Program-made: the position numbers and the translations under genes
The notes under the pieces: generated by a model
What the model was told of the DNA's origin: nothing
The model's input: only the letters and a program-made list of their open reading frames with translations
Database searches by the model: none
Shown here: positions 1-42,351 of the stretch, in pieces
How the letters are laid out: each line of letters opens with the position of its first letter
Numbering within the stretch: the stretch's first letter is position 1
Source: Calditrichia bacterium
GTDB lineage: Bacteria; Calditrichota; Calditrichia; Calditrichales; Calditrichaceae
Length of the DNA: 42,351 bases
Assembly (NCBI GenBank): GCA_026983775.1
Contig: JALSTK010000131.1
Location: forward strand, 1 to 42,351
Direction of reading: 5' to 3'

Positions 1-1697
1 GTATACTGATCCAGAGCCATTTCGGCCTGGGCATATCCACCGATCCAATCAACGGTATTGGTGTTAAAATAAGCAATCTTATCTCCGAGACGTTTCATCT
101 GAGATTGGGGAGTGGTATCAAAATCATTCCCGGTGTATACATAGTAATCTCCGCCCAGCAAATCGCGTACTTCACGATAATGATCGATTTGGGCGGTACG
201 CCAGTCGAGTCCGAAAGATGTTTTGATCTTATCCGTTGCTTTAAAATTAGCCTTTAAGATATCACCGATCGTCCATTGGTTATTACGGCTGTTGCGAATA
301 ATACCTTTGGAAGCGTGTTCCGTTAAAGAATATGCGGAATCTATATTCGTACTATTGGTAGCAATGGCACCGTTCCAATCCTTATTATAGCGAAAACCGT
401 TTCCTCTTAAACTGGGAACATGGCCATATGTACCCGTCCCGCCACCGTGACCACCGGAATAATAAGCGACATTAAAAAGACTTAGCCGGTCGGTTAAATT
501 GGAATACCAGTTCAGGTTAATCTGTGGTTTGTGAAAGAAATTTTCTCTTTCATTAATAAAATTTTTGGCATAACGATCCGTGGTTTTTTCATCCCAGGCT
601 TGTTTCCCCTTATAAGAGGGATCAACCGGACCCCAGTTCTGGTTGAAGGTACGGCCGATTTCATGATATCTGCCAAAAGCAGCAGGATCATAATCGGACA
701 GACCGGCGGCAAAAGCACTGTCATATACGGCTATATTTTGTTTATACAAATTCTGACCGTGACGTTGCGGGGCGCCCAGAGCATAAAATTCCAGCCGGTT
801 CTTATCATTGACATTCCAACTGGCGCCAATATAATAAGCCCAGGCATCGGTCCAGGCTTTATCAATCTGGCCGTCAGCAGTTTTTCGTACCAATAAGGCA
901 TTAAAAGCATACTTATTATTAATCAAACCTGTACTGGCTTCCAGAGTCGATTTCAGGAAACTACCGGTTCCAAATTCCTGTTTATAATGCAGGCCCGCAC
1001 TTTGGGAGGTGGGGTCGGTAATAATATTCATCACACCACCGATGGAAGGTGTGGCGATATTAACGGCGCTCAAACCACGCTGCATCTGGATAGAAGCCGT
1101 AGCATCACCCACGCCGTCCCAGTTAGACCAGTAAACCCAACCGTTTTCCATGTCATTGACAGGAACACCGTTAATCATGATAGCCACGTTACGCTGGTTA
1201 AAACCACGCACGTTAATACGGGCATCACCGGCGCCGCCGCCCTGCTGGGTCGCATACACACTGGGAGTCGTATTCATTACCAGAGGAATATCGCGTGAAC
1301 CCAGACGAACTTCCATGCGCTGTTTATCAACATTTGAGAAGGCAACCGGAGTTTCACGATCTATGGCGCGATCCGCAGCTACCTCAATGGTCTTGGCAAA
1401 CAGATGTTCCGTCAAAGCAAAATCATGCTTTACATCACCTTTTACGGTGATATCCACCTGCTGAACCGCATATCCTACATAATCACAGACCAGGGTATAC
1501 TTACCATCATCCACTTTGATGTAGTACATACCATCTTCGTCCGTAGCAGCACCAATGGTCGTACCTTTTAGATATACATTAGCACCTACCAGGGCCTGAC
1601 CCGATTCTTTCGCGGTAACCTTACCGGCAATCGTTCCGGCATACAGAGTGGTTACAGCAAAAATCATTACAGTTACCAGTAAAATAAAACGCTTCAT
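1..1697 (-). CDS. TonB-dependent outer-membrane receptor (C-terminus beyond window)
   Basis: The reading frame is open from an ATG at 1697 to the window edge, about 565 codons, so the end of the barrel is missing. The start is preceded by AGGAGGATGT. A signal peptide (MKRFILLVTVMIFAVTTLYA) is followed by a carboxypeptidase-regulatory-like domain (about residues 21-95, with GTIAGKVTAKESGQALVGA and GTTIGAATDEDG). Next come a TonB plug (INVRGFNQRNVAIMINGVPV, with the typical NDMENG stretch) and aromatic-rich barrel strands. Such receptors import large or scarce substrates across the outer membrane using TonB energy. No substrate can be assigned: no SusD-like partner or transport gene is visible on this side. 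Family call is firm, substrate unknown. Confidence 0.9.
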   Translation of the reverse strand, partial: MKRFILLVTVMIFAVTTLYAGTIAGKVTAKESGQALVGANVYLKGTTIGAATDEDGMYYIKVDDGKYTLVCDYVGYAVQQVDITVKGDVKHDFALTEHLFAKTIEVAADRAIDRETPVAFSNVDKQRMEVRLGSRDIPLVMNTTPSVYATQQGGGAGDARINVRGFNQRNVAIMINGVPVNDMENGWVYWSNWDGVGDATASIQMQRGLSAVNIATPSIGGVMNIITDPTSQSAGLHYKQEFGTGSFLKSTLEASTGLINNKYAFNALLVRKTADGQIDKAWTDAWAYYIGASWNVNDKNRLEFYALGAPQRHGQNLYKQNIAVYDSAFAAGLSDYDPAAFGRYHEIGRTFNQNWGPVDPSYKGKQAWDEKTTDRYAKNFINERENFFHKPQINLNWYSNLTDRLSLFNVAYYSGGHGGGTGTYGHVPSLRGNGFRYNKDWNGAIATNSTNIDSAYSLTEHASKGIIRNSRNNQWTIGDILKANFKATDKIKTSFGLDWRTAQIDHYREVRDLLGGDYYVYTGNDFDTTPQSQMKRLGDKIAYFNTNTVDWIGGYAQAEMALDQY

Positions 1698-1734
1698 ACA
1701 TCCTCCTATAGATTGGTTCATTTAATTAAATTCC

Positions 1735-1763
1735 AGTAAAATAGTAAATAGTAAATAGTAAAA
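1735..1763. repeat. Four heptamer-type AGTAAAT tandem units
   Basis: Units AGTAAAAT, AGTAAAT, AGTAAAT and AGTAAAA lie head to tail in the untranslated leader of the TonB receptor gene, between its predicted promoter and its start codon. Confidence 0.7.
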
Positions 1764-1801
1764 AGATCGATATTTATCCTCCTTTAATTAAATTTATGTA
1801 T

Positions 1802-1831
1802 AGTATACCCCTTGCATAGAGAATGGATCAA
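1802..1831 (-). promoter_or_regulatory. Predicted sigma-70 promoter of the TonB-dependent receptor
   Basis: On the minus strand TTGATC (1831-1826) and TATACT (1807-1802) are separated by 18 bases, about 105 bases before the receptor ATG. The transcript would have a leader of roughly 100 nt. Confidence 0.5.
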
Positions 1832-2042
1832 AAGGGATTGTGTGCAGTAGGTTGCGATTCCCAATTACTTTTCACTTTTTTTAATGAGTTTAGGCCGTAT
1901 TAAACTATTACAGGTTGAAGAATCTATTATATTTTTGTGATATTTGTCAAATGTTTTTTGTTAAATTACGGTTAGAAATCGGGTTTTGAAGGGGGGGGGT
2001 ATCTTGGGCAGGTAAAATCGGGGGCTCACTAAAGTGCTTCAA

Positions 2043-2210
2043 TTATCTTCTTCTAAAATCCTGTTCATAAATTTCCTGAACTACTTTCTGTAAAATTTCG
2101 TCGCGATCATAATATTTATTGCGAATACGAAGCCTGATTAATTCCAGTTTTTCCTTTTCTATGTCAAATTTTTTCTGAGAGTTATCCATTATTTTCTTTT
2201 TTCTTTCCAT
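2043..2210 (-). CDS. Small FlgM-like protein, candidate anti-sigma-28 factor (55 aa)
   Basis: A short ORF of 55 residues, highly charged, with the core LELIRLRIRNKYYDRDEILQ followed by KVVQEIYEQDF. This resembles the C-terminal, sigma-28-binding half of FlgM (pattern: hydrophobic-x-x-hydrophobic-R-x-x-I-x-x-x-x-Y-x-x-D-x-x-x-hydrophobic). It is shorter than usual FlgM (about 90-100 aa) and lacks most of the flexible N-terminal half. An internal ATG at codon 8 is an alternative start and has GGAAAG upstream. Two features support a real gene: a FliA-type sigma factor lies upstream on the same strand, and a sigma-28-like promoter sits 39 bases before the ATG. The family assignment is a judgement by eye. 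Confidence 0.6.
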   Translation of the reverse strand: MERKKKIMDNSQKKFDIEKEKLELIRLRIRNKYYDRDEILQKVVQEIYEQDFRRR

Positions 2211-2248
2211 TGCATTCAGCGAATATATTTAAATTTGATTTAACTTAA

Positions 2249-2275
2249 CAATCGGAAGATGGCTAATAAACTTTA
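2249..2275 (-). promoter_or_regulatory. Sigma-28 (FliA) type promoter before the FlgM-like gene
   Basis: Minus strand: TAAAGTTT at 2275-2268, an 11-base spacer, then TCCGATTG at 2256-2249. The enterobacterial FliA consensus is TAAAGTTT-N11-GCCGATAA, so the -35 matches 8/8 and the -10 matches 5/8 with exact spacing. It fits the known autoregulatory logic in which flgM is transcribed by sigma-28. Confidence 0.6.
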
Positions 2276-2366
2276 ACGGATAAAAAAATGTGGATGAAAT
2301 TTTACCCTACTTCATAGACGAAACATTGAGCACAATAAATATAATTAGAGGGGGCGATAGCCTTAA

Positions 2367-3506
2367 TCACTTAACAGGAATATGAACGATAAACTTATTG
2401 CCTACGGTGTTCTCCGGGTCGACTTTTAACGTTCCACCGTGAGCCTCGATGGCCAATTTACAAAAGCTAAGGGCCAGGCCGCGCCCCAAACGGTAACCTT
2501 CATTTTTAATCTCAACCTGACTAAATTTATCGAACATACTTTCACTGTACTTAGCGGGAATATGTACTCCAAAATCGTGGATTATAAATTCAATGGCCGA
2601 ATCATTGTGTACCGTGTCAATTTTCACTTTTCCCCCGGGTTCCACATTGGCGGCTGCAAAATTAATCAGGTTATCCAGAACCCGCTCCATTACCGAGGTA
2701 TCCAGTTTTACAAAAGGCATATTGTCACTGAGGTTTAATTCAATCTCTTTTTTCTCATTCTCCGGATAGTCCCAGATTTTACCCACCGATGTTTTGACCA
2801 GATCATTTAAATTCCCCAGGTCAAGAGCAAGTTGCATGGACCCGTCTTCGATTTTAAAAATATCGATCAGGTTCAGAACCATTCGTAATAAATTTTGAGT
2901 ACTTCTTTCAATCCTGCTAAAATATTTACGGGCGGTGGGAGGCAGGGAATCTCCCAAACCCATATCGAACATTTGTAAATTACCCTGGATAACAAATAAG
3001 GGATTTTTCATATCATGAACAATGAGGTGGCTTAACTCTTCCTTAAACTGATCCATTTTCAGCAAGGCCTGATTTTTTTCTTTCAATTCCTCGTTTTTCG
3101 ATTCCAATTCATCATGGTATTGTTTAATGCGCAAAAGCGATTTTACGCGGGTTAATAATTCCACATTTTCGAACGGTTTGGAAATGAAATCATCGGCACC
3201 TACTTCCAAACTGCGAATTTTGTCCTTTAATTCTTTGAGGGCCGTAATCATGATGATAGGGATAAAACGGGTAGACGGATCTTTTTTAAGGCGCTCGCAA
3301 ACCTGAAAACCATCCAAATGAGGAAGCATAATATCCAGTAATATAATATCCACCTTTTGCTCCTCGACCACTTTTAACGCTTCAAGACCATCACGGGCGG
3401 TTAAGAGATTGTACTTTTGAGGTTTTAAAAAATAAGCAATTAAGTCGATGTTTTCTTTATTATCATCAACAATTAAAATCGTAGGATGGCTGTTTTTTCC
3501 TGGCAT
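2367..3506 (-). CDS. Response regulator-histidine kinase hybrid (REC-HisKA-HATPase)
   Basis: 379 residues with no signal peptide or membrane segment, so cytoplasmic. Residues 8-125 form a receiver domain with acidic pair D14/D15, phosphoacceptor D58, T88 and K110. A coiled coil (about 128-155) leads to a HisKA helix with H164 in the motif VHDMKNPL. A C-terminal HATPase_c domain follows. The ATP-binding boxes deviate: the N box reads NLINFA rather than NLxxNA, the G1 box DFGVHIP rather than DxGxGIP, and the G2 box GRGLALSF rather than GxGLGL. Kinase activity may be weak or absent. It lies between the sigma factor and the FlgM-like gene on the same strand (gaps 122 and 156 bases), which suggests a role in the same circuit. 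Confidence 0.88.
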   Translation of the reverse strand: MPGKNSHPTILIVDDNKENIDLIAYFLKPQKYNLLTARDGLEALKVVEEQKVDIILLDIMLPHLDGFQVCERLKKDPSTRFIPIIMITALKELKDKIRSLEVGADDFISKPFENVELLTRVKSLLRIKQYHDELESKNEELKEKNQALLKMDQFKEELSHLIVHDMKNPLFVIQGNLQMFDMGLGDSLPPTARKYFSRIERSTQNLLRMVLNLIDIFKIEDGSMQLALDLGNLNDLVKTSVGKIWDYPENEKKEIELNLSDNMPFVKLDTSVMERVLDNLINFAAANVEPGGKVKIDTVHNDSAIEFIIHDFGVHIPAKYSESMFDKFSQVEIKNEGYRLGRGLALSFCKLAIEAHGGTLKVDPENTVGNKFIVHIPVK

Positions 3507-3628
3507 GATCGCTTCCCGAAATAAAATCCACTTGTGATGCCATCAATTTAAGACGCTATAACAGAGAATTGCAACTAAAAAATAATTCCAGGGATATCCT
3601 CCGGAGTAACTTCGGCAAGATAACCGGC

Positions 3629-4384
3629 TTAGGCATAGGTCATTTTATTAATTTCTTTTCTCAGTTTGGCCATGGTCTCCGAATGAATCTGAGATATCCG
3701 GGATTCCGATACGTTCAAAATATTGCCGATTTCCTTGAAGGTTAGCTTTTCATAATAGTAAAGCGTGATCGCCAAACGCGTCTTTTCCGGAAGCTTCTTA
3801 ATTGATTTGAGTAGTAATCGTTTCATTTCATCTTCTTCAATTTTTTCATCGGGATTAATGTAATCTGTATCTTCTACCACATCATATAAATTTTGTTTAT
3901 TGGTATCATCAAGAGGTTTATCCAGGGAATAGAGGTTGGTCGAATTGATATCCCTTCTCCAGTTATTCAAACTTCGTCGGTCAATTCCAAGTCCGTTGGC
4001 CATCTCTTCGTCCGAATAATTTCCGGAAAACTTTTGATCCAGTTCAATACTTTTTTCCCGGATCGTATTCAGTTTGGAACGGAGCGAACGGGGGATCCAG
4101 TCTAATTTCCGCAGCTCGTCAATAATCGACCCTTTAATACGAGGGATGGCATAGGTTTCAAATTTAATTCCATAGGCCGGGTCAAAACGATCAATGGCTT
4201 CGGCCAGACCTAAGATACCGATCTGATACAGATCATTTTCTTCCAGAGCTTGTGGATAATTCTTGATCATCTTCCGTACTACATATTTGACCAAACCAAC
4301 ATATTTCAGCACCAGCTTCTGTCGCGAAGGTACATCATTTGCCCTTTTATACTGCAACCATAACGGATCGATAGCTTTTTGCAT
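3629..4384 (-). CDS. fliA: RNA polymerase sigma factor, FliA/WhiG (sigma-28) family
   Basis: 251 residues, the normal length for the family. Region 2 contains YVVRKMIKNYPQ, DLYQIGILGLAEAIDRFDP and the hallmark RIKGSIIDELRKLDWIPRSL. Region 3 follows, and region 4 carries the helix-turn-helix LTFKEIGNILNVSESRISQI. FliA-type sigma factors read TAAA/CGAT promoters, typically of late flagellar, chemotaxis or, in non-flagellated lineages, developmental and surface genes. The start ATG has AGGGG five bases upstream. A sigma-54 promoter lies about 50 bases before it, and two sigma-28-like promoters are nearby. No flagellar structural gene is in the window, so the regulon could be non-flagellar. WhiG is an equally valid name. 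Confidence 0.93.
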   Translation of the reverse strand: MQKAIDPLWLQYKRANDVPSRQKLVLKYVGLVKYVVRKMIKNYPQALEENDLYQIGILGLAEAIDRFDPAYGIKFETYAIPRIKGSIIDELRKLDWIPRSLRSKLNTIREKSIELDQKFSGNYSDEEMANGLGIDRRSLNNWRRDINSTNLYSLDKPLDDTNKQNLYDVVEDTDYINPDEKIEEDEMKRLLLKSIKKLPEKTRLAITLYYYEKLTFKEIGNILNVSESRISQIHSETMAKLRKEINKMTYA

Positions 4385-4433
4385 GTTAACCCCTGTATTT
4401 TAGTGATCATATCCCCATACGGATAAATACTTT

Positions 4434-4449
4434 AGCATAAGCCGTGCCA
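4434..4449 (-). promoter_or_regulatory. Sigma-54 (-24/-12) promoter of the fliA-like gene
   Basis: The minus strand reads TGGCACGGCTTATGCT from 4449 to 4434. The -24 element TGGCACG is perfect and the -12 element ATGCT matches 4/5 of TTGCW. The GG and GC dinucleotides have the required 12-base register. Transcription would start near 4423, giving a leader of about 40 nt with the AGGGG ribosome-binding site. Confidence 0.75.
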
Positions 4450-4664
4450 GTTCAGGGGAATATTTTTCCCTTTTTCTTTGTAAGTATCTGTTTTAGATTG
4501 ATATAAGGCTTCTATTTTCCTGCTTCTTTTTAGGAAAAGCAGGCCTGGATATCTGCTCTTTCCGTGTTTTTTGTATCTTTTTTCACCATCAAAGTGTCGG
4601 AATATTAGGCACAGTTCCGAATTGATTCAGTTAACATGAGATGCATTAATTTCAGAATCTTTCT

Positions 4665-4691
4665 TAAAGTTTTCCCTATATAGGTCGATTT
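4665..4691 (+). promoter_or_regulatory. Sigma-28 (FliA) type promoter before the outer-membrane barrel gene
   Basis: TAAAGTTT at 4665-4672, an 11-base spacer, then GTCGATTT at 4684-4691. The -35 matches the FliA consensus 8/8 and the -10 matches 5/8 of GCCGATAA. It lies 82 bases before the ATG at 4774 on the correct strand. Confidence 0.6.
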
Positions 4692-4773
4692 TAACACTTT
4701 TAACTTGCGTAATTCACTTGATTTTACTATGCTTAGATCAAGGGAAATCTTACATAAAATTTAAGGAGACGAC

Positions 4774-6078
4774 ATGAAACGGTTTACTCTATTTATCTTC
4801 ACCCTATTCCTGGTCATGAATGTATTCGGCCAGAATCTGGACCCTTTTCAGCAAGAAGATAACAGCATGTTTGATGGCGGATTCGGAATTACCTGGATAG
4901 ACGGCACCGCCTACACAACTTTTACCATTGCACCCGAAATTTCCATCGGAAAATTCGGCGCGGGTTTGAATATTGAATTGCTCTTTAATAATCAGGAGGG
5001 ATTCAAATTCCGTAAGACCGGCTGGGACAAAGGAGCCGGTATTCTACGTATGATTCGTTACTTGCGCTGGGGCGTTAAACACGATCCCCTCTATATCCGT
5101 ATCGGAAGCTTGCAGGCGGCTACTCTCGGTCACGGATTTATAATGGGTTATTACAGCAACGAAGCCAATTACGACCAGCGTAAGATCGGATTGGTATTTG
5201 ATGCGGATTTGAAGAGCTTCGGTTTTGAGAGTATGACCAGTAATCTGGGCCGTTTGGAAGTCATTGGCGGAAGATTTTATTATCGGCCCCTCAGCTCTTC
5301 GGAAATCCCGATTCTGAAAAATTTTGAAATGGGCGCCACCTATGCAACCGACGTGGATCCCGATAATATCCGTTCTACCAAGGACGGTATTTCCGAATGG
5401 GGCGTCGATGTGGGTCTGCCTGTTATTACAAGTTCATTTTTTCATACCACCCTGTATGCGGATTATGCCCGTATTGTGAATCACGGTCATGGTACTGCTG
5501 TGGGTATCAAGGCCGATATGCCCAGCGTATTGGGATTATTCGGAATTTATGCCAAATTAGAAAAACGTTTTCTCAGCGATCAGTTCGTACCCAACTATTT
5601 TAACACACTCTATGAGCTGGAACGCTCGGAACTCGCTTCTTCCTATTACCGACTGGCTCAAACGAACTTACCCCCTGTTCTGACCAAAGCCCAGATGTTG
5701 CAATATGTTCCGAAAACAGAAGGTCTTTTTGGTGAGTTGGCCGGTATGATATTAGGGAAAATTCGTCTTTTGGGCAATTACCAGCATGCCAATGGAGTCA
5801 AAAATAGCGGCATCCTGCATTTGGAAGCGCACAGTAAAGACCTGATTCCCTCGGTACGTCTGCGTTATGCTTATGATAAAGTAGGTATTGAAACTTTTAA
5901 GGATATGACTACCCTGGATTACAGGTCTATTGCTACGGCAGAGGTCGGCTACCGTGTCTATTCTTATATCTATGTTTCCTTACAATACCGTTGGAATTTT
6001 ATTTATGATGAGCAGACAAACACCTATAAGCCGCAAGAAAGATTCCAGCCCAAGGTTAGTTTCTCCATGGACTTTTAA
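4774..6078 (+). CDS. Outer-membrane beta-barrel protein of unknown function
   Basis: 434 residues beginning with a clear signal peptide (MKRFTLFIFTLFLVMNVFGQ, cleavage after FGQ). The mature part has many alternating hydrophobic/aromatic strands (for example FGAGLNIELLFN and VGYRVYSYIYVSLQYRWNF) and ends in VSFSMDF. The terminal phenylalanine is typical of barrel proteins recognised by the BAM machinery. I recognise no named family; similar proteins occur as conserved hypotheticals in FCB-group bacteria, as far as I recall. The start has AAGGAGACGAC upstream. The sigma-28-type promoter ahead of it suggests control by the divergent fliA gene, hence a surface or motility-linked role. That role is inferred. 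Confidence 0.8.
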   Translation: MKRFTLFIFTLFLVMNVFGQNLDPFQQEDNSMFDGGFGITWIDGTAYTTFTIAPEISIGKFGAGLNIELLFNNQEGFKFRKTGWDKGAGILRMIRYLRWGVKHDPLYIRIGSLQAATLGHGFIMGYYSNEANYDQRKIGLVFDADLKSFGFESMTSNLGRLEVIGGRFYYRPLSSSEIPILKNFEMGATYATDVDPDNIRSTKDGISEWGVDVGLPVITSSFFHTTLYADYARIVNHGHGTAVGIKADMPSVLGLFGIYAKLEKRFLSDQFVPNYFNTLYELERSELASSYYRLAQTNLPPVLTKAQMLQYVPKTEGLFGELAGMILGKIRLLGNYQHANGVKNSGILHLEAHSKDLIPSVRLRYAYDKVGIETFKDMTTLDYRSIATAEVGYRVYSYIYVSLQYRWNFIYDEQTNTYKPQERFQPKVSFSMDF

Positions 6079-6095
6079 ATATCCGTCCCATTACA

Positions 6096-6812
6096 ATGAA
6101 GATTACATTTTTCATTGAACAACATATTTTAGAGCCGGTAAGGAGTTTCATCCTTCCGGCTCTTTGTATTCAATGCGCTACTCCCCTGCCTGCAAATCGA
6201 AAGATAATTTGCGATTCCTGTTATAAACAATTACCCCAAGTATCCGAAGAACAACTCAGGGAATTGACCGACGAGATCGATCCGGCATATTTCGATGACC
6301 TGATAGTAACTTTCCAGTTCAGCCCATTATTCCAAAAGCTGATTCATCTGTTGAAGTACCGTAGATATTTGACTGTTGCCCGGTATTTTGCTCAATCTCT
6401 TCTGCCCCTGGTCGGCTCTTCTTATGATCTGGTTACAGCAGTACCTTTAAATACAATTCGTTTAAGAGAACGCGGATACAACCAAAGCGCACTCATTGCC
6501 GAACATCTGGCTAAAGACTGTAAATTACCTTTCTCTGCTACCGTGCTTAAAAGAACACGCAACACTCCTTCGCAAACAAAATTGAATCGCGAACAGCGCC
6601 AAAACAATGTAAAAGATGCTTTTGAATGTGTGGATAATTTGGAGGGTACATCCATTCTGCTTATCGATGATGTTATCACCACGGGCAGCACACTAAATGC
6701 CTGTGCAAAAGTACTCAAAGAATCCGGCGCCGGGCATGTAACGATCGCCGCCATGGCTACCCCGGTCGGGATATTACAGAGCCGATTGGAGGGAAGACCT
6801 TTACAACTATAG
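6096..6812 (+). CDS. comF: ComF family phosphoribosyltransferase-like protein
   Basis: 238 residues, the usual ComF length. An N-terminal zinc ribbon (C24, C27, C39, C42) precedes a type I phosphoribosyltransferase fold with the PRPP-binding loop DDVITTGST at 191-199. The ComF signature LRERGYNQSALIA is at 123-135. ComF homologues act in DNA uptake or, in other species, recycling of nucleobases; the exact activity is unknown. It starts 17 bases after the barrel gene with no good ribosome-binding site. A strong hairpin at 6131-6163 lies inside its first codons. The last codons overlap the convergent Hpt gene in the palindrome CTATAG. Confidence 0.88.
   Translation: MKITFFIEQHILEPVRSFILPALCIQCATPLPANRKIICDSCYKQLPQVSEEQLRELTDEIDPAYFDDLIVTFQFSPLFQKLIHLLKYRRYLTVARYFAQSLLPLVGSSYDLVTAVPLNTIRLRERGYNQSALIAEHLAKDCKLPFSATVLKRTRNTPSQTKLNREQRQNNVKDAFECVDNLEGTSILLIDDVITTGSTLNACAKVLKESGAGHVTIAAMATPVGILQSRLEGRPLQL
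6131..6166 (+). terminator. Possible terminator or attenuator hairpin inside the 5' end of comF
   Basis: AGAGCCGG (6131-6138) pairs with CCGGCTCT (6156-6163), with inner arms AGGA (6141-6144) and TCCT (6151-6154). It is followed by TTTGTATT, a weak U tract. It could end transcripts of the barrel gene or limit expression of comF. It may instead be a chance result of coding sequence. Confidence 0.35.
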
Positions 6813-7142
6813 GGTCTCTACAAAATCACGCAGGTCTTCCTGAGCTGCTTTCACCTTGCTTAACAATTCTTGCGCTGCTTCGGTATCTTGATCCCGACTG
6901 CTTTCTTCCATGGCCTTAAAAAGCCCGACCATCCGGGTCACATCCAAATTGGCAGAAGCCCCTTTTAAACCATGGGCTAATTTTTTCAAGTTTTCGAAAT
7001 CAGAGCCGGCAATGGCCTTTTCCAGTTCGGGTATACTGCTATCCACTTGTTTAACCATTTCCTGCAGAAGTTCACCTAAGAATTGCTGGTCCCCTCCTAC
7101 CCTTTCCAAAGCCTCTTCGTAATTAATCAGAGTATCCGACAT
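6807..7142 (-). CDS. Histidine phosphotransfer (Hpt) domain protein
   Basis: 111 residues forming a single Hpt four-helix bundle. Phosphoacceptor H57 lies in the motif KLAHGLKGASANL. Such proteins relay phosphate between a hybrid kinase's receiver and a final response regulator in the cytoplasm. It stands alone. The receiver-kinase hybrid at 2367-3506 is the only candidate partner in view, and that pairing is a guess. It converges on comF, and both genes use the palindrome CTATAG (6807-6812) as Leu-stop. Confidence 0.88.
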   Translation of the reverse strand: MSDTLINYEEALERVGGDQQFLGELLQEMVKQVDSSIPELEKAIAGSDFENLKKLAHGLKGASANLDVTRMVGLFKAMEESSRDQDTEAAQELLSKVKAAQEDLRDFVETL

Positions 7143-7269
7143 AATTTCCCCACCCTATTTAAGGTAAATATCCATCAGCCTATTCTAAAATCCGAGATTC
7201 ATGCGCAATCCTTCTTCAGGATTTTTTCTGCATCGGCCTCAAATTAAGGCATGGACCTCGCTTTTGCTT

Positions 7270-7698
7270 TTACTCGGCAGGATTTATTTCATAAGTATGA
7301 GTCATTTCCACGGAAGGCCGCAGCATGGCGGTGACTCCGCAATATATATCCTGGGATAAATTGATCGCCTTTTGTAAATTATTTTCCTTGATACCTTCAC
7401 CCCATACTTTATAAATTAATTTAATTTTTGAATACACTTTCGGATGTTGTTCAGTTTCCTCTGCTTCAATATGCACCTCAAAACGGGTATAAGGTTCACG
7501 CATTTTGTCCAGAATGGAAGCCACATCACTTCCCGTACATCCGGCAAGAGATAATAATAGCAATTCTTTGGGGCGAATGGCTGCATCAGAACCCCCGAAC
7601 TGAGTCGGTCCATCCATCATAACCCAGTGTCCGCTGCCTGTTAATCCGCTGAAGGTAACTCCTTTAATTTGAACCACCTTACCTGTACGTTGTGCCAT
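7270..7698 (-). CDS. OsmC/Ohr family peroxiredoxin-like protein
   Basis: 142 residues, normal for OsmC proteins. Both family cysteines are present: C54 in LLLLSLAGCTGSD and C120 in DIYCGVTAML. The conserved acidic residue E45 precedes the first helix. OsmC/Ohr proteins reduce organic hydroperoxides with a thiol cofactor. The sequence looks closest to the YhfA-like branch, whose substrate is unclear. The start has AAGGAATTTCT upstream. The gene is flanked by intergenic gaps on both sides, so it is probably transcribed alone. Confidence 0.9.
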   Translation of the reverse strand: MAQRTGKVVQIKGVTFSGLTGSGHWVMMDGPTQFGGSDAAIRPKELLLLSLAGCTGSDVASILDKMREPYTRFEVHIEAEETEQHPKVYSKIKLIYKVWGEGIKENNLQKAINLSQDIYCGVTAMLRPSVEMTHTYEINPAE

Positions 7699-7803
7699 AG
7701 AAATTCCTTTCCATCTTTTAAGATTCAGTCCTTTTTATGATTCTATCCATATAACTAAGTTGGGTTAGATGCCTTAACTTGCCGAGTGTTACACATCTAT
7801 CCT

Positions 7804-8889
7804 TCAAAATGAGTAGGTTTTTGCTTCTTCCTGCCCAAGCAGGACCCGCAAGCCACCGAGCGCCAGGGCCCTCATTTCCTGCTCACCGGGGAAAAGATAA
7901 ACCGGCGCGATAAATTCTACACGGTTTTTAATTAAACCTGTAAAACGCTTACTATAGGCTAATCCGCCGGTGAGGGCAATTGCATCCACTTTTCCAAGTA
8001 ATACCGTAGCAATGGCGCCGATTTCTTTACTTACCTGGTAGGCCATGGCTTCATAAATCAGTTTTGCTTTTTCATCCCCCTTACCGATACGTTTTTCGAT
8101 TTCTTTTACATCATGTGAGCCTAAATAGGCGACCATCCCTCCCAAGCCCTTGATTAATTTTTTCATCTCAGGGTAGGTATATTCCCCGGAAAACGCAGCC
8201 TTTACCAAATCCCCCACAGGTACGGATCCGCTTCGTTCCGGACTAAAAGGCCCATCTCCGTCCAATCCGTTATTCACATCGACTACCCTGCCTTTGCGAT
8301 GCGCACCAACGGTAATTCCCCCTCCCATATGCACTACAATTAAATTCGTTTCACCATACTTTTTGCCGATTTTCCCGGCCGCATCGCGGGCGACCGCTTT
8401 CTGGTTGAGGGCATGAAAAATACTGCGCCGTTCAATGAGCGGCATACCGGAAATTCGGGCCACTTCTTCCATCTCATCCACTACCACCGGATCAACAATA
8501 AAGGCCTGGCAATCCAATGCCTTGCCGATGGCATAGGCAATCAATCCCCCGCAATTGGAGGGATGATCCCCCAATACTCCCCGCTTCAGATCTGCGACCA
8601 TTTGCTCGTTTACCGTATAGGTTCCCCCCTCAATCGGTCTTAGCAAGCCGCCGCGCCCCACAACGGCATCAATATCATTAACCGAAATATTATGTTCACG
8701 CAACTTCCGAACAATGATTTCCATGCGGTACAAATCCTGGTCGGAAGCGCGGTTAAACCGCGACAGCTCTTCGATTTTATGAGTAATGGTCTCGGTGTAT
8801 ACTTCCCGCTCATCTTTAAAGATAGATATCTTGGTGGAGGTGGAACCGGGATTAATAATAAGCAGCATTTTGGGAGACTTTTCAGCCAT
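7804..8889 (-). CDS. buk: Butyrate kinase
   Basis: 361 residues from the ATG at 8889, matching the family length. The frame extends upstream to 8994, but 8889 has GGAGGAGTC just before it and places the conserved N-terminus LLIINPGSTSTKIS correctly. The ASKHA nucleotide-binding motifs NPGSTSTK, VVHMGGGITVGAH and ALTGGLAYS are all present. The enzyme makes butyrate (or branched-chain acid) and ATP from the acyl phosphate and ADP. Its start overlaps the ptb stop by 8 bases, indicating translational coupling, and it is the last gene of a five-gene minus-strand set. An isobutyrate/2-methylbutyrate preference cannot be excluded. Confidence 0.93.
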   Translation of the reverse strand: MAEKSPKMLLIINPGSTSTKISIFKDEREVYTETITHKIEELSRFNRASDQDLYRMEIIVRKLREHNISVNDIDAVVGRGGLLRPIEGGTYTVNEQMVADLKRGVLGDHPSNCGGLIAYAIGKALDCQAFIVDPVVVDEMEEVARISGMPLIERRSIFHALNQKAVARDAAGKIGKKYGETNLIVVHMGGGITVGAHRKGRVVDVNNGLDGDGPFSPERSGSVPVGDLVKAAFSGEYTYPEMKKLIKGLGGMVAYLGSHDVKEIEKRIGKGDEKAKLIYEAMAYQVSKEIGAIATVLLGKVDAIALTGGLAYSKRFTGLIKNRVEFIAPVYLFPGEQEMRALALGGLRVLLGQEEAKTYSF

Positions 8890-9802
8890 GACTCCTCCAA
8901 CGGGAACTAATGGCCAGAGCGGCCACGATAGACAGGTATTTTGCATTTTCGGAATCGGCCCGGGAGCTGAGCACAACCGGAACCCGGGCACCAAGGATAA
9001 CCCCGGCCACGAGTGTATTTCCGAGAATCGTCAATAATTTATAAAAAACATTACCCGTTTCTATGTTTGGTACAATACAGATATCAGCGTCTCCACCCAC
9101 GGGAGTCACCAACCCTTTGATGGTATTTGCTCGGACCGACAGGGCATTATCAATAGCCAAAGGGCCGTCTACAATGGCATTCTTAATCTGTCCCCGTTCG
9201 GCCATTTTTGAAATCAGAGCCGCATCTGCCGTTGAAGGCATGGCCTCGGGATTGACTTTTTCTACGGCTGATATCATGGCCACTTTGGGTTTACGATAGC
9301 CCAGGGCCTGCACGGCATCAATCGCATTTTGGGTGATGGCAATTTTTTCATTTAAATCGGGGGCAATATTCATGGCGGCATCGGACATAAAGAGCAGTTT
9401 ATGATAATTGGGACTTTCGAAGATAGCGAGGTGGGAAAGCAGACGGTTCCCTCTCAGGCCATTCGATTTATCCAGAATCCCATGCAGAAATCCGGCCGTG
9501 GAACAGAGTCCTTTCATGATAACCTGGGCATGCCCTTCCCGCGTGATCCTGACCGCTTCCTGAATCGCTGCTGTTTCTTCCCGCTGATGAATGATTTCAT
9601 AATGATTCAAGTTCATATGATGACTATGGGCAATCTTTTCCAATTCATCCTGATCACCAATCAGTGTGGCATCCGTGAGTCCTGCCGAATAGGCCGCGTC
9701 CAGGGCAAGCAAAATATCACCATCCTGAGCCATGGCGACCGCAATCCGTTTCTTACCATATTTGCCGATTTTTGCTGATAATTGTTTAAAATTTTTAACC
9801 AT
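8882..9802 (-). CDS. ptb: Phosphate butyryltransferase (phosphotransacetylase family)
   Basis: 306 residues from the ATG at 9802, which has AGGAAGG five bases ahead. A longer frame to 9862 would run through a GC-rich hairpin and add 20 atypical residues. The PTA_PTB fold is clear: MKGLCSTAGFLHGILDK, LLFMSDAAMNIAPDL and NVFYKLLTILGNTLVAGVI. It converts acyl-CoA and phosphate to acyl phosphate, the substrate of the overlapping buk product. Together they give substrate-level ATP from butyryl-CoA or branched acyl-CoAs. It lies directly downstream of the malic enzyme fusion. Confidence 0.92.
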   Translation of the reverse strand: MVKNFKQLSAKIGKYGKKRIAVAMAQDGDILLALDAAYSAGLTDATLIGDQDELEKIAHSHHMNLNHYEIIHQREETAAIQEAVRITREGHAQVIMKGLCSTAGFLHGILDKSNGLRGNRLLSHLAIFESPNYHKLLFMSDAAMNIAPDLNEKIAITQNAIDAVQALGYRKPKVAMISAVEKVNPEAMPSTADAALISKMAERGQIKNAIVDGPLAIDNALSVRANTIKGLVTPVGGDADICIVPNIETGNVFYKLLTILGNTLVAGVILGARVPVVLSSRADSENAKYLSIVAALAISSRWRSHG

Positions 9803-9819
9803 AAGCCTTCCTGTAAAGA

Positions 9820-9852
9820 TACCCGGCCGAACAATATGGGCCCGACCGGGTA
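9820..9852. repeat. Inverted repeat between the malic enzyme and ptb genes
   Basis: TACCCGGCCG (9820-9829) and CGACCGGGTA (9843-9852) can pair with one mismatch. No U tract follows on the minus strand, so this is not a classic terminator. It may stabilise or separate the messages in the operon. Confidence 0.45.
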
Positions 9853-9867
9853 CCGTTTTCATCTTCT

Positions 9868-12117
9868 CTATTTTTTATCGGTAGCCGCTACGGCAGCCAT
9901 GCGTACGATTGTATCCACATCGCAATGACGCTGCAGCACATGGATCGGTTTACCGATGCCGACCAGGATGGGTCCGATGGCCTCTGCTCCGCCGATACGG
10001 GCCATCAATTTATAAGCGATATTCCCAGCTTCCAACGAGGGGAAAATAAGTATATTCGCCCTACCCTTTAACGTGCTGAAGTCATAATCTCTGGCCCGAA
10101 GTTCCGTATCGAAGGCCAGATCGACCTGCAATTCGCCGTCAATGTTTAAATCGGGCCGTTGCTCTTTTACTATTTGGGTTGCTTTCGCAACTTTTTCGGT
10201 AAAGGGATGACGGACACTGCCGAAGTTGCTGAAACTAAGCATGGCGATCTTCGGTTCCACATCAAACAGTCTTTTTACCTCGTCGGCGGTTAAAATAGCG
10301 GTCTGAGCCAATACTTCGGCATCAGGATCAATATTCACGGTTGTATCCGCAAAAAAGATCATTTCGCTCTTTAAAACGATGGCATACAGACCGGCAACGA
10401 TCTTTCGACTCTGCCCTGTTTTTAAAATCTGTAAGGCGGGCCGGATGACTTCCGGATAATAATGATTCACACCGGAAACCATGGCATCGGCAAAACCTTC
10501 CCTGACCATCATAGCACCCAGGTAATTGCAATCACGGGTTATGAGTCTACGGCAGGCATCCAGCGTTAGCCCTTTCCGTTCACGAAGTTGATAGAGTTTC
10601 TGCGCATACGCTTCCCGATCCTTGAATTTTTCCATATCGACAATTTCAGCCCGGCTGATATCCAGCTCATTTTCTTCGGCGATTTTATGGATACGTTCCT
10701 TATTTCCCAAAAGAATCGGATCCACAATATTTTCATCCAACAGAATTTGAGCAGCCCGTAGTATTTTAAGCTCTTCACCTTCCGGAAGGACCAGACGTTT
10801 TTTATGAATTTTCGCTTTATTAATTACACCGCGCATTACTTCGTAAGACCGGCCGAGACGACTTTCCAGTTGATTGCGGTATTGATCCCAATCGGTAATT
10901 TTTTTACGGGCTACCCCGCTTTCAACCGCTGCTTTGGCAACCGCTAAAGCTTCCCATGTTAACACACGAGGGTCAAAGGGCTTCGGAATAATGTACTCCT
11001 TACCAAAACGAATCGGTTCCCCGCCATATGCTTTAATTACCGAATCAGGCACATCTTCTTTAGCCAGACTGGCCAGAGCATTGACTGCTGCGATTTTCAT
11101 TTGCTGATTAATGGCCCGGGCCTGTACATCGAGCGCACCACGAAAAATAAAGGGGAAGCCCAGCACATTATTAACCTGATTGGGATAATCCGAGCGACCG
11201 GTAGCCATTATAATATCCTGTCTGGCTTCAAAAGCATCCTGATAGGTTATTTCAGGATCGGGATTAGCCATGGCAAATATAATCGGTTTATCGGCCATAC
11301 TCTTAACCATTTCTTTGGTGACCAAACCACCCACGGAAACTCCGGCAAATACATCGGCACCTTTCATTACATCCGCCAGAGAAGCGGGTTCGCTTCCGTT
11401 GGCCAAACGTTCCTTATAGGGATTCATCCCTTCTTTCCGGCCTTTGTAAACCAGGCCTTTGGAATCAATCAGATACAGATTTTCTTTCTTCACTCCGAGG
11501 CTCAGGTATAATGTGGCACAGGCGATACCCGCCGCACCGGCGCCGCTAAATACAACTTTTACCTCTTCGATCTTCTTGCCCTGAACTTCCAGGGCATTAA
11601 TCAGGGCCGCACCGGAAATGATAGCTGTACCGTGCTGGTCATCATGAAAAACGGGAATATCCATCATTTCAATCAACTTTTCCTCAACGTAGAAGCATTC
11701 TGGGGCTTTAATATCTTCCAGGTTGATTCCGCCAAAAGTGGGTTCGAGTAACTTAACCGTTTTAACAATCTCTTCCGGATCTTTTGTTTTTAACTCGATA
11801 TCAAAAACATCGATATCCGCAAATCGTTTAAACAGCACGCCTTTCCCCTCCATGACCGGTTTGCCGGCTTCCGGGCCGATATCCCCAAGACCCAAGACGG
11901 CTGTACCATTGGATACGACACCTACCAGATTACCTTTAGCCGTATATTCATAGACTTTTTCAATATCTTTTTCAATTTCCCGGCATGGTTCGGCCACACC
12001 CGGTGTGTAGGCAAGCCCCAGATCTCTCTGGGTAATACATGGCTTCGTATTGACAACTTCAATCTTACCCTTGCGCCCCTCGGAATGATAGCGAAGAGCA
12101 TCTTCTTTGCGAATCAT
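9868..12117 (-). CDS. maeB: Malic enzyme fused to a phosphotransacetylase-like domain
   Basis: 749 residues, the typical length of MaeB-type malic enzymes. Residues 1-425 carry the malic enzyme ([33 protein letters not shown] and the nucleotide-binding [17 protein letters not shown]). Residues 430-749 are a PTA-like domain with [17 protein letters not shown] and [20 protein letters not shown], which in this family is usually regulatory, sensing acetyl-CoA. It decarboxylates malate to pyruvate, normally with NADP. The start ATG has AGGAGGCTGAG. Only 15 bases separate it from the NtrC-type regulator upstream, so the genes probably share a transcript. Confidence 0.95.
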
Positions 12118-12132
12118 CTCAGCCTCCTAAAA

Positions 12133-13488
12133 TTAAGAAATCGTTTTTATTTTTAGCTCGTCCATCTTTCTATACAAAGAAGAAAGACTGATATCGAGCA
12201 TTTTAGCTGTTTCTTCTTTATTATTAGCCGTACGTTGCAAGATTTGAATAATATGTTCTCTTTCAAAGGCTGCAACCGCATCTTTTAAGCGGTCCGGTAT
12301 GGGACCCCTAAAATCCGAATCGATCATATTGGGCGGAAGATCCTCGGGTGTAATATAGTTTCCTTCACAGAGAATTAAGGCCCGTTCAATTACATTTTCC
12401 AGTTCCCGTATGCCCCCTTTCCAGGAATAATTCATCAATATACGCATGCTCTCATTATCGACATTGAGAATTTTCCGATTCATTTCCTTATTATATTTAT
12501 TGATAAAGTGATGGATCAGCAGAGGAATATCCTGCCTTCTTTCGCTTAGAGACGGTAATTTGATTTCCACCACATTGAGGCGGTAGTACAGATCGTCACG
12601 GAAAGCGCCTTTATCCATCTCTTTAGCCAAATCACGATTGGTGGCCGCTATAATCCGTACATCAATTTTAACAGGGTTGGTCCCGCCAACGGGTAGAATT
12701 TCGGACTCTTCAATCGCCCTTAATAATTTGACCTGAAGGTGCAAGGGAATATCCCCCACTTCATCCAAAAACAGAGTACCGCCATTGGCCATCTTAAAAT
12801 GTCCGTCCTTATCGCGAACCGCTCCGGTAAAGGAGCCCTTTACATGACCGAAGAATTCACTTTCCATCAAGGTGTCTACAATGGCTCCGCAATTAATAGC
12901 CACAAACGGTTTATGTTTGCGATTACTATTGTAATGTATGGCCCGGGCCACTAATTCTTTACCCGTCCCGCTGGGACCACTGATCAGAACATTACTCTTC
13001 GTCCTGGCTATTTTTTCGATAAGCTTAAAAATTTTTTTCATCTGGGGACTTTGACCGACGATATGGCTGAAATCATAGCGTTCTTCCACTTCCCTGAGAA
13101 GAGACTGATTCTCTATGATCAATTCTTTATGTTTGATCAAACGTTTGATTTTGAGAAGCACATCTTCAAAATCGAAGGGTTTAAGGATATAGTCGTAGGC
13201 ACCCATACGCAAAGCCTGAATAGCGGATTCCAGGCTGGCATGAGCGGTAATGATCATTATTGAAGTCTGGGGACAAATTTTCCGACACCTTTCGAGTAAG
13301 GCCAATCCGTCCATTTCTGGCATTTTTAAATCGGTGATAATAATATCGAAGTTATTTTTTTCGGCCTTTTCTATGGCTTCTATACCGTCACTGGCAATAT
13401 CGGAATGGTATCCTTCCTCATCCAAAACCATCTGTAAAGAATCACGAATCGTGCGTTCATCATCTACTATAAGAATATCAGCTTTCAT
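12133..13488 (-). CDS. NtrC-family sigma-54-dependent response regulator
   Basis: 451 residues from the ATG at 13488, which lies inside the 3' end of the kinase gene (11-base overlap); a start at 13518 would add ten residues before the receiver. The receiver domain has D9/D10 and phosphoacceptor D53. The AAA+ domain has Walker A GPSGTGKE, the sigma-54-contact loop GSFTGA (usual GAFTGA) and Walker B GGTLFLDEVGDI. A C-terminal Fis-type helix-turn-helix ends in KEETAKMLDISLSSLYRKM. It activates sigma-54 promoters when phosphorylated, presumably by the kinase encoded just upstream. Candidate targets in the window are the -24/-12 promoters before fliA and perhaps the diiron protein. Confidence 0.94.
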   Translation of the reverse strand: MKADILIVDDERTIRDSLQMVLDEEGYHSDIASDGIEAIEKAEKNNFDIIITDLKMPEMDGLALLERCRKICPQTSIMIITAHASLESAIQALRMGAYDYILKPFDFEDVLLKIKRLIKHKELIIENQSLLREVEERYDFSHIVGQSPQMKKIFKLIEKIARTKSNVLISGPSGTGKELVARAIHYNSNRKHKPFVAINCGAIVDTLMESEFFGHVKGSFTGAVRDKDGHFKMANGGTLFLDEVGDIPLHLQVKLLRAIEESEILPVGGTNPVKIDVRIIAATNRDLAKEMDKGAFRDDLYYRLNVVEIKLPSLSERRQDIPLLIHHFINKYNKEMNRKILNVDNESMRILMNYSWKGGIRELENVIERALILCEGNYITPEDLPPNMIDSDFRGPIPDRLKDAVAAFEREHIIQILQRTANNKEETAKMLDISLSSLYRKMDELKIKTIS

Positions 13489-15205
13489 CTTTTTCCATTT
13501 GTTTAACGGGAATTTCAATAATAAAAGTACTGCCTTTTTTTAATTCACTCTCGACATGTATATTCCCGTTGAAGTTTTTTATAATGCCATAACTGACCGA
13601 TAAGCCGAGACCGGTTCCTCTGCCTACTTTTTTGGTTGTATAGAACGGTTCGAAAATCTTACTAAGATTTTCTTCCGGAATTCCCGAACCGTTGTCTTTG
13701 AATTGAATGAGCACGTGATCCTCTTGTAATTCCGAGCGAATATCGATCTTTCCCGAACGATGTTTCAAAGCATCGACCGCATTGATCAATATATTAAGAA
13801 AAACCTGCAGCAGTTGGTCGGAAACCAGGTAAATAGTCGGTAATTGATTGGACAGATCCATTCTGATCGGAACGTGTTTAGCCCGGCGATCATATTTAAC
13901 AATACCTACCGCATGCCGAATAATTTCATTGACGTCGACATAAGTGGCCTTATAGCTTGAAGGCCTGGAAAAATCGACCAGTTCTCTGACAATTTTCGAG
14001 ATGCGATCAATATTTTTAAGGATCGTATCCAAATATTGGGTAATCTGATCGCTTTTCACACGGCGCTTAATAATCTGAGCCATGGATGAGATGGAAGTTA
14101 ATGGATTACCGATTTCATGGGCAACTCCGGCAGCCAGCAGACCGAGACTGGCCATTTTTTCCTGATGAGAAATCTGAAATTGAGCCTCCCGCAAGGCCTG
14201 GGATCTCTCTTCAACCTTGGATTCCAGATTGGCATACGATTCTTGCAGTTTTTGACGCATCTGCTCGAATTCGTCTGCCAGAATCTTGATTTCATCTCTG
14301 GCCTGAATATGAATCGGTTGCCGTAAATCCCCGTTGCTGATCACATTTGCCGCAGCAACTAAATCTTGTATCGGACCCGTAATTCGTCTGGATTGCAAGA
14401 TAGCCACAATGAGCATCAGCAATCCGATAATCAGATTCGCTATAAAAATCTGTTGCAGGAAATGAATCAAATCTCCATAGACCAGGAGTTTCGGCTTTCT
14501 GCTAACCAGGCTCCACTCCGCATCCAAATTCATTTTTGTCTCAATATAAGGCGGTCCGGGGAAAAGAATGCGGCTTAAAAACGGATTTATTTCACTAACT
14601 TTTCTATGGGCAAACTTTTTGCTTGTAAAAAATTGTTTGTGTTTATTAAATAATAGAAATTGAATTTCATTATTATAGCTTTTTAAACGACGAGCTATCG
14701 ATTGCTCCGGTAAACGCAACCAGGCACGATACCCTACCGGTAATTGGATTAAAAGAAATAAGGAGTGAGTATCCTTATCGTAAAGCAAATGACTGCTGTC
14801 GGGAGAAGAAATACGGAATTGTTGAAGAAGAGTTGAAGAACATCCTGTTTGCGTCAACAGGCTTCGGTCTTTTTTAAAAACAGCGAATGATTGGATAAAC
14901 CAGCTCTTTAAAAAATTTGAATGAAATATCTTCTTCCGGCCGGTGAGCAGGAGTTGGTTATGGGCATGGGAGAATTCATTACGTGTCGAAAGATTAAGGG
15001 CATCAAAATAGTCGGTTAAACGATCGATTGCGATTGCGGTTACTTCATTTAAATTTTGCTCATGAACATGACGGATACTACTCTTATTTAAGTAATACCC
15101 AATAATGCTGAAGACTAAAAGAGGAACGTAAGCAAATAATAGAAAATAAAAAATGAACTGAATATTTAAACCCGAAAAGACTCTTCGAGATCGCTTTAGA
15201 TTCAT
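13478..15205 (-). CDS. Membrane sensor histidine kinase, partner of the NtrC-type regulator
   Basis: 575 residues. Transmembrane segments at about 14-40 and 251-271 enclose a periplasmic sensing region of some 210 residues that I do not recognise (possibly a Cache-like fold). A HAMP linker (SRRITGPIQDL onward, about 272-325), a coiled coil, a HisKA domain with H363 in VAHEIGNPL and a full HATPase_c follow (INAVDAL, DNGSGIPEENL, GRGTGLGLSVSYG). The intact boxes predict an active kinase. The overlap with the downstream regulator gene supports a dedicated pair. The signal is unknown; the co-oriented maeB-ptb-buk genes hint at carbon or redox status. Confidence 0.92.
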   Translation of the reverse strand: MNLKRSRRVFSGLNIQFIFYFLLFAYVPLLVFSIIGYYLNKSSIRHVHEQNLNEVTAIAIDRLTDYFDALNLSTRNEFSHAHNQLLLTGRKKIFHSNFLKSWFIQSFAVFKKDRSLLTQTGCSSTLLQQFRISSPDSSHLLYDKDTHSLFLLIQLPVGYRAWLRLPEQSIARRLKSYNNEIQFLLFNKHKQFFTSKKFAHRKVSEINPFLSRILFPGPPYIETKMNLDAEWSLVSRKPKLLVYGDLIHFLQQIFIANLIIGLLMLIVAILQSRRITGPIQDLVAAANVISNGDLRQPIHIQARDEIKILADEFEQMRQKLQESYANLESKVEERSQALREAQFQISHQEKMASLGLLAAGVAHEIGNPLTSISSMAQIIKRRVKSDQITQYLDTILKNIDRISKIVRELVDFSRPSSYKATYVDVNEIIRHAVGIVKYDRRAKHVPIRMDLSNQLPTIYLVSDQLLQVFLNILINAVDALKHRSGKIDIRSELQEDHVLIQFKDNGSGIPEENLSKIFEPFYTTKKVGRGTGLGLSVSYGIIKNFNGNIHVESELKKGSTFIIEIPVKQMEKDES

Positions 15206-15257
15206 GTTTATCCATACATGGAATTAGCTAATTATTTTACTGAGAAGCTATCATTTT

Positions 15258-15273
15258 TTGCCATATATTGCAA
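15258..15273. repeat. Near-palindrome between the two-component operon and the cytochrome gene
   Basis: TTGCCATATATTGCAA matches its reverse complement at 14 of 16 positions. It lies 52 bases before the kinase start and 170 bases before the cytochrome start, a plausible place for an operator. No binding protein can be named. Confidence 0.35.
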
Positions 15274-15376
15274 CAAAATAAAATTATCAGAGGGGTAATA
15301 TCGCAAGCCTTCGTACAGAAAAATAAAAATAAATTCTTAAAAAATAAAAAAATTCTTGAACCTAAAAAAATACATG

Positions 15377-15404
15377 TTTACATTCTCGTCAGGTTTAAAA
15401 TAAT
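15377..15404 (+). promoter_or_regulatory. Predicted sigma-70 promoter of the tetraheme cytochrome gene
   Basis: TTTACA (15377-15382), 16 bases, then AATAAT (15399-15404), preceded by a very A-rich stretch that could act as an UP element. The gene's ATG is 39 bases downstream with GGAGGAAGGCTAA as ribosome-binding site. Confidence 0.45.
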
Positions 15405-15442
15405 GATCTCATTCCTATTCATTAAATGTGGAGGAAGGCTAA

Positions 15443-15979
15443 ATGAAAAATATTTTTGTTTCACTCATGATGGTTCTGTTCTTAGGAGCTACTTTTGCCC
15501 AGGCAGGTAATTTTAAATATGTCGGTGTAAAGAAATGTAAAGTTTGCCACAACACCAAAAAAATAGGCAAACAATACACCATCTGGAAGAATGGGCCCCA
15601 TGCTAAGGCTCTGCAATCACTGGCCAGTAAAGAAGCAATGGATTATGCAAAAAAACACGGTATAGCCGATCCCAGTAAAGATGCCAAATGTTTAAATTGT
15701 CATTCTACCCAAGCTACAGTGGACAAGAAACTCATTGATCCGAAGGGGAAAATGACAGTTGCCGAAGGTGTTTCCTGTGAATCCTGCCATGGACCCGGCA
15801 GCGCTTATAAAAAGATGAGCGTAATGAAAAATCACAAAAAAGCATTGGCGAATGGACTTATCTTGCCGACTCAAAAGGTCTGCGAAACCTGTCATAATAA
15901 GAAAAACCCATTTTACAAACCCTTTGATTTTAAGAAATATGCGGCTAAAATTGCCCATCCTATACCCAAGAAAAAATAA
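15443..15979 (+). CDS. Periplasmic tetraheme cytochrome c, c554-like
   Basis: 178 residues with a signal peptide (MKNIFVSLMMVLFLGATFAQ) and four CxxCH heme-binding motifs: CKVCH (32-36), CLNCH (83-87), CESCH (112-116) and CETCH (147-151). The spacing, the EGVSCESCHGPGS segment and the phrase YTIWKNGPHAKAL resemble the cytochrome c554 family of electron carriers. Its partner is unknown. The rest is lysine-rich. It is a single-gene unit, with its own promoter upstream and a strong terminator 15 bases after the stop, divergent from the sensor kinase operon. Confidence 0.92.
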   Translation: MKNIFVSLMMVLFLGATFAQAGNFKYVGVKKCKVCHNTKKIGKQYTIWKNGPHAKALQSLASKEAMDYAKKHGIADPSKDAKCLNCHSTQATVDKKLIDPKGKMTVAEGVSCESCHGPGSAYKKMSVMKNHKKALANGLILPTQKVCETCHNKKNPFYKPFDFKKYAAKIAHPIPKKK

Positions 15980-15993
15980 TTTAATTTCTGGTG

Positions 15994-16023
15994 AAACCCG
16001 GTCATTCCCGACCGGGTTTTTTT
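15994..16023 (+). terminator. Rho-independent terminator of the tetraheme cytochrome gene
   Basis: A perfect 10-bp stem AAACCCGGTC/GACCGGGTTT with a 6-base loop, continuing into a run of seven T. Confidence 0.92.
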
Positions 16024-16139
16024 ATATTTTTAATTAATTGCCCACATCTTTTGAATAGTGTACATAAAATAATTGGCACCGTTTCTTTTTCGGTTTTAAA
16101 TTGTTTCCTTATTTTTAAAAATAAAGGAAAGGAAATAGA

Positions 16140-17255
16140 ATGCAGGTCCCTCTGTTAGACTTAAAGGCGCAGTACCAAACCATCAAACATGAAATCATTC
16201 CCGCTGTTACCGAGGTTATGGAATCGCAATACTTTATTCTCGGCCCGAAGGTTAAGGCCTTTGAAGAGCGTGTAGCCGACTATTGCCGGACGAAATATGC
16301 CGTAGGAGTCTCTTCGGGCACCGATGCTCTATTAATTGCCCTCATGGCACTCGACCTTCAACCCGGCGATGAAGTGATCACCACGGCTTACTCTTTTTTC
16401 GCCACGGCCGGTTCCATTGCTCGCCTGCAGGCTAAACCGGTCTTTGTAGACATCGATCCCGTTACCTTCAACATCAATCCGAACCAGATTGAAGACAAAG
16501 TCACAAAAAAAACCAGGGCCGTTATTGCCGTACATCTGTACGGGCAAACGGCCGATATGGATCCTATTTTATCTATCGCCCAAAAACACGGATTATCTGT
16601 TATAGAAGACGCCGCGCAGGCCATTGGTAGTGAATATATCAAGCATCGCCGGGCCGGTTCCATGGGAGATATGGGCTGTTTCTCCTTCTTCCCCAGTAAG
16701 AATCTGGGCGGATTTGGCGACGGGGGTATGGTTACGACCGATGATGCCGGTTTGTATGAGAAACTGACCTATTTGCGTAATCATGGCGCACATCCCAAAT
16801 ATTACCACAAGATGATCGGCGGCAACTTTCGTCTGGATGCCCTACAGGCCGCCGTTTTGGATATTAAACTGAATCATTTGGACGACTGGACTGCCGCCCG
16901 TCAGGAAAATGCCACTTATTACACGCAGGGCATCGTTGAAAGCGGTTTGGACAAATGGGTTACAACCCCATCTATCGAAAAAGGATATCGGCACATTTTT
17001 AATCAATACATTATCCGGGCTCAACAGCGGGATGATTTAATAACATTTCTTAAGCAACACCAGATCGGCTGTGAAGTGTATTACCCGGTTACTTTCAATA
17101 ATCAGGAATGCTTCCGTTACCTCGGTTATAAGAAGGGGGATTTCCCTCAAGCCGAAAAAGCCGCCGCGGAGACACTGGCTCTTCCCATTTATCCCGAATT
17201 GACGGTTGAACAGAAAAACTATGTTGTAGAGACCATTGCCGCCTTCTACGGATAG
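16140..17255 (+). CDS. DegT/DnrJ/EryC1/StrS-family sugar aminotransferase
   Basis: 371 residues. It has the fold type I PLP signature with the cofactor lysine K187 in SFFPSKNLGG, plus GTDALLIALMAL, EDAAQAIGSEY and GGNFRLDALQAAVL. These enzymes transfer an amino group from glutamate to keto-sugar nucleotides, making amino sugars for surface glycans. WlbE/FdtB-type 3-aminotransferases are the closest in feel, but the position specificity cannot be read from sequence. The start ATG is preceded by AAGGAAAGGAAATAGA. It opens the polysaccharide locus but is separated from it by the regulator with its own promoter. Confidence 0.92.
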   Translation: MQVPLLDLKAQYQTIKHEIIPAVTEVMESQYFILGPKVKAFEERVADYCRTKYAVGVSSGTDALLIALMALDLQPGDEVITTAYSFFATAGSIARLQAKPVFVDIDPVTFNINPNQIEDKVTKKTRAVIAVHLYGQTADMDPILSIAQKHGLSVIEDAAQAIGSEYIKHRRAGSMGDMGCFSFFPSKNLGGFGDGGMVTTDDAGLYEKLTYLRNHGAHPKYYHKMIGGNFRLDALQAAVLDIKLNHLDDWTAARQENATYYTQGIVESGLDKWVTTPSIEKGYRHIFNQYIIRAQQRDDLITFLKQHQIGCEVYYPVTFNNQECFRYLGYKKGDFPQAEKAAAETLALPIYPELTVEQKNYVVETIAAFYG

Positions 17256-17331
17256 CGGATCATATCAGAAGCCTATCCGGATTACAGACACTCATCGCTG
17301 CTAATAGGCGCTGCAAAAAATTCGATATCTA

Positions 17332-17360
17332 TTGATTTTTCTTAATAGACATATTATATT
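17332..17360 (+). promoter_or_regulatory. Predicted sigma-70 promoter of the winged-helix regulator
   Basis: TTGATT (17332-17337), 17 bases, then TATATT (17355-17360). Transcription would begin near 17367, inside the adjacent inverted repeat. The leader would be only about 23 nt. Confidence 0.6.
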
Positions 17361-17362
17361 AC

Positions 17363-17379
17363 GAGTAAATTAATTACTC
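17363..17379. promoter_or_regulatory. Candidate operator overlapping the regulator's transcription start
   Basis: GAGTAAATTAATTACTC consists of perfect 6-base inverted arms (GAGTAA/TTACTC) around ATTAA. It begins 3 bases after the -10 element and ends 11 bases before the ATG, the geometry expected for autorepression by the encoded winged-helix protein. Confidence 0.5.
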
Positions 17380-17389
17380 ATAAAGCGCT

Positions 17390-17932
17390 ATGTTAGATTC
17401 TCTGATTACATCACAAACGCGAATTAAATTATTACTGCGGTTTTTCTTGAATCCGGATACCCGTGGTTATCTGCGTCAGTTAGCCAGTGATTTTGGGGAA
17501 TCAACCAACAGTATTCGCGTAGAATTAAACAAATTATCCAGGGCAGAAATATTAACCAGTCGAATGGAGGGTCGGAACAAGGTTTACAAAGCCAATACGA
17601 CTCACCCTCTTTTTCAGGATATACGCAATATAGTATTAAAATCAACCGGGATCGATCAGGTAGTAAACAATATTCTGAACAAGTTAGGTGACATGGAATT
17701 GGCCTTCATTCGCGGTGATTATGCCACGGGAAAAGACAGCGGATTAATTGATCTGGTAGTTGTGGGTGATCTGATTAACAAGCAGGAATTAGAACGGGTG
17801 CGTATGAAGACCGAAAAGTTAATTGGACGGAAGATATCTGTCTTAAGGCTTACTAAGGCGGAATACGAACATCTTCGCAATAATTTTTGGCAAGAACCCC
17901 GATTGATATTATTCGGAAAAGATCGCATTTGA
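17390..17932 (+). CDS. Winged-helix regulator with degenerate nucleotidyltransferase-like domain
   Basis: 180 residues. The N-terminal 75 or so form an ArsR-like winged helix (LITSQTRIKLLLRFF, YLRQLASDFGESTNSIRVEL, wing SRMEGRNKVYKA). The C-terminal part (about 95-175) resembles a small nucleotidyltransferase fold (FIRGDYATGKDSGLIDLVVVG) that lacks a clear GS-x10-D-x-D active site. Proteins of this layout often head exopolysaccharide loci in FCB-group bacteria, from memory. It sits directly upstream of wecB and has a promoter with an operator-like palindrome. It probably regulates itself and the following locus. Confidence 0.75.
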   Translation: MLDSLITSQTRIKLLLRFFLNPDTRGYLRQLASDFGESTNSIRVELNKLSRAEILTSRMEGRNKVYKANTTHPLFQDIRNIVLKSTGIDQVVNNILNKLGDMELAFIRGDYATGKDSGLIDLVVVGDLINKQELERVRMKTEKLIGRKISVLRLTKAEYEHLRNNFWQEPRLILFGKDRI

Positions 17933-18010
17933 AATAAACGAATCAACGAAGTCAAAATGGATTTAACGTACAGATAAATTTTTTAATAAAAAATTCGGAA
18001 AGAGTTTTGA

Positions 18011-19087
18011 ATGAAAATTGCACATGTTATCGGTGCCCGGCCGCAATTTATTAAAGCGGCGACCATTAGTCGTGAGTTGAAGAATTATCCCCATATAAGT
18101 GAAGTGCTTATACATACCGGGCAGCATTATGACACAAATATGTCCGATATATTTTTCAAACAGTTGCACATACCCGAACCGCATTACAACTTGGAAGTGG
18201 GCTCGGCCAGCCACGGCAAACAAACCGGGCTTATGTTGGAACGGATCGAAAAGGTGCTTATAGATGAACAACCGGATTGGCTGATTACATACGGCGATAC
18301 CAATTCAACAGTTGCCGGGTCTTTAGCCGCGGCAAAATTACATATTCCATCCGCTCATGTGGAGGCGGGCTTGCGTAGTTATAACCGAAAAATGCCGGAA
18401 GAAATCAACCGGATTGCTACCGACCATATATCCGATTTATTATTTGCTCCGACACAGAATGCCATGAAAATCCTGGACAAAGAAGGGCTGGGTACCATTG
18501 CCAGATTTAGCGGTGATGTGATGTACGATTCTATTCTTTTCTACTCCGCTTTAGTCAATGAAGCCCATCGCCCGCCAATTTTGAGAAAGATATCTAAGTA
18601 TTATCTGGCCACGATCCATCGTCCGGAAAATACAGATAATCCCCAGCGTTTGCAGAATATTTTTAATGTTTTTTCCGAACTGGATTTACCGGTCATTTTA
18701 CCTCTGCATCCGCGCACACAAAAGTTGGTTAATTCGATCAAATACAGCGATAATCTCCATATCCTGGATCCGGTGGGATATTTGGAAATAATCTATTTAC
18801 TCAAACACAGCACGAAGGTATTGACCGACAGCGGAGGTCTGCAAAAGGAAGCTTACTTTATGAAGAAACCATGCATTACTCTTCGTGATCAGACGGAATG
18901 GATCGAGACCCTGGACGGTAACTGGAATTTTATCGTGGCAGCAAATAAACAGAAAATTATGGAAAAAATCGGCGTTACAGAATTCGGCCCTTTGCATAAT
19001 GCCTTCGGGGACGGACATGCAGGGCGAAGAATTATTCAGGATATTCTAAATTATCCGGCCACGAACAGAGGTGAATCGGAATCATGA
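18011..19087 (+). CDS. wecB: UDP-N-acetylglucosamine 2-epimerase (non-hydrolysing)
   Basis: 358 residues, family-typical. Conserved motifs include GARPQFIKAA, TGQHYD, YGDTNSTVAGSLAAAKL, HVEAGLRSYNRKMPEEINRI, TIHRPENTD and DSGGLQKEAY. The enzyme interconverts UDP-GlcNAc and UDP-ManNAc in the cytoplasm, feeding ManNAc-type sugars into a surface polysaccharide. The RPEEINR-like motif (MPEEINR) and length favour the non-hydrolysing WecB type over NeuC. The stop overlaps the next gene's ATG in ATGA, so the two are translationally coupled. Confidence 0.95.
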   Translation: MKIAHVIGARPQFIKAATISRELKNYPHISEVLIHTGQHYDTNMSDIFFKQLHIPEPHYNLEVGSASHGKQTGLMLERIEKVLIDEQPDWLITYGDTNSTVAGSLAAAKLHIPSAHVEAGLRSYNRKMPEEINRIATDHISDLLFAPTQNAMKILDKEGLGTIARFSGDVMYDSILFYSALVNEAHRPPILRKISKYYLATIHRPENTDNPQRLQNIFNVFSELDLPVILPLHPRTQKLVNSIKYSDNLHILDPVGYLEIIYLLKHSTKVLTDSGGLQKEAYFMKKPCITLRDQTEWIETLDGNWNFIVAANKQKIMEKIGVTEFGPLHNAFGDGHAGRRIIQDILNYPATNRGESES

Positions 19088-20280
19088 AAATTTGCATGGT
19101 ACTGGACTCCACTTTTCCTCCCGATGATCGCGTTGAGAAAGAAGCTCTTAGTTTAATAGCCAAGGGATATGAGGTATATTTACTCTGCCATACACACACG
19201 CATCAACCCGGAGAAGAATTATATAAGGGCATACGTATTATTCGTTTCAATCTGAAGCTCTGGTTTAAAAAGAAACTTATTCCCCTGTACCTTCTCTTAC
19301 CTGCCTATCGCCTATTCTGGAAAAGAAGAATCTTCCATTTAATTAAAAAAGAGAGGATCAATATTCTTCATTTTCATGATTTGCCATTGAGTGATATTGG
19401 AGTCAAAGCGAAAAAACGCTTTAATATTAAGCTGGTTTGTGATCAACATGAATATTATAGTAACTGGATTAGAAAAGCGGCTCATTACAACACGTTCATT
19501 GGGAAAATTGTAAGTTATTACAGCAATTGGGAAAGATATGAGCAGAGATATTTGAATCAGGCTGATTTGGTGATTACGGTTTCCGAGCCCTTAAGGCAAA
19601 TTTATCTGAAAAATACCGGTCTCGATGAGAGGAAAGTAATTGTTGTTCCCAATACACCCTCCGGAAATCTATTTAACTTAAATGGTAAGAATTTTGAAAA
19701 ACCGTCGCAGTACAGGAATCATTTTGTTCTTTTTTATGCAGGTACAATTGATATTTTGAGAGGTTTGGATTTTATTATTGATGCCCTACCCCGCCTGACA
19801 GAATCAATTCCTAATATTAAATTTATTTTTGCTGGAAAAATATTCAAGAGCTTCGACCCTATTGAATATGCAAAGAAGATTGGGGTAAGTCCCTATTGTG
19901 AGTACTTAGGCTGGCTGGCTTTGGAACAATTGCCCCGCTATATTTCGGTTTCGGACATCTGTTTGTTTACTCCGCCTGCCAACCGGGAAGAAATCAACAG
20001 CACGATCGCAACTAAAATTTATCAGTATTTAGCCATGAAAAAACCGATCATCGTAAGCGAAGCAAAAATGATGAAAGAGTTTGTGGAAAAAAACCGAATC
20101 GGTTATGCTGTGAATTATGGCAATATTGAGGATTTAGTGCATACCATTTTAGACATCAGGGATCATTACTCTACTATTAAACGCGAGATCGCAAAAAACA
20201 GTGAACGATTAATTGAATCGGGTAAAATTTATTGGGAAAATACGGTTAAGGATATGATTGATCGCTATGCGAAGCTTTAA
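19084..20280 (+). CDS. Glycosyltransferase, family 4-like (GT-B fold)
   Basis: 398 residues. The N-terminal Rossmann half has MVLDSTFPPDDRVEKEALSL. The C-terminal half binds the donor: VLFYAGTIDILRGLDFIID, ISVSDICLFTPPANREEINS and the E-x7-E-type region TKIYQYLAMKKPIIVSE. It most likely adds one sugar during cytoplasmic assembly of a lipid-linked repeat unit. Donor and acceptor are unknown. It overlaps wecB by 4 bases. Confidence 0.9.
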   Translation: MKICMVLDSTFPPDDRVEKEALSLIAKGYEVYLLCHTHTHQPGEELYKGIRIIRFNLKLWFKKKLIPLYLLLPAYRLFWKRRIFHLIKKERINILHFHDLPLSDIGVKAKKRFNIKLVCDQHEYYSNWIRKAAHYNTFIGKIVSYYSNWERYEQRYLNQADLVITVSEPLRQIYLKNTGLDERKVIVVPNTPSGNLFNLNGKNFEKPSQYRNHFVLFYAGTIDILRGLDFIIDALPRLTESIPNIKFIFAGKIFKSFDPIEYAKKIGVSPYCEYLGWLALEQLPRYISVSDICLFTPPANREEINSTIATKIYQYLAMKKPIIVSEAKMMKEFVEKNRIGYAVNYGNIEDLVHTILDIRDHYSTIKREIAKNSERLIESGKIYWENTVKDMIDRYAKL

Positions 20281-20319
20281 CTTACGCGCAACTGTTTATA
20301 ACCATAGAATGAGAATATT

Positions 20320-21321
20320 ATGAAAGACAACAGATTGAATCTAAAAGGACGAAAAGTTTTGGTTACAGGTGCCGACGGCTTTATCGGCTCGCACCTAACA
20401 GAGAAACTCATTAATCTGGGCTGTGAGGTGAAAGCGCTTTCCTATTACAATTCTTTTAATTACTGGGGATGGCTGGAAGACATCCGGAATATCGACTCAA
20501 TTGAAGTCCTAAGTGGTGATATCCGGGATACGGAGTACATCAGAAAAATAACAAAGGGCGTAGACATAATATTTCATTTGGCCGCTTTAATTGCTATTCC
20601 ATACTCTTATCATGCTCCGCAAAGTTATGTGGATACAAATATAAAAGGGACATTAAATGTCTGTCTTGCGGCCAAAGAAAACAACTGTCGTTTAATCCAT
20701 ACTTCCACCAGCGAAGTGTATGGTACTGCCCAATACGTACCCATTGATGAACAACATCCCTTGCAAGCACAATCGCCTTATAGTGCAACAAAAATCGGAG
20801 CCGATGCCCTAGCCATGAGTTTTTATCACGCCTATAATTTACCGGTTACGATTGCCAGACCGTTTAATACATACGGGCCCAGGCAATCGGCGCGTGCGGT
20901 GATTCCGACCATAATCGCTCAGGCATTAACGACAACGAACAACCAAATCAAATTGGGTTCGCTCACTCCAGTCCGGGATATGAACTATGTAGCCGATACG
21001 GTTAACGGATTTATTAGTAGTGCGGAGAGCCTCGATAGTATTGGTCAGGTTTTTAATTTCGGCTCGGGTAAAGGGATTGATATCGGAGAACTGGCCCGTT
21101 CCATTATACGGATAATTAACCCGAAAATTTCGATCCTTACGGATGAAAAACGGATTCGTCCCCAAAAAAGTGAAGTAATGAAACTCATCTGCAACAACCG
21201 TAAGGCCAGGTCGGTATTGAACTGGCAGCCGGAATTCAGTCTTAACAGTGGTTTACAGAAAACAATCGAATTTGTCGAGTCCCATTTGAACTATTATAAA
21301 CCCCAAATATATAACCTGTAA
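20320..21321 (+). CDS. NAD-dependent sugar-nucleotide 4,6-dehydratase, LegB-like
   Basis: 333 residues of the extended SDR family. It has Rossmann motif VTGADGFIGSHLTEKL, active-site serine/threonine run HTSTSEVYG, YSATK (Y-x3-K catalytic pair) and ARPFNTYGPRQSARAVIPTI. The N-terminal segment with YYNSFNYWGWL strongly recalls LegB-type dehydratases acting on UDP- or GDP-N-acetylglucosamine. The product would be a 4-keto-6-deoxy sugar nucleotide. No complete legionaminic acid set (LegI, LegF) is seen, so the final sugar is undetermined. It is followed 10 bases later by a sugar nucleotidyltransferase. Confidence 0.85.
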   Translation: MKDNRLNLKGRKVLVTGADGFIGSHLTEKLINLGCEVKALSYYNSFNYWGWLEDIRNIDSIEVLSGDIRDTEYIRKITKGVDIIFHLAALIAIPYSYHAPQSYVDTNIKGTLNVCLAAKENNCRLIHTSTSEVYGTAQYVPIDEQHPLQAQSPYSATKIGADALAMSFYHAYNLPVTIARPFNTYGPRQSARAVIPTIIAQALTTTNNQIKLGSLTPVRDMNYVADTVNGFISSAESLDSIGQVFNFGSGKGIDIGELARSIIRIINPKISILTDEKRIRPQKSEVMKLICNNRKARSVLNWQPEFSLNSGLQKTIEFVESHLNYYKPQIYNL

Positions 21322-21331
21322 AAGGAATAGA

Positions 21332-22039
21332 ATGCAAGCTATTATTCTGGCCGGAGGCAAAGGTACACGTTTAAAACCTTACACCATCACTCTTCCGAAA
21401 TCCTTAGTTCCGCTTGGAGACCATCCTGTCCTGGAAATCATTTTAAAGCAATTAAAACAGGAAGGTTTCAGTAAAGTTACTTTAGCTGTAGGACACTTGT
21501 CCCATTTGATTCAGGCCTATTTCGGTGACGGCAAACGTTTCGGTATATCAATTGATTATTCGTTTGAAGAAAAACCCCTCGGTACGGCAGGTCCCCTGGC
21601 ACTGCTCGAGAACCTGGACGAACACTTTTTAGTGATGAATAGTGACGATCTGACTGATTTGGCCTATGGTACCTTCCTGGAAAGGCATAAAAAAAATAAC
21701 GCTGCCATAACCATTGCTATGTTCAGTAAAAAACAAAAAATCGATCTTGGTGTATTGGAAGTTGCCGAGGATAACCGACTCATTAAGTATATTGAAAAAC
21801 CCGTATATGATTTTAAGGTCAGTATGGGAATTTACGCTTTCCATAGAAACGTATTGAATTACATCCCTAAAAATAAAAATTTTGATTTTCCCGATTTGAT
21901 CAGATTACTGCTCCATAATCAGGAACGAGTGATCTGTTATCCTCATCGCGGTTATTGGCTGGACATCGGGCGACCGGAAGATTATGAAAAAGCCATTGAT
22001 GATTATGAACAAGTGAAATACAAACTTTTTAAATCCTGA
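21332..22039 (+). CDS. Sugar-1-phosphate nucleotidyltransferase
   Basis: 235 residues forming a compact GT-A-like nucleotidyltransferase. The signature IILAGGKGTRLKPYTITLPKSLVPLG is at the N-terminus, metal-site MNSDDLTD is near 100, and the C-terminal GYWLDIGRPEDYEKA closes the sugar pocket. It activates a sugar 1-phosphate with an NTP. The base (GTP, UTP or dTTP) cannot be told by eye, though its position next to a LegB-like gene suggests GlcNAc or a related sugar. RBS AAAGGAATAGA. Its stop overlaps the next start in TGATG. Confidence 0.9.
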   Translation: MQAIILAGGKGTRLKPYTITLPKSLVPLGDHPVLEIILKQLKQEGFSKVTLAVGHLSHLIQAYFGDGKRFGISIDYSFEEKPLGTAGPLALLENLDEHFLVMNSDDLTDLAYGTFLERHKKNNAAITIAMFSKKQKIDLGVLEVAEDNRLIKYIEKPVYDFKVSMGIYAFHRNVLNYIPKNKNFDFPDLIRLLLHNQERVICYPHRGYWLDIGRPEDYEKAIDDYEQVKYKLFKS

Positions 22040-22944
22040 TGAAAAAAATACTTATCACCGGCAGCGCCGGATTTAGCGGCAGGCATTTTAAACAATACTT
22101 ACAGTCGTTCGACGATGTTGAAGTGACAGGTATTGATATAAATTCGTCGCCAGAACGAAATGAAATACAGTGCGATCTGCTTCGACTCGAGGAAATCGAG
22201 CGAATTATGAAAAAGATACGTCCGGACTATATTATCCACCTGGCAGGAATCAATAAGTGCGATGACTTCAGACAATATTATTATCTTAATTTATTCACCA
22301 CCATTAACTTGCTGGAAGCGGTTGTTATTAACAACTTACTTAACTCGCGTATCCTGGTAATTAGTTCTTCGGCGGTTTACGGCCTTTCATCTTCGCTCAA
22401 AGTAAAGGAAAATGATCCCCTGAATCCGATCACTTTTTACGGCAACAGTAAATTGGCCATGGAATCGATCGTCTTTCAATATATAAGAAATTATAATCTA
22501 CGTATAAATGTTGCGCGGCCGTTTAATATTATCGGTACGGGTCAACCGAAAACATTAGTTGTATCTGCATTTTTGGATCGGCTATCAAAAATAAAATCGA
22601 AAAAAGCACCCTCCGTACTCAAAGTTGGTAATCTTTCGGCAATCCGCGATTTTATTGATGTGAGGGACGTAGTTCGGGCCTATTGGAAGATCCTGAATAC
22701 GGACATTTCCGGTGAAATATATAATATCGGTACCTCGCTACCTACGCGGGTCGAAACCATTTTAAGCAAACTCATTCGGTTAATAAAAGTCGATGTAAAA
22801 ATTGAATACGATCGTAGCAAAATCCAGAAACACGACGTACCAAGGCAAGTAGCCGACACTTCAAAAATAAGCAAGTTAGGCTGGAAGCCTCAAATCGAAC
22901 TGGATGAGTCCTTAGAAAAGCTGGTTATGGGGAGTATGCAGTGA
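22039..22944 (+). CDS. SDR-family sugar-nucleotide reductase/epimerase (RMD-like)
   Basis: 301 residues of the extended SDR family. It has TGSAGFSGRHFKQYL for NAD(P) binding, HLAGINKCDD, VISSSAVYG and the catalytic YGNSK. VARPFNIIGTGQPKTLVVSAF resembles GDP-4-keto-6-deoxymannose reductases. A likely job is to reduce or epimerise the 4-keto product of the LegB-like dehydratase two genes upstream. This is inferred from order, not proven. Its start overlaps the preceding stop by one base, indicating coupling. Confidence 0.85.
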   Translation: MKKILITGSAGFSGRHFKQYLQSFDDVEVTGIDINSSPERNEIQCDLLRLEEIERIMKKIRPDYIIHLAGINKCDDFRQYYYLNLFTTINLLEAVVINNLLNSRILVISSSAVYGLSSSLKVKENDPLNPITFYGNSKLAMESIVFQYIRNYNLRINVARPFNIIGTGQPKTLVVSAFLDRLSKIKSKKAPSVLKVGNLSAIRDFIDVRDVVRAYWKILNTDISGEIYNIGTSLPTRVETILSKLIRLIKVDVKIEYDRSKIQKHDVPRQVADTSKISKLGWKPQIELDESLEKLVMGSMQ

Positions 22945-23014
22945 ATTTTTATCCAAACTATATAATTTAGGAAAACGGAAGTTTTAAGAAGGGATCAAAA
23001 TAAAGGACTATTTA

Positions 23015-23779
23015 ATGCCAAATATGATGGAAACATTCAAAAAGAATTTCCCCGGGGTCCGAAAATTTTTAGTGAAATTGATTTTATATATAAAATATCC
23101 GGAAAAGCTGAGACTAGATATACGGACCATTCTTTCCAGATCCAGGGCCAAGAAGATAGGGATCATCTCCCATGAACCCAACTTCATATTTATGGATTGG
23201 TTCGATAAATCAAGTGTAATTATCGACGTCGGCTGCGGATATGAAGCCGATTTTTCGGTAAGTATGATCGACCGCTATGGATTGAAAGCTTTTGCCGTGG
23301 ATCCCACCCGAAAACATGCTCCTTTTTTACGAAAAATCGAAGAGAGGATGGACGGCCGTTTTAAACACCTGGCTTTAGCCGTCACACAAAAGAACGGTAA
23401 GCTTTTGTTTAATGAAAGTGTGGAACACGAAAGCGGATCGGTATTATCCGAGCATAAAAATATCCGCCATGATGAAATTCGCAGCTATGAAGTAGAGTCG
23501 GTGAATCTAAAAGGTTTAATCGATCGAATCGGGATTAAGAATATTGATTTGATTAAATTGGATATTGAAGGAATCGAATATCAGTTATTAAGTCATGTTT
23601 CTAAAAAAGATATAGAACCCTTTCGGCAGATTTTCGTCGAATTCCATCACAAAACCGTACCGCAATACACACACAGACATACCAAAGAAATTGTAAGACA
23701 TATCAGGCGGCATGGATACGAAGTTTTCAGCGCTGACGGCAGAAACTATCTTTTCTATAAGCAAGGCAAAAATACATAG
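23015..23779 (+). CDS. FkbM-family SAM-dependent methyltransferase
   Basis: 254 residues. The SAM-binding motif I VIIDVGCGYEADFS and the post-motif LKAFAVDPTRKHAPFL are clear. The FkbM hallmark NIDLIKLDIEGIEYQLL and IFVEFHHK follow. Members methylate hydroxyls of sugars or lipids in secreted glycans. The N-terminal 50 residues are basic and may contact membrane or acceptor. RBS AAAGGA is 8 bases before the ATG. It lies within the polysaccharide locus, 13 bases before another glycosyltransferase. Confidence 0.88.
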   Translation: MPNMMETFKKNFPGVRKFLVKLILYIKYPEKLRLDIRTILSRSRAKKIGIISHEPNFIFMDWFDKSSVIIDVGCGYEADFSVSMIDRYGLKAFAVDPTRKHAPFLRKIEERMDGRFKHLALAVTQKNGKLLFNESVEHESGSVLSEHKNIRHDEIRSYEVESVNLKGLIDRIGIKNIDLIKLDIEGIEYQLLSHVSKKDIEPFRQIFVEFHHKTVPQYTHRHTKEIVRHIRRHGYEVFSADGRNYLFYKQGKNT

Positions 23780-23792
23780 GACTTACATATCC

Positions 23793-24908
23793 ATGAAAAA
23801 AATCTGCCTGATTTCCGATCGAAACATCTATATGAAAAGAATCTGTAATTTTCTTGCCGAAAACGAGTATGAAGTACACCTTATATGCAGGCATAAAGGC
23901 GGCTTGTCAAAGACCGAATTTCATCCCACGGTCCGCATATATCAGTTAAGTTCTAACGCCATAGTGACGAAATTTCGTGAGATACGAAACTTATTGAACC
24001 AGATTCAACCGCATATCGTTCACTTGCATTACCTCACCAGAGATTCCTTTATACCAGCCATAAAATGCAAGAGAAAGTATCAGTTTTATATCACGATCTG
24101 GGGCAGCGATTTAAATATCTATGCTAAAAATTATATCAACCGTTTTTTCCAAAATTTAGGATTGATTCTATGCGATAAAATTCATTTACTATCGCCTTAT
24201 TTTGAGCGACAAATCCAGAAGACCTTTTTTGCTGTTCATGGCGACAAAATAACCATTTATTCTTGGGGAATAGACGTTGCTTCTTTTCAACAATTTTCCC
24301 CTCAGAAAATAGTAGAACTAAAGCAAGAACTTGGTATAGGGAATAATGATCCCGTTATATTAAGCTACAGAAATCATAAACCGTTGTATAATCATCATCT
24401 TGTCATTCGGGCTATGCCCGAAATTTTGAAGAAATATCCGCAGGCGAAATTTATCTTTACGCGGAGTAACAGTTGGGACGAAAATTATATCCAAAGCAAT
24501 CGTAAATTAGCAGTCGAATTAAATGCCGAAGATAATTTCATCTTCATCGAACGCTGGTTAAACGATGAAGAGTTGAAAGCACTGGTTAATATGGCGGATA
24601 TTACTTTAAACATCCCTTTGCATGATGGGCTCCCGGCCACATTACTGGAAATAATGGCCACAAAATCCATACCCATTGTGAGTGACCTGACAAATTATCA
24701 TCCCTTCTTCACGGATCAAAAAAACGGATTGTACTTGAAGAAAGATTTCACTGAGAGGCAATTGTCGGACTTAATCATTTCGGCTTTAAATAATAAAAAA
24801 TATCTAGCAGAAAAATTCTATAAAAATAATATCGACTATATCCGTCGATACCAGGACTGGAATAAAATGAAAGATAAACTTTTACTTTTCTACGAACAAG
24901 AAAATTGA
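23793..24908 (+). CDS. Glycosyltransferase (GT-B fold, family 4-like)
   Basis: 371 residues from the ATG at 23793. A longer frame begins at 23712 inside the methyltransferase gene, but MKKICLISDRNIYMKRICNF is the expected first strand. Visible motifs are HLHYLTRDSF, TIWGSDLNIYAKN, ILSYRNHKPLYNHHLVIRA (donor domain start) and DGLPATLLEIMATKSIPIVSD. It probably adds another sugar to the repeat unit; the donor is unknown. Base composition here is AT-rich, like the rest of the locus from 19 to 28 kb. Confidence 0.88.
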   Translation: MKKICLISDRNIYMKRICNFLAENEYEVHLICRHKGGLSKTEFHPTVRIYQLSSNAIVTKFREIRNLLNQIQPHIVHLHYLTRDSFIPAIKCKRKYQFYITIWGSDLNIYAKNYINRFFQNLGLILCDKIHLLSPYFERQIQKTFFAVHGDKITIYSWGIDVASFQQFSPQKIVELKQELGIGNNDPVILSYRNHKPLYNHHLVIRAMPEILKKYPQAKFIFTRSNSWDENYIQSNRKLAVELNAEDNFIFIERWLNDEELKALVNMADITLNIPLHDGLPATLLEIMATKSIPIVSDLTNYHPFFTDQKNGLYLKKDFTERQLSDLIISALNNKKYLAEKFYKNNIDYIRRYQDWNKMKDKLLLFYEQEN

Positions 24909-24921
24909 TCGTCTACTATCC

Positions 24922-26388
24922 ATGTTTAAAGACCTGATTAACACCTATAAAGAAACCCTGATTTATTCACTGGGTAATTTAGGAAATAAAATAGTCGGAT
25001 TTATTTTAATTCCCTTATACACCACCTATATTCCCATCAGCGAATATGGCGTACTGGGATTGGTCGAGCCTGTCTCTCAACTTCTGTTTGCCACTCTTAG
25101 TTTAGGATTAAACTCCGCATTTATGCGATGGTATTCTATCAGCAAGGATGAAGACGACAAAAAAATAATTTTTTTCAATACAAATCTTATAATTATCCTC
25201 TCTACTTCTCTGTTCGTCACTGTGTTCATTCTATTGGCTCGTAAGATTTCCCTTCTAATATTGGGATCAACCGAATATGCACTTATTTTGCGAATTGCCT
25301 TTGTTAATGTATTTTTTCTGGTCGCCAATCCTGTTATTTTTTCTACACTTCGGATCGAGCATAAAGCTTTGCAATATTCACTCGTACGTATGGGTCAGTT
25401 CATCATAACCCTGGTGCTGAATATTTATCTGATTGCCTTTCTTAAGTTTGGGATTATTGCTATTTTTATAAGTCAGGCCATCAGTTCTCTTCTCGTTTTC
25501 TTATATTTTCTACCTATGTACTTAAGTTATTCGAGGATTGTGTTCCGACGTCGTCTGATCATGACAATGTTGAAATTCGGATTACCCCTCGTGCCGGTAG
25601 GAATTTCCAATTTATTGATTAATATGGTAAACCGGTATATCCTGGAACATTATGATACGCTGGGCTCGGTCGGTCTGTTTTCATTCGCCTTTCGTCTCAG
25701 CAATACCATCAAGGTTCTTATTATCGAATCGTTGACTCTAAGCCTGACGCCCATACTGTATAAAAAACTCGCTGAAAAAGGCGGTAAGCGTTTTGTGCAA
25801 AAAAACTACTTGTATACCTTTTTTGTCGTGATGCTTTTTTACCTCTTTTCTTCAAGCTTTGTCCGCGAATTTATTTATCTTTTTGCTCGCAATAAAGATT
25901 ACTATAACGCCTATTTATTATTTCCTATTCTCGGCTCGGTTTCTTTATTGAACAGCATGAATTATTTCTATACTCTTTTGTTCAACTATGCCCGGAAGAC
26001 CGTTACTGTTTCACTGATCACCATCGCTACTGCTTTTTTCAGTATTGGCATCAACTTCCTATTGATCCCAGTTTTCAAAATATATGGCGCTGCCATTACC
26101 AATAGCCTCAGTGCTCTCTTTTTGTTTTTCCTGCTCTATTCTCAATCCAAAAAGGTTTATGGCCTTTATTTTGAAAACCGTAAAATATTATTAATGATGT
26201 CTGTCGGAATAGCAATCGTCATAATCAATTTCGCCTTTTTTATGGAATTAAATTTCATGAATTTTTTTATTAAACTGGTCTTATGTCTATCGTTTCCGTT
26301 GATTCTATACAAATACAATTTTTATGAAGCGGTGGAAATCATGCATATTAAACAAATGGTCAAATCACTTTTCAGAACAGGAAAATAA
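24922..26388 (+). CDS. Polysaccharide flippase, Wzx/MATE-like
   Basis: 488 residues, almost entirely hydrophobic, with about 12-14 predicted membrane helices (for example TLIYSLGNLGNKIVGFILIP, LIIILSTSLFVTVFILLA). The opening segment with IPLYTTYIPISEYGVLGLVEP is typical of the polysaccharide biosynthesis (Wzx) family. It would flip the undecaprenyl-linked repeat unit across the inner membrane. No Wzy polymerase or chain-length protein is visible in the locus. It ends one base before the asparagine-synthase-like start. Confidence 0.9.
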   Translation: MFKDLINTYKETLIYSLGNLGNKIVGFILIPLYTTYIPISEYGVLGLVEPVSQLLFATLSLGLNSAFMRWYSISKDEDDKKIIFFNTNLIIILSTSLFVTVFILLARKISLLILGSTEYALILRIAFVNVFFLVANPVIFSTLRIEHKALQYSLVRMGQFIITLVLNIYLIAFLKFGIIAIFISQAISSLLVFLYFLPMYLSYSRIVFRRRLIMTMLKFGLPLVPVGISNLLINMVNRYILEHYDTLGSVGLFSFAFRLSNTIKVLIIESLTLSLTPILYKKLAEKGGKRFVQKNYLYTFFVVMLFYLFSSSFVREFIYLFARNKDYYNAYLLFPILGSVSLLNSMNYFYTLLFNYARKTVTVSLITIATAFFSIGINFLLIPVFKIYGAAITNSLSALFLFFLLYSQSKKVYGLYFENRKILLMMSVGIAIVIINFAFFMELNFMNFFIKLVLCLSFPLILYKYNFYEAVEIMHIKQMVKSLFRTGK

Positions 26389-26389
26389 A

Positions 26390-28216
26390 ATGCCCGGAAT
26401 CCTAGGTACCCTTTCTTCCTCTTTGTCCCTAACGCTTTTTAAACGGCAAATTCGAATATTGAATCACTTTGATTACCGTACTATTGAAAAGAACCTCCCC
26501 CATTATTATAGTGCAGCCCTCGGTTTACCTTTCAGTAATTTTGAATTCTTTCCGTATAAAGACCGCTATCTGCTTACTTTCTTTGGTGATATCTTTGATA
26601 GACCTGACTCTCTTAGAAAAAAATTTTATTCGGAACTTATTCTTAGCATTATTAAAAAAGACCTGGAATATCTGGCTCGTCTTAATGGTCAGTTTCAGCT
26701 TGCACTTTATGATCGGGAACAAAATTGTCTTTACCTTGTAACAGATAAAGTTGGATCACGTCCGCTTTATTATTTCTATTCAAAGGATAACTTTAGCTAT
26801 TCCTGTGAGATAAAATCTCTTTTGCAAGATAAGAATATACCCCGTGATTTAAATTATCAGGCAATCGGTGATTTGTTTTCGTTCGGATATGTCGCTCTGA
26901 AAAACACACTTTTTAAAAACATCAAAAATCTGGGGGCAGCCAGTCTTCTCTCTTATAAAAATAATCAGATCACAATCGAAACATATTATACTCTACCCTA
27001 TGATGAATCAAGTTTAAGTAAGAAAAGATTCGGCAATAATGAACTGGATCGGTATATTGAAGAAAGTTATGATAAACTTCATACAGCAGTTAAACGCCAG
27101 ATCGATAAAAAAACCATATTCATTCCCTTATCGGGCGGACTGGACTCTCGTTTTATCTCGGCAATAGCACAGACCTATTTACCCGCTCATTTCACTACAT
27201 ATACGTTCGGCAATGCCCGGAGTGACGATATTCTTATTGCCAGGGAAGTTTCGAAAATACTTCAATCTCGTCATTTGGAATTTATGATCGATCCCTTAAA
27301 ATTATGGCATTTCGGAAAGCGTTTTTCCTATTTGTCAGACCATATGAGCATGATCAACGGGCCTATCCAGGCTATCGATGCAATTAATGCCTTAAAAGGA
27401 GAAGAGCAGGTACTCCTGGCGGCCCAAGCCGCAGATGTTATGTGGGGCAGTACCTTGAAAAACAGAGCATTAAAACGCATCCTGTCCGTAGACTCTGTAA
27501 GAGAAGACAACCTGTATCTTTTCCATAATATGTTCCATAAAATCAAAAAATATGAGCGGGATATTTTGTTCAAACCGGATTTTCTGCAAACGATAAATCT
27601 CGGTTTTTCCGTCTTCAAAGAGTACTTTTCTTTGGGTTTTGGCAGACACCCCTTTTATTTATATCAGCTTATCCTTTATTTCGAATATGCTCGTCGCGGT
27701 ATTTTTGGCGGAAACCTGATGAATAACTTCTTCTTCGACATGCGCATGCCATCGTTCGACAGAGATTTACTGGATTTCGTGGCTGTTCTACCCATGCGTT
27801 TGAGAAAAGATCAGTTCTTATATCAGAAGACAATGAGTAAATTTTTCCCTGAATTGGCTAACATCCGATGCACTACAACCGGACTGCCCGTAAGTAGTCC
27901 TTCGTTTTTGAAAAAGGCAACTAAGCTGGAGACACAAGTGGTTTATCGTATTAAGAAGTCATCTTTATCCCCCCTGCTCAGTCCGTTTAAACGTTATCAA
28001 AAGAAGGGATATGTTAATTATAAAGATTGGTTTAAAAATCAATTAAATGAACCATTAAAAGAAGTCTTATTTGATCCGGCCACACTGAACCGGCCCTTCT
28101 ATAACAAAAACGGAATCAAAAAATTATATGATTTGCATATGAATACGGCTGCGGATTATTCATTGATTCTTTGGCAAATAGTAAATCTTGAATATTTTTT
28201 CCGGATGCACACCTAG
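26390..28216 (+). CDS. Asparagine-synthase-like ATP-dependent protein lacking the glutaminase cysteine
   Basis: 608 residues from the ATG at 26390; the frame is open upstream but the N-terminus MPGILG aligns with the MCGI start of AsnB. The N-terminal class II amidotransferase fold is recognisable (RLNGQFQLALYDRE, VTDKVGSRPLYYF), but Cys2 is replaced by Pro, so glutamine hydrolysis is not expected. The C-terminal synthetase domain keeps the PP-loop SGGLDS at 248-253. It probably adenylates a carboxylate and amidates it with ammonia or another amine, perhaps modifying a uronic-acid sugar in the glycan. It is the last gene of the locus. Confidence 0.85.
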   Translation: MPGILGTLSSSLSLTLFKRQIRILNHFDYRTIEKNLPHYYSAALGLPFSNFEFFPYKDRYLLTFFGDIFDRPDSLRKKFYSELILSIIKKDLEYLARLNGQFQLALYDREQNCLYLVTDKVGSRPLYYFYSKDNFSYSCEIKSLLQDKNIPRDLNYQAIGDLFSFGYVALKNTLFKNIKNLGAASLLSYKNNQITIETYYTLPYDESSLSKKRFGNNELDRYIEESYDKLHTAVKRQIDKKTIFIPLSGGLDSRFISAIAQTYLPAHFTTYTFGNARSDDILIAREVSKILQSRHLEFMIDPLKLWHFGKRFSYLSDHMSMINGPIQAIDAINALKGEEQVLLAAQAADVMWGSTLKNRALKRILSVDSVREDNLYLFHNMFHKIKKYERDILFKPDFLQTINLGFSVFKEYFSLGFGRHPFYLYQLILYFEYARRGIFGGNLMNNFFFDMRMPSFDRDLLDFVAVLPMRLRKDQFLYQKTMSKFFPELANIRCTTTGLPVSSPSFLKKATKLETQVVYRIKKSSLSPLLSPFKRYQKKGYVNYKDWFKNQLNEPLKEVLFDPATLNRPFYNKNGIKKLYDLHMNTAADYSLILWQIVNLEYFFRMHT

Positions 28217-28262
28217 GGTAGGTTCATAGCAATCCTTTTTAATAGGGGTATGATGCTTTATG

Positions 28263-28321
28263 CTCCGGACGGATGATTCCCAAAAAAATTAGCGTAGAGC
28301 TTTCCTTAGGCCCATCCGGAG
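28263..28321. repeat. Inverted repeat downstream of the polysaccharide locus
   Basis: CTCCGGACGGATG (28263-28275) and CATCCGGAG (28313-28321) can form a stem of 7 or more pairs with a 37-base loop. No U tract follows on either strand. It may mark the end of the locus transcript. Confidence 0.35.
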
Positions 28322-28364
28322 AAAACAATTGATATAACATAGGCTTGTCAATTTGATGATTTAT

Positions 28365-28393
28365 TTGAATTGAAATGAATTTTAGCGTAAAAT
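28365..28393 (+). promoter_or_regulatory. Predicted sigma-70 promoter of nhaC
   Basis: TTGAAT (28365-28370), 17 bases, then TAAAAT (28388-28393), 48 bases before the ATG at 28441. Confidence 0.55.
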
Positions 28394-28440
28394 CAATCTA
28401 CCATAAAACGAAATAAAATCATACGGAGTTGCGGTTCAGT

Positions 28441-29913
28441 ATGGCACACTATGGTATCTGGTCTCTCTTCCCTCCTCTGCTGGCAATTATTCTGGCCATC
28501 AAAACCCGTCAGGTATTCATATCCTTGTTGTTCGGCATCTGGATCGGTTGGGTGATTCTGAACCACTGGAATTTCTTTTCAGGTACACTGGCCACCATTC
28601 AGGCTCTGGTGGATGTATTTAAAGACCCGGGGAATACGAGGACCATTATGTTCAGTTCCCTGGTCGGAGCCCTAATCGCGTTTATTCAACGTTCCGGAGG
28701 GGTGGATGGATTCGTTCAGCGGGTTAATAAATTTTTAGCTAACCGCAGCGGGAATAACCGACGTATGGTTCAGATTATTGCCTGGCTAACCGGTGCTTCC
28801 ATTTTTGTGGAATCCAGTATAAATGCTCTTACCGTGGGCACCACATTCCGTCCGATTTTCGATAAATTAAATATTCCCAGAGAAAAACTGGCCTATATTG
28901 CGGATTCCATTTCGGCTCCGACCTGTATCCTGATTCCTCTCAACGCCTGGGGTGCCTATATCATGGGGCTTCTTCTGGCACAGGGGCTTAAAGATCCCCT
29001 GCATATCATGATCAAAGCCTATCCGCTAAATTTTTATCCGATTCTGGCCATGGCTATGGTTGTTCTGGTCATTATTCTACAAAAAGATATCGGCCCCATG
29101 CGTGCCGCAGAACGACGTGCTAAAGAAACCGGCAAGGTATTGGCTGACGGAGCTCGTCCGATGATATCAACCGAGGTGATCGCTCTACCCAAAAAAGAAG
29201 GTATTCCGGCCCGGTCCCGCAATATGTTAATCCCTATCGCAACCATGGTGGTTATGATGCCCGTTGGTCTGGTATATTCCGGCTGGCAGCAGGTGGAGCA
29301 TATCGGAGAACTACCTTTATGGGAAGCTGTGATTAAAGCTTTGGGCAACGGTTCCGGATCAACCGCCGTGCTATGGGCGGTGCTGACCGCCCTGAGTGTG
29401 GCTGCCCTTCTATATCGAGCCCAGGGTATCTTCCATTTAAAAGAATTGATGGATCTGACTTTCAAGGGGGTCGGAGGGCTGATCCCCCTGGCCCTGCTGA
29501 TGATGATGGCTTTTGCTATCGGCCGGGTTAGTCGTGAACTCGGGACCGGACTTTATGCGGCAGAACTATCCAAACAATGGCTAAATCCTCATTTTATTCC
29601 CGCCGTGTTGTTTTTAATTGCCAGCTTCATTGCCTTCTCCACCGGAACTTCCTGGGGCACTTTTGCTATTATGATCGCTGTGGGGATTCCCATGGCTCAG
29701 GCTATGCATGTTTCCATTCCCCTTACAGTGGGTGCTGTGTTGGGCGGTGGCGTATTTGGTGATCACTGCTCCCCCATTTCCGATACCACCATCATCGCTT
29801 CCATGGCTTCGGCCAGCGACCATATCGACCATGTAAAAACACAGTTACCCTATGCTCTTTTGGCCGCAGGAGTAAGCGCCCTTCTCTATCTGATAGCCGG
29901 TTTACTTTCGTAA
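28441..29913 (+). CDS. nhaC: Na+/H+ antiporter, NhaC family
   Basis: 490 residues from the ATG at 28441. A TTG twelve bases earlier would leave no room for the GGAG ribosome-binding site at 28425-28428, so ATG is preferred although the spacing is long. There are about 11-12 membrane helices, with family motifs GASIFVESSINALTVGTTFRPI, FSTGTSWGTFAIMIAVGIP and GGGVFGDHCSPISDTTIIAS (the conserved GDHCSP-SDT signature). It exchanges cytoplasmic Na+ for external H+ and helps with pH and salt balance. It appears to be transcribed alone. Confidence 0.94.
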   Translation: MAHYGIWSLFPPLLAIILAIKTRQVFISLLFGIWIGWVILNHWNFFSGTLATIQALVDVFKDPGNTRTIMFSSLVGALIAFIQRSGGVDGFVQRVNKFLANRSGNNRRMVQIIAWLTGASIFVESSINALTVGTTFRPIFDKLNIPREKLAYIADSISAPTCILIPLNAWGAYIMGLLLAQGLKDPLHIMIKAYPLNFYPILAMAMVVLVIILQKDIGPMRAAERRAKETGKVLADGARPMISTEVIALPKKEGIPARSRNMLIPIATMVVMMPVGLVYSGWQQVEHIGELPLWEAVIKALGNGSGSTAVLWAVLTALSVAALLYRAQGIFHLKELMDLTFKGVGGLIPLALLMMMAFAIGRVSRELGTGLYAAELSKQWLNPHFIPAVLFLIASFIAFSTGTSWGTFAIMIAVGIPMAQAMHVSIPLTVGAVLGGGVFGDHCSPISDTTIIASMASASDHIDHVKTQLPYALLAAGVSALLYLIAGLLS

Positions 29914-30255
29914 AATCCCCCTATTTTTAAGTATGTATATCTGAATGTTTTTCCTGCTTCTTACAATCGGAAAAAATATTTTTTTCGGTTGCTTTATCTA
30001 AGAATATATCCTTAACTTTACAACAAAATTGAGATACTTCAATCAATCGGTTCGAAACAGTTTTCCGTTTCACCCGGAACCGGTTTCGAAAGACAAACGT
30101 TACATTAGTTGAAATACAAAGAAATGAACGTAGATTTTCGAGTAGATGTTTGGAAAGCTTTTCTTATTTTGTATTTTCTAAAGAAAGAGATTCTTATTCC
30201 GACAACCATACTATCTCTTTAATATGTTTGCCGGAAAAAGAAAGCAGGTAGTACT

Positions 30256-30342
30256 ATGGAAACATGCTGTTGTAAACAAAATAAATTTTGCTCACGCCTG
30301 CTTCTTACCTTACGCTTTTTTGTATCCATAGAAGCCCCCTAA
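30256..30342 (+). CDS. Possible 28-residue cysteine-rich peptide
   Basis: An ATG-started frame encodes METCCCKQNKFC and a hydrophobic/basic tail. Four cysteines fall in the first 12 residues. The ribosome-binding site is poor (GCAGG) and no homologue comes to mind. It may be a chance frame; listed only because the 659-base gap is otherwise empty. Confidence 0.12.
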   Translation: METCCCKQNKFCSRLLLTLRFFVSIEAP

Positions 30343-30524
30343 ATATTTTACGTCTTCAGGAAGATTCTGCTGAGAGATATCTAAAAATACTATTCCGTTA
30401 ATTTGACGGGTTTATCTTCCTGAACGACCGTATTTTTTATCCCTCTTTAATAAGATGTACTGGGTAATCGGAATGTAATTGCTATTAAAGCGAATGATAT
30501 TCCGGTTATCTATGCTTTGAAATG

Positions 30525-30553
30525 TTCAAAACGGGTATTATTGTGAATATTAT
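30525..30553 (+). promoter_or_regulatory. Possible sigma-70 promoter of the nonaheme cytochrome
   Basis: TTCAAA (30525-30530), 17 bases, TATTAT (30548-30553). The start of transcription would fall almost on the ribosome-binding site (GGAAGG), so an upstream promoter is also possible. Confidence 0.3.
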
Positions 30554-30572
30554 AACATGGAAGGAAGTTCCA

Positions 30573-32306
30573 ATGAAATTTGATAAAAACACCTTTATAA
30601 ATATATCCCTTTTTCTGGGCTTGTTTGGTCTGCCTCTTTTTACAGTAGCCCAATCCACACTCGACTGTAGTTTGTGCCATAACACGAATCATACCTTATG
30701 GCTCAGCGGATCCCATGCCAACACACAGAATGATGTGGCCGATGAACTCGCTGAAGAATGGATCGGCCTGTCGGCAGATTCGGTGATTTTGGGTTCGGAA
30801 GCGGAAGATTGTATCGCCTGTCATGGACCGATAGCGGTTACGGTAAACGGGGGTATGACCGAGGTCGAAGCTTTAAATCACTTTTTTACAACCACCAACG
30901 GTCTGTTTACGGATTCCACCCATGCCGCAGACTCTACCAATTGGCCCCATGTTTATTGTACAACCTGTCATAACGTTCCTACCGATCATCCCGCAACGAT
31001 GCCGACTTTCGCTTTATTTAATTCGGCGACAGCGGAATATAATACGGTTGACAATAAGTCGTCTCTCTGTGGTCAGTGTCATGGTACTCTAAAGTTTTCG
31101 GATACGGACCATCGGGTTTTTGACGCCTGGATGATGAGCAAACACGGACATGGCGGTCAGGCGGACGTAGCTTCGGAATTAGCCGAAGAATGGGCCGGTT
31201 CTGCACCAGACAGCGTGATCAACGGTAGTGAAGCCGAAGACTGTATTGCCTGCCATGCTCCGACTTCGGTTCTATCAGCAAAAGCAGATAGTGTAATCAG
31301 CGAAAGCGAAGCGTTAGCTCGATTTTTTACAACCAACAACGGCGTGTTCGACGAATCTACCGTTCCGGCAGATTCTGCCAATTGGCCGGATGTATCCTGT
31401 ATTGCCTGCCATAATCCGCACAAACCGAATGTACCTGCTCTGTTCGATTCCCAAACAGGCGAATATGTGAACATGGATTCACCACAGCAATTATGCGGCC
31501 AGTGCCATGGTAACCTGCGTTTTCCGGATACGGATCATCTTAGTTATAATATCGAAGCCGGAACCGGCGGAATGGGAGTCGATGACGCCCTTACCATGCC
31601 CGGAGTAAAATGTGTCGACTGCCATATGCATGTCGGGGATGTGGATGGTAGTAATGCTGCTATGTATGGTGGACATACCTGGAGTATTTTTGTTACCGAA
31701 GCGGATAATAGCGTCACTGCCTCTTGTACAACCTGTCATAGCAGCATGAATGCCGCGGCTGCAGAACAACAAATCGATAGCTGGATATCCGAATTCGCTG
31801 CCCTGGATTCCACGGCTCAGGCCAAGGTGGCGGAAGCCGATGCACAAATGGTAGGTAACACCGATCCCACCAAATTACAATACCTGGAAGAAGTCCATCA
31901 TAATCTGGATTTTGCCGAATCCGATGAGAGCGGTGGTTTTCATAACCATACTTATTCCATGGCTCTGCTAAACGACGCTATACAGAAAGCGGACCTCATC
32001 ACGGGATTGACGGACCCGGATCATTCCAACCTTCCCATGCAGTTTACTCTGGCCCAAAATTATCCGAATCCGTTCGGCCTCAACCAAACAACCCACATTA
32101 CATACCAAATTCCAAAAACGGGCCTTGTCAATTTAACCGTTTACAATATGTTGGGACAAAAAGTTAAAGAATTGGTCAATCAGGAGCAGAAAAGAGGAAC
32201 GCACCAGATTCTGTTTAATGCTTCCGGTTTAGCCAGCGGAGTATATGTCTATAAACTGGTCAGTTCCAATCGGACCTTTATGAAAAAGATGTTAATCATC
32301 CGATAA
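30573..32306 (+). CDS. Secreted nonaheme cytochrome c with T9SS-type C-terminal sorting domain
   Basis: 577 residues from the ATG at 30573 (AAGGAAG upstream), with signal peptide ending near FTVAQ. Nine CxxCH motifs have their first cysteines at 32, 80, 129, 166, 224, 276, 308, 347 and 385. Residues 48-180 and 190-322 are tandem copies of equal length, each with three hemes (SEAEDCIACH and LCGQCHG in both). The segment 440-474 (VHHNLDFAESDESGGFHNHTY) resembles the C-terminal helices of NrfA/octaheme reductases. Residues 490-577 (FTLAQNYPNPF, GLASGVYVYKL) are a Por/T9SS sorting domain, so the protein is probably exported and anchored on the cell surface. A role in extracellular electron transfer or reduction of an N or S compound is possible. 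Confidence 0.9.
   Translation: MKFDKNTFINISLFLGLFGLPLFTVAQSTLDCSLCHNTNHTLWLSGSHANTQNDVADELAEEWIGLSADSVILGSEAEDCIACHGPIAVTVNGGMTEVEALNHFFTTTNGLFTDSTHAADSTNWPHVYCTTCHNVPTDHPATMPTFALFNSATAEYNTVDNKSSLCGQCHGTLKFSDTDHRVFDAWMMSKHGHGGQADVASELAEEWAGSAPDSVINGSEAEDCIACHAPTSVLSAKADSVISESEALARFFTTNNGVFDESTVPADSANWPDVSCIACHNPHKPNVPALFDSQTGEYVNMDSPQQLCGQCHGNLRFPDTDHLSYNIEAGTGGMGVDDALTMPGVKCVDCHMHVGDVDGSNAAMYGGHTWSIFVTEADNSVTASCTTCHSSMNAAAAEQQIDSWISEFAALDSTAQAKVAEADAQMVGNTDPTKLQYLEEVHHNLDFAESDESGGFHNHTYSMALLNDAIQKADLITGLTDPDHSNLPMQFTLAQNYPNPFGLNQTTHITYQIPKTGLVNLTVYNMLGQKVKELVNQEQKRGTHQILFNASGLASGVYVYKLVSSNRTFMKKMLIIR
30714..31538 (+). repeat. Internal duplication in the nonaheme cytochrome (two 133-codon copies)
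   Basis: Copy A spans 30714-31112 and copy B 31140-31538. Shared blocks include DELAEEW/SELAEEW, DSVI-GSEAEDCIACH, EALxxFFTTxNG, NWPxVxC, LCGQCHG and a closing FxDTDH. Divergence of the copies suggests an old event. Confidence 0.85.
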
Positions 32307-32327
32307 TGCCGGTTATATAGAATCATT

Positions 32328-32366
32328 CCCCTATTGCCGCCTAACCACGCGGCAATAGGGGTTTTA
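32328..32366 (+). terminator. Rho-independent terminator of the nonaheme cytochrome gene
   Basis: A perfect 13-bp stem CCCCTATTGCCGC/GCGGCAATAGGGG with an 8-base loop, followed by TTTTAT. Confidence 0.9.
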
Positions 32367-32508
32367 TCTCTTTACTTGACCTCTTTTAATGGACACTCTG
32401 ATCTATTTTTTATAAAATTTCATTCATTTTTTATTACAGATTTTCAAAAATATGACGTTTATTAAAAGTATTCAAACTTGTTATAAAACGATAAGGATGG
32501 CTCTCTGT

Positions 32509-32525
32509 TTGGCACGAAATATGTA
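32509..32525 (+). promoter_or_regulatory. Sigma-54-like promoter before the diiron protein gene
   Basis: TTGGCACGAAATATGTA: the -24 element TTGGCACG is perfect and the -12 element ATGTA keeps T, G and A in the right register but lacks the usual C of GC. It lies 111 bases before the ATG at 32636. Confidence 0.42.
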
Positions 32526-32635
32526 TCAAGTTTATTCTTTGAACGAGTAAATGATGAAATTGTGATTTTCACCGCAATTCATTTAATGGTGACAATTTAT
32601 GTTTTCATATCATAAGAAAAATAAAGAGGTTAAAA

Positions 32636-33736
32636 ATGGTTAAGGAAAGTAAACCGATCGAACTGGCCAACGGAGTTTATTGGTTAGGTGTTTTACTCGA
32701 AAAACGGCTCGAAGTGAATGTGTATCTGCGAGTCTTTAAAAAGGGGGACAAAACTATTAATATGGTTATTGATCCGGGGCCCCCTTCCGTATTTGAAACG
32801 GTACAACAGAATCTGCTTAGTCTTACCAAGGATCTACGTAAGATCAATTTCACCTATATAAATCATCAGGATCCGGATGTAAGCACCAATGTTATGTATT
32901 TGCACAAATATAATCCGGCCCTGAAAGTTATTTGTACGGAAGATACATGGCGTTTGATAAGTTTTCTCGGATTGGATGATGCCAATTTTCAGGCGATCGA
33001 CAAATTTAAATCTTTAAGAGGTAAATTGTCTACCGGCCATTCCATTCGCTTCGTTCCCACCCCATTTTGTCATTTCCGGGGAGCGGCCATGCTGTATGAT
33101 GAATCATCCCGAATCCTGTTCACCGGGGATTTGTTTGGTGGTATCACCCACTCCCCCGGTCTTTTCGCCACATCCGTCAACTGGCACGGCATGCGCTCCT
33201 TCCATCAACTTTATATGCCCAGTCAGGATGCGCTTCGCAGCGCAATAGATAGTATCCGTTCTTTGGAACCGAAACCGGAGATTCTGGCTCCTCAGCACGG
33301 AGCATTGATTAAAGGTGACTTAATCGAAGAATTTATGGGTAAGTTATACGACCTACCCGTGGGATGGAGCTTGCTGGAGACCCTTGTTAAGCATAAAGAT
33401 TTTTATATAGAAGCCATCAATGACATTCTGCAAACCATTAGCCACCGTATTGGCGAAGATCTGGTAACCATGGCTATTAACAAAATAGAATCCGATGGTA
33501 CGTTTCCAAATCTTTTTGAGATGAAAGGTAACACGGTTATTGATATCAAATTAGATCCTTCCAAATCCTTTAAAATCTTTTTGGATGCTTTGCAGGAGGG
33601 TCAACCCAAGGAAAATATTGAGATCATTCGCAACGCAGTGCTTAAGGCAGCCGTAGACTGGAATCTGCCGCTTTTCGAATCTATGATTGATGAAAACGCC
33701 AAAGCATCGGATTTGCTATTAATAGAGGAGGATTAG
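32636..33736 (+). CDS. Metallo-beta-lactamase-fold diiron protein, ODP/FprA-like
   Basis: 366 residues. The N-terminal 240 or so form a metallo-beta-lactamase fold with the diiron ligand pattern of oxygen-binding proteins and flavodiiron enzymes: H77-x-D79-x-D81 (NHQDPDVS), H146, D165 (FTGDLFGG) and H221 (PQHGALI). The HQDPD form is that of ODP-type oxygen sensors rather than the HxExD of FprA reductases, and no flavodoxin domain follows. The C-terminal 130 residues are not recognised. It may bind or reduce O2 or NO, or act as a sensor module. The start has AAAGAGGTTAAAA upstream. It follows the surface cytochrome but has its own promoter. Confidence 0.82.
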   Translation: MVKESKPIELANGVYWLGVLLEKRLEVNVYLRVFKKGDKTINMVIDPGPPSVFETVQQNLLSLTKDLRKINFTYINHQDPDVSTNVMYLHKYNPALKVICTEDTWRLISFLGLDDANFQAIDKFKSLRGKLSTGHSIRFVPTPFCHFRGAAMLYDESSRILFTGDLFGGITHSPGLFATSVNWHGMRSFHQLYMPSQDALRSAIDSIRSLEPKPEILAPQHGALIKGDLIEEFMGKLYDLPVGWSLLETLVKHKDFYIEAINDILQTISHRIGEDLVTMAINKIESDGTFPNLFEMKGNTVIDIKLDPSKSFKIFLDALQEGQPKENIEIIRNAVLKAAVDWNLPLFESMIDENAKASDLLLIEED

Positions 33737-33767
33737 AAAGATTCAACCGGCGGTCACTTTATTTTAC

Positions 33768-35507
33768 TCATTTGTTTCCCAAGCTTTTATGCAAATGATC
33801 TAAAAGTCGCTGGTAATCGGCCCCCAGAACAAGCACATAATTCACGGTGTGATCGGGAAGGGGTAGCTTAAAACGAAAATCATACTTTCTCCCGAGAAGT
33901 TGATTCAGCTTTTTGATGTTCCGGTCCGGGAAATGATTGCCCATAACAAAGGTTTGGGCAACTCGCCAGTTTAATTTCCCGCCCGGTCTGTAATTTTCAA
34001 CATACGTAACCCGATACCCGGCGGTCGTTAAAATTTTTTCCAATTGATGGGCAATGCCCTTTTCACCCATACCGTTCAGAATGGCAATCCGAATCTTGCC
34101 TCTCGACACTTTTCGTTCAATCTCTTTTTTAACTGTAAGATATGCAGGATCATTTGCAAGCAACTTATCCAACGCTTTGGAAATTTCCAGGGCCTTGCCT
34201 GGAGAATCCGTCTTTATTGCTTTTTGAATATCCTGAAGTGCCCTCTTCTTAATATTCTTAATTTTTCGAAAAACATCTGTATCATTTGGTTTGATCCGAA
34301 AAGCCTGTTTGTATAATTCCAGGGCATTATTCCCAGTCGGCAGATATAAATAGCCGTTTTTCATTTTTTCTTCGGCCTGGCGTAAAAGAGCCTGGTACAA
34401 GCGCACCCGAAATGTATCCGGCCGGGTAGTAACCGGCGTCTTTCCGACAGAAGGAACCGTTTCTTTACCGGATGGGGCAATTGAATTCATTTTATGTAAC
34501 AGATAGCCCATGACCAGAATCAGTAAAAACACGATTATCAGAAATTTATAGGTAGGATTCGTTGATTTTGTCGGTTTGTCTCTTCTTACCAGGATATTCC
34601 TGGACCCCGGCACTTTTTTAGGGACAGAGGAGGCCGAAACAGGTTCTTTGGAGAAATACCGTTCTTTGGCAAGAGAAAGGGCCTGGCGCATTTCCGCGGC
34701 CGTTCTGAAACGATCCCAGGGCTCTTTAGACAGACACTTTAGCAGTACCTGATTGAGTCCGCTGGAAATATCCCCGACCGGCTTGGCTTTCTCCCTCAGA
34801 ATTTGGGTATATACATCTCCTCTGTGAAAGGGAGGATGCCCGCTAACCAAATCATACAGAGTAGCGCCCAGGGAATATATATCGGACGGGATACTCAATT
34901 GTTTACCGCTCAACTGTTCCGGGGACATATAAAGAATAGTCGTATGGGTGGAGGTATCCCAGACCATAGATGCGGCCACCCGCACCATTTCCGAAATCCC
35001 AAAATCTATCAGGGTTACCTTGCCGTCCGGGGCAAGCACCACATTTTTCGGTTTGATATCGCGATGCAATACATTATGGTCATGGGCATATTCCAGAGCA
35101 TCCAGAATCTGAATTCCAAGCCAACGCACAATGTTTTCAGATAAACGTTTATCGGATTTTTCCAGTTTTTTTTGTTTTAAGGTCTTTCCCCTTACAAATT
35201 CCAATTCCAAAAACCACGACGGCCCGTCCTGATGCACATCATACAGACGGGCAATTAAAGAATGATTCAACCAACGGATCAAGCTCACCTCTTCCCGGAT
35301 ATAGGTCAAAGCTTCCGAATCATCCGTTACCGATTGCGGGATGTAAAACAATATTTTTTTCAGACCTTGTTTTCGATCTTTCGCCAGATAAATTAAGCCC
35401 AGACTGCGGGGAACCGGCTTACTCAGTACTTCGAATCGATCGATGATTACCTGGCCGATTTGATAAGCCGGAAAATCCTGATTGGCAAACAGACTGCTAA
35501 TTTTCAA
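33768..35507 (-). CDS. Ser/Thr protein kinase-like membrane protein with LytR_C domain
   Basis: 579 residues beginning at a TTG (35507) with AGGAA six bases upstream; no nearby in-frame ATG fits. The kinase-like domain (24-280) keeps HRD (148-150), K152, N155 and DFG (168-170), and SPEQ and SDIYSLG are present. The glycine loop is degraded, and the beta-3 strand KKILFYI has Phe or Tyr where the VAIK lysine belongs. A linker, a transmembrane helix (321-338), a helical tetratricopeptide-like region (about 365-460) and a C-terminal LytR_C domain (RIAILNGMGEKGIAHQLEKI) follow, facing the periplasm. A role in cell-envelope signalling is likely; catalytic activity is doubtful. It is the last gene of an ndk-pepC-selB-kinase set. 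Confidence 0.85.
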   Translation of the reverse strand: MKISSLFANQDFPAYQIGQVIIDRFEVLSKPVPRSLGLIYLAKDRKQGLKKILFYIPQSVTDDSEALTYIREEVSLIRWLNHSLIARLYDVHQDGPSWFLELEFVRGKTLKQKKLEKSDKRLSENIVRWLGIQILDALEYAHDHNVLHRDIKPKNVVLAPDGKVTLIDFGISEMVRVAASMVWDTSTHTTILYMSPEQLSGKQLSIPSDIYSLGATLYDLVSGHPPFHRGDVYTQILREKAKPVGDISSGLNQVLLKCLSKEPWDRFRTAAEMRQALSLAKERYFSKEPVSASSVPKKVPGSRNILVRRDKPTKSTNPTYKFLIIVFLLILVMGYLLHKMNSIAPSGKETVPSVGKTPVTTRPDTFRVRLYQALLRQAEEKMKNGYLYLPTGNNALELYKQAFRIKPNDTDVFRKIKNIKKRALQDIQKAIKTDSPGKALEISKALDKLLANDPAYLTVKKEIERKVSRGKIRIAILNGMGEKGIAHQLEKILTTAGYRVTYVENYRPGGKLNWRVAQTFVMGNHFPDRNIKKLNQLLGRKYDFRFKLPLPDHTVNYVLVLGADYQRLLDHLHKSLGNK

Positions 35508-35575
35508 AACCGATTCCTGCCTTTAATTGAACAAAAATTCTTAAGAAAACCGTAAAAGGCCTCGCTCTTTTTCGC

Positions 35576-37495
35576 TTAGCTTTTCAATAATTGCGGGCCG
35601 ATTTTACGCAAATCCCCTTCACGTACGGTATACCCGGATTGATCCAAATATTCCAATAAAGGAATCAGAAATTTACGGGTAGTATCGGTAAAGCGACGCA
35701 ATTCATCTACCGTAAGCGCTTCATTCTGTTTAAAATATTGTCTGAGAAATTTGAACAAGCGCTGCCAATGATGCGCATGAAGATAATATTTTCCGGATAT
35801 CGAAATTAATACTCCGGATCGATTTAAATCGGCCGTCAAATTCTTAATATCTTTCAATTCCATTCTGCCATCCACAGCAGCCGCCAAATCTTTCATATCC
35901 GGGGGATGAAATCCCGTCTTTTCGTAGATTTCCCGTATCTTTTGTTTGTGTTGCAGAATCAGTTGATTATCTACGGCGTCGGGATGCAGAAAGCGATCTT
36001 CTTCACCGGAGATGAGTTTGGCTTTAAGAGCATATCGCAGACTCTGCTCAAACAGGAAAGAATCCATTTGATGATTCGGCAGAGCGTCTAATAATTCTTT
36101 GCGATTCAATTTAGGACGCATGGGAAACTTTTTGGCCTGTTCTGCTAAGATTTGCTCGATAGAATGCGCTGTGCTTGTTACTAACTCCTGCCTTACATAA
36201 TAATTTTCTTTATTCATGGTAAAGCGGCTTATTTCTCTGGCGGATAACAGGGGTTGGAGGGCATTTTTCAGAGTAGAAGGCTTTTCGAAAAGGAGCTTGA
36301 TCAGTTCATTCAGAGAGATTGCTCTTCTGTTTTCAGATCGAAAGATCAACCGAAGGCGTTCCGTTAAGGTTCCATCCGTCAAAATTTTGAAGTATTTTTT
36401 CCATTCCTCGTCTTTGCGGTGTAGATGCGGAGGATTGAGCTGAAGGACTTTTCCCCCGGCAAGGGTGGTAACCGGCGAGAGGCTGCGTAAAAGAACCGCA
36501 TCACCCGGTACGGCAATTATATCTTCCGACACTCTTATCCGTACATGATAATGCTCTTCATTGTTCAAGACACTATCTTCTTCAAACCAGTTCATTCTAC
36601 CGTTCACTGCGGCTGTTCCGACATGCACCCGCACTTCGGCATTCCGTTTAATCTTAAATTTAAAATAGGCGGTTGTAAACACTTCCGCCAAGAAACTGCG
36701 AACAGGTTCGATGGATTCCGGCTCGGCCAGAACCGTACCGCGAGGAAGCTGCCGGACCTCAATTCCGGCCAGATTAACCGCTGCTCTCAAACCTGCGGTT
36801 GCTTGCCGGACATCGTGCTGATGGGTTTGAATGCCACGCACCCTTAATTTGCGTTTGGCAGGGTATAAAAGAACTTCATCATCAACGGCTACTTTTCCCG
36901 ATAAAACCGTTCCGGTAACGATACTACCGAAACCCTTAGCCGAAAAACTTCGATCCACAAAAAGGCGGAAGGGTCGGCTGTCTATCCGTTGTTCAAGTTG
37001 ATCGATTTTATCGAGAATGGCTTGTCGTAAAATATCAATCCCCTGCCCTGTTGTGGCAGATACTTCGATCACGGGCTGATCACCATACTCCTGATTGTGC
37101 AGATAGGTATACACATCGTCCCGCACCAGCTGCAGCCAGTCGTCATCCACAAGATCGATTTTATTGATCACCACAATTCCCTGACGCACTCCGAAAAATT
37201 TCAGAATGTCCAAATGCTCTTTCGTCTGGGGCATAACCCCGTCATCGGCTGCTATGACCAGTATAAAAAAATCGATGGTGCTGACTCCGGCCACCATATT
37301 CTTTACGAATTTCTCATGGCCCGGTACATCGATGATCGTAATATCATCCCGCCAATAGGCAAAGCCGATATCAATGGTGATCCCTCTGCTTTTTTCTTCG
37401 GGCCGGCGATCGGTTTCTATTCCGGTTAAGGCTTTGATCAGTGCCGTTTTACCATGATCAATATGACCGGCCATGCCAATAATCGTATGTTTCAT
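35576..37495 (-). CDS. selB: Selenocysteine-specific translation elongation factor SelB
   Basis: 639 residues, family length. The GTPase domain has [40 protein letters not shown] and NKIDLVD. Translation-factor barrels follow ([23 protein letters not shown]), and the C-terminus is built of winged helices that bind the SECIS hairpin of selenoprotein mRNAs. It delivers Sec-tRNA to UGA codons, so the organism should make selenoproteins. No selA, selD or selC was seen here. It lies between the PepC-like protease gene (15-base gap) and the kinase-like gene. Confidence 0.96.
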
Positions 37496-37509
37496 ATCAA
37501 AGACATCCT

Positions 37510-38898
37510 CTAAAACATGGCATCCCAGGGCGGAAGAGTAATCGGTTTTAACTTCAGGGCCCGTTTAACCGCATCCGATACATAGATCTTTCGTACGACC
37601 AGGCGGAACATATAGGCGCTAAACCAGTCATCCGTCATGATCAGGTAGCCTTTGTGTCCCGCTTTTTCACCCCAGCTGTTTTCCAAAAGCCATTTCGTCG
37701 TTTTTCCGTCTGCACTGGTATCTACACCCATCAATGCCATACCATGGGAAGAGCCGCTGTCAAAGGTAAGCACCCGTTGTTTTTTATTCATAGTAAACTT
37801 AATTCCGAAAAGAGAGGCATAGTCATACTGGTGTAAAGCCAGAATGCCATCATCCTTATTGAGCTGTTTACCCACATCACAAGAAAAATAGAGCGGTTGA
37901 TCATTTAAAATCGATTTTTTTGCAAACTGTTTCAATTCCCCTACGGGAACATTTACAAAGGTCCAGTCCGTACCGTCATAGCGGTTGCGATCATATTTAA
38001 TCCTGTATAATTTATAAAATGCCTTGGATGGATCATTCATCAGCATAACATAGTCATTAAAACCGCCGCCCACAAAATCCTGATAGAAGGTTTGCGGAGT
38101 ATAGGTTTTGAGCGGACTTACTTTTCCGTTTATATCTTCATACCTCCAGGTGAATGTTTGCGGTGGCCGGCCAAGACCAATGACCAGCATACGGTAAATA
38201 TCTTTAAGCTGGTTGATTTTTTGCCGACGGATTTGCTTAATCGGCTTTCCCTCTTTCACCATTTGTCGTAATTGCAATCCTTGTTCCCGTAATTTGCGGC
38301 GCAATAACCGTCTTAACATGGAAGTACTGTTGCTATTGAACGTTTCCGCCATGGCTTCCTTGGGAACCGCACCGTATTTGGTTACCAGATCGACCATCAT
38401 ATTCCAGACTCCACCGTCGCCAATGGGATTTTTAAACAACCACTCTACCTCCCTGTCATCCAAAGGTCTTTTGCCCGTATGGATCATGGCTTCCAAAAAG
38501 AGATTGGCCTTTTCGAATTGATCCCAAAAGAACAAGTAATTTTCCGAGAATTCAAACGATTTCATATGATATTTTTTTATAATGGCAGGCCGCAAAGTAT
38601 TCAAAGCCGTAAACAGCCAGCAGCGTCCGGATGATTTTTGATTGGTAATCCCTTTGGTTTCAATTTTATGTGCAAAATAAAAATCGAGGTCCTTGATGGC
38701 CGAGCGATTAAAAGCCAGTTTCTTTATATTATTATTTTGCACGGCATGCAATACCGCTTGAACGGAAGCATCCTTTTTTAAAGATTGCCGGATTTCCTTC
38801 AATTCATTTTCGGATAGAGCCCCGGGAGCCGTTTGACCGTAGACAAGAGAGAAGACGAAAAGAAGCACGGCCAAGACCTGAATCAGTAAAAAGCGCAT
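37510..38898 (-). CDS. Secreted C1-family cysteine peptidase, PepC/bleomycin-hydrolase-like
   Basis: 462 residues with a signal peptide (MRFLLIQVLAVLLFVFSLVY then GQ). The papain-type active site is complete: Q87 and C93 in QKSSGRCWLF, H385 in SGSSHGMAL and N407 in ENSWG. The C-terminus (PPWDAMF) is like that of bleomycin hydrolases, whose tail enters the active site and gives aminopeptidase activity. The classical enzyme is a cytoplasmic hexamer; here export to the periplasm or outside is predicted. It would trim peptides for nutrition. Gene order ndk-this-selB on one strand suggests co-transcription. Confidence 0.92.
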   Translation of the reverse strand: MRFLLIQVLAVLLFVFSLVYGQTAPGALSENELKEIRQSLKKDASVQAVLHAVQNNNIKKLAFNRSAIKDLDFYFAHKIETKGITNQKSSGRCWLFTALNTLRPAIIKKYHMKSFEFSENYLFFWDQFEKANLFLEAMIHTGKRPLDDREVEWLFKNPIGDGGVWNMMVDLVTKYGAVPKEAMAETFNSNSTSMLRRLLRRKLREQGLQLRQMVKEGKPIKQIRRQKINQLKDIYRMLVIGLGRPPQTFTWRYEDINGKVSPLKTYTPQTFYQDFVGGGFNDYVMLMNDPSKAFYKLYRIKYDRNRYDGTDWTFVNVPVGELKQFAKKSILNDQPLYFSCDVGKQLNKDDGILALHQYDYASLFGIKFTMNKKQRVLTFDSGSSHGMALMGVDTSADGKTTKWLLENSWGEKAGHKGYLIMTDDWFSAYMFRLVVRKIYVSDAVKRALKLKPITLPPWDAMF

Positions 38899-38948
38899 TG
38901 TATTTCCTTTCTGTTAAGAATAAATCTGGCTTTATTTGATTTGAGCAC

Positions 38949-39365
38949 TTAACTCAGTAGATCCGTACCCTTAAAGAGATAATTTATTTCATAGGAAGCG
39001 GATTCCGCAGAATCCGATCCGTGAACAGCATTGCGCCCGATACTCACTCCCATATCCCTGCGTATCGTGCCTCTCGGTGCTTTTTGGGGATCCGTAGGTC
39101 CGATCATCTTCCGCCAGCGATTTATCACGTCTACTCCTTCCAGGACGATTAAAACCGAAGGTCCTGAAGTCATATAGTCCACCAACTCTTTAAAAAAGGG
39201 TTGATCACGGTGTATATAGTAAAATCCTTCAGCTTCCCGAATCTGTAAATGAATGAGCTTCATGCCGACCAGACGCAGGCCTTCCTCTTCTATGCGGCGG
39301 ATAATTTCACCGATATAGCCGGCTGCTACCGCGTCAGGCTTGATGATGGCCAATGTTCGTTCCAT
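38949..39365 (-). CDS. ndk: Nucleoside diphosphate kinase
   Basis: 138 residues, standard length. The opening ERTLAIIKPDAV and the phospho-histidine H115 in RNAVHGSDSAESA are diagnostic. It balances nucleoside triphosphate pools by transferring the gamma phosphate of ATP to other NDPs. Start ATG at 39365 has GGGAAGGAATGATTCTCA upstream. It heads the minus-strand set leading to the peptidase and selB. Confidence 0.97.
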   Translation of the reverse strand: MERTLAIIKPDAVAAGYIGEIIRRIEEEGLRLVGMKLIHLQIREAEGFYYIHRDQPFFKELVDYMTSGPSVLIVLEGVDVINRWRKMIGPTDPQKAPRGTIRRDMGVSIGRNAVHGSDSAESASYEINYLFKGTDLLS

Positions 39366-39467
39366 TGAGAATCATTCCTTCCCATATAATTGGATTTTTA
39401 TTCTCTCTCCTTTCCTTTTAAATTAAGCAATAATTGTATTAATTTAAACAAAATTCAGAGGAATCGC

Positions 39468-39812
39468 ATGAAGGTCGACCATTTAAGCTTCGGAAAAATC
39501 ATTATTGATGGGCAAACATACAGGGAAGATATCGTTATTGTGGACAAGCAGATCATTCATAGAGAAAAAGACGCCTCCAGAAAATGGAAAGCGAAATATG
39601 GTCATACTCCCCTGTCCGTTGAAGAAAATATCCCATGGCAATGCCGTAAATTAGTTATCGGAACCGGCATGTACGGAGCCTTACCCGTCATGCCGGAGGT
39701 TAAGGAAAAGGCCGAAAAATTAGGTGTCGAACTACAGATTATGCCCAGTCCGCAGGCAGTGAGACATTTGGATGATCGCCATACCAATCTGATCCTGCAC
39801 CTGACATGTTAG
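39468..39812 (+). CDS. Mth938-domain (DUF498/NDUFAF3-like) protein
   Basis: 114 residues from the ATG at 39468 (RBS AGAGGAATCGC); a longer frame to 39390 lacks a ribosome-binding site and family similarity. The motifs LVIGTGMYGALPVMPEV and HLDDRHTNLILHLTC fit the Mth938 fold, whose members include mitochondrial complex I assembly factor NDUFAF3. The biochemical role in bacteria is unknown. It converges on the GNAT gene and their stop codons overlap in TTAG (39809-39812). Confidence 0.85.
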   Translation: MKVDHLSFGKIIIDGQTYREDIVIVDKQIIHREKDASRKWKAKYGHTPLSVEENIPWQCRKLVIGTGMYGALPVMPEVKEKAEKLGVELQIMPSPQAVRHLDDRHTNLILHLTC

Positions 39813-40357
39813 GGTTTTCTCCCCTTTTCCCAATCTTCACGAAGAATGGCCATCAGGTAAAAATCGCTGTAATGATTCTCATGGAACATGGCCTGGCGCA
39901 ATGTTCCTTCGATAAGAAAGCCCTCTTTTTCATAGGCTTTTACGGCCCGAACATTTTCCGTGCTGACATGCAATTGAACGCGATTCAGATTAAGGGTAGC
40001 AAAAGCGTAGTCTACCATTAACCGGGTGGCTTCTCTGCCGAAGCCGTGATCCCAATCCTTTTTCCGGGCAATGGCAATATAAAACGTAGCCATACGTCCC
40101 ACCCAATCGATACGTACCAGAGAGGTGCAACCAATGGGTTGATCCGGATTTATGGTGGCTATGGTAAAAAATACCGTATGGGGATCCCTTTGTTTTGCTT
40201 CGATCCTTTCCTTATGGATCCGGATATTGCTCGGTAATGCATAGTACAAGGTTTCCCGGGGATCCGGATGATTTTCGGACAGGGCAATGATTTCTTCATC
40301 AGCCGGTTCGGGTGACCGTAAATAGATTCTTTTGCCGATAATAAAAGGATTTAACAT
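39809..40357 (-). CDS. GNAT-family N-acetyltransferase (RimJ/RimL-like)
   Basis: 182 residues from the ATG at 40357 (LNPFIIGKRIYLRSPEPADEE), which has AGAGGA about 12 bases ahead. An ATG at 40384 and a longer frame to 40468 lack ribosome-binding sites, and the latter crosses a terminator. The acetyl-CoA motif A region (ARKKDWDHGFGREATRLMVDYAF) and the NVRAVKAYEKEGF motif are typical. It transfers acetyl to an amine; whether the target is a ribosomal protein, a sugar or an antibiotic is not visible. Confidence 0.88.
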   Translation of the reverse strand: MLNPFIIGKRIYLRSPEPADEEIIALSENHPDPRETLYYALPSNIRIHKERIEAKQRDPHTVFFTIATINPDQPIGCTSLVRIDWVGRMATFYIAIARKKDWDHGFGREATRLMVDYAFATLNLNRVQLHVSTENVRAVKAYEKEGFLIEGTLRQAMFHENHYSDFYLMAILREDWEKGRKP

Positions 40358-40411
40358 AGGGTATATTTTCCTCTTTGTAATCATTATAGATAAAATAATA
40401 AAGTATTCTAT

Positions 40412-40450
40412 AAAAACAAAAAAGCGAAACCCATAAATCCGGTTCCGCTT
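40412..40450 (-). terminator. Rho-independent terminator of the lipoprotein gene
   Basis: The minus strand has AAGCGGAACC, an 8-base loop, then GGGTTTCGCTT followed by a T-rich tract. It begins about 22 bases after the lipoprotein stop codon and separates it from the GNAT gene. Confidence 0.82.
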
Positions 40451-40472
40451 GATTTGTAAAAGATGCATACTT

Positions 40473-41876
40473 TTATTGTTTTGTACCTGTTATGGTAACC
40501 GATCTGTATCCGTTTCCATCCTCCGGAGGAGAGACGGTAATGGAAATGTTCACCAGAGGTGCATCCAGGCTATCTCCCGGAGCCCATGTAAAAGAGAAAT
40601 CCGTTGTACCCGGACCACTGGCCTGGGTATCGACCTGACGTACGTTGATATCTCCGAATAAATTACCATCCGTGGCTTCCACATTAATAATGCTGGACGA
40701 AACGATGGGATAGTCGTAAATATCCGAAACCGTATAATTAAAATGTACGGGTGTATTGGTATTATTGTATGTAAATGTTGTGGGACTAACGAAGATCGAC
40801 TTCGTTATAGCACTTAATAAAATATCGTTTTGAGTTGTAATCGTTTTACTGCCCAGTGTATCGCTATAGGTGACGGCGGTGACTGTGGCGAAGGAGTGAT
40901 CGGTAGGCGGCAAAGGATCGGCACTCATAAAGCGCACAACTGCCCGGCCCATGATATCCGTAACGGCCGAACCTTCCACAATCCCGTAATCTGAAGAGAA
41001 ATAAACGGCTGTTCCCGGAGCTACGGGATTACTGAATTTGTCCCCGACAAAAGCCGTGACCTTATCGATGATTCCGAAATGGACTCGTCCGGCGATATTG
41101 ACCTTTTCCATGGCCAGACTAAAATGATCGGCATCGGGCAGCCCTCCGTAGATGGCAATCCGTACCGGCATAGTGCGGATAGTCTTTCCATCCACATCAG
41201 CCCAGGCATCGATCTGTACGGCTCCGGCCAGGATGCCGCTATTCAGAACCGTATAAGCATATCCGCCCTGAGTGTCCATAGTTTCAGGATAAAGGTATTC
41301 ACCGCCCCCCGGTCCGTTCAGGATAGAGAAATGGACCGTTACCTTATGATCTTCGTCCACCAAAACGCCCTTGTCATCCGTTACGGCGAAATTCAGGAAA
41401 GTAGCTTCTTTCAGGCCCGAACTTTGAATATAGAGATGGGTGTCATGTTTGCCCGAAATTTCGATATGGGAGGCTGGACCGCTGCTGCTTATGGTATCGG
41501 TTGGAGCCACGGTAGAATCACCTCCGACTTTGATCAGGGTAATATCGGAAACAGTAATCGTCGCTCCCCGTTTAACCTGCACATTCAGAGAGTTGGTATT
41601 AAACCCGACTTTACTGATTTCCAGTTGAACTTCTTTTTGGTCTTCGCTTGCCTCCAGATTCACAATTAGACGAAAAGCACCGGTAGCATCGGTTAAGGTT
41701 TGTGAGAACATATTTTTAGCATTGACCAGGGCACCGGGAATAGGTGTGGCCAGGTAATTTTTATCCAGGTAATAGACCTTCCCCTCTAAAACCGTCTCCC
41801 CGTTTTCAGTACGGGTCGTACAGGAAAGAATTAAAGTGAGTAAGCTAAAAATAAATACATACTTGAGAAACCTCAT
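40473..41876 (-). CDS. Lipoprotein with carboxypeptidase-regulatory-like and Ig-like (Big) domains
   Basis: 467 residues from the ATG at 41876, which has GGAGGATCT before it; the frame runs upstream to 42029, but that stretch overlaps the pilT gene. A lipoprotein signal ends in ILSC with C19 as the lipid site. Residues about 25-105 form a beta-sandwich with LEGKVYYLDK and GAFRLIVNLEA. The rest contains two or three invasin/Big-type Ig repeats (VTDDKGVLVDEDHKVTVHFS, VTAFVGDKFSNPVAPGTAVYF, ITGTKQ end). It is probably an outer-membrane-anchored surface protein. It lies 13 bases after pilT, so it may belong to a type IV pilus operon. Confidence 0.85.
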   Translation of the reverse strand: MRFLKYVFIFSLLTLILSCTTRTENGETVLEGKVYYLDKNYLATPIPGALVNAKNMFSQTLTDATGAFRLIVNLEASEDQKEVQLEISKVGFNTNSLNVQVKRGATITVSDITLIKVGGDSTVAPTDTISSSGPASHIEISGKHDTHLYIQSSGLKEATFLNFAVTDDKGVLVDEDHKVTVHFSILNGPGGGEYLYPETMDTQGGYAYTVLNSGILAGAVQIDAWADVDGKTIRTMPVRIAIYGGLPDADHFSLAMEKVNIAGRVHFGIIDKVTAFVGDKFSNPVAPGTAVYFSSDYGIVEGSAVTDIMGRAVVRFMSADPLPPTDHSFATVTAVTYSDTLGSKTITTQNDILLSAITKSIFVSPTTFTYNNTNTPVHFNYTVSDIYDYPIVSSSIINVEATDGNLFGDINVRQVDTQASGPGTTDFSFTWAPGDSLDAPLVNISITVSPPEDGNGYRSVTITGTKQ

Positions 41877-41889
41877 AGATCCTCCAAAA

Positions 41890-42351
41890 CTATAAAAGGT
41901 CAACCGAAACCATGTCCGGCGAAACCAAATTATTATGACGTAATTCATCAAGACTTTTTTGAAAAGAACGCATGCCGTATTCGGATCCGGTTTGGATGGC
42001 GGAATCCAGTTGATGAGTCTTTCCTTCACGGATTAAATTACGGACAGCATCGGTTGCAGCAAGAATTTCTAACAGGGCGATGCGATCTTCCTGCATAGAC
42101 ATACGCAGCAAACGCTGGGCGATTACGGCCACAAAGCTACTGGCCACTACCGTGCGAATCTGCTGTTGTTGTTCCGCGGGGAACACATTAATGATTCGAT
42201 CCACGGTTTCCGCCGCAGAATTGGTATGTAAAGTAGATAGGACCAGATGGCCGGTCTCCGCGGCATGTAAAGCGTTGGTAATTGTTTCCAGATCACGCAT
42301 TTCCCCCACCAGAATAACATCGGGGTCTTCCCGAAGACAACTGCGCAGAGC
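41890..42351 (-). CDS. pilT: Type IV pilus retraction ATPase PilT (N-terminus beyond window)
   Basis: The last 153 codons of a secretion/pilus ATPase; the frame is open to the window edge. It begins at [20 protein letters not shown], the Asp-box/Walker B of PilT. The His box [20 protein letters not shown] and the C-terminal helices [19 protein letters not shown] are present. The GEMRDLETI form is characteristic of PilT/PilU rather than PilB. It powers pilus retraction for twitching motility, adhesion and DNA uptake; comF also lies in this window. Confidence 0.9.

Follow-up and report, generated by a model that had tools for sequence, protein, structure and literature searches.

A probable non-flagellar sigma-28 module with a sigma-54-type promoter and a shortened FlgM-like protein in Calditrichota

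Introduction

In flagellar systems of the sigma-54 type, the class II/III hierarchy leads from sigma-54 to the sigma-28 factor FliA, and from FliA to the anti-sigma factor FlgM. In Salmonella, the N-terminal half of FlgM is needed for its export, and release takes place by export through the flagellar hook. FliA is often used as a marker of flagella, yet it is retained by many non-motile genomes; one survey found it in 41% of non-motile genomes (PMC12199754). In Legionella oakridgensis, FliA and FlgM have been kept without the flagellar regulon (PMC5655016). In Actinobacteria, the FliA-clade sigma factor WhiG, which is paired with RsiG, controls type IV pili and c-di-GMP genes, and the c-di-GMP motif of RsiG is E(X)3S(X)2R(X)3Q(X)3D (PMC8325347). 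Among the Calditrichota, Caldithrix abyssi possesses a full flagellar gene set, yet flagella were not seen by microscopy (PMC5317091).

Here, we analyzed a window of 42,351 nucleotides, i.e. the whole stretch of DNA under study, from a Calditrichota genome of 4.03 Mb (family Calditrichaceae). An original prediction made from the letters of this window had proposed a cascade from sigma-54 to a FliA-like factor and on to a FlgM-like protein and a surface protein, possibly with a role outside the flagellum. In a literature search conducted mostly outside subscription journals, we found no description of this Calditrichota module.

Results

Organization of the locus and its promoter sites

The module consists of fliA, a gene for a REC-histidine kinase and a gene for a FlgM-like protein of 48-55 aa, and it is kept across three families. 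The features of the locus are presented in Table 1.

Table 1. Features of the sigma-28 locus, with positions counted from the first letter of the window
Feature	Position	Strand	Basis or remark
Putative outer-membrane beta-barrel protein, 434 aa	4774-6078	(+)	Synteny, signal peptide, low-confidence model
TTGATTTTACTATGCTTA element	4718-4735	(+)	Upstream of the barrel-protein gene; TTTTACTATTCTTA-like stretches in relatives, judged by eye
Sigma-28-type site TAAAGTTT-N11-GTCGAT	4665-4689	(+)	84 nt upstream of the barrel-protein ATG; possible lineage-specific input
Sigma-54-type -24/-12 site TGGCACGGCTTATGCT, TGGCACG-N4-ATGCT	4434-4449	(-)	About 50 nt upstream of the fliA start (4384)
FliA/WhiG-type sigma-28 factor, 251 aa, probable non-flagellar copy	3629-4384	(-)	TIGR02479, tree
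Cytoplasmic REC-HisKA-HATPase hybrid kinase, 379 aa	2367-3506	(-)	Pfam; gene after fliA; phospho-acceptor His and REC Asp conserved in 10 relatives
Predicted sigma-28 promoter TAAAGTTT-N11-TCCGAT of the FlgM-like gene	2251-2275	(-)	About 40 nt upstream of the FlgM-like gene
FlgM-like anti-sigma candidate, 55 aa (first Met) or 48 aa (second Met, 2189)	2043-2210	(-)	hhalign, PF04316 in relatives

The three promoter-like sites named in the original prediction were confirmed, and comparison with shuffled sequences places them well beyond chance. The sigma-54-type site TGGCACGGCTTATGCT is matched nowhere else in the window (0.00 expected from shuffling), and the pattern TAAAGTTT-N13-CGAT has two matches against 0.02 expected, a number that no shuffle reached. 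A scan of the whole 4.03-Mb genome, as originally proposed, returned only four perfect matches to the latter pattern, of which two are the intergenic sites of the window and two fall within long ORFs. The site upstream of fliA has a GG-N10-GC core in a context of the TGGCAC-N5-TTGC type, and RpoN is encoded in the source genome. The site upstream of the FlgM-like gene agrees with the canonical FliA/WhiG promoter, TAAA(GTTT)-N11-(G)CCGAT, at the cognate gene, and it would be used by the sigma factor of the window.

Both sites are conserved. The sequence TGGCA[CT]...TGC was found upstream of fliA at a similar position in 19/19 genomes (the window included), and TAAAG-N15-CCGA upstream of the FlgM-like gene in all 17 genomes in which this region was readable, including the single-contig 5-Mb genome G005. 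The absence of the motifs from close relatives had been named beforehand as an observation that would count against the cascade; the presence of these two in every readable relative instead supports the proposed order of sigma-54, FliA and FlgM-like protein.

Additional genes of the window were noted. A TonB-dependent-receptor-like gene (1-1721, (-)) follows the FlgM-like gene, and similar genes lie just past the module in three relatives (L068, L073 and L193). An NtrC-type sigma-54 activator with REC, Sigma54_activat and Fis-type HTH domains (12133-13518, (-)) stands beside a HAMP histidine kinase (13478-15205, (-)). It lies approximately 8 kb from the sigma-54 promoter of fliA and is a possible activator; we do not claim it as the activator of fliA, because in relatives no such gene was detected close to the module. 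Further along, a multihaem cytochrome (30522-32306, (+)) shows MtrC/MtrF-like and c552-like matches and a C-terminal Por_Secre_tail sorting domain of the type IX secretion type, and a Ser/Thr protein kinase (33768-35507, (-)) carries a C-terminal LytR_C domain.

The window sigma factor and a separate flagellar FliA

The window sigma factor belongs to the FliA/WhiG family, with a TIGR02479 score of 241 bits (cut-off 189.6), regions 2 and 4 above the Pfam cut-offs and a weak region 3. Its closest solved structures are those of Streptomyces WhiG (entries 6pfv and 6pfj, which we take to be WhiG) and E. coli FliA, and its relatives come nearly all from Calditrichota, the closest being named Calditrichaceae or Caldithrix. 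FliA of the window type is present as a single copy in the source genome. A search at lower stringency identified a second FliA, 29% identical to the first, at C68:8968-9693, in an operon that reads flhB-flhA-flhF-flhG-fliA-flgF-flgG and onwards (gene names assigned partly by order and sequence). This arrangement recurs in 13 other flagellated genomes (G003, G005, G006, G007, G009, G011, G012, G016, G017, G019, G020, G024 and G027). Caldithrix abyssi, which is in culture and probably corresponds to G005, appears to carry both FliA copies. Maximum-likelihood analysis placed the six flhA-operon FliAs that were included in one clade (100/100) and all 32 FliAs of the window type from the class in another (100/100), the placement of the long branches outside these two clades being uncertain.

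The flagellar genes of the source genome, i.e. FlhA, flagellin and rod/hook genes, are located on contigs C68, C38 and C135, and two tandem FlgM-like genes of 116 and 118 aa stand behind the flagellin operon (L180:5661-6506; G000:C38). Owing to the second FliA in the flhA operon and these two genes behind flagellin, the cell seems to possess two sets of FliA and FlgM. The earlier remark that no flagellar gene is nearby therefore holds within the window and fails for the genome, which has its flagellar operons on other contigs. The window FliA itself is neither located with flagellar genes nor matched by a cognate promoter before the flagellins of families f1 and f2.

These results bear on the possibility that the window gene is an ordinary flagellar FliA that was simply relocated from the flagellar cluster and has FlgM and a regulator as neighbours. 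The TIGR02479 family is flagellar in many bacteria, and in family f3 a window-type FliA (55% identical) lies in the flhA operon, with no other close FliA present, which suggests that the window-type copy was once flagellar and was moved later. However, the corresponding slot is filled by the second FliA in the source genome and the 13 others, relatives without flagella keep the window copy and lack the flagellar one, and flagellins lack the window-type motif, so that we regard a simple relocation as very improbable.

Retention of the module in relatives without flagella

No match to FlhA, Flagellin_N or Flg_bbr_C was found in the genomes G001 (96% complete), G008 (94%) and G022 (92%). All three carry fliA, the kinase gene, the FlgM-like gene and the outer-membrane-protein gene in order, with both promoter sites, and a second (flagellar) FliA was not found in them. 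The genomes G010 and G026 look the same at lower completeness, and in the flagella-less G029 and G025, which belong to other families, a window-type FliA is kept and a REC-kinase homologue is encoded close or next to it (50% and 32% identity, respectively). Since the genomes are mostly MAGs, these absences are less certain than the presences. Relatives without flagella have kept the module, and therefore the window copy most likely runs a different programme. It is important to mention that no window-type FliA was found in G012 and G015, which are flagellated and fairly complete, and this counts against such a reading.

The FlgM-like small protein

The window small protein alone gave no match in Pfam (FlgM included) or NCBIfam, and its relationship to FlgM was revealed only through its relatives and profile comparison. 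The family alignment has an invariant core, I-x-LRI-x-N-xx-Y. When compared by hhalign, the family matched full-length FlgM of other Calditrichota families with a probability of 96.7% (E 3.4e-10) and the flagellar FlgM-like set of the source genome with 78.6%; four of the 12 family members match PF04316 (FlgM), the best with an E-value of 1.2e-4, below or at the cut-off. These matches support the proposal that the small gene encodes a FlgM-like anti-sigma candidate. The pattern (K/V)xxIRxxIxxxxYxxxxxxI of the C-terminal sigma-28-binding half is present. The N-terminal export half is missing: the protein has 48-55 aa (the second Met is possible as its start instead of the first), and flagellar FlgM-like proteins from the same class are 95-118 aa long.

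We also considered an anti-sigma factor of the RsiG type, armed by c-di-GMP as described for WhiG in Streptomyces and Rubrobacter. The WhiG structures closest to the window sigma factor and the c-di-GMP proteins among the candidate targets (see below) would be in keeping with it. The RsiG motif (PMC8325347) is absent from the sequence of the small protein, whose family matches the FlgM profile; RsiG identity was thereby rejected for this protein, and the corresponding mechanism appears extremely improbable. A search of solved structures with the small-protein profile returned nothing meaningful.

Candidate regulon and flagellin promoters

In 22 genomes, the strict motif was found 68 times, compared with 61 times for a reversed-pattern control. 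Because the totals barely exceed this control, most single sites except the FlgM-like promoter could be due to chance. A directional signal can be observed: for 13 of the other 54 strict sites, an ORF begins 20-65 nt downstream in the correct orientation, and for none of them in the mirrored position (P = 1.2e-4). In the one-mismatch set, which overlaps with the strict set and includes a FlgM-like promoter, the numbers are 18 versus 5 (P = 0.005). Orthologous genes of different genera recur downstream of the sites, namely those encoding an LpoB-like lipoprotein (G007 and G008; 52%), an unnamed lipoprotein (G003 and G007; 45%) and a MerR-like protein (G007 and G012; 48%). Other candidate targets encode PilZ, REC-HD-GYP, PAS/GAF, MASE3-PAS, hemerythrin and STAS proteins. 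The individual targets should be taken as candidates. The original idea of a surface programme is consistent with the lipoproteins and envelope proteins of this set; it is only partly right, because signalling proteins are mixed in.

Four genomes (L156, L176, L218 and L220) additionally carry the sequence TAAAG[AT]TT-N12-CCGA some 145 nt upstream of an HU-like gene. This gene was rejected as a target, the site being that far upstream and beside a sigma-70-like promoter.

No match to the motif was found on the flagellar contigs C38, C68 and C135 of the source genome. The flagellins of families f1 and f2 lack the window-type motif (scores from -2.3 to 8.5, versus 10.7 for the 99% level of the null), and the FlgM-like promoters score between 13.4 and 26.1. 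One f4 flagellin (G024) has a borderline site with a score of 11.1, which counts against a non-flagellar role. Before the flagellins of f1 and f2 (L104, L097, L102 and others), a conserved element can be seen by eye, which reads approximately TTTAAGAA, a spacer and CACGACC-TATGNAGTA. This element is unlike a canonical sigma-28 promoter and may be the promoter that the diverged flagellar FliA uses.

The types of candidate targets leave room for an explanation in which both FliAs take part in motility, the window type serving a flagellum-linked subset such as c-di-GMP turnover or stators and persisting, in relatives without flagella, as a relic that is being lost. PilZ, REC-HD-GYP, PAS/MASE3 and hemerythrin proteins are indeed common at the edge of motility regulons. 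However, at least three separate genomes without flagella contain an intact module with conserved promoters, which does not resemble decay, and the source-genome contigs on which flagellar genes were found contain no site; we therefore hold this explanation to be unlikely. A non-flagellar role, as originally suspected, is supported by the separate FliA in the flagellar operon, by the module in flagella-less relatives and by the lack of the motif before flagellin.

The outer-membrane-protein branch

The barrel-protein gene is divergent from fliA in families f1 and f4, and in f2 it is absent from this place, where the rest of the module stays. The protein has a signal peptide, and its structure model shows alternating strands; at pLDDT 52, this model is of low confidence and was too poor for a fold search. 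A partial match to the ImpL63 family (E 2.4e-13) is far below the cut-off. The perfect sigma-28 site before the gene is present in the source genome, and in 12 relatives it is missing or degenerate, with even a degenerate version (CGAT at the same spacing) in only two of them. A TTTTACTATTCTTA-like stretch recurs upstream of the gene in several relatives, as judged by eye, and TTGATTTTACTATGCTTA is likelier to be the general promoter of the barrel-protein gene than the sigma-28 site.

The module could be regarded mainly as a surface-protein switch with the divergent outer-membrane protein as the chief output of FliA, a reading to which the perfect site and the divergent synteny in f1 and f4 would lend some weight. 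The loss or degeneration of the site in the 12 relatives, the recurrence of a different upstream element and the absence of the gene from this place in f2 make it distinctly unlikely. The outer-membrane protein, which the original prediction had treated as a general output, is not supported as such, and this branch of the putative circuit is weak.

Discussion

The locus is probably a non-flagellar sigma-28 module, a reading in which binding, transcription, the mechanism of release and the biological role are inferred. According to the mechanism that we propose, a sigma-54 activator would turn on fliA, and RNA polymerase with FliA would then transcribe the small FlgM-like gene, whose product would hold FliA back as a negative feedback. 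The same polymerase would transcribe a limited number of genes for envelope and signalling proteins at other places in the genome, and the flagellum would rely on its own diverged FliA and two FlgM-like proteins. Of FlgM, the small protein retains just the sigma-binding C-terminal part, which makes export through the flagellar hook an unlikely way to release FliA. Release of FliA by regulated degradation or via the neighbouring REC-histidine kinase would be likelier than export, and is offered as a guess; a part for the kinase is tentative, with chances somewhat below even.

With slightly more confidence than doubt, we suggest that one cell contains two sigma-28/FlgM circuits with different promoter specificities. 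The copy with the canonical sequence and the TAAAGTTT-N11-CCGAT promoter may have been recruited, under sigma-54, to a programme of envelope and signalling functions outside the flagellum. Its anti-sigma factor lacks the export half, a phosphorelay protein would probably provide the new way of release, and the flagellum may be served by the diverged copy. Because one genome holds both versions and the non-flagellar one outlives the loss of flagella, the two roles should be separable by simple gene removal. The module also raises the question of how a FlgM-type inhibitor without an export half is released.

The order of sigma-54, FliA and FlgM in the Calditrichota module is the same as in the class II/III flagellar hierarchy, whereas its predicted outputs are non-flagellar and the flagellum has its own FliA and FlgM. 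Sigma-28 of Chlamydia likewise acts outside a flagellar setting and beside sigma-54, but it serves late developmental genes, and the available parts of the reports mention no FlgM-like partner gene (PMC12282069, PMC10597470). The WhiG-RsiG system of Streptomyces and Rubrobacter shares with our module a FliA-clade sigma factor, the canonical flagellar promoter and reassignment outside the flagellum, and c-di-GMP proteins are among the candidate targets. Its anti-sigma factor, unlike FlgM, is c-di-GMP-bound RsiG, its targets include type IV pili, which were not seen among the Calditrichota candidates, and no sigma-54 input is described in the available part of the account (PMC8325347). The pair of L. 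oakridgensis resembles the module in several respects: FliA and FlgM occur without flagella, FlgM regulates negatively, and release is thought to proceed via degradation and not export (PMC5655016). In that species a single pair was left after flagellar loss, whereas two parallel pairs occur in flagellated Calditrichota genomes; further differences are the predicted control by sigma-54, the kinase linked to the module and the shortened FlgM. FliA-FlgM without flagella was thus already known; what is new is the occurrence of two parallel FliA-FlgM pairs in one genome together with an anti-sigma candidate without the export half.
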